From: Pseudoclavibacter sp. 13-3
Lineage (GTDB): Bacteria > Actinomycetota > Actinomycetes > Actinomycetales > Microbacteriaceae
Length of the DNA stretch: 64,000 nt
Assembly (NCBI RefSeq): GCF_021168475.1
Contig: NZ_JAJOZT010000001.1
Location: forward strand, 372,001 to 436,000
Direction of reading: 5' to 3'
The notes below the pieces were generated by a model, which was not told the DNA's origin, ran no database searches, and saw only the letters and a list, made by a program, of their open reading frames with translations. Below, in pieces: positions 1-64,000 of the stretch (positions are counted from its first letter, which is position 1; each line of letters opens with the position of its first letter). A program made the position numbers and the translations under genes.

Positions 1-254
1 TGCTGCCGGGCATTCTCGCCGGGCTGCTCACCTCGTCTCTCGTGCAGCTCGATCAGCGGCACGAGACGCTGACGCAGCGCGGCCTGGGTGCATCGGCACG
101 ACCGACCCCGTTGCAGGATCATCACGATTCGCGGGGGCAGCGAGTGCTGCGCTGGGCGGCGCTGCCCGCCGCAGTCGTCTTGGTCGTCGTGTCGGCCGCC
201 GGCTGGCTGCCGCTGCCCCTGACCTCAGAGCTGCTCGGAGGCCTCGATGTCTGA
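1..254 (+). CDS. ECF transporter T component (EcfT/CbiQ family), C-terminal fragment
   Basis: Only the last 83 codons are present; the reading frame is open from base 3 and the start lies outside the window. The visible part has an Arg-Gly-Leu-Gly-Ala segment (about 30 residues in) of the kind found in the cytoplasmic coupling helix of EcfT proteins, followed by a hydrophobic segment near the end (ALPAAVVLVVV). EcfT is the membrane scaffold that couples ATPases to a substrate-binding S component for vitamin or metal uptake. It overlaps the following double ATPase by 8 bases, which supports one transporter operon. The substrate cannot be told from this piece. Confidence 0.6.
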   Translation, partial: LPGILAGLLTSSLVQLDQRHETLTQRGLGASARPTPLQDHHDSRGQRVLRWAALPAAVVLVVVSAAGWLPLPLTSELLGGLDV

Positions 255-1872
255 CCCCCGCGCTCCCCTCTTCGAGCGCCAGACTGCCGACCCAGGCGGG
301 TCTGACGCCCTGGTCTCGCTGAGCGATGTCTCATACCGACACCCCGATGCCGAGCACTTCATATTGCAGCACCTGCGTCTGAGTCTGTCTGCCGGCGAGA
401 TGTTGGCCGTGCTCGGCCCGCAGGGTTCGGGCACCACGACGCTGTGCCGCCTGATAGCAGGGCTGACGGATGCTGACTCGGCCATGATGTCGGGCGCGCG
501 CCGCGTGCGCACCACGGCTGTTCAGGGCATCGCCATCGGCATGCTCGGCGACGACCCTGAGACGCAGCTGACCGGCCTGACGAGCTTCGTCGACGACGAG
601 GTGCAGCTGCCGTGCCGCCTGCACGGAGTCGCACCGGATCATGCCCGGCAGGCGGCGGCAGAGGCGATCGACGCGCTGCACATCCTTCATCTGCAGGGCA
701 GGCGCCTCGATACGCTCTCAGGCGGTGAACGGCAGCTGGTCGCTCTCGCAGCGCTGATGTCGCTGCGCCCGCGTGTGCTGGTGCTCGACCAGCCCACGCT
801 GTCTCTCGACCGCAGGGCACGTGCTCACCTCGTGACCGCGCTGAAGCAGCACTGCTCGACTGGTGGCGCCGTGCTCGTCACCGGGCATCAGCACGACGAG
901 CTCAGCGCGGCGGCGTCACAGGTGCGCTTTCTCGACGCTGGCCGTCTCACCCCTGCCCATGACCCAGGCGTTCTTGACGACGCGACGTTCACCGCTCACG
1001 GCGTCTGGAACTCGCTGATGCCGGTGCACACGACCGATGCCGCACCTGAACGCGCCACAGGCATGTCACCGCCCGAGGCGAAGGCGAAGGCGAAGGCGAA
1101 GGCGAAGACATCGTCGCACGGCAAGGCGTCCGACGTCGCCAGCACGGCGCTGCTGCGCGTGCGCGGGCTCAGCGTCGTTCGGCTGCAGACGCCGGTGCTC
1201 ACCGATCTCGACCTGACGCTCGCCCCCGGTGAAGTGGTCGCCCTGCGCGGCGCGAACGGCTCGGGCAAGTCGACTCTACTGCGGGCGCTCTGCGGCCTGC
1301 TGCGACGCGACCGACACGCCAGAGTCTCGGGAAGCATCCTCGTCGGCGACCCCGATGCGAGTGGCATGGTCGCCCTCGAACGCATGCCCGCCGAGCGCCG
1401 CGCCGGCTATCTGGGCTGGGTCGGGCAGGATCCCGGGGCGCAGCTCTCGGCCTCTACCGTGCGCACCGAGCTGACGCGCTCGACACCGCTGCCATCGCGA
1501 CGGGCCAGGTCTCGGCAGGAGGGCTCTCGACAGCGGGCGTCTCGCCGCGCGCTGCACGAGCAGCGCGCAGCAGCCGTTGACGCCGTGCTCGAGATGATCG
1601 GGATGACCGGGCACGCACTGACGCATCCCTATGATCTGAGCCCGGCCGAGCGCAAAGACGTCGTGATCGCTTCGGCGCTGCTGCTGCAGCCCCGGGTGCT
1701 GCTGCTCGACGAGCCGACCATCGGCCGCGATCAGCCCGCGATGCATCGGCTCGACGGTGTGGTCCGCTCGTTCACCGCTGCAGGAGGCGCCATTCTCGCA
1801 ACCACACACGATCATCGATGGGCGGCTACGATCGCCGATCGCTCGATCGAGTTGAACGCACAGACTCAGTGA
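247..1872 (+). CDS. ECF-type ABC transporter, fused double ATPase
   Basis: A 541-residue protein with two ABC ATPase domains in one chain, like YkoD-type energizing modules of ECF transporters. Domain 1 (about 15-230) has a phosphate loop GPQGSGTTT in which the Walker lysine is replaced by threonine, a normal LSGGE signature, and Walker B LVLDQPT with Gln in place of the catalytic Glu. Domain 2 (about 300-535) has a normal GANGSGKST loop and LLLDEPT, but an LSPAE signature. One composite ATP site therefore looks intact and the other degenerate. A Lys-Ala repeat linker near residue 280 joins the halves. It follows the EcfT fragment and converges with the GroEL-like gene, overlapping it by 7 bases. 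Substrate unknown. Confidence 0.85.
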   Translation: MSDPRAPLFERQTADPGGSDALVSLSDVSYRHPDAEHFILQHLRLSLSAGEMLAVLGPQGSGTTTLCRLIAGLTDADSAMMSGARRVRTTAVQGIAIGMLGDDPETQLTGLTSFVDDEVQLPCRLHGVAPDHARQAAAEAIDALHILHLQGRRLDTLSGGERQLVALAALMSLRPRVLVLDQPTLSLDRRARAHLVTALKQHCSTGGAVLVTGHQHDELSAAASQVRFLDAGRLTPAHDPGVLDDATFTAHGVWNSLMPVHTTDAAPERATGMSPPEAKAKAKAKAKTSSHGKASDVASTALLRVRGLSVVRLQTPVLTDLDLTLAPGEVVALRGANGSGKSTLLRALCGLLRRDRHARVSGSILVGDPDASGMVALERMPAERRAGYLGWVGQDPGAQLSASTVRTELTRSTPLPSRRARSRQEGSRQRASRRALHEQRAAAVDAVLEMIGMTGHALTHPYDLSPAERKDVVIASALLLQPRVLLLDEPTIGRDQPAMHRLDGVVRSFTAAGGAILATTHDHRWAATIADRSIELNAQTQ

Positions 1873-3647
1873 TGCGCATGCCCCGTGGCTGTCTCGGTGA
1901 ATCGAACGTTCTGCGCCTGCATCGGCACCACGGCTTCAGAGGTGAGCAGCGTGGTCGCCGCCGATGCGGCAGAAATGATCGCCTGCCGCACGGTCTCTGC
2001 TGAGTCGATCACACCCGCCTGCCACAGATCGCACCACTGATTGCGCCGTGCGTCGTAGCCGATCGCTCCCGGCAGCCGGCCGGCCATCGATGCGTCAATC
2101 GCGGCCAGCTCTTCGAGCTGCCGTCGCACGATCGAATCCCCGTCACGGCCGGCGTTGACGGCGATGCGCCGCAGAGGAACGAGCAGCGCATCGGCGAAAT
2201 CCTCTGCGAATGGGTCGCCGTCGCGCAGTGCACGGGACACCGCGGCCAGCGCCACGCCCCCGCCGACCACTGCGCCACGGCGGATCGCCGAACGGGCCGA
2301 GTGCAGGGCGTCCTCGATACGGAGCACCCGCTCGGTGCGCTCCCACTGCGTCGGGGCGTGAACGCGCAGCACGACGGTGCGCCCCGCGAGTCTGGCCAGT
2401 CTGACCTGGAGCTGTTCGACATCATATGGATCGCCGTGCGTGAGGCGCTGATGACGCAGATCGCCGCGCAGCTGCCGCACGCGCGCCAAGATGCGGTGGG
2501 GGGCTCCGGCTCCCCCTGTGAAGGTGGCCTTCGCACGTGACACGCCCGCTCGGTCACCGGCGTGGACACCGGTGGTGGCTGCTCTCGGCACCACGACTCG
2601 ACGTGCGCTGCCCAGATCGTCGGTGCGGCAGCCTCGCAGAGGCCGGTCATGACCGCCGAGTACCCCGCTGCCCAGGACCCTGCCGCCCACGGCTGTGGCC
2701 AGGTCTTCGAGCAGGTCAGACCGCCGCAGGCCCAGGCTCGGAGCCACCAGTGGAACCGGCTGCAGACCGGCGTCACGTGCGTTCGCCCACAGCATCGCCC
2801 GAGCATCCTCGCTGAAGCCGTGCGCCACGATCACGAGTGCACGCCCGCTCTGGTGTGCGATGGCGGCAGCGGGAATCAGCTGCTCGCCGCTGGCGATCTC
2901 TGCGTCGACGACCGCGATCAGTGGTTCGTCCAGGCTCAGCTCGCCGGCGAGAGACGCAGCCGCGAAGCCGCTTCCGCGTGCCGGGAGATGTTCGAAGCGC
3001 TCATCGGCCAGTCTCATGTCGAGAGCCATGCCGGCAGCTGTCTCGCACTCGAGCCCCGCGCTCTCAGCGGCCAGTGTCGAGACGCCGACGCCCAGGGCGC
3101 CCTCTTCGACGGTGACGATGCCCTCCTTGCCCGCACGGTCCAGTGCCAGCGCGACGATTCGGCCCACGTTCGCGTCGCCAGATGCCGCCGTCGCGATCTC
3201 GGCCACTGCCGCAGTGGTCTCGACGGGCTGTGCCTGCACACCGACCAGCGCGACTGCGCGTTCGGCGGCCTCGCGCAGACGGCGGGCGACGGTCAGCGGG
3301 TCTGAGCCGGCTTCGATGCGACGCTCGCCGGCACCGATGAGCGCTTCGGCCAGGAGCGTCGCCGTGGTGGTGCCGTCACCGGCTGCATGATCGGCGGTCG
3401 TGGATGCTGTGCGGAGCAACCGGGCACCCATGTCTGCCACGGGGTCGGCGAGGTGCACGCTGCGCGCGACCGTCGCGCCGTCGTTGGTCGACATGACGCG
3501 ACCGTCGGGCAGTTCGACGATCACGTTGCGCCCTGCCGGCCCGAGTGTCGCGCCGACGAGTCGGCTGAGCGTGCGAACACCGCTGAGCAGACGAGCCCGG
3601 GCCTCCTGCCCATGCAGGATACCCGAGCCCGCGACGCTGACCGTCAC
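1866..3647 (-). CDS. divergent GroEL-like chaperonin (Cpn60 family paralogue)
   Basis: A 593-residue Cpn60-family protein. The ATPase core is recognisable: LGPAGRNV, NDGATV, GDGTTTAT and IEDALHSAR followed by VVGGGVAL. These keep the three aspartates that coordinate Mg-ATP in GroEL. The apical half (about 190-380) is strongly diverged, and the C-terminus ends in His-Ala-His-His instead of a GGM tail. No groES lies nearby, so this is an accessory paralogue. It starts with GTG overlapping the alcohol dehydrogenase stop (GTGA) and is probably translationally coupled to it. GroEL-like genes sit beside alcohol dehydrogenases in actinobacterial propane and acetone monooxygenase clusters (Prm, Mim), where they help fold the oxygenase; no oxygenase is visible here, so the client is unknown. 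Confidence 0.8.
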   Translation of the reverse strand: MTVSVAGSGILHGQEARARLLSGVRTLSRLVGATLGPAGRNVIVELPDGRVMSTNDGATVARSVHLADPVADMGARLLRTASTTADHAAGDGTTTATLLAEALIGAGERRIEAGSDPLTVARRLREAAERAVALVGVQAQPVETTAAVAEIATAASGDANVGRIVALALDRAGKEGIVTVEEGALGVGVSTLAAESAGLECETAAGMALDMRLADERFEHLPARGSGFAAASLAGELSLDEPLIAVVDAEIASGEQLIPAAAIAHQSGRALVIVAHGFSEDARAMLWANARDAGLQPVPLVAPSLGLRRSDLLEDLATAVGGRVLGSGVLGGHDRPLRGCRTDDLGSARRVVVPRAATTGVHAGDRAGVSRAKATFTGGAGAPHRILARVRQLRGDLRHQRLTHGDPYDVEQLQVRLARLAGRTVVLRVHAPTQWERTERVLRIEDALHSARSAIRRGAVVGGGVALAAVSRALRDGDPFAEDFADALLVPLRRIAVNAGRDGDSIVRRQLEELAAIDASMAGRLPGAIGYDARRNQWCDLWQAGVIDSAETVRQAIISAASAATTLLTSEAVVPMQAQNVRFTETATGHAHH

Positions 3648-4756
3648 GCGTCTGGGAAGTCGATGATCTGGCGAATCGCCCGCCCGGAGGCCAGCTCGTC
3701 CATCGCCTCATTGATCTGTGAGAGAGGCTTGTGCGAGCTGATCAGGTGTTCCAGAGGCAGCCGCCCCTCGCGCCAGAGCTGAGCATACTTGGGAATGTCG
3801 CGCGCGGGCACGGCCGACCCCAGATAGCTGCCGGTGATCGTGCGAGCCTCACCGGTGATGCCGAGCGGTTCGATCTCGGCCAGCGCCCCGGGCGCGGGCA
3901 GACCGACGGTGACGGTGATGCCGCCCACACCCGTCAGTCTGACGGCGGTCTCGAATGCACGCGGGTGCCCGGCTGCCTCGATCACCACCGGCGCCTTGAT
4001 GCCCTTCTCGATTGCCTCATCGGGCGTGTAGACCTCGTCGGCGCCGAAGCTCGACGCCTGCTCGAGCTTCGCCGGCAGCGCGTCGACGCCGATCACCTTG
4101 CCGTTGCCCAGAGACAGCGCGGTCAGCAGAGCAGCCACCCCGACGCCGCCCAGCCCCACCACGATCACATCGTCTCCCGGTTTCGGCTTGCCGGCGTTGA
4201 TCACAGCTCCGCCGCCGGTCAGCACCGCGCAGCCGAGAACGGCTGCGATCGCCGGAGGCACGTCGTCTTCGATGGGAACGACCGACTTGCGGTTCACGAC
4301 CGCGTAGGTCGCGAACCCTGAGACGCCCAGATGGTGAAAGACCGGCCTGCCGTCACGGTGCAGGCGCATCTCGTGTCCCAGCAGCTCTCCGGCGTTGTTG
4401 GTCTCGGTGCCCACCACGCATGGCAGTTTGCCGTCGGTGGCGCAGCCCTCGCACTCCCCGCAGCGCGGCAGGAAGGTCATCACCACACGCTGCCCGCGTT
4501 CGACATCGGTGACGCCCGCGCCGACCTCGACGATGCGTCCCGCGCTCTCATGCCCCAACAGCATCGGCACAGGGCGCGGCCTGTTGCCGTTGACCACTGA
4601 GAGATCGGAGTGGCAGAGCCCGGCCGCCTCGATCTTGACCAGCAGCTCGCCGGGGCCGGGTTCGTCGAGCTCCAGCTCAGAGATGGTGATCGGCCGAGTC
4701 TCGGCATAGGGGCCGGGGCGTCCGATCTCTTCGAGCACAGCACCTTTGATCTTCAT
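3644..4756 (-). CDS. zinc-dependent alcohol dehydrogenase (MDR superfamily)
   Basis: A 370-residue medium-chain dehydrogenase. Catalytic zinc ligands are Cys48 and His69-Glu70, with a further Cys near 176; structural zinc ligands are Cys99, Cys102, Cys105 and Cys113. A Rossmann motif GLGGVG lies near residue 203. It would oxidise an alcohol or reduce an aldehyde or ketone using NAD(P) in the cytoplasm. The start is supported by an AGGAG about 8 bases upstream. It is the third gene of the hydrolase / zinc-ribbon / ADH / GroEL-like operon. A secondary-alcohol role (2-propanol or 1-phenylethanol) would fit the ketone-carboxylase genes 16 kb away, but that is inference. Confidence 0.88.
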   Translation of the reverse strand: MKIKGAVLEEIGRPGPYAETRPITISELELDEPGPGELLVKIEAAGLCHSDLSVVNGNRPRPVPMLLGHESAGRIVEVGAGVTDVERGQRVVMTFLPRCGECEGCATDGKLPCVVGTETNNAGELLGHEMRLHRDGRPVFHHLGVSGFATYAVVNRKSVVPIEDDVPPAIAAVLGCAVLTGGGAVINAGKPKPGDDVIVVGLGGVGVAALLTALSLGNGKVIGVDALPAKLEQASSFGADEVYTPDEAIEKGIKAPVVIEAAGHPRAFETAVRLTGVGGITVTVGLPAPGALAEIEPLGITGEARTITGSYLGSAVPARDIPKYAQLWREGRLPLEHLISSHKPLSQINEAMDELASGRAIRQIIDFPDA

Positions 4757-4782
4757 CGATTCACTCCTGTTCGGTCGTTCAC

Positions 4783-4807
4783 TTCAGTTCAGTTCAGTTC
4801 AGTTCAG
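4783..4807. repeat. five perfect tandem copies of TTCAG
   Basis: Five head-to-tail copies of the pentamer TTCAG occupy 4783-4807, with a sixth isolated copy three bases further on. The array spans the stop codon of the zinc-ribbon gene and the short gap before the alcohol dehydrogenase start. A pentanucleotide run can gain or lose copies by slippage, which here would alter the spacer between two operon genes or the final codons of the upstream one. Confidence 0.9.
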
Positions 4808-5232
4808 TCGTTCAGCTCGTCGAACATGTCACGCTCGGCCTGTTCGCGTCGCAGGTCCTGCGCCTCGCGCAGAGCCTGCGCGACGTCTTCGCCAGCTCGC
4901 AGCGGGCGCTGCTCGAAGACGCCCTCATGGGCCAGCACCGGCCGTCGGTCGCCCGCGAGCTCCGGGTAGCGTTCTTCCAGCCGTTCGCGTCGCTGCGCCT
5001 GTGCGCGCCAGTGATCGATCGTCTCGCGGTCGCCTCGGTCGGCCGCGAGCCAGGTCTGAGGCAGCTCGGCCTGAGCCGGGCCCGGGCCGCAGCTGCCGGT
5101 GACCAGCGGCGACGCGAGCACTCGCGCCCCCGACGAACCGCAGTCTGGACAGACCGGGTCGGCGCTCGTGTGCTCATCGACGAACGACTCGAAGTCGTGT
5201 CCCTGCGTGCACCGGAAGTCGTAGAGGATCAT
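4804..5232 (-). CDS. FmdB-type zinc-ribbon protein
   Basis: A 142-residue protein starting MILYDFRC, the usual opening of the FmdB/CxxC regulatory-type family, with Cys8, a following Gly-His, and Cys28-Pro-Asp-Cys31 as likely zinc ligands. The remainder is charged, rich in Arg and Glu and probably helical, with no further recognisable domain. FmdB-type proteins occur beside amidase and oxidoreductase genes, where their role is poorly defined; a metal-binding or assembly role is possible. It begins one base inside the stop of the upstream hydrolase (TGATG), so the two are co-translated. Confidence 0.7.
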   Translation of the reverse strand: MILYDFRCTQGHDFESFVDEHTSADPVCPDCGSSGARVLASPLVTGSCGPGPAQAELPQTWLAADRGDRETIDHWRAQAQRRERLEERYPELAGDRRPVLAHEGVFEQRPLRAGEDVAQALREAQDLRREQAERDMFDELND

Positions 5233-6050
5233 CAGCTGTAATAGCCGCCCTCTGGAGCGAGCCGCAGCTGTTTGCGCTGCTCGGGGTCATGCCCGAAGAT
5301 CAGCTGGGCCTGCGTGCGGTCGGCGATGCCGCGCAGCTTCTCCACTGACTCGAGCCACTTGACGCTGTCCCAGACGATGCCCGCTCCGATCGCCGGCGGG
5401 CCGTAGCTCTCGCCCAGATAGACCGCGTCAGAGGTGAAGATCTTCGTACCGTCGTTCGGCAGGTCGACTCGCAGCGACATGGTGCCCCAAGTGTGCCCCG
5501 GCGTGAAGATGACCGAGACCCCGGGCCAGATCTCTTCATCACCCGAGACGGCCTCGATCTTGACTCCGTCGTAGTCCGACACGAGGTGCGCGCCCTTGAA
5601 GACGCCGTCGATGGCGAACGCGCCGGCGATCTCATCGGCGTTGGCGACGATGCGCGTGCGCTCCGGGTTGAACAGCTTCGTATTGGCCGCATGGTCGAAG
5701 TGCAGATGCGAGAGCACGAGCACATCGATGTCGTCCGGGGTGAGCCCCAGATCGGCCAGCGCGCTGTCGAGATACCCCGGGCCCGTCGGATCCTCTTTCA
5801 CCGGGAAGAAGTCCTGGAAGCCTGTGGGCTGCCACCGGGTCTCCCAGTCACGCGGAACGCCGGTATCCCACAGGAGTCTGCCCTCGGGATGCTCGACCAG
5901 CACGGCGTGCGTCGGGCAGTCGTCCCAGCGCGGCTTCTGATCCTTGTGGTTGCGGTCGGCGATGGTGCTCCCAGCTTTCAAGAGCAGCCACGTATAGTCG
6001 CACTCCATGACCCCAGTCGACAGAATGTGCACCTTCATCTCGTCTGTCAT
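5232..6050 (-). CDS. MBL-fold hydrolase, N-acyl homoserine lactonase (AiiA-like) family
   Basis: A 272-residue metallo-beta-lactamase-fold protein. The dinuclear metal motif is His115-Leu-His117-Phe-Asp119-His120; further ligands are the His in TPGHTWG, the Asp in TSDAVY and the His in FGHDPE. The layout matches the AiiA-type lactonase subfamily, which opens lactone rings or hydrolyses related esters. It is the first gene of the leftward operon with the zinc ribbon, alcohol dehydrogenase and GroEL-like genes. In that setting a catabolic lactone or ester hydrolase is as likely as a quorum-quenching enzyme. A good promoter candidate lies 55-80 bases upstream. Confidence 0.8.
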
Positions 6051-6103
6051 AACAACCGCCTTTGCCTGTCGTGACGAGCTCGATCAGCTCGAACTTGAAC
6101 ATC

Positions 6104-6132
6104 ATTATGGCGGGAGCACATCAGGCAGACAA
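6104..6132 (-). promoter_or_regulatory. candidate promoter of the hydrolase-FmdB-ADH-GroEL-like operon
   Basis: On the minus strand TTGTCT (6132-6127) is followed after 17 bases by CATAAT (6109-6104), close to the vegetative consensus. It would start transcription about 45-50 bases before the hydrolase ATG. Confidence 0.5.
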
Positions 6133-6147
6133 TGTGTTTGACCACAT
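6132..6147. promoter_or_regulatory. inverted repeat ATGTG-N6-CACAT between two divergent promoters
   Basis: A perfect 5-6-5 inverted repeat lies between the back-to-back -35 regions. On the plus strand TTGACC (6138-6143) lies inside it, with a possible -10 TAGCAT at 6159-6164 after 15 bases. That would put the start point at or near the regulator ATG at 6171, a leaderless message. The position suits an operator for the adjacent PucR-type regulator. A second repeat, CGAGCT-N5-AGCTCG, lies at 6075-6091 in the hydrolase leader. Confidence 0.4.
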
Positions 6148-6170
6148 AGATCTGCATATAGCATGTGCTC

Positions 6171-8006
6171 ATGACACACTCCGAGATGCAGCCGCTCGCC
6201 CATCTACTGCAGATGCTCGCCCGCAGCGCCACTGGCACGGCATTCCAACGGGCAGTCGAGCAGGCTGAGGCAGCCGGCACGCACGCAGACCTGATCGACT
6301 CCATACGCCAGGTCAGCATCCAGCAGCAGATCGCCACACGCCGTGAGTCGCTGCGTCGCCTGCTCTATGACACGGCGACAGAGATGACCGCCATACGCGA
6401 CGTCGAGTCGATTCTCAAGGCGATCGTGCGTCGAACCAGGTCGCTGCTCGCCAGTGACATGGCGTACCTCAGCCTGAACGATCATGTGCAGGGCGAGACC
6501 TTCATCCGCATGGCCGACGGCGTGGTCACGCAGGCGTATCGCAGCATCCGCATGCCCCTGGGCACTGGAGTGCTCGGTCGCGTCGCCACGGGATCGGCAC
6601 CGGTGCAGACAGTCGACTACCTGAGCGATACCTCGATCAGCCGCATTCCCGACATCGACACGGCGGTCGCTGCAGAGGGAGTCAAGTCGATCATGGGCGT
6701 GCCGCTGGTCGTCAGCGGCCGGGTGATCGGTGCCCTGCTCGTGGCGAACAGATACGAGCACATGTTCAGCCCTGAAGACGTCTCGCTGGTGGAATCCATG
6801 GGCAGCCATGCCGCTGTGGCCCTGCAGAACGCACGCATCTTCAGCGAGCTGACCGACGAACTGTCCGCGGCCCGTGCCGAGCTGATCGAGAGCAGAGCGA
6901 CCGGCGCCCAGCAAGAGGCTGCCGTCGCCCTGACGACGCGATGTCTGACCGACCTCGCCGACGGCGGCGAGCTGCCCGATCTGCTGCGCACGCTGAACGA
7001 GGTGCTGGGCGCGGAGATCGCCGTTGCCGACCACCGTGAGCATCTTCTGGCGGGTTCGGACGATCTGTTCCGCCTCTGGCGGTCGTCGACGTCGGCCGAG
7101 GGCGCGGTCACGGCACGGCCCATCATGGTGCGCGACGAGCAGATCGGCACGCTGCTGACAACGGCCGGCCCCACGGTGACTGATCCCGTGCTCGACCGGG
7201 CGGCGGCGTTCATCGCGATCTCGATCACGCACGAGCACTCCCTGACCAACGCGCAGCTGCACCACGAGTCGGAGCTCATCGACGATCTGCTGGGCAAAGA
7301 CCTGCGGGTGACGGCAGAGATCGAGCAGCGTCTTGAACGTCACGACCTGCGCCCTGACCAGCAGATGAGCGTGCTCGTGGTCGACTTCGGCGCGGGCGGC
7401 CGTCTGCGAGGACTCTTCGAGCTGCGCCGCATGTACGTCAGTCAGGCGCTGGTCAGCGCCCATGCCGATCATGTCTGCGTGATCACGACGCAGCCGGATG
7501 CGCGCGATCGTGCCGAGACGATGCGACAGCGGCTGCTGGAGCTCGGTCTGCACACGACGGTGGGCGTCAGCGAGCCGGCGACCGACGTGACGAGGCTGCG
7601 GCAGGCGCATCATGAGGCGCATCTCATCGTCGACGCCCTGCATCGTCTCGGGCGGCAGGATGTCGTGGCCGATCGGGCCGGCCTGGGGGGCGTCGGTCTG
7701 CTGCTCGGCGTCACCGATGCCGAGCTCTCAGATGAGATCGTGCAGCGTGCGCTGGGCCCGGTACTCGAGTACGACTCGTCGCGAGGCACGGCGCTCGTAT
7801 CGACCCTGGCCGTCTTCGTCGACGAGAACCTCGCGTCGGCAGAGACGGCACGCAGACTCGGGGTGCATCCCAACACCCTGCGCCAACGTCTCAACCGCGT
7901 CGATGCACTGCTCGGCAGCTCGTGGCGCACGCCGGGCTGTCTCACCGAGCTGTACCTGGCCCTGCGCATCGCTCAGCTGCGTGGCCTGGCCGAATCACCG
8001 CACTAG
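6171..8006 (+). CDS. PucR/CdaR-type transcriptional regulator with GAF domain
   Basis: About 611 residues. Residues about 60-225 form a GAF sensor domain (ending in the typical GSHAAVALQNARIF helix), residues about 370-480 resemble the GGDEF-like CdaR domain, and the C-terminus carries a PucR-type helix-turn-helix (SAETARRLGVHPNTLRQRL). Such proteins act as ligand-responsive DNA-binding regulators, usually activators of a neighbouring catabolic operon. The ATG at 6171 is preferred; a GTG six bases upstream is in frame, and neither has a clear ribosome site. It is divergent from the hydrolase-ADH operon and is its most likely regulator. Confidence 0.85.
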   Translation: MTHSEMQPLAHLLQMLARSATGTAFQRAVEQAEAAGTHADLIDSIRQVSIQQQIATRRESLRRLLYDTATEMTAIRDVESILKAIVRRTRSLLASDMAYLSLNDHVQGETFIRMADGVVTQAYRSIRMPLGTGVLGRVATGSAPVQTVDYLSDTSISRIPDIDTAVAAEGVKSIMGVPLVVSGRVIGALLVANRYEHMFSPEDVSLVESMGSHAAVALQNARIFSELTDELSAARAELIESRATGAQQEAAVALTTRCLTDLADGGELPDLLRTLNEVLGAEIAVADHREHLLAGSDDLFRLWRSSTSAEGAVTARPIMVRDEQIGTLLTTAGPTVTDPVLDRAAAFIAISITHEHSLTNAQLHHESELIDDLLGKDLRVTAEIEQRLERHDLRPDQQMSVLVVDFGAGGRLRGLFELRRMYVSQALVSAHADHVCVITTQPDARDRAETMRQRLLELGLHTTVGVSEPATDVTRLRQAHHEAHLIVDALHRLGRQDVVADRAGLGGVGLLLGVTDAELSDEIVQRALGPVLEYDSSRGTALVSTLAVFVDENLASAETARRLGVHPNTLRQRLNRVDALLGSSWRTPGCLTELYLALRIAQLRGLAESPH

Positions 8007-8090
8007 CAGTGCCGACACGAACACCCCGGCCGCGTCTGCTGCCACGGTGTCGTTCACCCGCCGGTCAGCTGGTCGTGCCATGCTGGAGGC

Positions 8091-9254
8091 ATGTGTGCAC
8101 AGTCAATCCACCAGACCGTCGCTCCGTCGGCTGACGGTTCCCCGGCGACGCTCGCAAGCCACCTGCAGCAGGTGCGTGATCTCATCGCAGAGAGCGGCAT
8201 CACGGATGATGCCGATCTGGTCGAGCGCATCATCGTCGACAGCCTCGGCCTCGGCGCAGACGGCGCCGACCGGCTGAATCTGAAGATCGCCTCAAGCGCC
8301 GTCTCTGAGATGCGGCAGGCCTTCCAGCTCTTCGCACGCTTCAACGGACGCCGAAAGGTGACGGTCTTCGGGTCAGCGCGCACCAAGCCCGACGATGTGC
8401 TCTATCAGATGGCCCGAGACGTCGCCGAACGCCTGGCCGCGAAGAACTGGCTCGTCGTCACCGGAGCCGGTCCGGGCATCATGCAGGCGGCCACCGAGGG
8501 CGCGGGGCCGCACAGTTCGATCGGCGTGGCCATCCGCCTGCCGTTCGAGTCGCCGAACCCGACCTTCACGGATGAGACCAACCTGGTGAGCATGAAGTAC
8601 TTCTTCACTCGCAAGCTCATGCTGGTCAAAGAGTCGCAGGGCTTCGTGTGCATCCCGGGCGGCTTCGGCACACTCGACGAGCTCTTCGAACTGCTGACTC
8701 TGCAGCAGACCGGCAAGTCGGTTCCCACGCCGATCGTGCTGCTCGACCGGCCCGCCGAGACGGCGCGGGCAGACGCGCCGCACCTTCGAAGCAGCATCGG
8801 CTACGACCCGGCTGACGCCGAGACTCCCCCACGACCGATCGGCGCGTTCTGGGGCGGCCTGCGGCGCTTCGTCGACGAGCAGCTCATTCCGTCGGGCGTC
8901 GTCTCGCCAGACGACCTCGACCGCGTGCTGATCACCGATTCGGTCGACGAGGCGGTGCGCGAGATCGCGCACTTCTGGAACAACTACGACTCGCTGCGCT
9001 GGGTGGGAGGCCGGCTGATTCTGCGGCTGCGCAACGCACCGACCGACGATGAGATCGATGATCTGAACCGGCGGTTCTCGTATCTGACGCCGGATGCAGC
9101 CATCTGCCCGACCGACCCGCTGCGGCCCGAGGTGCGCGACCAGGACAAGATCGATCTGCCTCGTCTCATGCTCACCCCCGACCCGAGACAGATCGGTCAC
9201 CTGTTCCAGCTGATCAGGGCGATCAACGATCTGCCGAGTGCTCCGCGCGAGTGA
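8091..9254 (+). CDS. LOG family protein (Rossmann-fold nucleotide-binding, TIGR00730-like)
   Basis: A 387-residue protein with the LOG core at about 85-240: a GSAR segment, TGAGPGIMQAATEGA and the diagnostic PGGFGTLDE. LOG-family enzymes are nucleoside 5'-monophosphate phosphoribohydrolases (often mislabelled lysine decarboxylases). N- and C-terminal extensions of about 80 and 130 residues make it the long actinobacterial form, nearer to PpnN-like nucleosidases in size. It starts at ATG after GGAGG. Its 3' end overlaps the convergent SbcC-like gene by 32 bases. The physiological substrate is not known from sequence. Confidence 0.85.
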   Translation: MCAQSIHQTVAPSADGSPATLASHLQQVRDLIAESGITDDADLVERIIVDSLGLGADGADRLNLKIASSAVSEMRQAFQLFARFNGRRKVTVFGSARTKPDDVLYQMARDVAERLAAKNWLVVTGAGPGIMQAATEGAGPHSSIGVAIRLPFESPNPTFTDETNLVSMKYFFTRKLMLVKESQGFVCIPGGFGTLDELFELLTLQQTGKSVPTPIVLLDRPAETARADAPHLRSSIGYDPADAETPPRPIGAFWGGLRRFVDEQLIPSGVVSPDDLDRVLITDSVDEAVREIAHFWNNYDSLRWVGGRLILRLRNAPTDDEIDDLNRRFSYLTPDAAICPTDPLRPEVRDQDKIDLPRLMLTPDPRQIGHLFQLIRAINDLPSAPRE

Positions 9255-11949
9255 GATGCACCTGCTTCGCCCCACCGATGCGGGCGAAGCGTCGTGGCTG
9301 GCAGGTCAGCACGATGACTTGTGCCGAACCGCCCAGCTGGCTGAGCACCACATTCAGCATCTCCAACCGGTCAGGGTCGGCGAAGCCGAGGGTATCGTCG
9401 AGCACGACGGGCGCGCCATCGTCTGATGAGACGAGTTGCGCGCAGGCGAGTCTGCCGATGAGCGCCAGCTGCTCTCGCGCACCGGCCGACAGTGAGTCGA
9501 AATCGATCTCGCGCCCGTTGAGAGTTCTCGACGTGATCTGCAGCGACGGGCTGACCTCGACGGCGAAGTCACGCCCGAAGACGCTGCGCCCCAGCTGCTC
9601 GATCTGCTTTCGGAACGGTGCCACGTAGCGCTGCTGGGCCTCATCGCGGTGACGCAGCAGCGTCTCGCGCAAGGCGAACACCGCCTGCGCCGCGCGGTCG
9701 ATTCGCACCAGGTGCTCATGCGCCGTCACGAGGTCGGTTCGCACCGCCTGCAGGCGGTCGTAGATGCCTTCTGCCGCCAGCAGCTTGAGCCTGCCCTGCA
9801 GCTCGTCTCGCTGGGTGCGCACGTCGTCGAGTTCGGCGGTGGTGCTCTGCACCAGCCGTCGCGCGTTCTCGGCTCGCAGCTCGATCTGCTCGGCGTCGGC
9901 GTCCTGCAGACGCCGCTTCGCCCGTTCGGCCGCTTCGACTGCCGTCTGCAGAGACTCGCCTGCCCGATCGACGCACTCGTCGAGGGCGACGTCGGTGAGC
10001 GAACGCCGGTCGGCCTCGACTCTGGCGGTGAGACGATCGTGCTCGCCGACCACGGCCTTGTGCGATTCACCGGCTCTCACCGACGCTGTCGCCGCTTCGG
10101 TCAGTCGCTCCTGCGCACGCGTGTTCGCCTGCTGGGCGAGGGTGAGCTCGTGCTCGGCGTCTTCGAGCCGGTCATCTGCCGCCGACGAGCGCGCTTCGAG
10201 TTCGGCGAGATCGACCGCATCGGGCCGAACCCGGTCTGCGGGTTCGGCCTGCTCTGCGGCTTGACTCGGCTCGTCTTTGCTCTGCTCATCTGCACTCTGC
10301 TCGTCTGCACTCTGCTCGTCTTCGCTCTGCAGCCGGGCACGCAGTGTTTCGACGCGAGTGCGCAGTTCGGCGATCGCGAGCGAGACATCCGCGTCGACCG
10401 AGAGCAGCGCCCGCAGCTCGGTCTCGGCCTGCTGCCGTTCGGCGGCTGCCGTGCGATGCAGTTCGGCAGACTTCTCGGCGTCTTCGCAGGTGGCGACGCC
10501 GTCTCTGCGCAGAGCGCGTTCGAGGGCTGACTGCGCGCGCTGCACATCGGCGTCGAGTTCACTGGCCTTGGCCGCCGGCGCGACATCGACGCTGACGATG
10601 CCGTCGACCTCGATGCGCACGTGATCGTGCACGGCGATCTCACGGCTCTCGTCGGCGTCGAGCATGGTGCCGTCAAGCCTTACCTCATGGTCGCCGAGTC
10701 GTGTGGCCGTGATCTGTGCGGCCGCCGCGTCGCGCGTTCGCGTCGCCACATGCACCTCGGTCTGCAGCTTCGTCAGCCGTTTGAGCAACTTATCGTCGAT
10801 GTGCTGCACCCGCAGCACGGCCTCGGCCGAACGCAGCCGCGCCTCTGACGAGGTCGCACGCTCCAGCTGGGCGTCGAGCCGAGTCAGCTCGTCATAGTCG
10901 CGCCGTCGGCTCAGCGCCCGTTCGCAGCGACGTGCCTCTCGGCGCGCGACAGCCAGATCCGTCGTCGCCGAGGCCACCCGGTCGGCCGTCTGCTCGGCAT
11001 GCGCCTGTGCCTCGGCACGGCTCTGCTCCAGCCGTTGCGCATCGAGACGCTGCCTCTCGGCCTGTTCGCTCAGATCGTCGAGCTCATCGTTCAGGGCACG
11101 CCGCGCCGTCTGCCGGTCGTGCAGCGCGTTCAGACGCTGCTGTGCATTTTCCCGCTCCCGCTCGGCAGCGGCCGACCCCTCTTGCAGAACACGCAGCTCT
11201 GCACTGCTGCGGGTCAGCGCGGCGACGTCTGTGCGTGCCTGCTCCAGCCGCTCGGTGACGTCGGCGACCAGACGCCGGCAGGCGGCATGGGCGTCAGCGG
11301 TCTCGTCCATCTCGCGGCTGCGATCGTGCAGATCGCGATATAGCTGCGCCAGATCTGCCAGCTGCTGACGAGCGTCTCTGACCATCTTGACCGGTCGGCC
11401 CGTGGGGCTGAAGTACCTGACGTACTCGTCATCGACGCGAGAGACCAGCTCGTCATAGCCGTCGAAGTCGTCGGACGAGGTCTCGAGGGCGGTCTGCAGG
11501 GCTGGCAGCTGCGCCAGCTCGGGCTGGTCGAGCGAGTCGCCCTGCTGCACCTCCAGGGCATGGAGCAGCCCCAGATCGACCGTCTTGCTCAGAATCTGCA
11601 CGAAGCGATCGTGCGCATCGTCGCCAGAGAGTGACTCACGTCTTGGAGCGGTCACGGTCAGCTCGGTGATCGGCTGCACGAGCCAGCGCTTGCGCATCGA
11701 CAGCGTGTACGGGCCGGTCTGCATCTCGATGGCGACTTCGGGCCCGGCATCGCGGCCCACCGGCTGCACGTTCTTGATCGAACGATGCTTCGAGCTCGCT
11801 TTGAACTCGCGCACCAGCCGCATGGCTTCGAGCACCGACGACTTGCCGACCTCGTTGGGGCCCTCGACCACGGTGACGCCTGGCGCGAAAGCGATCGTGC
11901 GATGACTGATGCCACGAAAGCTGATGAGCTCGATCTGGGTGAGTCTCAT
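9223..11949 (-). CDS. SbcC/Rad50/YhaN-like coiled-coil ATPase
   Basis: A 908-residue SMC-type AAA protein. The N-terminal head has GPNEVGKSS (Walker A, about residues 31-40). The middle 200-780 is predicted coiled coil, broken by an acidic stretch with a repeated Ser-Ala-Asp-Glu-Gln unit. The C-terminal head has an SAGAREQLALIGRLA signature and Walker B VVLDDTLGFAD. No Cys-x-x-Cys zinc hook is present, which makes it more like YhaN than Rad50 or SbcC. It probably works with the overlapping nuclease gene (ATGA) in processing DNA ends or hairpins during repair. Start ATG at 11949. Confidence 0.85.
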   Translation of the reverse strand: MRLTQIELISFRGISHRTIAFAPGVTVVEGPNEVGKSSVLEAMRLVREFKASSKHRSIKNVQPVGRDAGPEVAIEMQTGPYTLSMRKRWLVQPITELTVTAPRRESLSGDDAHDRFVQILSKTVDLGLLHALEVQQGDSLDQPELAQLPALQTALETSSDDFDGYDELVSRVDDEYVRYFSPTGRPVKMVRDARQQLADLAQLYRDLHDRSREMDETADAHAACRRLVADVTERLEQARTDVAALTRSSAELRVLQEGSAAAERERENAQQRLNALHDRQTARRALNDELDDLSEQAERQRLDAQRLEQSRAEAQAHAEQTADRVASATTDLAVARREARRCERALSRRRDYDELTRLDAQLERATSSEARLRSAEAVLRVQHIDDKLLKRLTKLQTEVHVATRTRDAAAAQITATRLGDHEVRLDGTMLDADESREIAVHDHVRIEVDGIVSVDVAPAAKASELDADVQRAQSALERALRRDGVATCEDAEKSAELHRTAAAERQQAETELRALLSVDADVSLAIAELRTRVETLRARLQSEDEQSADEQSADEQSKDEPSQAAEQAEPADRVRPDAVDLAELEARSSAADDRLEDAEHELTLAQQANTRAQERLTEAATASVRAGESHKAVVGEHDRLTARVEADRRSLTDVALDECVDRAGESLQTAVEAAERAKRRLQDADAEQIELRAENARRLVQSTTAELDDVRTQRDELQGRLKLLAAEGIYDRLQAVRTDLVTAHEHLVRIDRAAQAVFALRETLLRHRDEAQQRYVAPFRKQIEQLGRSVFGRDFAVEVSPSLQITSRTLNGREIDFDSLSAGAREQLALIGRLACAQLVSSDDGAPVVLDDTLGFADPDRLEMLNVVLSQLGGSAQVIVLTCQPRRFARIGGAKQVHLTRAEHSADR

Positions 11950-13256
11950 CGCGCACCCCCGGTCAGCCGGTACAGCAGCGAGAGCGCGTCTTGAGCGGCT
12001 CTGGCACCCGATGCGGGCTCCTCGTCGGCCTCGTGGCCGCCGGCAGCATTCAGCGCAGCTTCGACGGCTCGGTCGAATTCGGAATCTGACTCGCTGTCAC
12101 CGTCGCCGTCGGCCTCCCCGACCGCGGTTTCACCGCCACCGCCGCGCCCGCCCGCCTCGTCGGCGCTCGACGGGTCAGCCGACGGGTCATCGGCTCGTCC
12201 GATCAGCTCGGCCAGCGCCGCCGAGGCGAAGCCGGTCAGGTGCAGATCTGAGAAGTCACTGCCGTCGGGTCGCACGACCAGATCACTGTGACTCTCCCAG
12301 ATCTTGACCAGTGCGAACAGATCGCCGAATTCGTCGATGAGCGCATCGAGGCGAGCGCGCGACGAGGTCGAGAGTGTGCCCTGCAGCGTCAGCCACACAG
12401 CGGTTCGAGCCTTGTTCGAGATCTGCTCGAGGCGAGCGCTCAGTCGAGCGAGGTCGTCGAGATCTTGCAGAGTCTCGGCGATCGTCTCAAATCGCCACGC
12501 GCCCACGTGCACGCGTTCGACCTGCACGCGCTGCGCCAGATCGGCATGGGGGTCGACGTCGATGACCAGCACGTTGCCCGGGTCGGTCTCTCGGCGCGCG
12601 GTCACCTCGGGCGTGCCCGGGTACCAGATGCCACTGGCGACCTCTGTGGTCGCATGACGGTCGCCCAAGACGGCGACGTGCACCAGTCCCGAGGCGAGCA
12701 GGGTGCTGAGTGCGGCATCGTCGATCGTCGCCGGGTCGGTCGCGTCAGGGTTCAGCGTCGCGACGGCCCCGTGCGCGGCCACAACCCGTGTGACGCCGGA
12801 CGCCGGGGGCACCAGACCGGCGCAGGCTGCGGCGACGAGGTCGGCATCAGGCCGTTTCGAGAACCAGGGTGCCCCGATGAGTTCGACGTCTGCCGCCACA
12901 GCCACCGGAGTGCTGTCGCGAATGACGTGCACGTGTTCGGGTCGTCGGCCCGCGAACTCCTCCGAGTCGTAGATCGAGGCGGAGTCGAGCGGGTCGTGGT
13001 TGCCCGGCAGCAGGTAGATCGGCACCGTGGAGTCGCGCAGTGCCTCGAAGGTGCGGGCGATGACCGAACGATCGAGCTGGTTGGTCTCGAAGACGTCGCC
13101 GCACACCACGACGAACTGCGCCTCCCGCTCGGCCGCGAGGCGGGTGATGCGCTGCAGCACGTCGAAACGCGCCTGGGCGAATCTGGGCCGTGCCTCGGGC
13201 TCGAGAAAGCCTGCGGTCATGCCGAGCTGCCAGTCTGCCGTGGCGAGGAATCTCAT
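11946..13256 (-). CDS. SbcD/YhaO-like metallophosphoesterase (DNA repair exonuclease)
   Basis: A 436-residue calcineurin-like phosphoesterase. Visible motifs are ATADWQLG at residues 5-12 (motif I, with Gln where SbcD/Mre11 proteins usually have the metal-binding His), VCGDVFE, LPGNHDPLD (about 81-89), AAHGAV and GDRHA. The C-terminal 60 residues are acidic and low in complexity. It is the nuclease partner of the SbcC-like ATPase it precedes, with a 4-base overlap. Altered residues at motif I also occur in YhaO-type proteins as I recall, so loss of activity should not be assumed. Confidence 0.83.
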   Translation of the reverse strand: MRFLATADWQLGMTAGFLEPEARPRFAQARFDVLQRITRLAAEREAQFVVVCGDVFETNQLDRSVIARTFEALRDSTVPIYLLPGNHDPLDSASIYDSEEFAGRRPEHVHVIRDSTPVAVAADVELIGAPWFSKRPDADLVAAACAGLVPPASGVTRVVAAHGAVATLNPDATDPATIDDAALSTLLASGLVHVAVLGDRHATTEVASGIWYPGTPEVTARRETDPGNVLVIDVDPHADLAQRVQVERVHVGAWRFETIAETLQDLDDLARLSARLEQISNKARTAVWLTLQGTLSTSSRARLDALIDEFGDLFALVKIWESHSDLVVRPDGSDFSDLHLTGFASAALAELIGRADDPSADPSSADEAGGRGGGGETAVGEADGDGDSESDSEFDRAVEAALNAAGGHEADEEPASGARAAQDALSLLYRLTGGAR

Positions 13257-13293
13257 GCCGGAAGTTTAACGGCTGCCACCGACAGCCGAGCGG

Positions 13294-14898
13294 CTACCGC
13301 CCGTGGCGCTGACCGCCCTTGCCGCGCGACCCGGCGAGCTGGCCGACTCCTGATTTGCTCGAGAACTGCGCGGCGCCGCCGGAGCGGTGCCCGCCCTGCT
13401 TCGACGACGACGAGCCGCCGCGACGGCGCGAGCCGTGTGTCGAGGCGATGCCGTCGCCCGAGCGACGCGAACGACCGCCACGTGACTCCGCCGCACGACC
13501 ACCGTCACGACGAGTGTCATCTCGACGCCCGCGTGCATCCGAGCTGTTCCGGTCGCCACGCGAGTCTGCGCCGTGCGAGCTGTGCCCGCGTCCGCCGTGA
13601 GACTCATGTGAGCCGTCACGCTGGCCCGATCCCTGCACGTCTCCACGACGACGACGCGACTTGCCGCGTCCCTGACGACGGTTGCCCTCGGGCGTCTCCG
13701 GCGGCTTCGGCGCGACATACGGCGCCGCCTCGCCGACCAGTTCCACGACCTCGGGCGACTCAGCGGTCACCGTGATCGGCTCGACTGAGATCTTGGCCTG
13801 TCGCAGCATGCCCTTGAGGTCGCGGCGCTGCTCGGGCAGGCAGATCGTCACGACGTCGCCCTGGTGCCCGGCGCGGGCGGTGCGGCCCGAGCGGTGCAGA
13901 TAGGCCTTGTGCTCTGCCGGCGGGTCGACGTGGATCACCAGTTCGACCTCGGGCACGTCGATGCCACGAGCCGCGACGTCGGTCGCGACCATGACCTTGA
14001 CCTCACCCGACTCGAACTTCGCCAGGTTGCGCTCACGGGCGTTCTGCGAGAGGTTGCCCTGCAGATCGACGGCGGGAATGCCGTTGGCCGTGAGCTGCCG
14101 CGCGAGCCGTTTGGCGTGGTGCTTGGTGCGCATGAACAGGATGCGCCGGCCGGTTCCCGAGGCGAGCCGCTCGACGACCGCCTTCTTGATGTCGGGCGAG
14201 CTGACCTCGAAGACGTGGTGCGTCATCTTGGCGACCGGCGAGTTCGCCTCGTCGACCGAGTGCAGAATCGGGTCGTGCAGAAAACGGTTGGCGAGCTTGT
14301 CGATGCCGTTGTCGAGGGTGGCCGAGAAGAGCAGGCGCTGGCCGTTCTTGGGCGTCGCATTGAGGATGCGGGTGACTGCCGGCAGAAAGCCCAGGTCGGC
14401 CATGTGGTCGGCTTCGTCCAGCACCGTGATCTCCACGGCGTCGAGACTCACGAAACCCTGCTTCATCAGGTCTTCGAGGCGACCGGGGCAGGCGACGACG
14501 ATGTCGACGCCCGCTTTCAGCGCGCTGACCTGCCGCTGCTGCTTCACCCCGCCGAAGATCGTGGTCGCGCGCAGATCGTATGCGTCGGCGAGCGGCTCGA
14601 TGACCGTCTCGATCTGCGTCGCCAGCTCACGTGTGGGGGCGAGCACGAGTGCGACGGGCTGGCCGGGACGGCGCTTGCCGCCCGCCAGCTCGCCGGCCAG
14701 GCGAGACACCAGGGGCAGCGAGAATGCGAGGGTCTTGCCCGAGCCGGTCTTGCCGCGGCCGAGCACGTCTCGACCGCGCAGTGTGTCAGGCAGGGTGTCT
14801 GCCTGGATGGGAAAGGCCTCGGTCTTGCCGTCGGCTTCGAGCACCGAGACGAGCGGTGCGGGAACGCCGAGTTCGGCGAAGGTCTTCTGAGTCGTCAT
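13294..14898 (-). CDS. DEAD-box RNA helicase
   Basis: A 534-residue helicase with the Q-motif region (ADTL...), GKTGSGKT (motif I, about 48-55), PTREL, DEAD within VLDEADHMADL, SAT in LFSATLD, and HRSGRTARAG (motif VI). From about residue 370 the tail is rich in Arg, Gly, Ser and Asp, a typical RNA-binding extension. It unwinds or remodels RNA, for example in ribosome assembly, mRNA decay or cold adaptation. The message begins behind a long leader with several hairpins, which suggests post-transcriptional control. The nearest downstream gene, on the same strand, is the SbcD-like nuclease 37 bases away. Confidence 0.93.
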   Translation of the reverse strand: MTTQKTFAELGVPAPLVSVLEADGKTEAFPIQADTLPDTLRGRDVLGRGKTGSGKTLAFSLPLVSRLAGELAGGKRRPGQPVALVLAPTRELATQIETVIEPLADAYDLRATTIFGGVKQQRQVSALKAGVDIVVACPGRLEDLMKQGFVSLDAVEITVLDEADHMADLGFLPAVTRILNATPKNGQRLLFSATLDNGIDKLANRFLHDPILHSVDEANSPVAKMTHHVFEVSSPDIKKAVVERLASGTGRRILFMRTKHHAKRLARQLTANGIPAVDLQGNLSQNARERNLAKFESGEVKVMVATDVAARGIDVPEVELVIHVDPPAEHKAYLHRSGRTARAGHQGDVVTICLPEQRRDLKGMLRQAKISVEPITVTAESPEVVELVGEAAPYVAPKPPETPEGNRRQGRGKSRRRRGDVQGSGQRDGSHESHGGRGHSSHGADSRGDRNSSDARGRRDDTRRDGGRAAESRGGRSRRSGDGIASTHGSRRRGGSSSSKQGGHRSGGAAQFSSKSGVGQLAGSRGKGGQRHGR

Positions 14899-15186
14899 GA
14901 TGTGTGTGACTTTCTGCGGTCATGCAGACCGCATGCGTCACCGTGCACAGACGCGTGGCCGCGCGGTCAAGCGCGGCAGCATCGAGCTGGTGACTGATGT
15001 GGCGAAGGCGCCGGTCGGCGCATCCGTTCGCCGTATGAAAGAGATCTCTGCACGGCAGACACAGAACCATGTGTGCAGTGCGAACTCGTGAAGAGTTCAA
15101 GAGGCGTTCTACGACGCGGGCGAGCATGTGTGCTCGCCGACCTCAGATACTAGCACAGTCACCGGCTCGACGATCGTGAATGACGG
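14899..15186 (-). promoter_or_regulatory. structured 5' leader of the DEAD-box helicase gene
   Basis: This 288-base gap holds no convincing gene. On the minus strand an extended -10 (TGC TAGTAT; hexamer at 15152-15147) would start a transcript near 15140, giving a leader of about 240 bases. Three perfect inverted repeats fall inside it: 15119-15138 (8-bp stem, 4-base loop, right at the predicted 5' end), 15082-15098 (6-5-6) and 14915-14933 (7-5-7, ending 17 bases before the start codon). The first could also serve as a terminator for the thiolase upstream, though no T-run follows it. Confidence 0.45.
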
Positions 15187-16383
15187 TCAGGCCCGCTCGA
15201 GAATGCTCGCGTAGTTGGCGACCGCTGTGCCGCCCATGTTGAGGATGCCGACCGATCGTGCATCAGAATGCTGAATCGGCCCGGCCGTGCCAGTCACCTG
15301 CATGGCGCCCAAGACATGCTGCGAGACTCCTGTGGCCCCGACCGGGTGCCCCTTCGCCTTCAGCCCTCCGCTGAGATTAACCGGCAGACGACCATCAGGA
15401 TAGACCGTTCCGTCATCGAGCACGCGGTGCCCCTCGCCGGGCCTGCTCAGACCCAGCGCCTCGTAGAGAATGAGCTCGGCGATCGTGAAGCAGTCGTGCA
15501 CCTCGAGCAGGCTGAGGTCGCGCAACTCGTAATCTGCGCTGGCCATGGCGCGCTGCCAGGCAGCGCGCGTACCGGCGAACGCCGTCGCATCGCGTCGGTC
15601 GCTCGGCAGATAGTCATTCGCCTGCGCGAACCCCCTGATCAGCACCGAGCCGTGCTCGGTCTGCGGTGCCGAATCCCGACGCGAGATCACCAGCGCCGCT
15701 GCGCCGTCAGACACGGCCGAGCAGTCGGTGCGCTTCAGCCGGCCGGCAACAATGGGGTTGCGATCAGAGACCGTGCGACAGAAATCGACGTCGAGCTCTT
15801 TGCGCAGGTGCGCCAGTGGGTTGCGGGCACCGTTCGCATGATTCTTCGAGGCGATCATCGCCAGAGCGTCTTCGACGTCGCCATAGCGTTCGACATAGGT
15901 GTCGGCGATATCGGCGAACATCTGGGCGAAGCCACCGGTCGATTCCTCGCCGGCAAGCTCATAGCTCGCCCCCAGCAGGGCGGCTCCCACCTGCTCGCTT
16001 GACGCCGATGTCATCTTCTCGACACCGATGACCAGCACGTGTCGCGCGTCGCCCGCGCGAACCGCGCGCAGGCCAGCGGCGACCGCGGCCGATCCCGAGG
16101 CACAGGCGTTCTCGACACGCGTCGCCGGCGTGAAGAGCAGATCGGGGTGAATCTGCAATGCCAGTGAAGACGGAAACCCGACGGGAACGAGGCCAGAGTT
16201 GTAATGGCCGATGACGATCTCTTCAATGTCTGCGGGCTCGACGGCGGCGCTCGCCAGGGCCTGCCTTCCAACCGTGACGATGAGCTTTTCGAGGTCGTCG
16301 TCGAGGCGACCGAATCTGGTGTGGGCCCAGCCCGTGATGAGCGGGTCGGCGGATGTGGCGATGAAGGGGGTGGGTGCGTTCAT
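15187..16383 (-). CDS. thiolase family protein (SCP-x-like 3-ketoacyl-CoA thiolase)
   Basis: A 398-residue thiolase with nucleophile Cys94 in VENACASGS, HDCFTIAE in the middle and GHPVGATGVSQ near the C-terminus carrying the catalytic His. The C-terminus ends in NMGGTAVANYASIL instead of the Cys-x-Gly motif of degradative thiolases, as in the SCP-x/lipid-transfer branch. It would cleave a 3-ketoacyl-CoA with CoA. It follows the CoA-transferase genes by 129 bases on the same strand. In this setting it is the likely last step after ketone carboxylation, releasing acetyl-CoA plus an acyl-CoA (benzoyl-CoA if the ketone is acetophenone); that substrate is inferred. Confidence 0.85.
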   Translation of the reverse strand: MNAPTPFIATSADPLITGWAHTRFGRLDDDLEKLIVTVGRQALASAAVEPADIEEIVIGHYNSGLVPVGFPSSLALQIHPDLLFTPATRVENACASGSAAVAAGLRAVRAGDARHVLVIGVEKMTSASSEQVGAALLGASYELAGEESTGGFAQMFADIADTYVERYGDVEDALAMIASKNHANGARNPLAHLRKELDVDFCRTVSDRNPIVAGRLKRTDCSAVSDGAAALVISRRDSAPQTEHGSVLIRGFAQANDYLPSDRRDATAFAGTRAAWQRAMASADYELRDLSLLEVHDCFTIAELILYEALGLSRPGEGHRVLDDGTVYPDGRLPVNLSGGLKAKGHPVGATGVSQHVLGAMQVTGTAGPIQHSDARSVGILNMGGTAVANYASILERA

Positions 16384-16512
16384 GGTCTCTCTTCTCTCAG
16401 TGCAGCTCGCCCTGCGGTCGTGATCGATGTGGTGACGCGTGCGGGACGTCGTCGCACTGTGCAGCGTCGTGTCGTAATGCTCCCTCGCAGACCTCGGGAG
16501 GAATGACGGCTT

Positions 16513-17196
16513 TCAGGGAATGGGGTCAGACTCAGCAGCCAGATGACCGATGGTGCGCAGCTCGCCCGAGACGCTGAAGGACGCCTCGGTGCGACGCGTG
16601 ATCTCGTCGACATCAGCGTCAGCGCAATGGGCCACGAGGCTCAGCCCCTGTGGCGTGACATCGAAGACGGCGATGTCGCTGATGATGCGATCGACCACGC
16701 CTGCACCCGTGAGCGGCAGATCGCAGTGCTGCTTGATCTTCGCGCTGCCGTCACGGGCGTTGTGATCGGTGAGCACGATGATGCGTCGAGTGCCCGCGAC
16801 GAGATCCATGGCACCGCCCATGCCCTTGACCATCTTGCCCGGAATCGTCCAGTTGGCGAGGTCTCCATTGGCTGCGACCTGCAGTGCGCCGAGCACGGCG
16901 ATGTCGATGTGGCCGCCCCTCACCATGCCGAACGATACCGCTGAATCGAAGTAGGTCGCGCCGGGCAGCACGGTGACGGTCTGTTTTCCCGCATTGATCA
17001 GGTCAGCATCTTCCTCTCCCTCCCAGGGAAATGGCCCGACCCCGAGAATGCCGTTCTCAGAGTGCAAGGTCACATGCACTCCGTCGGGAATGTGATTGGC
17101 GACCAGTGTCGGAATGCCGATGCCGAGATTGACGAAGTCGCCGTCGCGCAGCTCGAGCGCGGCGATCGCCGCCATGTCTTCACGTGTCCAGGTCAT
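16513..17196 (-). CDS. 3-oxoacid CoA-transferase, subunit B
   Basis: A 227-residue family I CoA-transferase beta subunit. The catalytic glutamate is Glu47 in the SENGILG motif, preceded by [11 protein letters not shown]. It forms a heteromer with the A subunit encoded 11 bases upstream and would transfer CoA from succinyl-CoA or acetyl-CoA to a 3-oxoacid such as acetoacetate or benzoylacetate. GAGGAG lies in front of the ATG. It is placed next to the ketone-carboxylase regulators and operon, consistent with activating the carboxylation product. Confidence 0.9.
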
Positions 17197-17207
17197 GATC
17201 GCTCCTC

Positions 17208-17915
17208 TCAGACCAGCGCCCGTGCGCGCACGGTGCGCACTTCGATCGGCTTGTCGCGGTTGCTGCTCTGCACGATGGCGTTGACGAACACGCCGGGTGT
17301 CACGACGACCTCGGTACCGAGTGTGCCTGTGTCGACGATGTGCTCCGCCTCGGCGATGGTGAACCGCGAGGCGGCGGCCACGAGTGGGTTGAAGTTTCGT
17401 GCAGCAGCTCGATAGACGAGGTTGCCTGCGCCGTCAGCCGTGTGCGCGTGCACCAGTCCGAGATCGGCTTTCAGACCGAGCTCAAGCACGTGAGCCACGC
17501 CGTCGAATTCTCGGGTCTCTTTGTTCGCGGCCACCTGTGTGCCGACTCCGGTTCGCGTGTAGAAGCCGGCGATTCCTGCTCCCCCGGCCCTCAGACGCTC
17601 GGCCAGCGTGCCTTGCGGCACGAACTCGACCGCGACATCGCCATTGAGAAACTGCTCGGCGAAGACCGCGTTCTCGCCGGCATATGAGCAGATCACCCGA
17701 TCGACCTGACGGCCGTCGAGCAGAATGCCCAGCCCACAGCCGGCAATGCCCATATTGTTCGAGATGATCGTCAGGTGTCGCGCGCCGGTGTCGCGCAGCG
17801 CATCGATGAGGTCGAACGGCGCGCCGCTCAGACCGAAGCCTCCGACCGCGATGACATCGCCGTCGCGCACACGGCTGGCGAACGCTTGGGCAGCATCCAC
17901 TTTCTGCAGCATCAT
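17208..17915 (-). CDS. 3-oxoacid CoA-transferase, subunit A
   Basis: A 235-residue alpha subunit with the [17 protein letters not shown]-terminal motif of family I CoA-transferases and [14 protein letters not shown] late in the chain. The start at 17915 is chosen because AAGGAGG sits 6-7 bases upstream and the length then matches the family; a longer frame reaching 17993 has no such support. It is the first gene of the A-B pair. A perfect inverted repeat lies just upstream, over the likely promoter, in the gap shared with the divergent IclR gene. Confidence 0.9.
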
Positions 17916-17937
17916 GGCACCTCCTTGTCCATATAAT

Positions 17938-17955
17938 GAACACCACTCTGTGTTC
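17938..17955. promoter_or_regulatory. inverted repeat GAACAC-N6-GTGTTC, candidate IclR operator
   Basis: A perfect 6-6-6 palindrome 22 bases upstream of the CoA-transferase A start, next to the AT-rich CATTATAT stretch that may be its -10 region. It lies between the divergent CoA-transferase and IclR genes. On the plus strand TTGACA (17971-17976) with GATGAT after 17 bases is a possible promoter for the IclR gene. Confidence 0.4.
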
Positions 17956-18057
17956 GGTGCGGTTATGGTATTGACAGAGAGCACAAGGGTCAAGATGATA
18001 TTCGAGCAGATGGCCTGCCGACAGTCTGCAGCAGAAGTTGAGACCCCTCACAGATGC

Positions 18058-18068
18058 TCACATTGTGA
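18058..18068. promoter_or_regulatory. palindrome TCACATTGTGA before the IclR-family gene
   Basis: An 11-base perfect palindrome (5-1-5) 20 bases in front of the IclR-family start codon. It would lie in the leader of that gene, so it could be an autoregulatory site. Its sequence is unrelated to the GAACAC repeat at 17938. Confidence 0.3.
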
Positions 18069-18088
18069 TCAGCATGTAGAAAGGCGCC

Positions 18089-18886
18089 ATGACCACCTCG
18101 ACACCCGGATCGCAGACGCTCGAACGTGGCATCGCGCTGCTTCGTCTGATCGCCACCCGTCCCAGCCAAGGCATGACCACGGCCGAACTCGTCGGGGCGT
18201 CGGCTCTGACCCGTCCGACGGCGCACCGCCTGCTCACCTCGCTCGAACGGCTGGGCATGCTCGAACGCGATGAGAGCGGCAGGCGCTGGCTGCTCGGGCC
18301 AGAGCTGTATGTGCTCGGCACGCTGTCTGCGCAGCGCGTGCAGGTCGAGGCACGAGCCCGACCGCATCTGCGCCGCATCGCCGATCTGACTGAAGAGAGC
18401 GCTTTTCTCTCGGTGCGGCGAGGCGCCTTCACCGTCTGCCTGGCCCGCGAAGAGGGCGCATTCCCGATCCGCTCGTTCGTTCTGCAGGTCGGTTCGCGTT
18501 TTCCCCTGGGGGTCGCCAGCGCGGGCATGGCCGTCATCGCTCGACTCGAAGACGCTGAGGCCGATGAGATGCTCGCCGCCAGCGCAGACGAGCGCGAAGC
18601 GTACGGGACAGCCTTCGACCTCGACACCGTGCACGAGCAGATGGCTGAGACCAGACGTCGCGGCTATGCGCTCAATCCCGGCAAGATCGTCAACGGCAGC
18701 TACGGCATCGGCGCCGCAGTCCTGAGCGCGCAGGGCCGACCGGAGTGGGCCCTCTCAGTGACCGGCATCGAACAGCGGCTCAGCGGCGAGCGGGGCGCCT
18801 GGATCGGTGACCTGCTGAGGCAAGAGGCTCAGGCCCTCGGCCAAGAGCTGCGCCATGAGCTCTCAGCACCCGCTGCAGAAGCCTAG
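18089..18886 (+). CDS. IclR family transcriptional regulator
   Basis: A 265-residue protein with an N-terminal winged helix-turn-helix (about 8-70; TTAELVGASALTRPTAHRLLTSLERLG) and a C-terminal IclR effector domain (about 80-250) with FPLGVASAGMAVIA and GYALNPGKIVNGSYGIGAAV. IclR proteins sense small organic acids or CoA esters and regulate adjacent catabolic genes. It is divergent from the CoA-transferase pair and thiolase and converges with the AcoR-type regulator, overlapping it by 4 bases. It is the probable regulator of the 3-oxoacid branch. Confidence 0.92.
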   Translation: MTTSTPGSQTLERGIALLRLIATRPSQGMTTAELVGASALTRPTAHRLLTSLERLGMLERDESGRRWLLGPELYVLGTLSAQRVQVEARARPHLRRIADLTEESAFLSVRRGAFTVCLAREEGAFPIRSFVLQVGSRFPLGVASAGMAVIARLEDAEADEMLAASADEREAYGTAFDLDTVHEQMAETRRRGYALNPGKIVNGSYGIGAAVLSAQGRPEWALSVTGIEQRLSGERGAWIGDLLRQEAQALGQELRHELSAPAAEA

Positions 18887-20727
18887 ACGCCACGTATGCC
18901 GTAGGCCTCGAGTTTGCGATAGAGCGATGAACGCGAGATGCCGAGATGCTCGGCAGCCCGACGCCGGTTGCCCTGCACGCTGCGCAACACGGTGATGATG
19001 GTGTCTCGCTCGGCACGTTCCAGCTCGCCGGCTGTGCGCGTTCCCTGCTGCAGACACTCGACGGGCAGGTCATCGACACGAATGCTGCCGCTCGGTCGCA
19101 CACGCAGCACGTGCGAGATCACCTGCTCGAGCTCGTGCAGGTTTCCCGGCCACATGTAGGCGCCCAGTGCGCGCAGAGCGGTCCATTCGACCACACGCGG
19201 CCGACCGCGCCAGCGCTCCGCGAGCATCCGCTCGACGATGCGGGGAATGTCATCGCGCCGCTGGCGCAGCGCCAGAGCGGTCACCGAGAAGTCGAAGGCG
19301 TCGAAGACCGAACGCACATCGGGCTGGAGCGTCGCGAAGTCGACCGGGGCCGAGGTAGCTGCCAGCTGAACCTCGCCGTAATCGCCGCGCTGAACCCGCC
19401 CATGCAGGCTGATCAGCCGCCGAGCGCCCGTCGAGCAGAGTTCGTTGACCGAACGGAAGACCACCAGCGCTCGCCCCTCGATCGCGCTCAGTGCGACGTG
19501 CAGATCGCGTTCGTCGCCCGCTGCCAGCTCATGCGGAGTGACCACCATCGTGTGCACGATTTCGGGCACCTCACGACTGAGCTCTTTGAGCATCGAGAGC
19601 TTGCCGGTTCCGGGTTCTCCGATCACCATGGCCGGCGTCGCCGCGGCGAGGGCCGCTGCCAGCTCGGTGCAGGCTTGAATCATCGCGGGTGTGGTGCTCA
19701 GTGTGCTCGCGCTCGGCGAACGCAGCAGCAGCGATTCTTCGTGCGCACCCGCATGCTGTGCGCCGGCTGACGTGATCGGCTCGCGCTGCGCAGTGATGAC
19801 GGCTCTCGGTCTCGTGCTCACGCGGCGCACCCGTGCCACGACTCCAACTGCACGACCGGCGACGTGCACGACCGTGACCTGCAGACGAACCCGATCACCC
19901 CGAGCCAATGTGACCTCGAGCTGTTCGTCACGACCGCGTTCGAGCAGCAGATCGAGCTGAGCTCGAATCGCCTGCTGATCGTCGGCGTCGAACTCCAGGT
20001 GTGCACGAGCGTTCGCCACTGAGACGCTCGACCCGTGAGCGAGCACGGTGGTCGCCGCGCGCGCATCGGTCAGCAGAAACGCATCGAAGATCGTACGCTG
20101 CACCACGCTGCGATCGTCAAGCAGCGCCTGCTCGATCTCACGTGCGGCCGAGTGCACGAGCGAGTGCATGAAGACGCACGAGTCGTCCACGACGCCGCTG
20201 AGGTCGAGCACGCCGTCGATGCGGCCGGTGAGCGGGTTACGAATCGGCGCACCGGAACAGGTGAAGTTGACGAACTGATTCTGAAAGTGATTCGTGCTGG
20301 TGATGTGCGCCCCGCGGCCAGACGCCAGCACCGTGCCGACGCCATTGGTGCCGACCTGCGCCTCGCTGTAGTCGAACCCTGGGGCGAGCTCCACCGCATC
20401 GAGGGCCTCGGCAGTGCGTCGATCGGTGTCGAATCGGGCGAGAACGCGAGCCGAGCCGTCGCTCAGCGCCACGCTCAGCCCGAGCTCTGCAACCGACTCG
20501 GTGAGCCGGTGCAGCACCGGCTGCGAGCACGAGAGCAGACGCGACTCGTCGATGACCCCGAGGTAGGGGGCGCCCTCTGCGGTGCGTTCGACACCGGCCT
20601 GCTGCGAGCGTCGCCATGATGCGAGCACGAACTCGACCGTGTCAGGCCCACGGGTGTGTCTCGCCGCATGCGACCCACGGTGTGTGTGCGCGACGGCGCT
20701 GCTGGTGATCGGCTGCTGTACCGGCAT
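18883..20727 (-). CDS. AcoR/MimR-type transcriptional activator (GAF, degenerate AAA, Fis HTH)
   Basis: A 614-residue regulator with an N-terminal GAF-like sensor (about 60-220, with GTNGVGTVLASGRGAHI as in AcoR), a linker, an AAA-like domain (about 330-530) and a Fis-type helix-turn-helix at the C-terminus (NRRRAAEHLGISRSSLYRKL). The AAA domain keeps GEPGTGK but its Walker B is VVFRSVNE and no GAFTGA sigma-54 loop is visible, as expected in an organism without RpoN. The start at 20727 is supported by AAGGAG upstream. It is divergent from the carboxylase operon. Related proteins (MimR, AcoR) activate ketone and acetoin operons, so it is the likely activator here. Confidence 0.85.
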   Translation of the reverse strand: MPVQQPITSSAVAHTHRGSHAARHTRGPDTVEFVLASWRRSQQAGVERTAEGAPYLGVIDESRLLSCSQPVLHRLTESVAELGLSVALSDGSARVLARFDTDRRTAEALDAVELAPGFDYSEAQVGTNGVGTVLASGRGAHITSTNHFQNQFVNFTCSGAPIRNPLTGRIDGVLDLSGVVDDSCVFMHSLVHSAAREIEQALLDDRSVVQRTIFDAFLLTDARAATTVLAHGSSVSVANARAHLEFDADDQQAIRAQLDLLLERGRDEQLEVTLARGDRVRLQVTVVHVAGRAVGVVARVRRVSTRPRAVITAQREPITSAGAQHAGAHEESLLLRSPSASTLSTTPAMIQACTELAAALAAATPAMVIGEPGTGKLSMLKELSREVPEIVHTMVVTPHELAAGDERDLHVALSAIEGRALVVFRSVNELCSTGARRLISLHGRVQRGDYGEVQLAATSAPVDFATLQPDVRSVFDAFDFSVTALALRQRRDDIPRIVERMLAERWRGRPRVVEWTALRALGAYMWPGNLHELEQVISHVLRVRPSGSIRVDDLPVECLQQGTRTAGELERAERDTIITVLRSVQGNRRRAAEHLGISRSSLYRKLEAYGIRGV

Positions 20728-21048
20728 TCTGGACTCCTTCGTCCTGGGACTTCTTCGTCCACATCGTGCTGCCTTGCAGCCTAGGCAGGCGTGTCCCCAT
20801 CTCGAAAGCTCGCGCCCGGATCGTATTGTTTTCCGCTGCACGACAGCGGTGATGAGCCGAGACAGTCTCGGACAGAGCTCGACGCAGACGGCGCAGAGAC
20901 AGCGAACAAGAGGTGGTCCGAGGCGTCAGACGCGAAGTCGTCTCAAAATCGGACACTCGCCGTCTGCGGCAGCTGTCGACACTGGTTCACAGCGATCCCT
21001 GGTCTGCCCGGGCATCGCGCAACATCTGATCTGAGCAAAGGAGCTCAC
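20728..21048. promoter_or_regulatory. divergent regulatory region between the AcoR-type gene and the carboxylase operon
   Basis: This 321-base gap has no convincing gene and carries several palindromes: CCGCTG-N5-CAGCGG at 20833-20849, CCGAGAC-A-GTCTCGG at 20857-20871 and the 8-base TGTCGACA at 20974-20981. AAAGGAG lies in front of the first carboxylase gene. I could not settle a clear -35/-10 pair. The two adjacent long repeats sit roughly 180-215 bases before the operon start, an upstream position that suits an activator. Confidence 0.5.
20857..20871. promoter_or_regulatory. 15-base palindrome CCGAGAC-A-GTCTCGG, candidate activator site
   Basis: A perfect 7-1-7 inverted repeat in the region upstream of the carboxylase operon, 7 bases after the CCGCTG-N5-CAGCGG repeat. 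Perfect arms of this length are unlikely in a random short region, and the place fits binding by the divergent AcoR-type regulator. Binding itself is inferred. Confidence 0.45.
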
Positions 21049-22983
21049 ATGGGACGACTCATCAATATCGACAATGGCGGCACTCTGACCGACATCTGCG
21101 TCTGGGATGGCGACCGCGTCTCGTACACGAAGACGCTGACCACTCCGTTCGATCTGTCGCAGTGCCTGTTCGACGGCATTGAGAAGGTGTCTGGAGAGGC
21201 CACCGGAGTGACCGACCTGGCCGGATTTCTCAGCGGTGCACGCCACGTTCGCTACTCGACGACACAGGGCACCAACGCCCTGGTCGAGCGGAAGGGTCCG
21301 AAGATCGGCCTGATCACCGATGATGACGCCCTCGTCGACCAGATGAACCGCACCGAGGTCGAGAGAGACCTCTTCTCGGGACTGGTCGGCGGCCGAACGG
21401 CCGTCATCGACACCGCTGTCGACGACGAGCAACTCGCCGAAGGTCTCGTGCAGGTCGTGAACCGGCTGACCACCCAGGGAGCGGCGCGACTGGTCGTCGG
21501 CCTGGTCTCAGACGGCGAGGCACAGGAGCGTCGCGTGCGCAGCGTGCTGCTGCGCGCGTTTCCCCGGCATCTGCTCGGTTCGGTGCCCGTGCTCTACTCG
21601 TCTGACTTCGCAGCAGACCGTGACCACCCGCGGCGCGTGTGGTCGAGCATCATCAACAGCTTTCTGCACCCGACCATCGAGCGTTTTCTCTACAACACCG
21701 AGCATCGGCTGCGCGGGCACCGCGTGCGCAACCCCCTGCTCATCTATCGCAATGACGGCGCCTCGTCACGAGTGGCCAAGTCGGTCGCGCTCAAGACCTA
21801 TTCGTCGGGGCCGCGTGGCGGTCTCGAGGGCACCAAGGCACTGGCAGAGGCTTACGACCTCAAGACCGTGCTGATGATCGACGTGGGCGGCACCACGACC
21901 GATGTCGGCGTGGTCGAGAACGCCGAGATCGCCACGCGCAGGCGCGGCGAGGTGCGCGGAGTCGAGGTGTCGTTTCCGCTCAGCGACGTGCAGTCTGCGG
22001 GTGTGGGCGGCAGCTCGATCATCGCCGTGGTCGACGGGCGCATCCAGGTCGGCCCTCGCAGCGTCGGGGCAGCTCCCGGCCCTGCCTGCTTCGGCTTCGG
22101 CGGCGAGCACGCGACGATCACCGATGTGAACCTGCTGCTCGGTGTGCTCGACGCAGACACCTACCTCGACGGGGCTCTCACGCTCGACCCGCAGCGTTCA
22201 GCAGCGGTGATTCGCAAGACGATCGCCGACCCGCTCGGCATCTCGCTCGAAGAGGCGCTGGTACAGGCCGAGCACGCCTACTTCGAAGCGATCGCCGCGT
22301 CGTTCGCCGATGCGATCACCGATGCGTCGACGACCACCGTCGCCGCGTTCGGCGGTGCCGGCCCGATGAGTGCCGCCGGCGCCGCTCGCATCAACGGCGT
22401 GCGTCAGGTGCTCGTCCCGAAGCTCGCCGCGGTGTTCTCTGCGTTCGGCATCGGCTTCTCAGACGTTTCGCAATCCTACGAAGTCGTCATCGATGACGGC
22501 AGCGCCGACGCCGTGAGGGCAAAGTACGATGAGATGCTCGCCCGCGCACGTCGCGATCTCTACCAAGAGGGCCATGACCTCGAAGACTGCACGATCGAGA
22601 GCGTGATCAGCGTCGAGCGCGACGGCGAGCAGCCGAGCTCATCGGCATATGCGCCCGGTGACGAGATCGCTCCTGAGCCGAACACACAGACCACGCTCAC
22701 GCTGACCGCCACGCATGAGCTCCCCCACGTGCACATCGCGCCCGACAGCGCAGGCGAGCCGGTGGATGCCGTGCCGACCGCGCACCGCACCATCCGTTCG
22801 ACCGCCGATCGCGTCGACGAGGTTCCCGTCTACACGCTGGTCGATCAGCCGGCCGGCGCGCGAGCGTCGGGACCGGCAATCGTCGAAGGGCCCTTCTTCA
22901 CCGCACGGGTGCTCAAGGGCTGGGACTTTCGCGTCACGACAGCAGGCGACCTGCTGCTGACCGACACCACCCCGAGCGCCTGA
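21049..22983 (+). CDS. hydantoinase/oxoprolinase (HyuA) family subunit of an Apc-like ketone carboxylase
   Basis: A 644-residue (about 70 kDa) ASKHA-fold protein. The first phosphate loop is Asp8-Asn-Gly-Gly-Thr-Leu-Thr-Asp15, a variant of the usual DxGGTFTD, and the second is IDVGGTTTDVG near residue 277. HyuA-type subunits of acetone and acetophenone carboxylases hydrolyse ATP to activate bicarbonate and the ketone. The start at 21049 has AAAGGAG 6 bases upstream; the longer open frame before it lacks a ribosome site. First of five genes whose kinds match acetophenone carboxylase of Aromatoleum (two HyuA, one HyuB, a zinc gamma subunit, a fifth protein). It is about 80 residues shorter than the second HyuA protein of the operon. 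Confidence 0.85.
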   Translation: MGRLINIDNGGTLTDICVWDGDRVSYTKTLTTPFDLSQCLFDGIEKVSGEATGVTDLAGFLSGARHVRYSTTQGTNALVERKGPKIGLITDDDALVDQMNRTEVERDLFSGLVGGRTAVIDTAVDDEQLAEGLVQVVNRLTTQGAARLVVGLVSDGEAQERRVRSVLLRAFPRHLLGSVPVLYSSDFAADRDHPRRVWSSIINSFLHPTIERFLYNTEHRLRGHRVRNPLLIYRNDGASSRVAKSVALKTYSSGPRGGLEGTKALAEAYDLKTVLMIDVGGTTTDVGVVENAEIATRRRGEVRGVEVSFPLSDVQSAGVGGSSIIAVVDGRIQVGPRSVGAAPGPACFGFGGEHATITDVNLLLGVLDADTYLDGALTLDPQRSAAVIRKTIADPLGISLEEALVQAEHAYFEAIAASFADAITDASTTTVAAFGGAGPMSAAGAARINGVRQVLVPKLAAVFSAFGIGFSDVSQSYEVVIDDGSADAVRAKYDEMLARARRDLYQEGHDLEDCTIESVISVERDGEQPSSSAYAPGDEIAPEPNTQTTLTLTATHELPHVHIAPDSAGEPVDAVPTAHRTIRSTADRVDEVPVYTLVDQPAGARASGPAIVEGPFFTARVLKGWDFRVTTAGDLLLTDTTPSA

Positions 22984-23025
22984 CCGTCTCACCATCAACC
23001 ATCCACGAATCAAAGGAGATTCACC

Positions 23026-23460
23026 ATGCGAGTGCCGATGACCGAGTACCTGCGCATCAACCTCGACACCGAATTATGGGAGTGTCGTGTCTGCGAGCAG
23101 AGCCTGGGCGATGCCCGGGGCAATTACAAAGAGGGAACGCTCGTCTACGACCGCGACCCGCGTGAGATTCACCAGTCGATCATCGATCCCGAGCGATACG
23201 AGTTCACCTTCGCTCCCGACCCGACCTACTGCCGCATTCTCGAGTACTACTGCCCTTCGTGCGGTGTGCAGCTCGAGACCGAGTACCTGCCGCCGGGTCA
23301 CCCGCCGACGGTCGACATGCTGTGGGACATCGACTCGCTGCGCGAGCAGTGGCAGGCCCGCGGCGTCGACCCCGAACAGGTGATCACCTATGGCCCCGAT
23401 GACGGCAGCGAGCCCGAGGGCGCACGGCACAGTCACGCTTCACAGGGAGGTGCAGCATGA
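23026..23460 (+). CDS. acetone/acetophenone carboxylase gamma-type subunit (zinc-binding)
   Basis: A 144-residue protein with two Cys pairs, Cys20-x-x-Cys23 and Cys76-x-x-Cys79, that can bind one zinc. The rest matches the acetone carboxylase gamma family (YKEGTLVYDRDPREIH, AP-DPTYCRILEYYCPSCG, ETEYLPPGHPP). The small zinc subunit is a structural part of the carboxylase core complex. At about 16 kDa it is nearer the 15-kDa Apc subunit than the larger acetone carboxylase gamma chain. AGGAG precedes the ATG, and its stop overlaps the next start (ATGA). Confidence 0.9.
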   Translation: MRVPMTEYLRINLDTELWECRVCEQSLGDARGNYKEGTLVYDRDPREIHQSIIDPERYEFTFAPDPTYCRILEYYCPSCGVQLETEYLPPGHPPTVDMLWDIDSLREQWQARGVDPEQVITYGPDDGSEPEGARHSHASQGGAA

Positions 23461-25634
23461 AACGCGTATCGGTTGACATCGGAGGAACCTTCACCGACTG
23501 CTTCTTCGTCTGGGACGACAAGTATGTCGAGGCGAAGGCCCTCACCACCCATCAGAATCTGGCTCTCGGATTCAACTCCGCGCTCGACCTGGCCTGCGAG
23601 CGCGCCGGTCTCGACCGTGCACGAGTGCTCAAAGAGGTCGACTCAGTGCGGTATGCGACCACGCTGGGAACCAACGCGCTCATCGAGCGCAAGGGCCCTC
23701 GCGTGGCAGCGCTGGTCACGCACGGGTTCGAAGACACCATTCCGCTCTCGAGAGGGCGCGGATACGGCGAGGGCCTCGACCCGTCGGCGCAGCAGAATCT
23801 GCCCGGCGCCGAGCGGCCAGAGCCGCTGGTGCCACGCGGCCTGATTCGCTCGGTGCGCGAGCGGGTGAACTCGGCGGGCCGAGTCGTGGTGCCCCTCGAT
23901 GAGGATGACGTGCGCACGCAGGTGCGTGAACTGGTCGACGCCGGCGCGCAGGCGATCGTCGTATCGCTGGTGAACGCCACCGAGAATCCCACTCATGAGC
24001 GGAAGATTCAGGAGATCATTCTCGAGGAGTTTCCCGCGCACCAGCTGGGGGCGATTCCCGTGCTGCTCGGTCACCAGGTCTCTGGCCGCAAGGGCGAGTA
24101 CGTGCGTTCGACGTCGACGATCATCGACGGCTTTCTGCACGAGATCATGTTTCACGCCATGGGGCAGCTCTCGGGCAACCTTCGCGACACCGGCTATGAG
24201 AAGCCCATGCTCGTGATCCACAACTCGGGCGGCATGGCGCAGACCAACTCGACCGACGCGCTGCAGACGATTCACTCGGGCCCGATCGCCGGGGTCGGTG
24301 CGGGCGAGGGTCTGGCCGAGGCCACCGGCATCGGCAACATCATCACGACTGACATGGGCGGCACCTCGTTCGACATCGGGCTGATCCCCGAGGGCGGCGT
24401 CAAGCACTATGACTTTCAGCCCACGATCGATCGCTGGCTGGTCAGCGTGCCGATGATTCATCTGCTCACCCTGGGTGCCGGCGGCGGCTCGATCGCCAGC
24501 TTCGACCGCATCTATCAGGCCGTCAAGATCGGCCCGGAGTCGGCGGGCTCGAACCCGGGCCCCGCCTGCTACGATCGCGGCGGGCTCAAGCCCACCGTGA
24601 CCGACGCCGACCTGGTGCTGGGCTATCTCGATCCGGACAACTACGCCAACGGCTACATCAAGCTCAATCGCAGCCGGGCCGAGTTCGCGTTCGAAGAGGA
24701 GCTGGCTGACAACCTCGACCTCGACGTCATCGAGACCGCGAAGGTCGTGAAAGACGCCGTCGACGAGCAGATGGCGATCGGCATCGCGAAGGAGCTTCGC
24801 GTGCGCGGGTATCTTCCCGAAGACTTCACGATGCTCGCCTACGGCGGCAATGGTCCGCTGCACGCGTGCGGCGTCGCCCGACATGCCGGCATCAATCGGG
24901 TGCTCGCGCCGCCATTCGCATCGGTCTTCTCAGCCTGCGGCGCCGGCAACATGAAGCAGCTGCACTTTCATGAGAAGGGCGTGCACATCGTGCTCTACAA
25001 CGCATCGTCACGCGGGCTGTACGACGACTACGAGGGCTTCAACGAGATCGTCGAAACGCTGGAGCGGCAGGGTCTGGCAGATCTGAGACGCCAGGGAGTC
25101 TCACCCGATCAGGTCAGGCATCGCCTCGAGATGGATCTGCGCTACGGCAATCAGCTCGTCACCACCGCCGTGTCGTTCGACATCACCCGCATTCACGGCG
25201 TCGCTGACGTGCTGCACCTCATTCGCACCTTCTCGGACATCTACGGTCTGCGCTACGGCGCGGGCTCGCAGGCGCCCGAGGCCGGCATCCGTGTGCAGAC
25301 GCTTCGTGTGGCCTCGTACGTCGACGGTGATCGCGTCGAGTTCGACTCGCTGATCTGGGATGGCGAACGCACCGAGGCTCAGCCGGTGGGCGAACGCACC
25401 ATGCACTTCGTGGGTGAGTCGAAGCCCGTGTCGACGCCGATCTACGATGCGTCTGCCCTGACCCACGAGCACGTGATCCACGGCCCTGCCCTGGTGACCA
25501 CTGAGAACACCTCCTATCTCGTCGAGGCCGACTGGCGACTCGAGCCGACACCGCAGGGTGCGGTCTGGTTCCTGCATGGCGATGCGAAGGCATCCGTCAC
25601 CGTCTCGACGAACAACGCGAAAGGCCGATCATGA
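23457..25634 (+). CDS. second hydantoinase/oxoprolinase (HyuA) family subunit of the Apc-like carboxylase
   Basis: A 725-residue (about 79 kDa) HyuA-type protein with canonical Asp7-Ile-Gly-Gly-Thr-Phe-Thr-Asp14 and a second loop TDMGGTSFDIG near 300, then GAGGGSIA and SAGSNPGPACYDRGG typical of the family. It provides an ATP-binding site of the carboxylase. Two different HyuA chains in one operon distinguish acetophenone-type carboxylases from acetone carboxylase, which has one. It overlaps both neighbours by 4 bases (ATGA), which suggests balanced translation of complex subunits. Confidence 0.9.
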   Translation: MKRVSVDIGGTFTDCFFVWDDKYVEAKALTTHQNLALGFNSALDLACERAGLDRARVLKEVDSVRYATTLGTNALIERKGPRVAALVTHGFEDTIPLSRGRGYGEGLDPSAQQNLPGAERPEPLVPRGLIRSVRERVNSAGRVVVPLDEDDVRTQVRELVDAGAQAIVVSLVNATENPTHERKIQEIILEEFPAHQLGAIPVLLGHQVSGRKGEYVRSTSTIIDGFLHEIMFHAMGQLSGNLRDTGYEKPMLVIHNSGGMAQTNSTDALQTIHSGPIAGVGAGEGLAEATGIGNIITTDMGGTSFDIGLIPEGGVKHYDFQPTIDRWLVSVPMIHLLTLGAGGGSIASFDRIYQAVKIGPESAGSNPGPACYDRGGLKPTVTDADLVLGYLDPDNYANGYIKLNRSRAEFAFEEELADNLDLDVIETAKVVKDAVDEQMAIGIAKELRVRGYLPEDFTMLAYGGNGPLHACGVARHAGINRVLAPPFASVFSACGAGNMKQLHFHEKGVHIVLYNASSRGLYDDYEGFNEIVETLERQGLADLRRQGVSPDQVRHRLEMDLRYGNQLVTTAVSFDITRIHGVADVLHLIRTFSDIYGLRYGAGSQAPEAGIRVQTLRVASYVDGDRVEFDSLIWDGERTEAQPVGERTMHFVGESKPVSTPIYDASALTHEHVIHGPALVTTENTSYLVEADWRLEPTPQGAVWFLHGDAKASVTVSTNNAKGRS

Positions 25635-27952
25635 CCATCATCAACGATCCCAGCACGACCACGCAGCGTCCCAAACGCGAACTGAGCGAACAGGAGCAAA
25701 AGTGGGTCGACCAGTTCATGGACGAGACCACCCTGTTTCTCGGCCCAGACCCCGAGATCATGCGCTCGCACCACATCACCGATCGCACCGACTTCGAAGA
25801 CCGGTGCATCGACGGTGGCATCGATCCGCTGCGCGTCGACCGCATCCGCAAGCGCATCGCCGGAGCCCTCGACGAGGGCTTCGAGATGATGGAGGCGACC
25901 GGCGCCGCACCCGGCGCCAAGTGGGGTGACCTCACCACGGCCATCTACACGGCCGAGGGCGACGTGGCCTACCTCTCGTGTCACGGGGTGATCGCATTCT
26001 CGGCGATTCTGCACCACCCCATCCGCTTCATCAACAAGTACTGGAAGGACGAGCCCACCGTCGGCATCAACCCGGGCGACGGCTTCATCCACAATGACGC
26101 GCGCTACGGCAACGTGCACAACACCGACCAGTCGATGATCAGCCCGATCATGCGTGACGGCAAGATCATCGCCTGGGTCGCCGCCACGATTCATGAGGGC
26201 GAGAACGGCGCCTGTGAGCCGGGTGGGATGCCGTCGGGATCGCAGACGCCCTTCGACGACGGCCTGCGCATGTCACCGTTCAAGATCGTCGAGCGTGGTG
26301 AGCTGCGTCGCGATCTGCTCACCTTCCTGCAGCACTCCGTGCGTGATCCCAAGCTGCAGCTGGCCGACCTGAAGGTCAAGATCGGCTCGGTGAATCGCAT
26401 CATCGAACGTGTCGATCGCATCATCGAGGAGGTCGGCACCGAGGAATTCGTCGGGGCGCTGCGCCTCACCGTCGAGGATGTCGAGACCGAGGTGCGTCGA
26501 CGCATCCGCGAACTGCCCGACGGCACGGTGCGATTCAACCAGTTCATGGATTCGACCCTGCGTGAGAACGTGCTGCTCAAGGTCTCGGCCAAGATCACGA
26601 TCAAAGGTGAGAAGATGACCGTCGATCTGCGAGGCAGCGGGTCGGAGATTCTCAACCGAGCGATCAACTCTCCGCTCTGCTCGGTCAAATCGATGATGAT
26701 GCAGGCGATTCTGGCCTTCTGGTGGCCTGATCTGCCGAGGTCGACCTCATCGATGTCGCCGATCGAGATCATCTCGGACGAGCACACCTGGACAGATGCC
26801 GGCTACGACGCACCAATGGGCCAGTCTCTGCAGGCGTCGTTCCGCGCGTTCTCGGCCCTGCAGAATCCGTGGGCGAAGATCCAGTTCTCGACCCCCGAGA
26901 AGTACTCGAACGTCATCGCGCCGTGGTTCAACCAGATCAACACGTTCCTCTGGGGTGGAGTCACCCAGCACGGGGATCAGGTGGGCAATCTCTGCGCCGA
27001 TCTGAACGGCATGGGCGGCGGGGCCAAGGCGTTCCGCGACGGGGAGGATGCCGTCTCACCGTTGTTCTGCGCGATGGCCGACACGGCCGAGCAGGAGGTC
27101 ATGGAAGAGGAGGTGCCGTTCATGCAGCTGGTGTCGAAGCGCATCGTGCGAGACAATCAGGGCTTCGGCAAGTTCCGCGGCGGCATGGGCTACGAGATGA
27201 TCGTCGCTGCCGAGAACACCCCGATGTGGGGCTTCATGACGGTGACCTCGGGTGCCAAGTTCCCCTCGATCTCGGGGTCGTTCGGCGGCTACGGCTGCAA
27301 CACCTATCCGCTCAGTCGGGTCAAGGGCGTGAACGTCTACGACATCATGCGCAAGGATCCCTCGAAGTTCGATCTCTCGATCGAGAAGGTCATGAACGAG
27401 CAGCCGTTCGAAGGTGCCGACTACTCCACCAGTCACATGGGTCTGCAGTTCGACATCGCCAAAGACGGCGAGCTCTACATGATCAGTCAGGGCACCGGCG
27501 GCGGCTACGGCGACCCGCTCGACCGCGAGCCAGAGATGGTGATCGCCGATCTCGAACTCGACCGCATCTCGCCGAAGGTCGCCACCGAGATCTACAAGGT
27601 CGCCTGGGATCCGTCGAACTTCGTGATCGACGTCGCCGAGACGCAGCGGCTGCGAGACGCCGAGCGAGCCGCACGCATCAGCCGAGGCAGGCCCTACCAC
27701 GAGTTCGTCGAGGAGTTCGTCACCGAAGGGCCCGCCGAAGATCTGCTCTACTACGGTTCGTGGGGCGATGACACCGACGAGCTGGTTGCGACGCACTTCA
27801 CGAATGAGGGCCCGCAGCGCATCGTCGCCAAGGTCGAGGATCTGCCGATCATTCTGATGCCAGACCCGAAAGATCTCGAGATCGCCGAGCTCAAAGCGCG
27901 CGTCGGCGAACTCGAAGACCGGCACGACGATCACCAGCATCGGCTGCGCTGA
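25631..27952 (+). CDS. hydantoinase B/oxoprolinase (HyuB) family subunit of the Apc-like carboxylase
   Basis: A 773-residue (about 86 kDa) HyuB-type protein. It has NPGDGFIHNDARYGNVHNTDQ followed by the conserved His in IHEGENGAC (about 150-200), and GTGGGYGDPLDRE near 620. HyuB chains hold the carboxylation/hydrolysis site of this superfamily. The last 30 residues form a short charged helix. Length matches the large subunits of acetone and acetophenone carboxylases (about 770), longer than bacterial 5-oxoprolinase B chains. Its start overlaps the second HyuA gene by 4 bases. Confidence 0.92.
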   Translation: MTIINDPSTTTQRPKRELSEQEQKWVDQFMDETTLFLGPDPEIMRSHHITDRTDFEDRCIDGGIDPLRVDRIRKRIAGALDEGFEMMEATGAAPGAKWGDLTTAIYTAEGDVAYLSCHGVIAFSAILHHPIRFINKYWKDEPTVGINPGDGFIHNDARYGNVHNTDQSMISPIMRDGKIIAWVAATIHEGENGACEPGGMPSGSQTPFDDGLRMSPFKIVERGELRRDLLTFLQHSVRDPKLQLADLKVKIGSVNRIIERVDRIIEEVGTEEFVGALRLTVEDVETEVRRRIRELPDGTVRFNQFMDSTLRENVLLKVSAKITIKGEKMTVDLRGSGSEILNRAINSPLCSVKSMMMQAILAFWWPDLPRSTSSMSPIEIISDEHTWTDAGYDAPMGQSLQASFRAFSALQNPWAKIQFSTPEKYSNVIAPWFNQINTFLWGGVTQHGDQVGNLCADLNGMGGGAKAFRDGEDAVSPLFCAMADTAEQEVMEEEVPFMQLVSKRIVRDNQGFGKFRGGMGYEMIVAAENTPMWGFMTVTSGAKFPSISGSFGGYGCNTYPLSRVKGVNVYDIMRKDPSKFDLSIEKVMNEQPFEGADYSTSHMGLQFDIAKDGELYMISQGTGGGYGDPLDREPEMVIADLELDRISPKVATEIYKVAWDPSNFVIDVAETQRLRDAERAARISRGRPYHEFVEEFVTEGPAEDLLYYGSWGDDTDELVATHFTNEGPQRIVAKVEDLPIILMPDPKDLEIAELKARVGELEDRHDDHQHRLR

Positions 27953-28076
27953 CGCCTGCCGTGCGCCTGCGACGCACGCAGGCATCCGGATGCGGCGCCG
28001 GCGTCCCGGTCGGCGCCGCATCTCTCGCATCTCACCCGCTCTCACGAGCCCCGCACTTCTCAGCCAGGAGGTTCTC

Positions 28077-28931
28077 ATGCCCACCACCGATCTCACCGCC
28101 ATGCTCAGCCCTGCGGCGAGCACGCGACCGACACCCGCGGTGTTCGATAGTCTCGACTATGCACAGGCCGTGCTCATCCAAGGCCGCGAGGTGCCGTGGG
28201 AGAACCCCCTGGAACTCGCCAGTCTGCTCGACCAGGCGCAGAGCCTCATGCATTCCAATGCCATTGTGTTCGACCTCGGCGGGTTCGTCGCGCACCGGCT
28301 CAAGACCGACCTGCGACTGCGGCAGCGGCTTGCGGAGCGCAGCCGCCCGGGGTACGCCTTCAAGGCCATGGCCGGCGACGATGCGCTTCGGGACGATGCC
28401 GCCGAGCTCGCCTCGATCATCGCCAAGACCGCAGGAGCCCCCCTGATCATTCGGCTGCCGTCACCGCGCGTCTGGCTCGGTGTGGCACATCAGGCGGCCG
28501 GGCACGATGATGCCGCCGTGCTCACCGCCGAAATGGTCGAGAACTACGCGGCCTACTACGCCAACTGGCTGCACGGCCTTGAGACGGTGCCGTTCGCCGC
28601 ACTGCTGATCGACGATCGCTGGCAGGGCCCGGGCGATGCGCCCGAATCCGGCGATCCCCATCGTTGGACGCCGGTGTTCAACGTGGCCGATCACAACCGC
28701 TGGCTGCTGCTGCTGCACGATCATGACGGCGGGCTCGGCCTGCTCACCGCTGACGGCACCGCTGAGGAGTCTGCCCGTGCACAGGTCGTCGCCGACGCCT
28801 ACTGGGCTTCGCCCGACGCGCAGCCCGATCGCCTGGCCGACGGCGAGAGCTTCAGGTTCAGTCACGTGCCGGTTGATGCGGTGCCCGAGACTGTGTTGGC
28901 GCAGCTGGCCAAGCTCGACGGCTCCGTTTGA
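28077..28931 (+). CDS. fifth carboxylase-operon protein, possible Apc epsilon-type subunit
   Basis: A 284-residue (about 31 kDa) soluble protein with no motif I recognise. The start at 28077 is set by AGGAGG 6 bases upstream, 125 bases after the HyuB stop. Position (last in the operon) and size fit the 34-kDa fifth subunit that acetophenone carboxylase of Aromatoleum needs for activity and that acetone carboxylases lack. The C-terminal half has VFNVADHNRW and GESFRFSHVPVDAVPE, without catalytic residues I can name. Assignment rests on context and size. It runs tail to tail with the YeiH-like gene, 21 bases apart. Confidence 0.55.
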   Translation: MPTTDLTAMLSPAASTRPTPAVFDSLDYAQAVLIQGREVPWENPLELASLLDQAQSLMHSNAIVFDLGGFVAHRLKTDLRLRQRLAERSRPGYAFKAMAGDDALRDDAAELASIIAKTAGAPLIIRLPSPRVWLGVAHQAAGHDDAAVLTAEMVENYAAYYANWLHGLETVPFAALLIDDRWQGPGDAPESGDPHRWTPVFNVADHNRWLLLLHDHDGGLGLLTADGTAEESARAQVVADAYWASPDAQPDRLADGESFRFSHVPVDAVPETVLAQLAKLDGSV

Positions 28932-28952
28932 CCGCCACGCAGACAGACGCGA

Positions 28953-30095
28953 TCATCCGAACAGCAGCACCCCTCCCAGCCCGATGCCGCCGACGACGAG
29001 GGTGGCGATCACCGCGAGGATGAAGGGTTTCGGCCCGATGCGTCGGAACATGCTGATCTTCACACCTGCGCCCAAGGCGAACATCGCCGCAGCCAGCAGC
29101 ACCGACTGCGCCACACTCGCAGCGGCCACCACTGCAGGCGGCACGATGCCGAGCGACCGTATCGCCACCATGGCGATGAACCCTGCGACGAAGAGCGGCA
29201 TGATGGGTGGCCGATGCGTCTGGCGGATGCCCCGGCCAGTCGGGCTCTCGTCAGACGCCGCGAGGCCGGTCGCTGCTGCGCGACGGGTGCCGACACGGCG
29301 CCAGAGCCCGACCACGGTGAGCACAGGAGCCAGCATCAGCACGCGGGCGAGCTTGACGATGACTGCGGCGGCGAGTGCCGTCGAACTCACCGTGCCGCCG
29401 ACAGCCACGACCTGTGCGACTTCATGCACCGAGGCCCCGGCCCAGAGCCCGGTCTGGTGATCACTCAACCCGATCGTTCCGGCGACCAACGGCACCAGCG
29501 GAATCATCAGGGTGCCGAAGATGACGACCAGGGCAACAGCCGTCACGACTTCTTCTTCGTCATCGTCGTCGAGAACGCCGTCGACTGCTGCGACTGCTGC
29601 TGCACCACAGATCGAGAACCCACCGCCGATCAAGAGCACCTGCGTTCTCTTCATCCCCATCCACCTCCCCACTGCGACGGTGGTCAGGATGCCGACGGTC
29701 ACCACGCAGACGACCACGAGAATCAGGCCGGGGCCGAGGGCGAGGATGTCTCCCAGCATGAGCTGCAGGCCGAGCAGTACGACACCGATGCGCAGTATGC
29801 GCTTTGCCGCATACGCGATGCCGGGTTCGAGGCGACTCTGCAGACGAAAGACGTTCCTGACGAGAACTCCGAGAATGATCGCGGTGAGCATGGGGCTCAT
29901 CCCCGGCAGCAGCCGCACGACACCGAATGCCACCGCGGTGCCGACCGCGCAGAGCAGCAGACCAGGCCACAGCGCGGCGAGTCGGCGCCGACCCCGGGCG
30001 GTCAGCGAGTTCTTCTGAGCATGCGGTTGGGAGCTGCTGCGCTCCTGGGCGTTCGTCACTTGGTTCACAATGCCATGGTGGCCGCTCTGCGGCAC
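28953..30095 (-). CDS. YeiH family (UPF0324) putative sulfate exporter family membrane protein
   Basis: About 380 residues with roughly ten hydrophobic segments. Family motifs are AIILGVLVRN, RIGVVLLGLQL, GGGFSICGAAAVAA, LWAGASVHEVAQVVA and a C-terminal LFALGAGVKI-like segment. YeiH proteins are inner-membrane transporters linked in enterobacteria to sulfite or related sulfur stress; the true substrate is uncertain. The GTG at 30095 gives the longest form; in-frame GTGs at 30068 and 30059 are possible, since the first 30 residues are hydrophilic and no clear ribosome site is seen. Divergent from a LysR regulator, as in the yeiE-yeiH arrangement. Confidence 0.85.
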   Translation of the reverse strand: MPQSGHHGIVNQVTNAQERSSSQPHAQKNSLTARGRRRLAALWPGLLLCAVGTAVAFGVVRLLPGMSPMLTAIILGVLVRNVFRLQSRLEPGIAYAAKRILRIGVVLLGLQLMLGDILALGPGLILVVVCVVTVGILTTVAVGRWMGMKRTQVLLIGGGFSICGAAAVAAVDGVLDDDDEEEVVTAVALVVIFGTLMIPLVPLVAGTIGLSDHQTGLWAGASVHEVAQVVAVGGTVSSTALAAAVIVKLARVLMLAPVLTVVGLWRRVGTRRAAATGLAASDESPTGRGIRQTHRPPIMPLFVAGFIAMVAIRSLGIVPPAVVAAASVAQSVLLAAAMFALGAGVKISMFRRIGPKPFILAVIATLVVGGIGLGGVLLFG

Positions 30096-30124
30096 GGCGA
30101 CCAGTCTCAGTATCGCCTACCAGG

Positions 30125-30141
30125 CATATCATTGCGATATG
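30125..30141. promoter_or_regulatory. inverted repeat CATATC-N5-GATATG, candidate LysR-type operator
   Basis: A perfect 6-5-6 palindrome that contains the T-N11-A arrangement of LysR-family boxes. Its right arm includes the ATG of the LysR gene, and it lies in the short gap shared with the YeiH-like gene. It suits autorepression and control of the exporter. Confidence 0.5.
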
Positions 30142-31035
30142 ACACATGTGTGGCCTGATCTCGCGGCGCTCGCGCTCCTCGTTGGCGTCGACGATCACGG
30201 AAGCCTGAGTGCAGCCGCCCGTGCCGCCGGGGTCGCGCAGCCGAATGCCTCCCGAACCATCGCGGCGCTCGAACGAGACCTCGGCGTGCCCGTGCTGCTG
30301 CGCCATGCCCGGGGGTCGTCGCTGACGGCGGCCGGACGGAACGTGGTCGACTCGGCACGCGAGCTGTTACAGGCCGTGCGCACCCACGAGCGGCGCATCG
30401 ACGTCGTGGTCGGCGCCCAGCATCGGCGCCTCGACCTCGCCGCCAGCCTGACCGTGGCCGAGCAGCTGGTGCCCCGCTGGCTGGGCCGCCTGCGCGAGGC
30501 GATGACCGACGCCGACGTGCACCTGCAGGTGCACAACTCGACCGAGGTGGTCGACTTGGTTCGCGAGGGCGAGTGCACGATCGGCTTCGTCGAGACGCCG
30601 CAGCTGCCCGCCGAGCTGCACACCCACCTGATCACGACCGACGAACTCGTCGTCGTCGTCGCACCGACGCATCCGTGGGCGCGGCAGTCAGAACCGGTGA
30701 GTGCCGATGAGCTCGCCCGCACGCCGCTGATTCTGCGCGAGCCCGGTTCGGGCACCCGCGCCACCGTCGACCGAGCTCTCGCCGGTCGTTCTCCCGTCGC
30801 ACCCGCACTCGAGGCGGGCAGCAACGCAGCAGGGCTGGCGACCGCGGCATCCGGCGCCGACCCGGCGGTGCTCAGCAGGCTTGCCGTCGCACGCTGGCTC
30901 GAACGCGGCGAACTCGTTGCCGTGCGGGTGGCGGGCGTCGACCTGCACCGCGAAATCCGCGCGGTCTGGCGCGACGACCTCGACTCCCGCGTCGCACGCC
31001 GGCTCGTCGCCATCGCGTGCGACGATCACCGCTGA
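30139..31035 (+). CDS. LysR family transcriptional regulator (YeiE-like)
   Basis: A 298-residue LysR protein: N-terminal helix-turn-helix (about 8-67, GSLSAAARAAGVAQPNASRTIAALERDLG) and a C-terminal substrate-binding domain with LDLAASLTVAEQLVPRWL and LREPGSGTRATVDRAL. The ATG at 30139 lies inside a palindrome and no ribosome site precedes it, so the message may be nearly leaderless. It is divergent from the YeiH-like exporter and probably regulates it, as YeiE does beside YeiH in enterobacteria. Its tail overlaps glycerate kinase by 10 bases. Confidence 0.9.
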   Translation: MTHVWPDLAALALLVGVDDHGSLSAAARAAGVAQPNASRTIAALERDLGVPVLLRHARGSSLTAAGRNVVDSARELLQAVRTHERRIDVVVGAQHRRLDLAASLTVAEQLVPRWLGRLREAMTDADVHLQVHNSTEVVDLVREGECTIGFVETPQLPAELHTHLITTDELVVVVAPTHPWARQSEPVSADELARTPLILREPGSGTRATVDRALAGRSPVAPALEAGSNAAGLATAASGADPAVLSRLAVARWLERGELVAVRVAGVDLHREIRAVWRDDLDSRVARRLVAIACDDHR

Positions 31036-32240
31036 GCGTCGAGCGTCGTGAAGATCTCTTCTGCGACCTGTGGCAGCAGCGCGGCAGCGTCGCGCATGGC
31101 TCGCTCAGCTGTTCCGGCCTGCTCGACGAGGGTCGCGAGACGGCGGATGCCCACTCGGGCGAGCTGCTCGTCGTCGAGCGTGCTGCGCCCCGCGATCGCC
31201 ACGACGGTGGCCCCTGCGGCGGCTGCGCGGCGAGCCAGCTGCACTGGCCCTTTTCCCTGCAGCGACTGCTCGTCGAGCGACCCCTCGCCGACAACCGCCA
31301 CGTCGGTGTGCTCGAGGGCGTCCGAGATGCCCAGCAGGTCGGCGATCTCGTCGCCGCCGGAGCGCACTTCGGCGAGCCGCAGCGCGATCAGCGGCGCGCT
31401 GAACCCGCCGGCGGCGCCTGCACCCTCGACGTCTTGCACGTCGGTGCCGGTCTGATGCTCCAGCAGCGACCCCCACAGCGCAAGCCGATGCTGCAAGGTG
31501 ACCATGGCATCCGCATCGGCACCCTTCTGCGGGCCGAACACCTGCGCTGCACCCTGTGCTCCGGCCAGCGGAGCAGTCACGTCGCTCGCGATCACGATCG
31601 TCGTCTCGGCGAGGCGGGGGTCGAGGTCGGCGGTGTCGAGCCGCATGCCGCCACAGCCGCGCGCAGGGTTGATCCGATCGAGATCGCGCACGTCGCCGAC
31701 TGCATGCCCCTGTGCGTCGAAGACGCGCAGGCCGAGCTCGGTGATGCAGCCGAAGCCGCCGTCTGTGCTCGCCGAGCCGCCGATGCCGATCACGAGCGAT
31801 CGGTAGCCCTCGTCGAGCGCCAGCCGGATCAGTTCGCCGACGCCGCGTGTATTGGCGGCAAGCGCCTGGTCGGGTGCGGGACGGTCACCGGGGTCGCGGC
31901 CGGGAGCTGCCGGCACGAGTTGCAGACCGGCAGCCTGCGCCAATTCGATGACGGCGGTGTCGCCCGTCGTCGCCCACCGCGCAGGCACGAGCCCCTGATC
32001 GTGCAGTGGCCCGTGCACCTGTGCGGTGTGCTCGGTCGCGCCGGCCTCGAGAAAGGCGTCGACCGTGCCCTCTCCCCCGTCGGCGATCGGCTTGAGCGTG
32101 ATCTGCGCATCGGGCACGGCCGTGCGGATGCCCTGGCCGATCAGCTGCGCCGCCTCGGCTGCCCTGAGCGAGCCCTTGAACTTGTCCGGGGCGACCAGCA
32201 CGCGCAGCGCCCGATCGATGGAAGCCGGTCTGGTGTGCAT
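31026..32240 (-). CDS. glycerate kinase
   Basis: A 404-residue glycerate kinase of the GlxK/GarK type: LVAPDKFKGSL at the N-terminus, ADGGEGTVDAFL near 60, GIGGSASTDGGFG near 155 and GEGSLDEQSLQGKGP near 300. It phosphorylates D-glycerate to 2-phosphoglycerate (or the 3-phosphate in other classes) at the end of glyoxylate or serine routes. The ATG at 32240 follows the stop of the upstream membrane-protein gene by 2 bases, so the two are co-transcribed. Convergent with the LysR gene. Confidence 0.92.
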   Translation of the reverse strand: MHTRPASIDRALRVLVAPDKFKGSLRAAEAAQLIGQGIRTAVPDAQITLKPIADGGEGTVDAFLEAGATEHTAQVHGPLHDQGLVPARWATTGDTAVIELAQAAGLQLVPAAPGRDPGDRPAPDQALAANTRGVGELIRLALDEGYRSLVIGIGGSASTDGGFGCITELGLRVFDAQGHAVGDVRDLDRINPARGCGGMRLDTADLDPRLAETTIVIASDVTAPLAGAQGAAQVFGPQKGADADAMVTLQHRLALWGSLLEHQTGTDVQDVEGAGAAGGFSAPLIALRLAEVRSGGDEIADLLGISDALEHTDVAVVGEGSLDEQSLQGKGPVQLARRAAAAGATVVAIAGRSTLDDEQLARVGIRRLATLVEQAGTAERAMRDAAALLPQVAEEIFTTLDAQR

Positions 32241-32242
32241 GA

Positions 32243-32815
32243 TCAGTGGTGCGCCATCAGTTCGAGACCGACGACCAGCAGGCCCAGCGCGGCTTCGGCC
32301 ACCATCACCATGAGCTTCTGTCGCACCGACAACTTCAGGCGCCGCGCGGCGGCGAATCCGATGCCCACCAGCCAGACGATCAGCAGGGCAGTCGAGAGGC
32401 GCAGCGCGATCTCCAGCTTCCAGAAGTCTGCCCAGGCGGCCATCAGCATCAGAATCGGCAGGGCGATGGCCGTGGTCGCACCGACAGACGTCGATGCGGC
32501 GCGGCGCGCCTCGCGTGCGGTGAACATGCGCTCATGCGTCACGAAGTGCGCGAGAATCTCGGCGAGGAACATGGCCAGCACCGAGCCGATGACGGTGACG
32601 ATCAGCGTCGCGACCGCCTGCGGCGGGGTGGCGTCTGTGTGCGATGCGAGCGTCAGCACAACGGCGAGCGCGGTGAAGGTGATGTAGATGCGCTCTTTGA
32701 GCCGCGAGGCGGCCTCGTCGCGCCCCTCGCCGGGCTTCTCCCCCGCAGGGGCGCCCTGAGTCGCGGGCGCCGGCACGGGCTTCGAGGATACTCGGGATGC
32801 TGATTCGTCGCTCAT
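32243..32815 (-). CDS. integral membrane protein of unknown function
   Basis: A 190-residue protein: about 40 hydrophilic Pro/Ala/Lys-rich residues, then four hydrophobic segments near 45-60, 68-92, 110-130 and 138-185. Between the second and third lies HFVTHERMFTAREARRAAS, a likely cytoplasmic loop. I do not recognise the family; the segment arrangement is like several actinobacterial VIT-type or DUF membrane proteins, without a diagnostic motif. It lies 2 bases upstream of glycerate kinase in the same operon, but nothing ties it to glycerate transport, for which four short segments would be too few. Confidence 0.65.
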   Translation of the reverse strand: MSDESASRVSSKPVPAPATQGAPAGEKPGEGRDEAASRLKERIYITFTALAVVLTLASHTDATPPQAVATLIVTVIGSVLAMFLAEILAHFVTHERMFTAREARRAASTSVGATTAIALPILMLMAAWADFWKLEIALRLSTALLIVWLVGIGFAAARRLKLSVRQKLMVMVAEAALGLLVVGLELMAHH

Positions 32816-32904
32816 GTCTGCTCAGCCTAGCCGCAACAAATGTCGAAAGGGTCGACGGGCTACGGTGGGATCAAGCCATACCAGCAGAGAGAGGACGCTG
32901 CCTG

Positions 32905-33081
32905 ATGTTTCAGCTCGAACGCATCGACGAAGAGCCCGCCGAGAGCGAACGCCTGCGCGCTCCGCACGATGAGCTCTGCGCCTGCGGCGTCCCAGACTTG
33001 CGCGCACAGCGTGCATCTCCGGGGTCGAAGACGAACCGTACCCGCGTTGCACGCGACCGTCCGCAGAGGTCGCAGTCATGA
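32905..33081 (+). CDS. small uncharacterised ORF coupled to the holin-like gene
   Basis: A 58-codon frame starting at ATG 32905 after GAGAGAGGA, ending in an ATGA overlap with the holin-like gene. The peptide is charged and Arg-rich with a Cys-Ala-Cys in the middle and has no recognisable domain. The ribosome site and the 4-base overlap suggest it is translated and couples translation to the next gene; the amino-acid make-up is otherwise unremarkable. Confidence 0.4.
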   Translation: MFQLERIDEEPAESERLRAPHDELCACGVPDLRAQRASPGSKTNRTRVARDRPQRSQS

Positions 33082-33482
33082 TCCGCTTCATCACGCAGGC
33101 GGTGCTGACCGCGATCGCCCTCTGGATCACCGCCGCAATCGTTCCCGGCATCACGGTCATCCCCTTCGCTGGCGAGCCGCCGATGAACAGCATGCTGACC
33201 TATCTGCTGGCGGCTGCGGTCATCGCCTTGGTGAACGCCCTCTTCGGTACCGTGCTGCGCTTCATCAGCATCCCGCTCTACATCGTGACACTGGGCCTGT
33301 GGTCGTTCGTGCTCAACGGTCTGCTGCTCTGGACGGCCAGTCTGATCAGCAGCGCGTGGGGCTGGGGGCTGACCATCGACCATTTCTGGTGGTCTGCCGT
33401 GTTCGGCGCGATCGTGCTCGGATTCGCCAACTGGCTGGTCGAGCTGGTCGCCCGAGCGGTCGGCATCGGCACGCACGACTGA
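33078..33482 (+). CDS. phage holin family 4 (YvlD-like) membrane protein
   Basis: A 134-residue protein with four hydrophobic segments, beginning MIRFITQAVLTAIALWITAAIVPG and containing ALVNALFGTVLRFISIPLYIVTLGLWSFVLNGLLLW, which is the pattern of the YvlD / holin-4 superfamily. These are chromosomal membrane proteins connected with envelope stress in some bacteria, and the name does not imply a phage. It is the second gene of a pair with the short frame upstream. No other phage gene is near. Confidence 0.85.
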   Translation: MIRFITQAVLTAIALWITAAIVPGITVIPFAGEPPMNSMLTYLLAAAVIALVNALFGTVLRFISIPLYIVTLGLWSFVLNGLLLWTASLISSAWGWGLTIDHFWWSAVFGAIVLGFANWLVELVARAVGIGTHD

Positions 33483-33593
33483 ACAGAGCGCCCTCGGCGC
33501 ATACGGGCTGGTGCTCATACGCATTCAGGTCTATAGTGTGCGTTTGTCGGCCGCAATGTGCAGCTGATGAGGTGTTCGAGAGGAGGTTCCGCC

Positions 33594-33665
33594 ATGATGG
33601 CACGCAAGACATCGTTCGTCGCATCAACACGAATTATTATTCCGTCCCACTCGTCGGCGGAATGA
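33594..33665 (+). CDS. candidate leader peptide upstream of the MHS transporter
   Basis: A 23-residue peptide beginning Met-Met-Ala-Arg-Lys, with GAGGAGG 7 bases in front, the strongest ribosome site of the area. Residues 14-16 are three consecutive isoleucines, all encoded by ATT, a codon little used in this GC-rich DNA. Ribosome slowing there could influence folding of the terminator about 90 bases downstream. There is no homology to a known leader that I can name. Confidence 0.4.
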   Translation: MMARKTSFVASTRIIIPSHSSAE

Positions 33666-33737
33666 TCGAACACCAGATGCTCGGGCTCGCCTGCGAAGGC
33701 AGAGCTCGACAGGTGTGATCACCGATCCGCACATCCA

Positions 33738-33764
33738 GGCCCTGTCTTTGAGACAGGGCCTTTT
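33738..33764 (+). terminator. intrinsic terminator before the MHS transporter gene
   Basis: A perfect 10-bp stem (33738-33747 with 33751-33760), a 3-base loop TTG and a TTTT tail (33761-33764). It lies between the leader reading frames and the transporter start 54 bases further on, so either it ends the holin-like transcript or it works as a conditional terminator. Confidence 0.8.
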
Positions 33765-33817
33765 CACTGCCCCACCAGCCGGTGTCGCAGTCAGGATGTG
33801 AAAGGTGAAACACGACA

Positions 33818-35173
33818 ATGTCCAGCACACTGGATGAGCAGACGGCCACAAGTCGAATGCCGAGAAGCACTCATGCCGCCACAGCGGCAGACACAGCGGC
33901 GAATCTGCAGCGAGACTCGGCCCGCAAGGTGATCGCCGCCTCGATGATCGGAACGGCCATCGAGTTCTTCGACTTCTACGCCTACGGCACCGCTGCGGCG
34001 AACTACTTTCCCACCGTCTTCTTTCCGCAGGCCAGCGCGACCGTCGGCGTGCTCGCATCGCTGCTGACCTTCGCGGTCGCGTTCGTGGCTCGGCCGTTCG
34101 GCTCACTGCTCTTCGGGCACTTCGGCGACCGTATGGGTCGCAAGACCACGCTGGTCGTCTCCCTGCTCACCATGGGCACCGCGACAGTGCTGATCGGAGT
34201 GCTGCCCGGTTTCGCCCAGGCCGGGGTCTGGGCGGTCGTGCTGCTGTGCCTCTGCCGGTTCTGTCAGGGCATCGGCCTGGGCGGCGAGTGGTCGGGTGCC
34301 GCACTGGTCGCCACTGAGAACGCCCCGTCGAACCGCCGTGCGCTCTACGGCTCGTTCCCCGAGCTGGGCGCTCCGATCGGCTTCGTGCTCTGCAACGGCC
34401 TGTTCCTGCTGCTCGAGACGGTCTGCACCCATGATCAGATGCTGGCCTGGGGCTGGCGCGTGCCGTTCCTGCTCAGCGGAGTGCTCGTCGTGATCGGCCT
34501 CTGGGTTCGCGTCACGATGGAGGAGACTCCGGTGTTCAAGCTCGCCGCCGCGCAGAACCGCACGGTCAAGGCCCCACTGGTGACCACGATGCATGACCAC
34601 TGGCGTGCCGTCGTTCAGGGCACGCTCGTCGTCGCAGTGACATACACGCTCTTCTACATGCTCACCACGTGGTCGCTGTCCTACGGCACGAAGACGCTCG
34701 GCTTCAGCAATCGGCAGTATCTGGCCATGCTGATGATCTCGGTGGTGGTGTTCGCGGGGTCGATCGTCGGTTCGTGCGTACTCGCCGATCATTGGGGGCG
34801 CAAGAAGGTGCTGACGCTCGCCTCGGCCGGCATGGTCGTCTTCAGCTGCTTCTTCGGCGCCATGCTCGGGCACCTCAGCGTCGCACCCGTGATGGTCTTC
34901 CTGTGCGTCGGATTCCTGCTGATGGGCGCCGCTTTCGGCCCGCTGGGCGCGTTCCTGCCCGAACTCTTCCCGGCACATGTGCGGTACACCGGTTCAGGCA
35001 TCGCCTACAACCTGGCCGCCATCGTCGGTGCCGCGTTCGCCCCGTCGATCGCCACCGCGCTCGCCCGAAACGGCGTGCAGAACGTCGGCCTCTATCTCGG
35101 CCTGATGGCCGTGCTCAGTCTCATGGCGCTGTTCACCTGTCGTGAGACGAAAGACGTCGACTACCGCAGGTAA
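33818..35173 (+). CDS. MFS transporter, metabolite:H+ symporter (MHS) family
   Basis: A 451-residue transporter with 12 predicted membrane segments after a 35-residue hydrophilic start. MHS markers are SMIGTAIEFFDFYAYGTAA in segment 1, the GHFGDRMGRKTTLV loop between segments 2 and 3, GLGGEWSGAAL in segment 4-5 and the ADHWGRKKVL repeat in the second half. MHS carriers import proline, betaine, dicarboxylates or aromatic acids with protons; the substrate here is open. It lies behind an attenuator-like leader and converges with the alpha/beta hydrolase gene (13-base overlap). Confidence 0.9.
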   Translation: MSSTLDEQTATSRMPRSTHAATAADTAANLQRDSARKVIAASMIGTAIEFFDFYAYGTAAANYFPTVFFPQASATVGVLASLLTFAVAFVARPFGSLLFGHFGDRMGRKTTLVVSLLTMGTATVLIGVLPGFAQAGVWAVVLLCLCRFCQGIGLGGEWSGAALVATENAPSNRRALYGSFPELGAPIGFVLCNGLFLLLETVCTHDQMLAWGWRVPFLLSGVLVVIGLWVRVTMEETPVFKLAAAQNRTVKAPLVTTMHDHWRAVVQGTLVVAVTYTLFYMLTTWSLSYGTKTLGFSNRQYLAMLMISVVVFAGSIVGSCVLADHWGRKKVLTLASAGMVVFSCFFGAMLGHLSVAPVMVFLCVGFLLMGAAFGPLGAFLPELFPAHVRYTGSGIAYNLAAIVGAAFAPSIATALARNGVQNVGLYLGLMAVLSLMALFTCRETKDVDYRR

Positions 35174-36006
35174 CCGGCGACGCTCTGCGGCGTCTCCTGC
35201 TGCGGAGCCTGCAGCACCGCGGCATCATGGGTGGCCACGTGCTCTGCGAAGAGCCCCGGCCACGCCATGATGCCGTACGGCGTCTGGGCGACCACGAGCC
35301 GGCTGCCCCGGATCAGCGCGTTGAGCGCCTGCGCCGTCGTCATCGGGTGAGCAGGGTCGGCGATCCAGGCGAGAATCAGCGTCGGGGCGGCGATGCCTGC
35401 GAGGGATGCCGGATTCGGCAGATCCGCTTCGGCGGCACCCCGCAGCACTGTCGGCAGCAGCCCCTCTGCCACCGCCGGCCGGGTGTCGGGCACGTCGGCG
35501 AGCGCCGGCGGAGTCACGTTCCTGTGCCCCTGCGCGATGAACGCTTCGATGCCGGCGCGTTCCACCAGCTCGGCGCTGGCCAGATAGTTCTTCGCCTGTG
35601 CCCGTCGGGTGTCCCAGGCCGTCGGCGGTGAGACCAGGGTCAGGCTGGCGAAGCGTGACTGATCACGCACGGCCGCGTGCAGCAGCGTGCCGCAGCCCAT
35701 CGACTGCCCCACCCCGTGCACGGTCTCACCCGGCGCCACATGGTCGAGCAGCGCAAGCAGGTCGTCGGCGAGCCGGCTCCAGCGATAGCTGGCCGCTTCG
35801 AGCGATCCGGTCGAACGCCCATGGCCGCGGGCGTCGTAGCGCAGCACGCGGTGGTCGCGAAGCGCCCGCCCGTGGTCGAGCCCGAGACGCGCATCGCGCT
35901 CGCGGCACGAAGTGAGGCCGTGCAGCTGCACGACGAGCGGCCCGTCGTCGCCACTGATGTCGTAGTCGATCTTCGCGTCGCTCAGCTCCAGCACGGGCAC
36001 GGTCAC
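35161..36006 (-). CDS. alpha/beta hydrolase, catalytic histidine not evident
   Basis: A 281-residue alpha/beta-hydrolase-fold protein. LHGLTSC supplies the oxyanion loop, GQSMG (about residue 104) carries the nucleophile Ser, and IADPAHP the acid. Where the family normally has Gly-His near the C-terminus (after SRLVVAQ) this protein reads TPYGIMAWPGLF, so the usual histidine is replaced by Ile; two later histidines (AEHVATH) are alternatives. The start is a GTG, which leaves some doubt. Substrate unknown. It converges with the MHS transporter. Confidence 0.75.
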   Translation of the reverse strand: MTVPVLELSDAKIDYDISGDDGPLVVQLHGLTSCRERDARLGLDHGRALRDHRVLRYDARGHGRSTGSLEAASYRWSRLADDLLALLDHVAPGETVHGVGQSMGCGTLLHAAVRDQSRFASLTLVSPPTAWDTRRAQAKNYLASAELVERAGIEAFIAQGHRNVTPPALADVPDTRPAVAEGLLPTVLRGAAEADLPNPASLAGIAAPTLILAWIADPAHPMTTAQALNALIRGSRLVVAQTPYGIMAWPGLFAEHVATHDAAVLQAPQQETPQSVAGYLR

Positions 36007-36095
36007 TCCCAGTCGTCTTCTCCACGTGTCGGCAGAGGTGGCAGCACGTGAGATTCACACCAGAATAGCGCTCGGCGACGCGGTACAGTCAGAAT

Positions 36096-37493
36096 GTGCG
36101 TCTGACGAACATCACCCGAGTCACGCTGCCCGCGGGCCACGTGCGCCACTATGCCGTCACGATCGGCGACGTGGTGCGCGAGCACGTGCCGATCTCGTTC
36201 GACCAGCGACGCCACGTCGGCGAGGGTGATCGCCCGGGCTCCTGGATGGCTCTGGCCTTTCGGCTGCCGCGCCATGTCACTGCTGATCAGCTGGGCGATG
36301 CCTGGGTCGACGTGGTGCGCAGACACGGCACCATGCGCACGGTGTTCTCGCGGATGCACAACGGCGCGCTGCAGCTGACCGAGCACGCGGTGAGCGCCGG
36401 CAGCTGGCATGAGCATCCTCGCTCTCCCGGCCAGCTGACGAGGGATGCTGTGCGTGAGATCCTCGATGCGCACTGCCGCCCCCTGTCGCGTCCGTCGCAT
36501 CGGCTGGTGCTGATCGACCCTGCGAACGATGCGGCAGACTCCGCGCAGACCGTCGTGATCGGCTCCGATCACTCGCATGTCGACATGTGGTCGGTGCTGC
36601 TGCTCGCCCGCGACCTGCTGGCGGCTCTCGATCCGTCCGCCGTTCACGACGACGTGCTGATGCGTCTCGAGACCGGACGACCAGCTGCTCCCGGTACCAC
36701 CGACGCGACGGCGGCATCCACGTCGCCTGACGAAGCGCCCGACTTCGCCGACCACACCGCAGCCCTCGCCGCACGCCCGGCGGCCACGCCCGAGGTGCTC
36801 GAGCGCTGGTCTGAGATCCTCGCGGCCGGCGATGGGCTGCTGCCCACGCTTGCGGTCGACCTCGGAGATCTGGCGCACCCTGTGCCCGAGGTGGTCGAGG
36901 TGCGCGACATCCTCGATGCCGATCGCCTGGAGCTGCTCTCGACGCAGGCTGCGGCTCTGGGGGTGCGACTGCTGCACATGGTGCTCGCCGATCTGGCCAG
37001 CGTCACCCTGAGCATGACCGGGCAGCCGCTGCGAGCGCTGTTTCCCGTGCACAGCCGCTACGAGCCGCGCTGGCATGACGCTGTCGGCTGGTTCGTGACG
37101 AACTCGGTGATCGAGTGCACGTCAGATGATCCCCGTGAGTGTCGCCAGGATGTCCAAGACGCGCTCCAGCTCGCGGCGACGCCGCTGGCGGGGATCTTCG
37201 ACCCCCGCGGCGGCATGCCTGCCGGGCCGGGGATGTTCGCCATCTCATGGCTCGACACCCGTCGGCTGCCCGTGCAGCTGCCGGCAGACCTCGCGACGCA
37301 GTACGTCTCGGCGTCGCTGCGGGTCGACGGCGTGATGATCTGGTTCGTCGTGAGCCCGACCGGCTTGCACCTGCGCTGCCGCTACCCAGACACGCCGCAG
37401 GCGCGCGCAAGCATGCGCGCCTGGCTCGAAGCCGTCGTGCATCGCCTGCAGGAACGCACCCGGCACGACGCAGTGGAGCACCGCGCGAGCTGA
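36096..37493 (+). CDS. stand-alone condensation-domain (CoA-dependent acyltransferase fold) protein
   Basis: A 465-residue protein resembling NRPS condensation domains and PapA-type acyltransferases. The active-site motif HxxxD is present as His-Ser-His-Val-Asp near residues 158-162. The start has REHVPISFDQRRHVGEG, like the opening of condensation domains, and the second half has LFPVHSRYEPRWHDAVGWFVTNSV, a typical latch/floor-loop region. It begins at a GTG only 7 bases after a TACAGT -10 candidate, so the message may be leaderless. No adenylation, carrier or polyketide gene is nearby, so it may make an ester or amide of a free acyl-CoA; the product is unknown. Confidence 0.75.
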   Translation: MRLTNITRVTLPAGHVRHYAVTIGDVVREHVPISFDQRRHVGEGDRPGSWMALAFRLPRHVTADQLGDAWVDVVRRHGTMRTVFSRMHNGALQLTEHAVSAGSWHEHPRSPGQLTRDAVREILDAHCRPLSRPSHRLVLIDPANDAADSAQTVVIGSDHSHVDMWSVLLLARDLLAALDPSAVHDDVLMRLETGRPAAPGTTDATAASTSPDEAPDFADHTAALAARPAATPEVLERWSEILAAGDGLLPTLAVDLGDLAHPVPEVVEVRDILDADRLELLSTQAAALGVRLLHMVLADLASVTLSMTGQPLRALFPVHSRYEPRWHDAVGWFVTNSVIECTSDDPRECRQDVQDALQLAATPLAGIFDPRGGMPAGPGMFAISWLDTRRLPVQLPADLATQYVSASLRVDGVMIWFVVSPTGLHLRCRYPDTPQARASMRAWLEAVVHRLQERTRHDAVEHRAS

Positions 37494-37529
37494 GGCATCA
37501 GAGCGACACTGCGAAGCGCGGCTGTCGCG

Positions 37530-38396
37530 TCATGCGGTCTTGTCGTAGACGTAGAAGCCCTCGCCCGACGCGCGCCCGAGCTTGCCCTGGTCGAGGTAGT
37601 GCTCTTTCAGCCAGGCGGCGATCTGCTGCTTGCGCTCGTCACCATGCGCCATGATGTTGTACGGAGTGTTCAGACCCACCACATCGAGAATCTGGAAGGG
37701 GCCCATCGGCGCGCCGGTTCCGATCCGCCAGACGTTGTCGACGTCGGCGGGCTCGGAGTAGCCGAAGACGACCAGTTCGAGCGCTGCGTCGAGCAGCGGC
37801 ACGAGCAGCGAGTTCAGCACGTACCCTGACTTCTCTTTGTGCAGCGGGACCGGCACCATGCCCATCTCTTTGGCGTAGGCGACGACTCGGTCGAAGACCT
37901 CAGGCGAGGTCTGTTCAGTGCCCATGACCTCGGCCGTATTGTGCAGCCAGATCTCGTTGGCGAAGTGCAGGGCGAGAAAGCGGTCGGGACGGTCGGTCGC
38001 GCTCACGATGTCGCTTGGCAGCAAGGTCGACGAGTTCGTCGCGAAGATGGTCTTCGCCGGTGCCGAGGCGCTCAGCTTCTGATAGGTGTCACGCTTGATC
38101 GCCACGGCCTCGGGCACGGCCTCGATGACCAGATCTGCGTCGGCCACCGCGGCCGCGAGATCGCTGCTCACGCTCAGACGGGACAGAGCCGCATCGGTCC
38201 GGGCCTCCGTTGCCCCGTCGACCTGCTGCTGGTACACCTTGGCGAGGCCGGCGAATCGCGCCTTTGCGTGCTCGAGAATCTCGTCGCTGATGTCATAGGC
38301 GGTCACGGTGAACCCGGCGTAGGCGCTCTGGAAGGCGATCTGCGATCCGAGCACGCCGGTGCCGAGCACGGTGACGTTGGTGATGTTGCTGGTCAT
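37530..38396 (-). CDS. 3-hydroxyacyl-CoA dehydrogenase (3-hydroxybutyryl-CoA dehydrogenase-like)
   Basis: A 288-residue dehydrogenase: NAD-binding VLGTGVLGSQIA (about 9-20), VIEAVPEAVAIKRDTY, NSSTLLPSDI and the conserved HFANEIW near residue 147, then the C-terminal dimerisation domain ending KLGRASGEGFYVYD. It oxidises a 3-hydroxyacyl-CoA with NAD. The His that normally starts the HFxNP motif is present, but Pro is replaced by Glu (HFANE), as in YtxD-like or divergent members. It overlaps the TetR regulator by 4 bases (ATGA), so they form one operon. Confidence 0.87.
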   Translation of the reverse strand: MTSNITNVTVLGTGVLGSQIAFQSAYAGFTVTAYDISDEILEHAKARFAGLAKVYQQQVDGATEARTDAALSRLSVSSDLAAAVADADLVIEAVPEAVAIKRDTYQKLSASAPAKTIFATNSSTLLPSDIVSATDRPDRFLALHFANEIWLHNTAEVMGTEQTSPEVFDRVVAYAKEMGMVPVPLHKEKSGYVLNSLLVPLLDAALELVVFGYSEPADVDNVWRIGTGAPMGPFQILDVVGLNTPYNIMAHGDERKQQIAAWLKEHYLDQGKLGRASGEGFYVYDKTA

Positions 38397-39136
38397 GATG
38401 GTTCCTTTCGGTTTTTCTTTGGGTCGTTGGTCTTGACGTCGATCGTGCTGACCGGGGTCGAGGCGCAGATCTCGACGGCGCGCACGCGGAGCCCGTCGAC
38501 GATCATGGCCACCTGCAGTCGCAGATCGGCGAAGTCGTTGTTCAGTGCGTCACTGGCGCGGTGCGGCTGGATCAGCAGCACGTGCAGATCGGCGAAGATG
38601 CTGCGGGCAGCCTGCAGGGCGACCGGCTGGAGGCGGGCGGATGCCGTGGCCGACAGCTCGGCGTCGCCCGCTCTGATTTGGTCGTCGAGATCGGCCATCA
38701 GACGATCGCAGAGACGGTGCTCCATCTCTTCGACGAGTGCGAGACCCTCGGCACGGTATGGCTCGTCAGCATCGGCGAAGATGAGCTCACGCTGGAAGAG
38801 CGCGGTGTTGCGTGGCTGGTCTGCGGCCGCCCGCAGAATGCACACGGCGTAGGCGAGAAGGGCCTCCGTCGTCTCGGCCTCTGCGTCCATGGCGCGCTCT
38901 GCTGCGGCCAAGGCCTCGCGCAGCCGCTCGTTGTATACGAGCAGCAGCAGCTCCGGCTTGGTGGCCGCATAGCGGAACAGCGTGCCTGCGGCGATGTCGA
39001 CACGCTCGGAGATCTGCTGGGTCGTCGTGGCGTCGAAGCCCTGTGCGTCGAAGAGTTCTGCGGCCGCGTGTATGATGCGCCCGAGCGTCTCTCGTTTGCG
39101 ACGGGCGACTCGACCTTCGCTTTTGGTCACCGTCAT
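38393..39136 (-). CDS. TetR/AcrR family transcriptional regulator
   Basis: A 247-residue TetR protein. The N-terminal helix-turn-helix (about 12-62) reads RIIHAAAELFDAQGFDATTTQQISERVDIAAGTLFRYAATK; the C-terminal part is a ligand-binding helical bundle with a Lys/Asn-rich end. GGAGG precedes the ATG. It is translated together with the 3-hydroxyacyl-CoA dehydrogenase and probably controls this operon, with an acyl-CoA or fatty acid as a plausible ligand. Confidence 0.9.
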   Translation of the reverse strand: MTVTKSEGRVARRKRETLGRIIHAAAELFDAQGFDATTTQQISERVDIAAGTLFRYAATKPELLLLVYNERLREALAAAERAMDAEAETTEALLAYAVCILRAAADQPRNTALFQRELIFADADEPYRAEGLALVEEMEHRLCDRLMADLDDQIRAGDAELSATASARLQPVALQAARSIFADLHVLLIQPHRASDALNNDFADLRLQVAMIVDGLRVRAVEICASTPVSTIDVKTNDPKKNRKEPS

Positions 39137-39216
39137 TTCCCACCTCCAGGATCTGCGCAGCCGACACCGCGTGTACGCGCAAACTCCTCAGGAAGCCTGG
39201 TGAGCCTGCTCATTTC

Positions 39217-39228
39217 TGAGTGTACTCA
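39217..39228. promoter_or_regulatory. palindrome TGAGT-GT-ACTCA, candidate TetR operator
   Basis: A perfect 5-2-5 inverted repeat about 80 bases upstream of the TetR start, a size and place typical for a TetR-family operator. A plus-strand TTTTGACG follows it directly. Confidence 0.35.
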
Positions 39229-39288
39229 TGTTTTGACGCATTTCGATACCCTCCAGGCAAGTTTGCGCGCCCAGAATGTCAGCAGAAA

Positions 39289-39345
39289 GAACAGTCGATC
39301 TCGCAGTACGAACAATCGATCTCGCAGAAAGAGCACTCGATACCG
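39289..39345 (+). repeat. 21-base direct repeat, two full copies and a degenerate third
   Basis: Copies start at 39289, 39310 and 39331; the first two share most of GAACA(G/A)TCGATCTCGCAG. In the overlapping plus-strand frame 39276-39464 they encode three imperfect heptads (ERTVDLA, VRTIDLA, ERALDTG), so the repeat unit is a whole number of codons. It is not clear whether that frame is a gene; its 3' end overlaps the photolyase gene on the other strand by 29 bases. Confidence 0.6.
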
Positions 39346-39435
39346 GCGCTCCGCAGCGCAGAGCCCCGGGCTATCTGCCGATCGCCGGCTCTGACGCAGC
39401 TCTGCTCGCGGCCGGGCGCGTCACCGTCACCTTGA

Positions 39436-41028
39436 TCACTGGTGCCACCGAGGCGTCCGCGTGAGTTCGGCATAGGCTGCGAGCGCACGCGCACGACTCG
39501 CGCGCAGGTCGACCAGCGGCTCGATCCCGGGCTGCCTCGCCTGCCACCGGTCGACATACTCTCCCTGCGGGTCGAACCGACGCCGCTGGGTCTCGGGGTT
39601 GAAAATGCGGAAGTAGGGCGCAGCGTCCGCCCCGCACCCGGCAACCCACTGCCAGTTGAAGGGGTTGCTCGCGGCATCCGCGTCGACGAGCGTGTCCCAG
39701 AACCAGCGTTCCCCGGCCCGCCAGTCGATCATCAGGTTCTTCGCCAGATACGAAGCGGCCACCATGCGCACGCGATTGTGCATGACGCCGGTCTGCCAGA
39801 GTTCGCGCATACCGGCGTCGACGAGCGGCTCTCCCGTGCGGCCCTGCTGCCAGGCCCGCAGCTCAGGGTTCTCTGCGGCAGACATCGCGGCACCCGCGGC
39901 CTGCCCGGCCCCGGCTCGCCACGGAAACGCATCGAATCGCCGGTCGAGGTTGGTCGTCGCCAGATCGGGATGCTGAAAGAGCGTGTGCCATGCGAACTCC
40001 CGCCAGCCGAGCTCGCTCAGGAACGTCCCGACCGACCGACCGCTCGCGATGGCCTGGCGCCAGACCGTTGCCGGGCTGATCTCTCCCCACCGCAGGTGTG
40101 GCGAGAGCCCCGAGACCGCGTCGTCGTCGGCAGGTTCGTCACGGTGCTCGGCATACTCGTCGATCGGCGCGGGTCTCTGTGCACTTCCCGGCGCAGCATG
40201 CGACGCTTCCTCGCCCAGAAAGGTCGCCAGCCGTCGATGGGCCGCGTCCTCTCCCGGTGTCCACCGATCCGCGAGGCCCGCTGACCAGTCGGGAGCGCTC
40301 GGCCGCAGGTTCCAGCTCGCAAGCGTCGTCGAGAACGTCTCGGCGGCCGAGCTGGCAGAGCTGGCAGAGCTGGCAGACCGCTCACGTCCTCCGTCTTGCG
40401 TCGGCAGTTCGACGGATGCAGGCGTCAGATGGTCGGGCGCCGGCACCGGAGCGCGAACGGGCAGTTCGCCGCAGGCTCGCCAGAAGGGCGAATAGACTTT
40501 GTACGCTCCCCCGGTCTTCGTCTGCACGGTCCAGGGTTCGTGCAGCAGATTCGCCGCGAACGACTGCACGGCGACGCCTGCGTTGCGCAGCCGGAGCTTC
40601 AGATCGGCGTCGATCGCCTTCTCTGGTCCGTACCGCCGGTTCCAGACCACCCGGGTGATCTGCGTCGCCCCGGTGGCGACGTTCGCGCCACCTTCTGTGT
40701 GCGCACCAGACTCGACAGGCACACCGACCTCAGCGTGTGCGCCTGCACCTGCACCAGCACCAGCACCCCAGATGAGACGCGGAATCACTCCACGGGCGGC
40801 TCCGCGCTCGAGCAGCAGCGGCGCGCCGAGCTCGGCCAGCCGCTCGCTGAGGCGCATCAGAGACTGGTGCAGCCACCACTTCGCCGCTCCGCCCAATGCG
40901 CGGGTCTCCGGACTCTGCTCATCGAGCAGGTAGACGCAGACGACGCCCTCCGGGTCACGAGACGCCTGCAGCAGCGCCGGGTTGTCCCTCACCCGCAGAT
41001 CGTCTCGAAACCACACCAGAGTCGTCAT
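39436..41028 (-). CDS. phrB: deoxyribodipyrimidine photolyase (cryptochrome/photolyase family)
   Basis: A 530-residue photolyase. The N-terminal alpha/beta domain begins TTLVWFRDDLRVRDNPAL; the FAD-binding helical domain (about 290-530) has LSPHLRWGEISP, FLSELGWREFAWH, the cofactor-contact segment MRELWQTGVMHNRVRMVAASYLAKNL, and NPFNWQWVAGCGADAAPYFRIFNP. It repairs UV-induced cyclobutane dimers using light. Two low-complexity insertions, an Ala-Gly run near 90 and a Ser-Ser-Ala run near 250, make it about 60 residues longer than the usual class I enzyme; the second is encoded by a 9-base repeat (40351-40379). Confidence 0.93.
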   Translation of the reverse strand: MTTLVWFRDDLRVRDNPALLQASRDPEGVVCVYLLDEQSPETRALGGAAKWWLHQSLMRLSERLAELGAPLLLERGAARGVIPRLIWGAGAGAGAGAHAEVGVPVESGAHTEGGANVATGATQITRVVWNRRYGPEKAIDADLKLRLRNAGVAVQSFAANLLHEPWTVQTKTGGAYKVYSPFWRACGELPVRAPVPAPDHLTPASVELPTQDGGRERSASSASSASSAAETFSTTLASWNLRPSAPDWSAGLADRWTPGEDAAHRRLATFLGEEASHAAPGSAQRPAPIDEYAEHRDEPADDDAVSGLSPHLRWGEISPATVWRQAIASGRSVGTFLSELGWREFAWHTLFQHPDLATTNLDRRFDAFPWRAGAGQAAGAAMSAAENPELRAWQQGRTGEPLVDAGMRELWQTGVMHNRVRMVAASYLAKNLMIDWRAGERWFWDTLVDADAASNPFNWQWVAGCGADAAPYFRIFNPETQRRRFDPQGEYVDRWQARQPGIEPLVDLRASRARALAAYAELTRTPRWHQ

Positions 41029-41097
41029 GACCCCAGCTTAGTTCACCTGGTAAGTAAGCTCCGCTGGTACAGACCTCGCGCCGTCAGCTGCGCAGAC

Positions 41098-42558
41098 TCA
41101 GACCTGCGCCGTCAGCGCGTGCTCCTCGAGGTACGCACGCACGGCATCCACATCATCTGGCAGATCGACGACGTGTTGAGGCTGCTGCAGCAGTTCACGC
41201 ACGGCGGGCGAGATCACGTCGACGTCATCGCCCAGTGCCTCGTGCACCGTGTCGCTGAACTTGGCCGGCAGCGCCGTCTCAAGCACCAGGGTCAGGCCGG
41301 GCACATCGAGCTCATGCGCCACCGTGACCCCGTCAGCGGTGTGCGGGTCGATGACGACGCCGCTGTGCTCATAGGTCGATCGGATGCTGGCGAGCCGGTC
41401 GGCGTGAGTACTGGTTCCGCTGATGAAGCCGAATTCGGCGTGCAGGCGCGGCAGCTCGGCGCTGAGGTCGAGGCGACCAGTGCGCTGCAGCTCGGCCCAA
41501 CGCTCGGGGAATGCGTCTGTGCCCAGCAGCTCCCAGATGAAGCGTTCGAGGTTCGAGGCCTTCGAGATGTCCATCGAGGGGCTCGACGTGGCCAGCGTCT
41601 CTTCGCGCGAACGCGGCACGTACACACCGGTGCGGAAGAAGTCGTCGAGCACGTTGTTCTCGTTGGTGGCGAGGATCAGACGGTCGATCGGCAGCCCCAT
41701 GCTGCGCGAGAGGTGACCCGCGTAGATGTTGCCGAAGTTGCCCGACGGCACCGCCACCGAGAGCATCGCCTCGGCGCGGTCGGACTCGGCCACTGCATCC
41801 GTCGCACGCAGCCACGCCCAGAAGTAGTACACGATCTGTGCGCTGATTCGGCCGAAGTTGATCGAGTTGACGGCGCCGATGGCCTGGTCGGCCTTGAACT
41901 GTGCATCGCCGTTGATCGCCTTCACGATGTTCTGGCAGTCGTCGAAGACTCCGTCGATGGCGATGTTGTGCACGTTGTCGTCGGTGATCGAGTACATCTG
42001 CGCACGCTGCACATCGCTCATACGGCCCTGTGGCGAGAGCATGAACACGCTGATGCCGGGCTTGCCGCGAAAGGCGTGCTCTGCGGCCGAGCCGGTGTCG
42101 CCCGAAGTGGCGCCCAGGATGTTCAGCCGTCGGCCGCGGCGCGCGAGCACGTAGGGCATCGCCTCGCCCAGAAACTGCATCGCCAGGTCTTTGAAGGCCA
42201 TGGTCGGGCCCTGCGACAGGCCCACCAGAACTGTGCGCCCGTCGAGCGGGGTCAGCGGCACGACCGGGTCGGGAAAGCGCTCGGGCCCGTAGGCCTTGGC
42301 GGTGAGCGCTTCGAGATCGGCAGTCGGGATGTCGGTCGCGTAGAGCGCGATCACCTTCGCTGCGAGCTGCGGGTAGGTCAGCGACCGCCACGACTCGCGC
42401 TGTTCGGCGCTCACCTGGGGAATCGTCTGCGGCACCACGAGCCCGCCGTCGGGGGCGAGACCGTCGAGCAGCACCTCGGTGAACGTCGCGGGCTGCATGC
42501 CCCCTCGTGTCGAGACGTACTGCAGATCGGTCTGCTGGTCGATCGTTCCCTCGGTCAT
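41098..42558 (-). CDS. thrC: threonine synthase
   Basis: A 486-residue PLP enzyme of the long threonine synthase form: YVSTRGG at the start, PTMAFKDLAMQFLG with the PLP lysine near residue 115, ATSGDTGSAAEHAF, QMYSITDDNVHNIAIDGVFDDCQ and VPSGNFGNIYAG. It converts O-phospho-L-homoserine to threonine. The start at 42558 is chosen because it fits the family N-terminus and has GAAAGG about 10 bases upstream; the open frame continues much further but only as the antisense shadow of the next gene. It is not adjacent to hom or thrB here. Confidence 0.95.
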   Translation of the reverse strand: MTEGTIDQQTDLQYVSTRGGMQPATFTEVLLDGLAPDGGLVVPQTIPQVSAEQRESWRSLTYPQLAAKVIALYATDIPTADLEALTAKAYGPERFPDPVVPLTPLDGRTVLVGLSQGPTMAFKDLAMQFLGEAMPYVLARRGRRLNILGATSGDTGSAAEHAFRGKPGISVFMLSPQGRMSDVQRAQMYSITDDNVHNIAIDGVFDDCQNIVKAINGDAQFKADQAIGAVNSINFGRISAQIVYYFWAWLRATDAVAESDRAEAMLSVAVPSGNFGNIYAGHLSRSMGLPIDRLILATNENNVLDDFFRTGVYVPRSREETLATSSPSMDISKASNLERFIWELLGTDAFPERWAELQRTGRLDLSAELPRLHAEFGFISGTSTHADRLASIRSTYEHSGVVIDPHTADGVTVAHELDVPGLTLVLETALPAKFSDTVHEALGDDVDVISPAVRELLQQPQHVVDLPDDVDAVRAYLEEHALTAQV

Positions 42559-42666
42559 GCGGTTCGTGCCTTTCGATAGACGGCGCTCATGCGGCTGCGC
42601 CTCAAGGATACCGGCTGGCGACGACAGGCCGCCCTGTGCCACCGCCGAACTGATAGAACTGAACGC

Positions 42667-43791
42667 ATGACAACCTCGCACAGCATCCCCTTTCGCGCCG
42701 ACCAGGTCGGCAGTCTGCTTCGCCCGCCCGCCGTTCACGACGCGCGTGACCTCTTTGCCCGCGGCGAGATCGACGCTGTCGCGCTGCGCGCCGTCGAAGA
42801 CGAGCAGATCGCACGCGTCATCGCCAAGCAGCAGGAGGTCGGGCTGCAGGCCGTGACCGACGGTGAATTCCGTCGCGCCTTCTGGCACTTCGACTTCTTC
42901 AGCGGGCTCAACGGCGTCGAGATCGTCGAGGAAGACAGCGGCATGGCCTTTCACGGCACGGCGCCGAAGCCGCACGCCGTGCACATCACCGGCAAAGTGA
43001 GTTTTCCCGACGACCACCCCATGCTCGAGCACTTCCGCTTCGTGCGCGACCACACCACGGTCACGGCCAAGCAGTGCATCCCGGCGCCGACCGTGATGCA
43101 CTTCCGTCTGGCTCCCGAGAGCATCGATCACAGCGTCTACCCCGACCGTGCCTCGCTGTTCGCCGATCTGGCACAGACATGGCGCGATGCCGTGCGTGCG
43201 TTCCACGCCGCCGGCTGCCGGTACCTGCAGTTCGACGACACCGCCTGGGCCTACCTGTGCTCGGATCTCGAACTCGAGCGCGCCCGTGAGCGTGGTCTCG
43301 ACACCGAGAACATCGCTCAGGCCTACGCCGACCTGCTGAACGACATCGTTCGCGACCGCCCTGACGACATGACGATCACCACGCACGTCTGCCGTGGCAA
43401 CTTCCGGTCGACCTGGATCTCGTCAGGCGGCTACGAGCCGGTCGCCCCGTACCTGCTCGGCCAGGTCGACTACGACGGGTTCTTTCTGGAATACGACTCT
43501 GACCGTGCCGGCGGCTTCGAGCCACTGCGCTTTCTGCCCCATGACGGTCGCCGGGTCGTGCTCGGCCTGGTCACGTCGAAGTCGGGTGACCTCGAATCGG
43601 CGGATGCCGTGCGTGCGCGCATCCGCGAGGCCGCGGAGTTCGCCCCGCTCGATCAGCTCGCCCTGAGCCCGCAGTGCGGCTTCGCCTCGACGGAGGAGGG
43701 CAACGTGCTGACCGAGGAGCAGCAGTGGGCGAAGCTCCGCGAGATCACGAAGATCGCCGACGAGGTCTGGGGCTTTCCGCAGGATCGCTGA
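42667..43791 (+). CDS. MetE C-terminal-like methyltransferase (YxjG/YxjH type)
   Basis: A 374-residue protein equal to the catalytic half of cobalamin-independent methionine synthase: FRADQVGSLLRP start, TDGEFRRAFWHFDF, and zinc ligands suggested by His and Cys in THVCRGN and Cys in LSPQCGFAS. Short MetE-like proteins transfer methyl groups to homocysteine or related thiols from donors other than long folates. The ATG at 42667 fits the family start. It is divergent from thrC and overlaps pabB tail to tail by 47 bases, which is large. Confidence 0.88.
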   Translation: MTTSHSIPFRADQVGSLLRPPAVHDARDLFARGEIDAVALRAVEDEQIARVIAKQQEVGLQAVTDGEFRRAFWHFDFFSGLNGVEIVEEDSGMAFHGTAPKPHAVHITGKVSFPDDHPMLEHFRFVRDHTTVTAKQCIPAPTVMHFRLAPESIDHSVYPDRASLFADLAQTWRDAVRAFHAAGCRYLQFDDTAWAYLCSDLELERARERGLDTENIAQAYADLLNDIVRDRPDDMTITTHVCRGNFRSTWISSGGYEPVAPYLLGQVDYDGFFLEYDSDRAGGFEPLRFLPHDGRRVVLGLVTSKSGDLESADAVRARIREAAEFAPLDQLALSPQCGFASTEEGNVLTEEQQWAKLREITKIADEVWGFPQDR

Positions 43792-45346
43792 GCACGGGGT
43801 GCAGCAGCGCAGCGCCGACCACCCGCGCTTTGACCAGCGTCTCGGCGTACTCGGCTTCGGGCTGTGACAGCTGAGTGATCGCACCCCCGACGCCGAATGT
43901 CGCCCGGTGCGGCTCGACGATGATCGTGCGAATGACCACGCTGAGCGAGAGCGTGCCGTTCAGCGAGAGCCAGCCGAGGGCACCGGCATAGACACCGCGG
44001 GGGCCGCCCTCGAGCTCGTCGATGATCTGCATCGTGCGGCGTTTCGGCGCTCCGGTCATGGAGCCGGCCGGAAACGTCGCGCGTATGCAGTCGATCGCCG
44101 TGCAGTCGTCTCTCAGCTCTGCCCTGACCGTGCTGATCAGCTGATGGGCACCGGGAAACGACTCCACGGTGAACAGCCTCGGCACCCGCACGGTCTCTGG
44201 CCGGCACACACGACTCAGATCGTTTCGCATGAGATCGACGATCATGAGGTTCTCTGCGCGCTCTTTCTCCGACCTCCACAGCTCGTCGCGGCGCTGCGCG
44301 TCCTGGCGCGGAGTCGCTCCGCGCGGACTGGTACCCTTGATCGGCCGCGTCTCGACGGTTCTGTTCTCGTCGACTGTCAAGAAGCACTCTGGCGACGCGC
44401 TCAGCACCGAGAAGTCACCGCATCGCAGCAGTGCGCCGTAAGGAACCCGCGACAGCTCCCGAAGCCGCCGATAGGTTGACACCGGGTCGACCGACGCGGC
44501 GTACTCCCCCATGTTGGTCAGGCACACTTCGTACGAGTCACCGGCAGCTATGTGGCGCTGGCTCGCCTGCACCCGTTCGATGTAGCCAGCTTCGTCGTGA
44601 CGAAAGGCGAAAGTCGCCCGCAGCGTCGCATCGTCTGGGAGCGTCTGTGGCTGAGCCAGCACGGCCTGCCGCGATCGCGCTGAGCTCAAGCCGGGTTTCT
44701 GATGCGTCTGCGAGTGACTGCCCGATGACGCGTGCGGCGATGCCGCCAACTCCATCAGCGTGCGGGCGGTGCGCCGTATCCAGAGCCGCGACGCAGCATC
44801 CAGCCTCGTGTCGCCCCCGTTCGAGCGCAACGCCAGCAGCTGCACGTCACCCGTCACATGATCGAAGACGATCGCTCGCTCGACAAACGTCAGACGCCCG
44901 TCTGGCACGTCAGATGGGGTCAAGTCGGCCACGCCACAGGTGTTGGCCTTCAGCCCGTAGCCGAGATAGCCGACATAGCCGAGGCAGAAGCCTCCGGCTG
45001 CGGGCTGCGGCGCTCGCACGGCGAACCGCGTCAGCTGTGTCTGCGCAACGTGCAGCAGGTCTCCGTTGACACGTTCGCGACTGCCGTCGGCGGCGATTCT
45101 GCTCGTGTCGGGTTCGCCGGCGCGATACGAGAGCACGTGGGCATGCACGCCGTCGACTGTGCCCAGCACGCTGATCTTCGAACGTTCATCGTCACTGTTG
45201 CTGTCGAGCCAGAAGCTGTGCGCGTCATCGGCGTAGAGGGCTGCATGCACATCGGCGGCGCAGAGATCGATGCGCAGACGTCGCACATCGACCCACCAGT
45301 GTTCAGCGGTGGTCTCGTCAGCCGTGGTCTCGTCAGGTGCTGTCAT
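43745..45346 (-). CDS. pabB: aminodeoxychorismate synthase component I (PabB)
   Basis: A 533-residue chorismate-utilising enzyme. The C-terminal catalytic domain (about 230-510) has ETRPIKGTSPRG, whose lysine marks PabB as against anthranilate synthase (PIAGT), then DLMRNDLSRV, FPAGSMTGAPK and YAGALGW. It makes 4-amino-4-deoxychorismate for folate with a glutamine amidotransferase (PabA), which is not in this window. The ATG at 45346 overlaps the pabC stop (ATGA), so pabC-pabB form one unit. The last 25 residues extend into the convergent MetE-like gene. Confidence 0.9.
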   Translation of the reverse strand: MTAPDETTADETTAEHWWVDVRRLRIDLCAADVHAALYADDAHSFWLDSNSDDERSKISVLGTVDGVHAHVLSYRAGEPDTSRIAADGSRERVNGDLLHVAQTQLTRFAVRAPQPAAGGFCLGYVGYLGYGLKANTCGVADLTPSDVPDGRLTFVERAIVFDHVTGDVQLLALRSNGGDTRLDAASRLWIRRTARTLMELAASPHASSGSHSQTHQKPGLSSARSRQAVLAQPQTLPDDATLRATFAFRHDEAGYIERVQASQRHIAAGDSYEVCLTNMGEYAASVDPVSTYRRLRELSRVPYGALLRCGDFSVLSASPECFLTVDENRTVETRPIKGTSPRGATPRQDAQRRDELWRSEKERAENLMIVDLMRNDLSRVCRPETVRVPRLFTVESFPGAHQLISTVRAELRDDCTAIDCIRATFPAGSMTGAPKRRTMQIIDELEGGPRGVYAGALGWLSLNGTLSLSVVIRTIIVEPHRATFGVGGAITQLSQPEAEYAETLVKARVVGAALLHPVLSDPAESPRPRRRSS

Positions 45347-46155
45347 GTGTGCTCTTGCGTACTGGTCGTGCTCGTGCTGCGGCTCGGCATCGTCTTCACG
45401 TGCGCGGCCACCCACCGGACGCCGTCTTCCGCCGCCCCGCAGCCATCTGTCGTCACCGTGTCGAGCCACTCGACGAGGTGCTGCTCACGGCCTCGCAGCG
45501 CCGCTCGGTACTCGTTCGCACGCCCGATCGATGCGACTCGAAGGCCGTCCCAGGTGCTCACCACGCGAATGCCGTGCAGCGAGCTGAGCACCCACACCTC
45601 GTCGGCGGCACGCACCTCGGCCGGGGTGCAGAGCCGCCTCACGACGGTGTCGCCTCGAAGACCAGCGATCTGCGCGAGGGCCGCTTCTGTGACGCTCGGC
45701 AGTCGTTGTTCACTGCGCGACAGCACCAGGCAGCCCTCTGACCAGTGCACGATGCTGCTGAAGGCGCCCTCGCGAAGCGTTCCGTCTGCGCCCACCAGCA
45801 CCGCTTCGTCAGCTCCATTCGCCTGCGCCTGGGTGCGCAGCGACATCTGCACCGGAAAATCCGGGCCCTTCAGCGCTGGCTGCAGGCGAGGGTCGAAGAA
45901 CTGCGGTGTCCAGAGCCGCACCTCGGTGCGCAGCGTCGCCTCTGCGATCGGTCGAATCTGCACCGCGCACACCTGCTGATCGATCGATATCTTCGGGAAC
46001 CACAGGCCCGCTGCGAGTTCCGGTCTGCGAAGCAGCGCGCGGTAGACAGCGCGCACTCGGCTCAGCGCCCAGCCGCTGGCGCGCGACAGGCGCTCGATGT
46101 GACCGTCGACATCACGCACACGGCCGTGTCTGATGAGCAGCGAATCGTGCAGCAT
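45343..46155 (-). CDS. pabC: aminotransferase class IV, 4-amino-4-deoxychorismate lyase-like
   Basis: A 270-residue fold-type IV PLP protein. A lysine in LKGPDFP (about 105-111) is in the place of the Schiff-base Lys, and LREGAFSSIVHW (about 142-153) matches the conserved Glu-Gly-x-x-x-N/S region. It overlaps pabB by 4 bases, so release of 4-aminobenzoate and pyruvate from aminodeoxychorismate is the most likely reaction. The N-terminus HDSLLIRHGRVRDVDGHIERL is as in the family. The tail beyond 250 is Ser/Thr-rich. Confidence 0.82.
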   Translation of the reverse strand: MLHDSLLIRHGRVRDVDGHIERLSRASGWALSRVRAVYRALLRRPELAAGLWFPKISIDQQVCAVQIRPIAEATLRTEVRLWTPQFFDPRLQPALKGPDFPVQMSLRTQAQANGADEAVLVGADGTLREGAFSSIVHWSEGCLVLSRSEQRLPSVTEAALAQIAGLRGDTVVRRLCTPAEVRAADEVWVLSSLHGIRVVSTWDGLRVASIGRANEYRAALRGREQHLVEWLDTVTTDGCGAAEDGVRWVAAHVKTMPSRSTSTTSTQEHT

Positions 46156-46257
46156 GGGTCAACAATATCCGGGCCACGGTGCAGCACGGTCAGGATATGT
46201 CGCCAGCACCACGGGCTGATATGGTGCCGTCATGAGGCTGCCCCCTCCCTGCCTCGA

Positions 46258-47763
46258 CTATGCCGACTCGAGCGTCTCAGATTCCAGCACCGCGACCGCC
46301 CGCGGGTCCTGGAAGTCGCGCAGGCCGTCCAGCCCCTGCTCACGCCCCATACCCGACGACTTGAGTCCGCCGAACGGCGCGCGCAGATCGAGCCGGTTCG
46401 CGCCATGGTCGTTGACCCACACGTACCCGCAGACCAGCTGGCGAGCGACCCGCCGGGCCCGCGCCCCATCCATCGTCCAGACCGAGCCGCCCAGCGCCGC
46501 CCAGCTGTCGTTGGCCTGGCGAATCGCCTCGGCCTCGTCGTCGAAGGCGATCACCGGAATCACCGGCCCGAACTGTTCGTCGGCGACCACGCGCAGCTGG
46601 GTCGCCGGCTCGACCACGATGGCCGGCCGCACGAAGTTCCCTGCCGCCAGCTCACCTCCCGGCAGCTCGCCGAACTCACGCACGTCGGCCCCGTCGGCTT
46701 TCGCCTCGGCGATCAGCGCGTCGACGAACTCCTTCTGCGCCGCCGAGTGCAGCGGCCCCATCGTCGTCTTCGGGTCGGTCCCGTCGCCGAGCACGACCTG
46801 TTCGAGCCGTTCTGACAGCCCGGCCACCAGCTCGTCGAGGCGCGAGCGATGCACGTAGATGCGCTTGGCGTTCATGCAGATCTGCCCGGTCGAGTCGAAC
46901 ACCGCGTGGAAGAGCCGGTCGAGATGCTCTTCGTCGAGCGGGGCATCGTCGAAGACGATCGCTGCGTCGTTGCCGCCGAGTTCCAGCGTCACACGGGTCA
47001 GCGTGGGCGCGGCGAGCGCCATCATGCGCCGCCCGCCGCCGACGCTGCCGGTGAAGCAGACCTTCGCGACGTCGTCGTTGCGAATCAGCCCCGTCATATG
47101 GGCATCCGCGCCGGTCACGACGTTCAGCACCCCCGCAGGCAGACGCTCGGCCACCCGCTGTACGAGCCGCGCGGTCGCCAGCGGCGCGGTCAGTGGCGGC
47201 TTCACGATCACCGTGTTGCCGGCCAGCAGCGCATACGGCAGCGACGCCGCGAGAATCGCCAGCGGCCAGTTGAATGGCACGATCACCGTGACCACACCGA
47301 GTGGCTGATACGTCACCGTCGTCTCAACCGGAACTCCGGGCTCGGCATGCAGCACGGCAGCCGCATCGACCTGATCGGCCAGGGTGAGCGCCTGACGCCA
47401 GCGCAGCTCGAAGACGAGTGCGTCGACCCACGCCTCGGCGACGATCTTGCCGTTCTCTCGTGACAGCAGCGCGGCATCCCCATCACGGTCGGTCGCGATG
47501 TCGGCAACGGCCTCGGTCATGAGGCGGGCGCGCTCCTGCGGCGTCAGCGCCGACCACTGCGCAAATGCGCCTTTCGCTGCGGTAACGGCGTCTGCCACGT
47601 CTGCGGTCGACGCCGCCGCAGCGCGGCCGACGATGCGGGTCGGCCTCGCCGGATCCGTGATGGCCGTCGTTTCGACGGTCGAACGCGCGGCGCCGTCGAT
47701 GTAGAGCGACGAGGTCGTCGCAGCGGGCGTCGAATCATTCTGTGGATGCGCGACATCAGTCAT
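46258..47763 (-). CDS. aldehyde dehydrogenase family protein
   Basis: A 501-residue NAD(P)-dependent aldehyde dehydrogenase: PFNWPL with the catalytic Asn, TGSVGGGR, LELGGNDAAIV with the general-base Glu, GQICMNAKR with the nucleophile Cys, and EQFGPVIPV. It oxidises an aldehyde to its acid; residues around the substrate channel do not reveal which. The start at 47763 gives the family length; upstream sequence in the same frame lacks coding character. It stands alone, downstream of a 500-base noncoding region. Confidence 0.9.
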   Translation of the reverse strand: MTDVAHPQNDSTPAATTSSLYIDGAARSTVETTAITDPARPTRIVGRAAAASTADVADAVTAAKGAFAQWSALTPQERARLMTEAVADIATDRDGDAALLSRENGKIVAEAWVDALVFELRWRQALTLADQVDAAAVLHAEPGVPVETTVTYQPLGVVTVIVPFNWPLAILAASLPYALLAGNTVIVKPPLTAPLATARLVQRVAERLPAGVLNVVTGADAHMTGLIRNDDVAKVCFTGSVGGGRRMMALAAPTLTRVTLELGGNDAAIVFDDAPLDEEHLDRLFHAVFDSTGQICMNAKRIYVHRSRLDELVAGLSERLEQVVLGDGTDPKTTMGPLHSAAQKEFVDALIAEAKADGADVREFGELPGGELAAGNFVRPAIVVEPATQLRVVADEQFGPVIPVIAFDDEAEAIRQANDSWAALGGSVWTMDGARARRVARQLVCGYVWVNDHGANRLDLRAPFGGLKSSGMGREQGLDGLRDFQDPRAVAVLESETLESA

Positions 47764-48244
47764 GCGGTCTGCTCTCAGTCGTGGGTGGGCGCGGCTGGGT
47801 GTGGTGTTCTGCGTACTGGCGCAGGCTGGCACCAACACTATCCCAGCTCCCGGCATCTGGGCGCCCCAGTCTTCATGACTGCCCTCTCGCGCAATTGTTG
47901 CCCTCTCGCTGCCGAGCCCACTGTCCTTGCCCCAGCGCAGCACGGATTTGTCGAACATGGCACCGTTCCGCCCAGATTCACCTGATCTCAGCAGAACCAT
48001 GTGCATCCGAGCGGATCCGTGCCACGGCACACCGCTGATCAGCACAGAGACAGAGGCACAGACAGCCTCTGCTGGGCGTCTCCGCAGGGCATAGCACTGC
48101 ATTGCCCGCTGCGCACAGATGAACCCCACGCAGATGCCCCCAAACACAGATGCCCCAAAAAGACACAGATGCCCCCGTGAACGAGAATGCATGGCGCATG
48201 CGCTGCCCTGAAACCGCCTGACATGCTGGGCGGCCCCAGAAACG
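47764..48244. other. noncoding stretch with short repeats between the aldehyde dehydrogenase and tRNA-Ala
   Basis: I see no convincing gene in these 481 bases. They hold a 7-7-7 inverted repeat CAGAGGC-N7-GCCTCTG (48051-48071) and a run of CACAGATG-type direct repeats (48114-48175). The aldehyde dehydrogenase promoter should lie in the left part, but I cannot fix it. Confidence 0.6.
48114..48175. repeat. degenerate direct repeats of CACAGATGCCCC
   Basis: Copies begin at 48114 (CACAGATGAACC), 48129 (CGCAGATGCCCC), 48145 (CACAGATGCCCC) and 48164 (CACAGATGCCCC), with 15-19 base spacing and A-rich spacers. They are too short and irregular for a CRISPR array. Function unknown. Confidence 0.6.
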
Positions 48245-48280
48245 CAGAAATCCCGCCAGTTGCACCTGGCGGGATTTCTG
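48245..48280 (-). terminator. terminator hairpin downstream of tRNA-Ala
   Basis: A perfect 15-bp inverted repeat (48245-48259 with 48266-48280) with a 6-base loop TTGCAC. The stem contains a T-rich outer part (ATTTCTG) and is followed on the minus strand by GCGTTTCT. It begins 31 bases after the tRNA 3' end and is well placed to end its transcript. Confidence 0.8.
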
Positions 48281-48311
48281 AAGTTACGAGTGATGTCTCA
48301 ACCATCTCGTG

Positions 48312-48384
48312 TGGACCTGAGGGGACTCGAACCCCTGACCCCCTGCATGCCATGCAGGTGCGCTACCAGCTGCGCCACAGGCCC
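48312..48384 (-). tRNA. tRNA-Ala (GGC anticodon)
   Basis: A 73-base cloverleaf on the minus strand. The acceptor stem GGGCCTG pairs with CAGGTCC and contains the G3-U70 wobble that identifies alanine tRNAs. The D arm is GCGC-AGCTGGTA-GCGC, the anticodon stem CCTGC/GCAGG encloses the loop ATGGCAT (anticodon GGC), and the T arm is AGGGG-TTCGAGT-CCCCT. The discriminator is A at 48312; no CCA is encoded. Neighbouring rsfS is a usual companion in actinobacteria. Confidence 0.97.
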
Positions 48385-48431
48385 CTTTCGGAGCTTTGAA
48401 AACACCTCACGGCGTTTCAGCCAACTCGATC

Positions 48432-48461
48432 ATCTTAGACTGAAGTAGCGACGGTTTGCAA
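48432..48461 (-). promoter_or_regulatory. promoter of tRNA-Ala
   Basis: On the minus strand TTGCAA (48461-48456) and TAAGAT (48437-48432) are separated by 18 bases, which would start transcription about 40 bases before the mature tRNA 5' end. Confidence 0.55.
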
Positions 48462-48589
48462 CTCGATCTGTAGATACCTGCCGAAATCAGTCGCCAACAG
48501 CTCAGTCACGAAGATCCTCCACGGCCGCCGAGTCTCTGCTTTGCCACGGTTCGTCACAGTGGAAACCACTGACTATTCGCCACGTCGCT

Positions 48590-48725
48590 CGAACCGCGCT
48601 ACTCAGCCACGCTGCCCACGACGCTCGTCGAACCGCGCACCACTCAGCCACGCTATTCACCACGCTGCTTCATCCGCGCACTCAGCCACGCCGTGCACGG
48701 CGCCGCTCCAACCGAGAGCTCAGCC
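48590..48725. repeat. decayed tandem repeats of about 40 bases with ACTCAGCCACGCT core
   Basis: Four imperfect copies begin near 48590, 48629, 48671 and 48708. Each has a CGAACCGCGC-like part (CATCCGCGC, CCAACCGAG in the later ones), then (A)CTCAGCCACG. The last copies overlap the 3' end of the TIGR02611-type gene on the minus strand. The remaining bases between this array and the tRNA promoter (48462-48589) show nothing clear. Confidence 0.6.
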
Positions 48726-49026
48726 ACGTCCAGAGCCTCTTGAGCGGCTTCAGCGCCTTGGCGGCCCAGGCGAACTCCGTCGAGAGAATGCCGAGACCGA
48801 AGAAGATCACAACCCATCCGGGGCCAGGCAGCGGCAGCAGCACGACGCCGAGCACCAGCACGCACCCGCCGAAGCCGGCGACACCGGTCCGCCAGATGCG
48901 CAGCATGCGCGGATGCCTTCCCAGCCAGCGACGAAAAACACCCCGCTCAGGGGCATCTGCCTCGTCAGCCGCAGCGACGAGGTCAGCACCCGATTCAGCG
49001 AGCAGACGCGCTCTGCGCACCATCAT
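48682..49026 (-). CDS. TIGR02611 family membrane protein (PGPGW motif)
   Basis: About 114 residues: a hydrophilic N-terminus, FRRWLGRHPRMLRIWRTGVAGFGG leading into a membrane segment VLVLGVVLLPLPGPGWVVIFFGLGIL that contains the family's Pro-Gly-Pro-Gly-Trp motif, then an amphipathic Lys/Arg-rich tail. Role unknown; small membrane proteins of this type are widespread in actinobacteria. The start is uncertain: ATGs at 49026 and 49023 lie within the end of rsfS (about 30 bases of overlap). The tail is encoded by part of a tandem repeat. Confidence 0.75.
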   Translation of the reverse strand: MMVRRARLLAESGADLVAAADEADAPERGVFRRWLGRHPRMLRIWRTGVAGFGGCVLVLGVVLLPLPGPGWVVIFFGLGILSTEFAWAAKALKPLKRLWTWLSSRLERRRARRG

Positions 49027-49381
49027 GCAGCTCAAGCTCGACCACGGGCGCGGTGTTCCAGATGCGCTCCAGCGCATAGAAATCGCGCGACTCGGCCTGG
49101 AAGGTGTGCACGACCACGTCACCGAAGTTCTGCAGCACCCACTCCCCCAGTTCGCGCCCCTCGCGGCCGCGCATCTTCACACCGTTCTCGACCATGGCGT
49201 CTTGCACGGCATCGGCGATGGCGACGACGTTGCGATCGCTTGAGCCGGTGACGATCACGAAGATGTCTGCGAACGGGTTCGTTCCCGAGACGTCGAGCGC
49301 GACGATGTCATGCCCGTTCAAGTCGAGTGCGGCCTGGGCGGCGATCTGTGCCAGGCGTTTCGCCTCTGCGGTGGCCGTCAT
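48995..49381 (-). CDS. rsfS: ribosome silencing factor RsfS
   Basis: A 128-residue RsfS/Iojap protein: DIVALDVSGTNPFADIFVIVTGSSDRNVVAIADAV and EGRELGEWVLQNFGDVVVHTF are the family signature. It binds ribosomal protein uL14 and blocks subunit joining when nutrients are short. It starts with ATG overlapping the stop of the disordered membrane protein gene (ATGA) in the nadD-rsfS operon. Confidence 0.95.
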   Translation of the reverse strand: MTATAEAKRLAQIAAQAALDLNGHDIVALDVSGTNPFADIFVIVTGSSDRNVVAIADAVQDAMVENGVKMRGREGRELGEWVLQNFGDVVVHTFQAESRDFYALERIWNTAPVVELELHDGAQSASAR

Positions 49382-50478
49382 GCGCCGAAGATCCGCAGCA
49401 ACACGAACACGGTGGCGGCAATGAGCAGCACACCGGCGCCGATCAGCAGGCCGATCGACAGTTTGTTCATGCGATCGTGCTGTGAGTTCTCGGGCAGAAT
49501 GCGGTCGGTCTCATAGCGACGCACCGTCTCGACCGCAGACACCGGTCGAGTCTCGTCGGTCACGGGCACCGAGTCGCTGGTGTCTGCCAGCGGGTCGCCG
49601 CGATCTTTCTCGTATGCGGCCGGGATGACGCCGGTGTCAGTGGTCAGCTGAGGCAGGGTGATCGAGCCGGTCGTGATCAGCACGTCACCGGTCGAGTCGA
49701 GCGGCAGAGCCAGACTGTTCTGCTCGGGCGTACTCGGCAGCACCAAGACGCTGGCCGTTGCAGGCCCGGTCGTGATAGTGGGCTTGTCGGGAGCGATCCG
49801 AGCATCAACGTCGCTGTCAGACGTCGCAGGAGTGATGATGACCGGCTTGCTGGCCGGCTTCGACTTCGTGAGGGAGTGTTCGACCTCAGTTCTCGCGGTG
49901 ACCGGATCATCGGCGAGCAGCGGCCGACGACGACGTGGTGCCGACGCGGATGCTGCGGCCTGCGGGGCCGGTGTCTTGGTCGGGGCCGGCGTCTTGGTCG
50001 CAGAGCCGACCGACGCTGTCTGGCCGCCGGCAGACTTGCCTCTCGGGCGCGCCGCTTCGACGGGTGCAGCGGGCTTGGCTGTCGCCGGTGTGGCCGACTT
50101 CACGAAGGCAGACCCGGCCGAGCTGGCAGGCTTCGGCGCGGCGGCCGTGCTCGTCGACGCCTTCGGGCGTGTCGTCGACGGGCGCACTGTCTCAGTCTGC
50201 TGGGCTCCATGCCGGTGATGGGCGCGATGCGCTTCGGCACTTCGTGACGTCGTCTCGGGCGACTTCTGCGCAGGCGGTGTCGGCGCCGAGGTGGTGCGCG
50301 GCTGCGACGCTGCGGCCGAGTTCACATGCCCACTCGCCGCCGGCTTCTTCACGTCGTCGTTCTGACTCTTCGACGCCTCGCTCGGAGTCTTCGTCGCTGC
50401 GGCCTCGGAGGCAGCCAGCTGAGCCGCGCGCTCTCGTGCACGCAGCTCTCGCCGCGTCAGCTGATGTTCTTCGGCCAC
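49378..50478 (-). CDS. disordered protein with C-terminal membrane anchor
   Basis: A 366-residue protein: a basic start (TRRELRARERAAQ), a long Ala/Pro/Thr/Ser/Lys-rich disordered region, a less repetitive Thr/Val part (about 215-320) and one membrane segment near the C-terminus (NKLSIGLLIGAGVLLIAATVFVLL) with four residues after it. It has no signal peptide, so it is probably a tail-anchored protein facing the cytoplasm. It begins directly after the nadD stop and overlaps rsfS. I recall unnamed proteins of this kind between nadD and rsfS in related actinobacteria; function unknown. Confidence 0.75.
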   Translation of the reverse strand: MAEEHQLTRRELRARERAAQLAASEAAATKTPSEASKSQNDDVKKPAASGHVNSAAASQPRTTSAPTPPAQKSPETTSRSAEAHRAHHRHGAQQTETVRPSTTRPKASTSTAAAPKPASSAGSAFVKSATPATAKPAAPVEAARPRGKSAGGQTASVGSATKTPAPTKTPAPQAAASASAPRRRRPLLADDPVTARTEVEHSLTKSKPASKPVIITPATSDSDVDARIAPDKPTITTGPATASVLVLPSTPEQNSLALPLDSTGDVLITTGSITLPQLTTDTGVIPAAYEKDRGDPLADTSDSVPVTDETRPVSAVETVRRYETDRILPENSQHDRMNKLSIGLLIGAGVLLIAATVFVLLRIFGA

Positions 50479-51093
50479 TTAGTCCTCATCCCGATACAGT
50501 CCGTATTTGCTGATGTACTGGACAACGCCGTCTGGCACCAAGTACCACACGGGCTGACCACGGCGCGCACGCCGCCGACAGTCTGTCGACGATATCGCAA
50601 GCGCAGGTATCTCTAGCAAGCTTACGTCGTCATGCGGCAGGCTCGAAAGTGAGAGTGGATGACCGGGCCTGCTGACCGCGACGAAATGTGCGAGCTTCCA
50701 GAGCTCTTCGCTGTCTTTCCACGTCAGAATCTGTGCGATGGCATCGGCCCCAGAGATGAAGAAGAGTTCTGCTTCGGGTCGCAGACGATGCAGGTCGCGG
50801 AGCGTGTCGATCGTGTAGGTCGGACCGGCCCGGTCGATGTCGACCCGGCTCACCGTGAAACGCGGGTTCGAAGCCGTGGCGATCACCGTCATCAGATAGC
50901 GCTGGTCGGCGTCGGTGACGCGACGGTCGGCTTTCATCCACGGTTGCCCCGTGGGAACGAACACCACCTCGTCAAGGTCGAAGGCGTTCGCGACCTCGCT
51001 GGCAGCCACCAAGTGGCCATGGTGGATCGGATCGAAGGTACCGCCCATGACGCCGATGCGCCGACGACGATGCGCGGTGGTCTGTGTGTGCAC
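50479..51093 (-). CDS. nadD: nicotinate-nucleotide adenylyltransferase
   Basis: A 204-residue Nad[17 protein letters not shown] is the nucleotidyltransferase motif, [10 protein letters not shown] the NaMN contact, [17 protein letters not shown] and a C-terminal [15 protein letters not shown] (the usual second Ile/Arg pattern ISSTxIR is slightly changed). It adenylates nicotinate mononucleotide in NAD synthesis. The start is a GTG without a strong ribosome site, 15 residues before the motif. It is in line with proA upstream and rsfS downstream. Confidence 0.94.
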
Positions 51094-51107
51094 GCGACTG
51101 GCGGAGC

Positions 51108-51323
51108 TCAGTGCCCCTGGTGCGTCTCTGAACCGGCGGCCAGCTCAGGAAGCGGCGGCACGACCTCGTCGTGGTGCCGGTTGTTGACGTCACGGTAGCT
51201 GAACACGATGAGGCCCAGCAGAATGAAGAATGCGGCGGCGATCAGCGCGAAGCCCCACGGGGGCATCGGCATCGAGTGCTCCACCGGTTCAGCGGCAAGT
51301 ACGTTCACGACAGTTGCAAACAT
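51108..51323 (-). CDS. small single-pass membrane protein
   Basis: A 71-residue protein with one hydrophobic segment ([21 protein letters not shown], about 23-43) and a polar C-terminus rich in His and acidic residues. GAGGA precedes the ATG. It lies between proA and nadD, on the same strand, where related actinobacteria also have a small membrane protein. Function unknown. Confidence 0.75.
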
Positions 51324-51421
51324 TGTGTCCTCATCTTCTGACTACTCACCCCAATGATAGAGGATCATGAGACGTCATCCGTACACGCGAGGCCGTGGGC
51401 CCGCCACGCGCCGATCGACGA

Positions 51422-52723
51422 TCAGCGTCTGATCTGCCCCTCGCCCCGCACGAGCCACTTCGTGGTCGTGAGCTCGGGCAGTCCCATGGGACCGCGCGCA
51501 TGCAGCTTCTGCGTCGAGATGCCGACCTCGGCGCCGAAGCCGAACTGACCGCCATCGGTGAAACGCGTCGATGTGTTGACCATGACCACAGCCGAGTCGA
51601 CCTCGGCGAGAAAGCGCTCGGCGTTCGCGTAGTCTTCGGTGATGATCGACTCGGTGTGATGCGTCGAGAAGCGGTTGATGTGCTCGATCGCCTCGTCGAT
51701 CGAATCGACGACGTGCACCGCCAGCTCGAGCGCGAGGTATTCGGTCTGCCAGTCGTGTTCGGTCGCCGGGGTCACGGACGAGTCGATCGCCTGAACCGCC
51801 TCATCGCCGTGAATCGTGACGTCTTTGTCGTGCAGCGCGGCCAGCACGGCGGGCAGAACACGCTCGGCGGCATCTCGGTGCACGAGCACCGTCTCGGCGG
51901 CGTTGCATACGCTCACCCGTTGGGTCTTCGCGTTCACCACAATGTCGACCGCGTGCTGCAGATCGGCACTGGCATCGAGGTAGACGTGCACGTTGCCGTC
52001 GCCGGTTTCGACGACCGGCACCGTCGAGGTCTGCACGACCCGCTGGATCAGCGCCTTGCCGCCGCGCGGAATCAGCACGTCGATCAGCCCACGCGCATGC
52101 ATCAGGGCGTCAGCGCCGGCGCGACCATGGTCGTCAACGCTCACCACGGCATCCGCCGGCAGCCCGACCGAGCCGATCGCATCGCGCAGCACCTGCACCA
52201 GCACGTCGTTGGTGTCGCGCGCAGCCGACCCACCGCGCAGTGCCACGGCGTTGCCGCTCTTGATCGCGAGGGCGGCGATGTCGACCGTGACATTCGGACG
52301 CGCCTCGTAGATCACGCCCAGCACGCCGAAGGGCACCCGAACCTGCTCGATGCGCACTCCGTTCGGCAGCCGATGGCCGCGCACGAGCGTGCCGACTGGA
52401 TCGGTCAGCCCCACCACGACGCGCACCGCGTCGGCGAGCGCCACGATGCGGTCATGATCGAGCCGAAGACGGTCGTGCATGGGCAGCGGCAGGCCGGTCT
52501 CGACCGCGCGATCGAGATCGCGGGCGTTGGCTGCGAGAATGCGCGACTCGTTGTCGACGAGCGCTCGGGCGATCGCCTCGAGCGCAGCGTCTTTGATCTC
52601 TGACGTGCGCGTCGCAAGCGAGCGGCCTGCCTGTCTCGCAGCCTGCAGCCGCGGTCGCAAGGATTCAAGAGCCGCCTCGCCGGTGAGCTGTGATTGGTCG
52701 TCCCGTGACTGGTCTGCTGACAT
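51422..52723 (-). CDS. proA: glutamate-5-semialdehyde dehydrogenase (gamma-glutamyl phosphate reductase)
   Basis: A 433-residue ProA of the aldehyde dehydrogenase superfamily: VPFGVLGVIYEARPNVTVDIAALAIKSGNAVALRGG, DVLIPRGGKALI, the Cys in SVCNAAETVLVH, and VNTSTRFTDGGQFGFGAEVGIST near the end. It reduces gamma-glutamyl phosphate to glutamate semialdehyde in proline synthesis. proB lies on the same strand but is separated from it by the two-component system genes. The 32-base gap after the kinase gene leaves no clear room for a separate promoter. Confidence 0.96.
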   Translation of the reverse strand: MSADQSRDDQSQLTGEAALESLRPRLQAARQAGRSLATRTSEIKDAALEAIARALVDNESRILAANARDLDRAVETGLPLPMHDRLRLDHDRIVALADAVRVVVGLTDPVGTLVRGHRLPNGVRIEQVRVPFGVLGVIYEARPNVTVDIAALAIKSGNAVALRGGSAARDTNDVLVQVLRDAIGSVGLPADAVVSVDDHGRAGADALMHARGLIDVLIPRGGKALIQRVVQTSTVPVVETGDGNVHVYLDASADLQHAVDIVVNAKTQRVSVCNAAETVLVHRDAAERVLPAVLAALHDKDVTIHGDEAVQAIDSSVTPATEHDWQTEYLALELAVHVVDSIDEAIEHINRFSTHHTESIITEDYANAERFLAEVDSAVVMVNTSTRFTDGGQFGFGAEVGISTQKLHARGPMGLPELTTTKWLVRGEGQIRR

Positions 52724-52755
52724 GCCTCACAGTCTATGACACCGCGCCCGCGCGA

Positions 52756-54396
52756 TCAGCCCTGATCGTGGCTCGCATCGTCGGCGTCGTGCGCACCGGC
52801 ACCGTCGTCTTGCTGCGGATGCCGCAGGCGCGGCAGCAGCACCGTGAACGTGGTGCCGTGGTCGCCGTCGATCGGCCTGCCGTCGTCGTCGAAGCGCTGC
52901 GGAGTCGACGCCACCGTGACGCTGCCGCCGTGCGCGTGCACGAGCGCCTGCACGATCGAGAGGCCGAGCCCTGTGGAGCCCTGCCCCGGTGTGCGCGAGT
53001 CGTCGGCCTTGACGAATCGGTCGAAGATCGTGTCGACCATCTGCGCGGGAATGCCCTGGCCGTCGTCGCGCACCTCGATGCGCACGTCGTCGCCTGCGAT
53101 CGCAGCGCCGAGCACCACGCTCGTACCGGCCGGCGTATGCGTGCGGGAGTTCGCGAGCAGGTTGACCAGCACCTGACGCAGACTGTTCTCGTCGCCCAGC
53201 ACTTCGAGCGGCCGGCTGGCGTCGAGGTCGAGCTGCCAGTGGTGATTCGGCCCTGCTGCGTGCGCGTCGGCCACCGCGTCGATCAGCAGACCGCGCAGGT
53301 CGACCTCTTCACGTTCGATCACCGGCTCGTTGTCGAGGCGCGCGAGCAGCAGCAGGTCTTCGACCAGGTCGGACATGCGCTCAGACTCGCTGCGCACCCG
53401 CCCCAGCTGCTCAGCCGCGTGCGGTGGCAGCGTGTCGGCGTCGCGCAGCACGAGCTGGGTGTAGCCGCGAATCGATGCGAGCGGCGTGCGCAGCTCATGG
53501 CTGGCGTCTGCGACGAAGCGACGCAGCTTCGTCTCGCTGGTCCGACGCACCCGAAAGGCATCGTCGATGTGCGTGAGCATTCGGTTGAAGCTGCCCGCCA
53601 CGCGCCCCACCTCGGTCACGTCGTCGACGAAGACCTCGGGGATGCGCTCGCTCAGCGCCGCGTCTCCGGTGGCGAGCTCACGCCCGGCCACGCTCTGCGC
53701 CGTGCGCGCGACCACCTCCAGGGGGTGCAGAGCGCGGCGCATGAGCCTCCAGCCCAGCAGCAGCGCGCCGATGCCCGCCAGCGCGATCACGATCATCTGC
53801 ACGACCATGTACTGCGCGATCGTGTTGGCCACGGCCTCCTGCGAGATCGCGACAACCTGTCGAGCACCGGTGCGGTCGTTGATCGCGACGGCCCGGTAGG
53901 TGCCGAGATCGGGCAGCGGCACGTCGTAGAAGCCACCGTCGACCGGCACCTTCAGCAGCATCGCCACCTGGTCGGAGTCGAGCTGGTGAAACGTCGGGGT
54001 CTCGCCGTCGTCGATGTACCCCGCCCTCAGGGTGCCCGCTCGAAGGTCGACGATGATCGTGTGCGCCCGCTGCGTGCGCACGTCCAGGCCGGGGGGCACC
54101 GAGTCATCGGGGCGCACCACTGCATCTCCCTTGGCCACGTCTGTGGCTCGGGCACGCTCGGTCGCGAGGCTCAACTCGGTGTTGAGCTGCCCGTAGAGCG
54201 AGGTGTTCAGCGCAGAGGTGGTCACGGTTGCGATCAGCGCCACGCTCGAGAACAGCAGCGCAGCGAGCATGATCGGCAGCGTCTTGCTCAGCGGCAGCAG
54301 ACGCCAGTGCCGCAGCAGACCGCGCTTCTTGCTCCGGGCCGTGCCGAGTGCGCCATGCGGCTGGTACGAGGTGCGCGGGGCCCCGCGGTCGGTCAT
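52756..54396 (-). CDS. two-component sensor histidine kinase
   Basis: A 546-residue kinase: membrane segments at about 35-60 and 190-212 flank an extracytoplasmic sensor region, then HAMP (about 212-265), the dimerisation helix with phospho-acceptor His in ADASHELRTPLASIRGY, and an ATPase domain with NLLANSRTHTP (N box), DDGQGIP (G1) and GSTGLGLSIV (G2). The C-terminus is His/Asp-rich. It overlaps its response regulator by 4 bases (ATGA). The signal is unknown; actinobacterial relatives of this arrangement sense envelope conditions. Confidence 0.95.
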   Translation of the reverse strand: MTDRGAPRTSYQPHGALGTARSKKRGLLRHWRLLPLSKTLPIMLAALLFSSVALIATVTTSALNTSLYGQLNTELSLATERARATDVAKGDAVVRPDDSVPPGLDVRTQRAHTIIVDLRAGTLRAGYIDDGETPTFHQLDSDQVAMLLKVPVDGGFYDVPLPDLGTYRAVAINDRTGARQVVAISQEAVANTIAQYMVVQMIVIALAGIGALLLGWRLMRRALHPLEVVARTAQSVAGRELATGDAALSERIPEVFVDDVTEVGRVAGSFNRMLTHIDDAFRVRRTSETKLRRFVADASHELRTPLASIRGYTQLVLRDADTLPPHAAEQLGRVRSESERMSDLVEDLLLLARLDNEPVIEREEVDLRGLLIDAVADAHAAGPNHHWQLDLDASRPLEVLGDENSLRQVLVNLLANSRTHTPAGTSVVLGAAIAGDDVRIEVRDDGQGIPAQMVDTIFDRFVKADDSRTPGQGSTGLGLSIVQALVHAHGGSVTVASTPQRFDDDGRPIDGDHGTTFTVLLPRLRHPQQDDGAGAHDADDASHDQG

Positions 54397-55112
54397 GCTG
54401 CGGGCTTCAGCACGTATCCGACGCCTCGAACGGTGTGGATCATCGGCTCGCGCCCGTGATCGATCTTCTTGCGCAGATACGAGATGTACAGCTCGACGAC
54501 GTTGACCTCGCCGCCGAAGTCGTAGTGCCAGACGTGATCGAGAATCTGTGTCTTCGACATGACCTTCTTCGCATTGCGCATCAGAAAGCGCAGCAGCTCG
54601 AATTCGGTCGCGGTGAGCTTGATGTCGTCGCCGCCGCGAGTCACCTCATATGAGTCTTCGTTCAGCGTGAGATCGCCGACGACGACAGTTGGGTCGTGCT
54701 CCTCTTCGATCCAGTGCCGCGAACGACGCAGCAGGCCGCGCACGCGCGCCATCAGCTCCTCGATGTTGAACGGCTTGGTCAGGTAGTCGTCTGCGCCGAC
54801 GGTGATCCCCGCGATACGATCCTCGACCGCATCGCGGGCCGTGAGGAAGATCACCGGGATGCTCTCGTCGATCTCGTGCAGCTTGCGCAGCACCTCGAAT
54901 CCGCTGAGATCGGGCAGCATCACATCGAGGATGACCACGTCAGGTCGGGTGGCGCGAGCGGCTTCGACCGCACCTCGCCCGTTGAGCGAGGTCATCACGT
55001 TCAGGCCTTCGTATCGCACGGCCGAAGCGACCAGCTCAAGCAGGTTCGGCTCGTCGTCGACGACGAGCACAGTCACGTCGTGCTTGTCTGTTCTGGCAGC
55101 TGACTCGTTCAT
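54393..55112 (-). CDS. OmpR/PhoB family response regulator
   Basis: A 239-residue regulator: receiver domain with Asp19-Asp20, phospho-acceptor Asp63 in VVILDVMLPD, Thr in FLTARD and Lys in LTKPFN, then a winged-helix domain (LTATEFELLRFLMRNAKKVMSKTQILDHVW, YLRKKID, TVRGVGYVLK). The start at 55112 has GGAG 7 bases upstream. It is co-translated with the kinase. A 177-base gap behind proB probably contains its promoter. Confidence 0.95.
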   Translation of the reverse strand: MNESAARTDKHDVTVLVVDDEPNLLELVASAVRYEGLNVMTSLNGRGAVEAARATRPDVVILDVMLPDLSGFEVLRKLHEIDESIPVIFLTARDAVEDRIAGITVGADDYLTKPFNIEELMARVRGLLRRSRHWIEEEHDPTVVVGDLTLNEDSYEVTRGGDDIKLTATEFELLRFLMRNAKKVMSKTQILDHVWHYDFGGEVNVVELYISYLRKKIDHGREPMIHTVRGVGYVLKPAA

Positions 55113-55289
55113 AGGCTCTCCGATCTCTCTCACCGGGGTCTCACCCCGGGAACTTCGTGCGAGTGCCCGCGAAGCATAATCCGGGCGTTCTCATGAAGAA
55201 CTGCTTCGAGCATACTGAGCGATTTCTGTGAGCGACGTGTGCGCGAGGTGTCCAGATGCTCAGATTCGCAGCTCTGTCCGCCGTGAGCC

Positions 55290-56141
55290 TCAGCGTTCGT
55301 GCGTGACCGACTCGATCGTCTGCAGGGCTCCGGTGTCGGTGAGCTCGTGCCCGACCACCGGGCGTGCCTCGAACCAGGTGCCGATCGAGTGCCCCGAGAG
55401 TGCGTCTGCGACATGCTCGGTCGAGGTGAGCAGCACCGGGATGCCTGCTTCGGTCGCGACCCTGGCCGAGGCGATCTTCGTGACCGCTCCCCCAGTGCCA
55501 ACGCCGTTGACGGTGACCGGTGAGACCTCGATGTGCTCGAGATCGTCGTCGTGCGCGACGAAGTGCAGCGGCATCGAGCCCTGGCGCTGCGGCGGTCGGT
55601 CATAGAGCGCATCGACGTCTGAGAGCAGCACCAGCGCATCGGCGCGCACCAGCACTGCGGTGAGCGCCGCCAGCCGATCGTTGTCGCCGAAGCGAATCTC
55701 ATGCGTCGCCACAGTGTCGTTCTCGTTGATGATCGGCAGCACTCGCAGGTCGAGCAGCCGATCGATGGTCTGCTGCGCCTGACGGCGATGCCGACGATCG
55801 TCGATATCGCTCGCCGTGAGCAGCACCTGGGCGGTCGTCACGCTGAAGGCGTCGAACACCGACTCGTAGCGGTACATCAGTCGCGCCTGACCGACGGCGG
55901 CCGCGGCCTGCGACGTCGCCAGGTCAGCGGGTCGACCGTTGAGGTTCAGCAGCGGCAGCCCGGTCGCAATCGCACCGGATGACACCAGCACGACCTCGAC
56001 ACCGCCTTCATGCAGCTGCGCCAGCGCCGACACCAGGTGGCCGAGCTGATGCTCGTTCTCACCGGTGATCGACGACGAGCCGACCTTGACGACGACGCGT
56101 CGAGCGCTCGGAATCCCAGACTGCGAGATGACGGCGCTCAC
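55290..56141 (-). CDS. proB: glutamate 5-kinase (amino-acid kinase domain only)
   Basis: A 283-residue Pro[12 protein letters not shown] at the start, [11 protein letters not shown], and [23 protein letters not shown] for substrate and Mg binding, followed by [20 protein letters not shown]. It phosphorylates glutamate as the first step of proline synthesis. It ends after the kinase domain and lacks the C-terminal PUA domain of the E. coli enzyme. It starts with GTG overlapping the obgE stop (GTGA). Confidence 0.93.
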
Positions 56142-57763
56142 CGCTGCCCACCTTCGGCTGCAGCGTCTCCGGCGGCCGCGCCCGCAGCATCCGCCACATC
56201 TTTCGAGCTTTCGGCGGATGCTGTGGTCGCCCTCGTCCGCTCGCGATCCTCCGTCCACAGGCCGGCTTCGCGTTCGGCCTGCAGCTCGGCCCGAGCGGCG
56301 GCTTTGGCGTCCATTCGCTCGTAGTATTCGACGCGCTTCTCGGCGCGGGTCGGACGCGAGTGGTCACTCAGACGCAGATCTTCACCACGGGGTGCAGCGA
56401 TCTCGGCGCCGGAGGTGATCGAGGGCTCCCAGTCGAAGATGCGCTCGTCGCTGCCCGGGCCGATGACGACGGCCGAGCCGGCACGTGCACCGGCGCGGAA
56501 CAGCTCCTGCTCGATGCCCAAGCGGTTCAGCCGATCGGCGAGGTACCCCACCGCCTCGTCGTTGTCGAACATCGTCTGGGCGATCCATCGTTCGGGCTTC
56601 GCGCCGAGAATGCGGAAGTACTCGCCGTCGGGGCCGGTCTCGCGAGAGACCGTGAACTCGGCCTCACGACGTCGTGCACGTGGGCGGATCACGATGCGCT
56701 CCGGCTGTTCGGCCTCGGCTTCGGCCTCCGCGCGCTGCGCGGCACGGGCCTCGGCGACCAGACCGCCCATCGCGAAGGTCAGCTCGCGAAGACCGCGACG
56801 CGTGGCCGCAGACACCTGGAACACGCGGAATCCGCGCTGCTGCAGCTCATCGGTGACGAACTCGGCCAGCTCTTCGGCCTCGGGCACATCGACTTTGTTG
56901 AGGGCCACGAGCTGCGGGCGATCGATGAGGGGCGTCTTTCCCTCGGCGACGGGATACTTCGCGAGCTCGGCCAGAATCGTGTCGAGGTCGCTGATCGGAT
57001 CGCGATTCGGCTCGATGGTCGCGCAGTCGAGCACGTGCACCAGCGCCTCACAGCGCTCCACGTGTCGCAGAAAGTCGAGGCCCAGCCCCTTGCCCTCACT
57101 GGCGCCTTCGATCAGCCCGGGCACGTCGGCCACGGTGAAGCGCACATCGCCCGCCTCGACCACGCCCAGGTTGGGGGCCAGAGTCGTGAACGGATAGTCG
57201 GCGATCTTCGGCTTGGCCGCGCTCATGGCGGCGATCAGACTCGATTTGCCCGCCGAGGGATACCCGACCAGTGCCACATCAGCCATGGTCTTGAGCTCGA
57301 GGCGCACATCGCCGCTCCAACCCGGAGTGCCGAGAAGGGCGAAACCGGGGGCCTTGCGCTTGGTCGACGCCAACGAGTTGTTGCCGAGACCGCCGATGCC
57401 GCCCTGCGCCACGGTGTAGCGCATGCCCGGCTGGTCGAGGTCGATGAGCATCTGGCCATCGGCGTCGCGCACGACCGTGCCGACGGGAACGGGCAGGATC
57501 AGATCCTGACCCGCATAGCCGTCGCGATAGTCGCCCATGCCGAAGCCGCCGCCGTCGGCCCGCTGATGCGGCCGGCGGTGGTAGGCCAGCAGCGTGGTGA
57601 TCTGCGGATCGGACTCGAGGATGACGTTGCCGCCATCACCGCCGTTGCCGCCGTCAGGCCCCGCGAGCGGTTTGAACTTCTCGCGGCGGATTGACGCACA
57701 GCCGTCGCCGCCGTCACCTGCCGTGACGTGCAGCACGACGTCGTCGACGAAGCTGAGTGCCAT
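56138..57763 (-). CDS. obgE: GTPase ObgE
   Basis: A 541-residue Obg protein: glycine-rich Obg fold (about 1-160, beginning [18 protein letters not shown]), G domain with [10 protein letters not shown] (G1), [10 protein letters not shown] (G3), NKVD (G4) and SAATRRG (G5), then an OCT domain (about 355-435) and a basic/acidic tail of about 80 residues. It acts in late 50S assembly. The start at 57763 follows AAGGAG. It belongs to the usual rplU-rpmA-obgE run and leads into proB. Confidence 0.96.
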
Positions 57764-57839
57764 GGGATGTGCTCCTTGAGGTGCGAAAGAGGCGAGCTCG
57801 CTATGCGAGCCCGCCTCGATCATGCTGAAAAACGGAATG

Positions 57840-58097
57840 TCACTCCGCAGCGGTGAGAATGCTCACCACGCGGCGACGGCCCTTGCTGCTGAACTGGACT
57901 GAGCCGGTCTCGAGCGCGAAGAGCGTGTCGTCTTTGCCGCGGCCCACGTTGGCTCCGGGGTGGAAGTGCGTGCCACGCTGACGAATGATGATCTCGCCGG
58001 CGTTGACCTCCTGCCCTCCGAAGCGCTTCACGCCGAGGCGCTGTGCGTTTGAGTCGCGACCGTTGCGAGTTGAGCTCGCACCCTTCTTATGTGCCAT
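57840..58097 (-). CDS. rpmA: 50S ribosomal protein L27 (bL27)
   Basis: An 85-residue L27: [17 protein letters not shown] start (no cleavable Firmicutes-type extension), [35 protein letters not shown]. The Ala/His/Lys N-terminus reaches the peptidyl-transferase centre. It lies 19 bases after rplU. Confidence 0.98.
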
Positions 58098-58116
58098 GAG
58101 AGGACGCCTTTCGCTG

Positions 58117-58425
58117 TTACTTGATGCCGGTGATCTTGAGCTTGGTCAGCTCTGAGCGGTGCCCGAGGCGCCGACGGTAACCGGTCTTGTTCTTGAAGTG
58201 CTGAATGTTGATCTTGGGGCCGCGCAGGTCTTCGACCACCTCGGCGGTCACCTTGACCTTGGCGAGCTCTTCGGTCTTCGAGGTGACTTTGTCTCCGTCG
58301 ACCAGCAGCAGAGCGGGAAGCTCCACAGCACCCTGCTCATCTGCCTGAACACGGTCGACAGTCACGACAGTGCCGACCTCGACCTTCTCCTGACGCCCGC
58401 CGGCGCGCACGATTGCATAAACCAC
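58117..58425 (-). CDS. rplU: 50S ribosomal protein L21 (bL21)
   Basis: A 102-residue L21: [16 protein letters not shown] start, a middle beta domain, and [22 protein letters not shown] near the end. The start is a GTG with AAAGGA about 7 bases upstream. First gene of the rplU-rpmA-obgE-proB run, with its own promoter upstream. Confidence 0.98.
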
Positions 58426-58489
58426 GTGTCATCCTTTGTCTTGAAGTCTGTGTTCACTCGCCGGCAGAACCAGCCCGAGCCAACACTCA

Positions 58490-58519
58490 ATATTACTCAA
58501 TTGTTTGTCTGCAGGTCAA
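58490..58519 (-). promoter_or_regulatory. promoter of rplU
   Basis: On the minus strand TTGACC (58519-58514), an 18-base spacer and TAATAT (58495-58490) make a strong vegetative promoter, in an AT-rich patch directly after the RNase E/G stop. The leader would be about 60 bases. Confidence 0.7.
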
Positions 58520-58538
58520 ACACCCGCGACCGCGTGTC

Positions 58539-61190
58539 TCAGTCCTGACGCTCACCACCCGAGCTCTGCCGAAAACTCTGGCCTCGCGTCTCTTTGCCTG
58601 AGTTCGGCGTGCGGGCACCTTCCGGCAGGTGCGCGAGCACGTCTGCCAGCAGCGCGTCACGGTCGACCGGCTTCTCGGGCGAGGCCTCTGACACATGCTG
58701 CGTCTTCGGCTTCGGCAGGTCGAGGTCGAGGTCGATGTCGGCTCGTGCCGGACCAGCAGGAGCCGATGCCCGACGCGACCGGCGGCCCGATGCGAGCTCC
58801 GAGCGTCGCTGCGGATGCTGGGTCGGCTCTGCCTGCTGCCAGGACTTCGCCTGAGCATGCGTCTCGACAGACGCAGGACGTTCTGTCGATGCGTGTGCCG
58901 CCGTCACCGACCCACTGCTGCCAGACTCCGCAGGTGACGCGGGACCAGCGGGTTCGTGCGAGTGGTGCGCTGACGCAGGCTGAGGAGTTGCCGCAGACGG
59001 TGCTGGTGCCTCGACGGCCCGCGCCTCGGCAGCCGGCGTCGATGCGGTCTGGGCGATCGTGCTCGCTGCGACCTGTGCGACGGCGTTCTTCACGTTCGCG
59101 TTCAGGGTGTTCTTCACCGACTTCACGGTCTGCGTCTTCTTGCTGCGCGGCTTGCGAGCCGAACCGGGCTTGCCGCTCTGCGAGCCGTGCGTGCCCTGAA
59201 CGGAGTCGGAGCTCTCGCCGAGCTGCGTGAACGTCTCGGCCAGGCCGATGCCGATCTTCTTGCGAGTCATCTGGATCAGGCCCAGCGAGGTCACCTCGGC
59301 CACCTGATGCTTGGTGCGGTCGCGACCCAGGCACTCGATCAGACGCTGCAGCACCAGATCGCGGTTCGACTCGAGCACCATGTCGATGAAGTCGACCACG
59401 ACGATGCCGCCCAGGTCTCGCAGACGCAGCTGTCGGACGATCTCTTCTGCCGCCTCGAGGTTGTTCTTCGTGACGGTCTCTTCGAGGTTGCCTCCTGAGC
59501 CCACGAACTTGCCGGTGTTCACATCGATGACCGTCATGGCCTCAGTGCGGTCGATCACCAGCGAGCCGCCCGACGGCAGAAAGACCTTGCGCTCGCTCGC
59601 CTTCGCCAGCTGCTCGTTGATGCGGTAGGCGTCGAAGATGTCTTTGTCGCCGCTGTAGTGCTCGACGCGATCGACCAGATCGGGTGCGATCGTGTGCAGG
59701 TACTTCTCGATGGTCGCTTCGGCGTCTCCTCCGCTGATGACCATCTTCGTGATGTCTTCGTTGAAGACGTCTCGCACGACTTTGATCAGCAGGTTCGGCT
59801 CGGTGTGCAGCAGTGCCGGAGCCTGCTGCGTCTCGCGCAGACGCTGGATCTCTTCCCATTGCTGCTGCAGCCGGGTGACGTCGCGCTCGAGCTGTTCCTT
59901 CGTCGCGCCCTCGGCCGCGGTGCGCACGATGACGCCCACGTTCTCGGGAAGGATCTCTTTCAGCGTCTTCTTCAGACGCGAACGCTCACTGTCGGGCAGC
60001 TTGCGGCTGATGCCACTCATCGAGCCCCCGGGCACGTACACCAGGTAGCGTCCGGGCAGCGAGATCTGACTGGTCAGACGGGCGCCCTTGTGACCTACCG
60101 GGTCTTTGGTGACCTGCACCAGCACGGTGTCTCCGGCTTTGAGCGCCATCTCGATGCGGCGCTGCTTGTCGGTGACCTCGGCGGCCTCCCAGTCGACTTC
60201 GCCCGAGTAGAGCACGGCGTTGCGCCCGCGGCCGATGTCGACGAAGGCGGCCTCCATGCTGGGCAGCACGTTCTGGATGCGGCCGAGATAGACGTTGCCG
60301 ATCAGCGAGAGATCTCGGGAATGGGCCGCATAGTGCTCGACCAGGATGTCATCTTCGAGCACGCCGATCTGAATGCGATCTTCAGTCGAGCGCACGATCA
60401 TCTGGCGGTCGACGGCCTCACGACGGGCCTGGAACTCGACCTCTGTCACGCTCTGCCGACGGCGCCCCGCATCCCGGCTGGCATTGCGGCGCTGCTTCTT
60501 CGCCTCGAGCCGTGTCGACCCTTTGACCTTGGTCGGCGTCTCACGGTGGCTGCGGGGGCTGCTCTCCTGACTCTGCTCGTCAGCATCGTCGTCGCTCTGG
60601 CGAGACCGACGGCTGCCGTCGCGCTTTCGAGTGCGGCGACGCACGCTCTCGACGTGTTCGGGCAGGTCGGGCTCTTCGTCATCGTCACGATCGGGGAGCT
60701 CGGGCTCTTTGAACGTCAGCTCGATCGGTGCGACGATCTCGACGACCGGTGCGGCAGGTGCCGTGATCGGGGCCGCATCGCGAACGCTGAACGGTGAGAA
60801 CGGTGTGATCTCGGCGAGCGGATCGGCCTCAGGTGCGACGCTGTCGGTCGACGCGGCCTCCGCACTCGCATCATCAGCAGCCTCTGGCTGGGCAGCAGCG
60901 TCGGCGGCTGGAGTCGCTGCAGCTGTTTCATCGGCCGGCCGGGCGCCTTCCAGAGCTGCATCTGCCGGCTCATGGCGATCTGTGTCAGGTGCCGCCGTCG
61001 GCGCGACCGCAGCGGTCACATCAGCGTGCGCCGCCGCGACGGTCTCAGCATCGTGCCGCGGTGCAGCACCGTCTGACGCCCCGCCGGCGGACTCATGGTC
61101 GCCGAAGGCAGATTTGGCACGTCGCGTGCGCTTTGTTCCGAAGAGCTGCCCGAAGAGGCCGCTCTTCCCATGTTCTTCATTACCCACCAT
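58539..61190 (-). CDS. rne: ribonuclease E/G family protein without zinc-link cysteines
   Basis: An 883-residue Rne/Rng protein. About 250 acidic then basic low-complexity residues precede the S1 domain (about 290-370, LIGNVYLGRIQNVLPSMEAAFVDIG). The RNase H-like and DNase I-like parts follow, with LVIDRTEAMTVIDVNTGKF and GGIVVVDFIDM holding the Mg-binding aspartates. After MTRKKIGIGLAETF, where the family has a Cys-x-x-Cys zinc link, this protein reads TQLGESSDSV. The C-terminal 200 residues are Ala/Ser/Pro-rich. It cleaves single-stranded A/U-rich RNA in decay and rRNA processing. Start at 61190, AGGAG upstream. Confidence 0.93.
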   Translation of the reverse strand: MVGNEEHGKSGLFGQLFGTKRTRRAKSAFGDHESAGGASDGAAPRHDAETVAAAHADVTAAVAPTAAPDTDRHEPADAALEGARPADETAAATPAADAAAQPEAADDASAEAASTDSVAPEADPLAEITPFSPFSVRDAAPITAPAAPVVEIVAPIELTFKEPELPDRDDDEEPDLPEHVESVRRRTRKRDGSRRSRQSDDDADEQSQESSPRSHRETPTKVKGSTRLEAKKQRRNASRDAGRRRQSVTEVEFQARREAVDRQMIVRSTEDRIQIGVLEDDILVEHYAAHSRDLSLIGNVYLGRIQNVLPSMEAAFVDIGRGRNAVLYSGEVDWEAAEVTDKQRRIEMALKAGDTVLVQVTKDPVGHKGARLTSQISLPGRYLVYVPGGSMSGISRKLPDSERSRLKKTLKEILPENVGVIVRTAAEGATKEQLERDVTRLQQQWEEIQRLRETQQAPALLHTEPNLLIKVVRDVFNEDITKMVISGGDAEATIEKYLHTIAPDLVDRVEHYSGDKDIFDAYRINEQLAKASERKVFLPSGGSLVIDRTEAMTVIDVNTGKFVGSGGNLEETVTKNNLEAAEEIVRQLRLRDLGGIVVVDFIDMVLESNRDLVLQRLIECLGRDRTKHQVAEVTSLGLIQMTRKKIGIGLAETFTQLGESSDSVQGTHGSQSGKPGSARKPRSKKTQTVKSVKNTLNANVKNAVAQVAASTIAQTASTPAAEARAVEAPAPSAATPQPASAHHSHEPAGPASPAESGSSGSVTAAHASTERPASVETHAQAKSWQQAEPTQHPQRRSELASGRRSRRASAPAGPARADIDLDLDLPKPKTQHVSEASPEKPVDRDALLADVLAHLPEGARTPNSGKETRGQSFRQSSGGERQD

Positions 61191-61400
61191 CGCTGGTGCA
61201 CTCCTGTATCCAGCCGCACTCTCGGTCGCCCCGAGCCGGCTCCTCAAACTGTTCGCCCGACCGCTGAGGTCGATGCGCCAAATTCAGCTCTCTCGCAGGG
61301 CGTCCTGGCCCTGAACAGCATCTGCGTCGTGTCGACGACGCCTGTGATGCGCGTCTGCGCGTGAGGGCGACTCACGCGACCCTGCCCATTATCGCATGGA

Positions 61401-61429
61401 TTCTGAGGTTCGCCGCTGCGTGCCATAAT
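61401..61429 (+). promoter_or_regulatory. promoter of the VKOR-family gene
   Basis: TTCTGA (61401-61406), 17 bases, CATAAT (61424-61429). The start point would fall at about 61436, at the ATG, so the message is probably leaderless; no ribosome site is seen before the ATG. Confidence 0.5.
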
Positions 61430-61436
61430 TGGCGGC

Positions 61437-62036
61437 ATGTCTGCAAACCGTCCGGGCACAGCCCTTTCCAAACCACTCGCCGCCACGATGATCGTCGTCG
61501 GTCTCGGCGGCCTGCTCGGAGCCTTCGAACTGGCCACTGAATACGTCAAGACCCTGCAGAATCCTTCGTATACGCCCAACTGCTCTCTGAACATCTTGGT
61601 GACCTGTGGGCCGAACATGCAGTCCTGGCAGGGCAGCCTCTTCGGTTTTCCCAACGCTCTGCTCGGCCTGATCTGCTTCATCATCCCGATCGTCGTCGGC
61701 GTGAGCGTGCTCGCCGGCGCTCGAATGTCGCGCTGGTACTGGCGGCTCTTCAACCTCGGCATGCTCGGCGGCTATGTGTTCATCACGTGGCTCTACTCGC
61801 AGAGCATCTTCGTCATCGGCACCCTGTGCCCGTGGTGCATGGAGGTCTGGTTCTTCATGATCTTCGGCTTCTGGTACATCACCGCGTGGAACCTTCGCGA
61901 GGGAAACCTCGGCGCCGCGCTCAGACGCTTCGGCACCTGGCTGTTCCACTGGGCATGGGTCATCGGCCTGCTCAACCTCGTGCTGATCGCCGTGCTCGCC
62001 GAGATCCGGCTGGGCTGGATCGAGTTCCTGCTCTGA
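61437..62036 (+). CDS. vitamin K epoxide reductase (VKOR) family protein
   Basis: A 199-residue membrane protein with about five hydrophobic segments. Catalytic features are the loop cysteines Cys49 and Cys57, the conserved Ser/Trp region after them, and the active-site pair Cys131-Pro-Trp-Cys134. In actinobacteria VKOR re-oxidises a DsbA-like thioredoxin partner and passes electrons to quinone, allowing disulfide formation in exported proteins. No DsbA gene is in the window. It is divergent from rne. Confidence 0.92.
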   Translation: MSANRPGTALSKPLAATMIVVGLGGLLGAFELATEYVKTLQNPSYTPNCSLNILVTCGPNMQSWQGSLFGFPNALLGLICFIIPIVVGVSVLAGARMSRWYWRLFNLGMLGGYVFITWLYSQSIFVIGTLCPWCMEVWFFMIFGFWYITAWNLREGNLGAALRRFGTWLFHWAWVIGLLNLVLIAVLAEIRLGWIEFLL

Positions 62037-62080
62037 GGCGCTGAGGCCGCCCCGCACGGTCGTGGCAGAGCCTCAGCCCA

Positions 62081-62123
62081 GCGCAGAAGGGGCCGCACTC
62101 GTCGAGTGCGGCCCCTTCTGCGC
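62081..62123. terminator. long GC-rich hairpin between the convergent VKOR and ndk genes
   Basis: A perfect 20-bp inverted repeat (62081-62100 with 62104-62123) with a 3-base loop GTC, centred between two convergent genes. It has no proper T-run on either side but, by size and position, it is a probable bidirectional terminator. Confidence 0.75.
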
Positions 62124-62162
62124 TCTCGCTCGCCTGCCCGGCCAGCCGCGCACATGGCGCGA

Positions 62163-62603
62163 TCAGGCGAACCAGATGCCGATCTCGCGTGCGGCCGACT
62201 GGGTCGAGTCCGAGGCGTGCACAACGTTGCGCTGCACTGAGACGCCCCAGTCACGACCGAGGTCGCCGCGGATCGTCCCGGGAGCGGCCACTGTCGGATC
62301 GCTTGCTCCGAGCAGTGTGCGCACGCCCGGAACGACGTTGTCGCCAGCGAAGATCACGGCCACGATCGGCCCGCTGAGCATGAATTCGACGAGCGAGTCG
62401 AAGAACGGCTTGCCCTTGTGCTCGGCATAGTGACGCTCGAGCAGCTCTCGGGTGGGCGTCACCCATCGGATGTCGGCGAGACGGTAGCCCTTGCGCTCGA
62501 TGCGTTCGAGCACCTCACCGGTCAGTCCGCGTTCGACGCCATCGGGCTTCACCAGGACGAGCGTACGGTCGGGAGTGCTCTGATTCTGCTCTGTGGTGGT
62601 CAT
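62163..62603 (-). CDS. ndk: nucleoside diphosphate kinase
   Basis: A 146-residue NDK: LVLVKPDGVERGL start, AEHKGKPFF, and RNVVHASDS with the phosphorylated histidine. It balances nucleoside triphosphates. The first 12 residues (Thr/Gln-rich) exceed the usual start by a few. Lies 25 bases downstream of the DUF4233 gene, in the common folC-DUF4233-ndk order. Confidence 0.97.
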   Translation of the reverse strand: MTTTEQNQSTPDRTLVLVKPDGVERGLTGEVLERIERKGYRLADIRWVTPTRELLERHYAEHKGKPFFDSLVEFMLSGPIVAVIFAGDNVVPGVRTLLGASDPTVAAPGTIRGDLGRDWGVSVQRNVVHASDSTQSAAREIGIWFA

Positions 62604-62628
62604 CTGTCGATTCCTTTCGGGTGTTTCG

Positions 62629-63039
62629 TCAGTGTTGGGTCTGTTGGTCGTGCGACAGCGCTGCGGCGGCCCGGTCGGCTCGCGCCGCCATGACCATGAT
62701 GTAGATCCACATGGCCAGGCAGATCAGCGATACGAAGAGGATGAACCCGCTGAAGACTCCTGCGAGCAGCAGCACGACCTGCACCGCCCAGCCGAGCCAG
62801 AGCCCGATCTGACTGCGCCGCATGAACGCCAGAGCGAGCAGCAGCAGCAGCATCGCGCCGCCGCCGACCCACCAGACCAGCGGTGACGAGATCAATCGCA
62901 GGCCGAAGAGCACCAGCGTGTAGAAGATGATCACGAACGCCTCGAATGCGAGCATCACGCCGCAGAGCTTCTGACGAAGTCTCGTACCGCTGCTCGGCGT
63001 CGCGCCGTCTGCGCTGTTCGGGGGTTTCATCGTCTTCAT
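62629..63039 (-). CDS. DUF4233 family membrane protein
   Basis: A 136-residue protein with a hydrophilic start and four hydrophobic segments: MLAFEAFVIIFYTLVLFGL, VWWVGGGAMLLLLLALAF, IGLWLGWAVQVVLLLAGVFSGF and FVSLICLAMWIYIMVMAARAD. The ATG at 63039 (or 63030) lies 22-31 bases after the folC stop. DUF4233 proteins lie beside folC in many actinobacteria; function unknown. Confidence 0.88.
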   Translation of the reverse strand: MKTMKPPNSADGATPSSGTRLRQKLCGVMLAFEAFVIIFYTLVLFGLRLISSPLVWWVGGGAMLLLLLALAFMRRSQIGLWLGWAVQVVLLLAGVFSGFILFVSLICLAMWIYIMVMAARADRAAAALSHDQQTQH

Positions 63040-63061
63040 TCTACGTGCTGCGGCCCGCTGC

Positions 63062-64000
63062 TCAGAACCGCTCCCGCGACTCGGCACCGTCTGGCCACAT
63101 CTCGTTCGCATCGAGGTCTTCGGCGACCGACGCCTCGAGGGCCTCTTTCGCGGCCTCGACATCGGCGTCCGCCGTCGCATCAGCCGCGGCCGAAGGAGTG
63201 TCGGCTGCGGCCAGCGCAGCCACCTCTCCGATGACCGTGATCGAACCGGTCACGATGATGCCGGAGTGCTCGACCTCGTGCGCCAGGTATCGGGCTTCGT
63301 CCAGCGCCTCTTCCACGTCGTCGACGACCCGCACCCGCTCGATGCCGAACACTTGCACGGCCAGCGCGGCCAGGTCATCCGCCGGAATCGCTCGCGGCGA
63401 GTGCGAGGCCGTGACGACGACCTCGTCGACGGCGCCGTCGAGCGCCTGCAGAAAGCCCTTCGCGTCTTTGTCAGACAGCACGCCGATCACGGCGACTGTG
63501 CGATCGAAGCGAAAGTTCTCGAGCAGCGCACGGGCCAGGCTGCGCGCTCCGTGCGGGTTGTGCGCGGCGTCGATGATCACCGTGGGGTCGGTGCCGACCA
63601 CCTGCAGCCGACCGGGCGACGTGGCCGAAGCGATGCCGGGCTCGACGACATCGGCGCCCAGGGGCACGTCTCCCCCACCGAGAAAAGCCTCGACGGCGGC
63701 GATCGCCAGCGCGGCGTTCTGCGCCTGATGCTCTCCGTAGAGCGGCAGGGCGAGATCGCGATAGGTGCCGGCCAGCCCACGCACGTCGACCACCTGCCCG
63801 CCCACGGCAGGCTGCGCGCCCAGCACCTCGAAATCGGTGCCCGCTCGCTGCAGCGTGATGCCCAGCGAGTCGGCTTTCGCCTGCAGCTCGTGCATCGCCT
63901 CGGGTGCCTGGGCGGCGGTCACCGCGATGGCCCCTGGCTTCATGATGCCGGCCTTGGTGCGCGCGATCTCGGCGATCGTACTGCCCAGCACCTTGGTGTG
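63062..64000 (-). CDS. folC: folylpolyglutamate synthase/dihydrofolate synthase, C-terminal part
   Basis: The C-terminal 312 codons; the gene continues beyond the right edge. It begins with HTKVLGSTIAEIARTKAGI, the conserved segment after the Mur-ligase central domain, and has DAAHNPHGARSL (about 140 residues further) followed by the C-terminal ligase domain. It adds glutamate to dihydropteroate and folates. The last 45 residues are an Ala/Asp/Glu-rich tail. The Walker A part of the enzyme is outside the window. Confidence 0.93.
   Translation of the reverse strand, partial: HTKVLGSTIAEIARTKAGIMKPGAIAVTAAQAPEAMHELQAKADSLGITLQRAGTDFEVLGAQPAVGGQVVDVRGLAGTYRDLALPLYGEHQAQNAALAIAAVEAFLGGGDVPLGADVVEPGIASATSPGRLQVVGTDPTVIIDAAHNPHGARSLARALLENFRFDRTVAVIGVLSDKDAKGFLQALDGAVDEVVVTASHSPRAIPADDLAALAVQVFGIERVRVVDDVEEALDEARYLAHEVEHSGIIVTGSITVIGEVAALAAADTPSAAADATADADVEAAKEALEASVAEDLDANEMWPDGAESRERF

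Follow-up and report, generated by a model that had tools for sequence, protein, structure and literature searches.

A gene for a transporter of the MHS family in Pseudoclavibacter sp. 13-3 (contig NZ_JAJOZT010000001.1) is preceded by a short reading frame with three successive isoleucine codons and by an inverted repeat with a T run, which raises the question of whether this leader is an attenuator, which amino acid it would sense and what the transporter would import. The stretch of DNA analysed, referred to as the window, comprises 64,000 nt and covers positions 372,001-436,000 of the contig on the forward strand.

Anatomy of the leader

The first-pass annotation of this locus had listed a -10 element TATAGT, the Shine-Dalgarno (SD) sequence GAGGAGG, frames of 23 and 18 codons that overlap by ATGA and a 10-bp terminator followed by TTTT, and all of these were confirmed base by base (Table 1). 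The terminator stem has 11 bp if A33737-T33761 is counted. On both strands of the 64-kb window, uORF1 is the only frame with three successive isoleucine codons, counted from either of its two ATGs and among frames of 7-60 codons with SD-like purines before the start. The folding energy of the leader RNA is 4.9 sd lower than that of its own shuffles, none of 200 being as low, and the pairing of segment A' in the window is part of a long hairpin at 33571-33675. A simple scan revealed no promoter-like sites in 32800-35500. A random short ORF next to an unrelated terminator could imitate such a leader, as short ORFs and hairpins are common and the simple scan listed two terminator-like sites (1.1 in shuffles), neither of which is that of the leader, which the T-tail rule of the scan passes over; however, a chance assembly is hardly conceivable for a leader that recurs in two phyla at 75/80 orthologue loci, comes with two structures that exclude each other and stands before suitable targets (see below). 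The gene directly upstream of the leader (33078-33482, + strand) belongs to PF04020 (4-TMS holin-like superfamily IV), and a protein with only a sub-threshold match to the Condensation domain is encoded at 36096-37493 (+).

Table 1 Features of the leader and the transporter gene, with positions in the window.
Feature	Position	Strand	Basis
-10-like TATAGT	33532-33537	+	read from sequence; TATACT in related species L034; no recognisable -35; no sigma-70 match
Segment A' (SD region), complementary to uORF1 end 33656-33675	33571-33593	+	fold; duplex -29.8 kcal/mol
Shine-Dalgarno GAGGAGG of uORF1, 7 nt before ATG 33594	33580-33586	+	sequence
uORF1, 23 codons, MMARKTSFVASTRIIIPSHSSAE, stop 33663-33665	33594-33665	+	sequence and comparison with relatives
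Control codons ATT ATT ATT (Ile), at 33633, 33636 and 33639	33633-33641	+	sequence; conserved in relatives
Segment 1 (B), last uORF1 codons	33650-33660	+	alignment A1, pair counts, energies
uORF2, 18 codons, overlaps uORF1 by ATGA	33662-33718	+	sequence; conservation poor
Segment 2/3 hairpin (C hairpin), includes some of GACAGG	33678-33711	+	-20.4 kcal/mol
Segment 3 GACAGG, complementary to terminator 5' arm CCTGTC 33741-33746 (putative antiterminator)	33708-33713	+	sequence; counterpart in A1
Intrinsic terminator, stem 33738-33747/33751-33760 plus A33737-T33761, loop TTG, TTTT 33761-33764	33737-33764	+	sequence; -19.9 kcal/mol
MHS-family transporter, YhjE-like, predicted Ile/Val:H+ importer	33818-35173	+	sequence comparison; function by relationship to E. 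coli YhjE (PMC12708883)

The transporter and the distribution of its leader

The transporter scored 415 bits with TIGR00883, the metabolite/H+ symporter group, which is below the cut-off of 443. Identity to YhjE of E. coli amounted to 53.6% over 420 residues, to ShiA and KgtP to 35 and 30%; the protein is closer to YhjE than to these two by identity and than to ProP in the tree only. For YhjE, a report of December 2025 described import of L-isoleucine and L-valine coupled to protons, on the basis of measured transport, and the same report ties the residues T43, N178, Y265, S271, T276 and M359 to the choice between isoleucine and leucine or to docking (PMC12708883). All six are kept in the window and at 51/51 actinobacterial leader loci; V290 is replaced by Tyr in the window and at these loci, and T273, which differs in the window too, by Ser or Ala. 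In Bacillota, Phe replaces Y265 in ten of 28 rows and Ile replaces T276 in two; one row is gapped. In a leaderless actinobacterial paralogue (L110), three of these six positions are changed. N178, Y265 and M359 are also kept in 28/28 leaderless homologues from Microbacteriaceae, and the pocket therefore belongs to a wider YhjE-like group and not to its leader-bearing members alone. Judged from this comparison, the window transporter is likely to import isoleucine and valine. PMC12708883 also names N77 in YhjE; residue 77 of the MG1655 protein (NC_000913) is Arg, and the other nine residues compared agree.

Relatives were taken from a collection with one genome per species, and the best 80 of 341 comprised 52 actinobacterial and 28 Bacillota loci. 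Upstream of the transporter gene, CGAATTATTA was present in the leader frame at 51/52 actinobacterial loci, L110 being the exception, and an isoleucine-rich leader, e.g. MLATRAAIIRIIIISAIII or MKTNTTFNANTIIVRVVVII (each followed by a stop), was found at 24/28 Bacillota loci. A leader with at least two successive isoleucine codons was found at 51 actinobacterial and 24 Bacillota loci, together 75/80, and the orthologues bearing it belong to Pseudoclavibacter, Bifidobacteriaceae, Lactobacillaceae and Sporolactobacillaceae. Two of the four Bacillota misses (L075, L085) lie at contig ends with less than 350 nt of upstream DNA; at the other two (L090, L092) no leader was found. A leader of this kind was absent from all 28 Microbacteriaceae homologues (47-53% identity); in L014, a frame that starts with TTG contains two isoleucine codons, and there is no terminator. 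Two of four genomes of the same genus carry the leader. In the related Pseudoclavibacter sp. CFCC 11306 (L034) the leader region is 88% identical over 383 bases, and the part from the SD to the terminator, with the leader ORF, isoleucine codons, segments and terminator, is nearly unchanged.

The constant parts of the actinobacterial leaders are the strong SD (49/51), the distance from the first isoleucine codon to the leader stop, which is 9 codons in 45 of the 47 aligned rows and 10 in both Pseudoclavibacter rows, and the tail of the peptide, which reads RIIIPSSLAD in 21/51 and RIISPSSLAD in 11/51; the third isoleucine codon is changed to Ser in 15/51. Such constancy of the tail is what one would expect if a small molecule made the nascent peptide itself stall the ribosome, but the tail codons double as segment 1, so that RNA pairing can explain it, and the Bacillota leaders end quite differently (IIISAIII, RVVVII, EIIII) with the same layout. 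Peptide arrest is, therefore, highly improbable. We give slightly less credence still to a riboswitch or T-box, in which the RNA would sense a ligand or uncharged tRNA directly and the short ORF would be incidental. The leader structure is complex and stable, as in such elements, but at the gathering threshold Rfam matched nothing in the window except one tRNA (48312-48384) and no family, T-box and other leader families included, at the loci of 20 of the 80 relatives. Moreover, what is constant across the phyla, by eye, is the isoleucine-coding frame and the order of the segments and not an RNA core, and isoleucine makes up 32.5% of the residues in 24 lactobacillus-group leaders. The second frame, uORF2, had also been claimed as part of the leader. 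It is present in the window, but its ATGA overlap was found at 3/51 actinobacterial leader loci; a conserved coupled leader was rejected on this ground, and uORF2 is probably not a conserved functional part.

In a tree of 70 proteins, all 35 leader-bearing rows formed one clade (95/81) with the leaderless paralogue L110 as sister. The tree took in 35 of the 80 loci and none of the four leaderless Bacillota loci (L095 was left out, as its translation from the start of the match ran into a stop after 10 residues, and 44 others were not entered so that the tree stayed small), and L110 and YhjE were flagged as long branches. A pattern for the leader core was found in 79/112 Bifidobacterium-group genomes, in single copy in all but three, and the reversed pattern, which served as control, in 4/112; the 33 genomes without the pattern were counted regardless of whether they have the transporter. 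The RNA model of the actinobacterial leader, R2, gave 86.8 bits to the window copy, which is in its training set. Under stricter filters, R2 matched over 394 sampled genomes of the class only the genome of the window and, weakly, one other (G331; E 1.6e-4), which is presumably a chance match. The ilvB gene of the window organism itself has no isoleucine/valine leader of the kind found before the MHS gene. Two Bifidobacteriaceae MAGs (L035:2003-2130 and L036:2206-2340) have a shorter version in which the T run comes after the post-leader hairpin, perhaps a simpler layout.

Competing RNA structures and the proposed mechanism

The leaders were aligned by phylum, which gave alignment A1 with 47 actinobacterial rows and alignment A2 with 23 Bacillota rows. 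A1 is without L035, L036 and L042 (terminator not found by the scan; divergent layout), the leaderless L110, L051 (segment same as in L050) and L063 (long insertion), and A2 is without L113. Five segments that would compete for one another can be distinguished: segment 1, segments 2 and 3, which form the hairpin after it, and segments 4 and 5, which form the terminator. Their order is common to both phyla, and by eye there is no extended shared sequence; in actinobacteria, segment 1 coincides with the final codons of the leader ORF, and in Bacillota it lies just 3' of the leader stop. In A1, 93.6% of the cells were paired in the antitermination state (1:2 and 3:4) as compared to 37-52% in slid controls, and 90.2% in the termination state (2:3 and 4:5) as compared to 40-59%. 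The single elements of A1 reached 81.8% (2:3 hairpin), 94.4% (3:4 helix) and 98.6% (terminator stem). In A2, 93.2% of the cells were paired in the termination state and 88.6% in the antitermination state.

Covariation in relatives, the check that the first-pass annotation had called for, exceeded all 500 shuffles for both states in A2, with scores of 0.422 versus 0.240 (termination) and 0.331 versus 0.243 (antitermination). The pairs with double changes in A2 (15 versus 7.4 and 8 versus 2.9, respectively) were also above all 500 shuffles; these shuffles ignore relatedness, which alone can raise scores, and slid controls, which keep relatedness, gave 32-55%. In A1, the score of the termination state was above all 500 shuffles, that of the antitermination state was not (113/500 as high), and segment 1 is also coding there. 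Thus, comparison argues for a competing antiterminator, clearly in Bacillota, by covariation, and in Actinomycetota at the level of pairing only. The leader frame and the alternative pairing, on whose conservation the first-pass annotation had made its reading depend, are both kept in relatives (75/80 loci; A1 and A2).

A further pairing involves the part of A' that lies between the SD and the start codon. In 49/49 rows it pairs with segment 1 better than shuffled sequence, and also better than species-swapped pairs, where 0/2000 permutations were as low, a value that relatedness may have favoured; L035, L036, L042 and L110 were omitted from this comparison. The stretch before the isoleucine codons (A1 columns 9-14) paired with segment 1 in 82.2% of cells without excess over shuffles and was dropped as a partner.

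The attenuator that the first-pass annotation had seen before an MHS transporter gains support from the leader and the alternative pairings in two phyla, the linkage to ilvC and ilvD and the relationship to YhjE. The leader, its isoleucine codons, their spacing, the competing pairings of the relatives and the target genes all come from sequence comparison; from them we infer ribosome stalling and antitermination, and the leader is, with good probability, a transcription attenuator by which the supply of charged tRNA-Ile governs a YhjE-like Ile/Val:H+ symporter, whose substrate is that predicted by the likeness to YhjE. If isoleucine is ample, the ribosome would reach the leader stop and cover segment 1, so that 2:3 and 4:5 form and transcription terminates. 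If isoleucine is short, the ribosome would stall at the first isoleucine codons (9-10 codons from the stop in the rows of A1) and leave segment 1 free; 1:2 would then form, segment 3 would be released to pair with segment 4, the terminator would be blocked and the importer made. In bifidobacteria, antitermination would perhaps also yield the downstream ilvC. If the leader is not translated at all, segment 1 could pair with A', which should likewise favour termination. Given the usual ribosome footprint, stalling at the first or second isoleucine codon keeps all or most of segment 1 accessible and a ribosome at the stop covers it, which would explain why the third isoleucine codon could be changed to Ser in 15/51 leaders.

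Equilibrium folding of the window's own RNA with ribosomes placed on it failed to reproduce a switch, though a computed switch is not a defining feature of an attenuator: the probability of the terminator was 0.98 without ribosome and with a ribosome at each isoleucine codon or at either stop. Segment 1 of the window has three possible partners, namely segment 2, A' and, through the stretch 33657-33674, positions 33712-33730. The last pairing is the one that 33657-33674 prefers when segment 1 is free; of the 2:3 hairpin and the 1:2 duplex, the former is the more stable (-20.4 as against -15.3 kcal/mol). Counterparts of the pairing of 33708-33713 with 33741-33746, proposed in the first-pass annotation as alternative to the terminator, exist in relatives; in the window, the terminator is thermodynamically the stronger of the two. 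Among the A1 rows, stalling of the ribosome lowered the terminator by more than 0.1 in 15/47 and left it about equal in 24; in eight it was raised by over 0.1, contrary to the direction expected. With RNA only to just past segment 3, 1:2 beat 2:3 with the ribosome at the first isoleucine codon in 24/47 rows, at the second in nine and at the third or at the stop in 0/47; in the window it never did so. Equilibrium folding ignores the order of transcription and is a weak test, ambiguous for the Bifidobacterium rows too.

These values could mean that only the leaders of the relatives switch and that the lineage of the window has drifted to a fixed terminator or a translation-coupled leader with lower basal expression and no sensing of isoleucine. 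The constant 0.98 of the terminator, the dominance of 2:3 over 1:2 and the presence of the leader in just 2/4 genomes of the genus would agree with drift, but the ORF, isoleucine codons, segments and terminator are nearly unchanged in a second species, R2 gives the window copy 86.8 bits, with the window being part of the training set, and the folding that speaks for drift is ambiguous in Bifidobacterium as well. We consider drift unlikely, though less so than the explanations dealt with above, and keep to the attenuator: its segments are present in the window copy, where switching is putative.

Target genes, related systems and a possible shared cassette

Downstream of the transporter gene, on the same strand, ilvC is found at 49/51 Bifidobacteriaceae loci with a gap of 219-582 nt, and the two genes are perhaps co-transcribed in bifidobacteria. 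One Bifidobacterium-group genome (G233) has the leader directly before ilvC (L169), again before a BASS/PanS-like carrier (L168) and, in a weak third copy, upstream of an MHS transporter (L170). The model of the Bacillota transporter leader had 32 matches, in 22/23 lactobacillus-group genomes; 20 were training copies, and the other 12 lie before MHS transporters (five), ilvD (five) and a gene like L-lactate dehydrogenase (one), with one unplaced. The ilvD genes were identified by NCBIfam in the three scanned and by likeness in two, and their five leaders contain 20% Leu, 18% Ile and 16% Val.

The BASS/PanS-like carrier of G233 (L168:3371-4438, - strand), which has its own isoleucine leader, is below both NCBIfam cut-offs, and a carrier of this kind directly follows ilvD in a lactobacillus-group genome (L198:2095-3072, +). 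It is a candidate carrier of branched-chain 2-oxo acids. The branched-chain amino acid (BCAA) leader at L206 precedes the gene like L-lactate dehydrogenase (497-1435, +; below cut-offs), which possibly encodes a hydroxy acid dehydrogenase of BCAA breakdown.

Attenuation by leader peptides is already known; a target among MHS carriers, the five-segment layout and the spread over two phyla were not found in print. The mechanism shares with trp-type attenuators, as described in PMC1262725 and PMC10272879, the stall-or-run decision on control codons, alternative hairpins and an intrinsic terminator, but differs in an extra segment (1:2 / 2:3 / 3:4 / 4:5), so that a fully translated leader would mask segment 1. 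The ilvBNC leader of Corynebacterium (ilvB-II motif; PMC10272879) and the ilvB leaders (PMC1262725) likewise combine an ORF of BCAA codons with a terminator before a BCAA gene in Actinomycetota. Here, however, the target is a transporter (in relatives also ilvC, ilvD and a BASS carrier), isoleucine codons dominate and the layout, compared by description, has five segments. The survey of 2005 (PMC1262725) included B. longum, and the word "transporter" is absent from its text. In Bacillota, the Leu-rich attenuator of S. aureus (PMC5794164) also acts by a leader peptide on BCAA genes, but on those of synthesis, and is set apart by its description. According to PMC2965389, Bacillota usually use T-boxes, and ordinary leader peptides are a notable find there. 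Finally, yhjE of E. coli encodes the same type of MHS importer of L-isoleucine and L-valine and is repressed by isoleucine among others, but by Lrp at the promoter, and the word "leader" is absent from the main text of its description (PMC12708883). The first-pass annotation knew of no leader of such type for MHS carriers, and the literature searched, which covered few subscription journals, yielded no description of an isoleucine leader before the gene of an MHS carrier, nor of the same leader before ilvC or ilvD in bifidobacteria or lactobacilli.

Two origins of the leaders in the two phyla come into question. In favour of shared descent are the clade formed by the transporters and the order of the five segments, which both phyla have in common; since the leaders of the phyla have no extended sequence similarity, they may also have converged. 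We tentatively suggest, at somewhat less than even chances, that an inherited and portable cassette for the sensing of isoleucine, made up of the leader with its five-segment logic and the YhjE-like transporter, has passed between Actinomycetota and Bacillota and was copied before ilvC, ilvD and the BASS/PanS-like carrier, giving an attenuation regulon of two phyla. The attenuator model would supply a regulatory logic and, by way of YhjE, a likely substrate for a transporter that many bifidobacteria and lactobacilli have and for which family models offer no name more specific than metabolite/H+ symporter. Further, it predicts the same control by isoleucine for ilvC, ilvD and the BASS/PanS-like carrier in lineages with the leader before them, and would add to Bacillota a case of leader-peptide attenuation that is matched on orthologous genes in Actinomycetota.

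Published expression data of B. longum bear on this model. BBMN68_1264, described as an MFS carrier with substrates that are not clear, was up 16.86-fold during acid adaptation together with ilvC2 (BBMN68_1263; 7.08-fold; PMC3517610), and it was also up under oxygen (PMC6244367). With the primers published for BBMN68_1264, the MHS gene behind the leader in B. catenulatum (L040) would give the stated product of 190 bp, at one mismatch in all; an exact match was found in none of 112 genomes. The inductions are consistent with the attenuator model, for which they are not proof, the conditions being acid and oxygen and not isoleucine starvation, and the model would offer a reason for the joint rise of BBMN68_1264 and ilvC2.

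A motif GGACA[ACT]AATCC, possibly a mini-hairpin, was seen at 40/80 loci (L034-L113). It lies 85-156 nt before ilvC at L040:4044, L053:4256, L073:4176, L083:2278 and L107:3986, and one copy is located inside the leader of L048 (2398).
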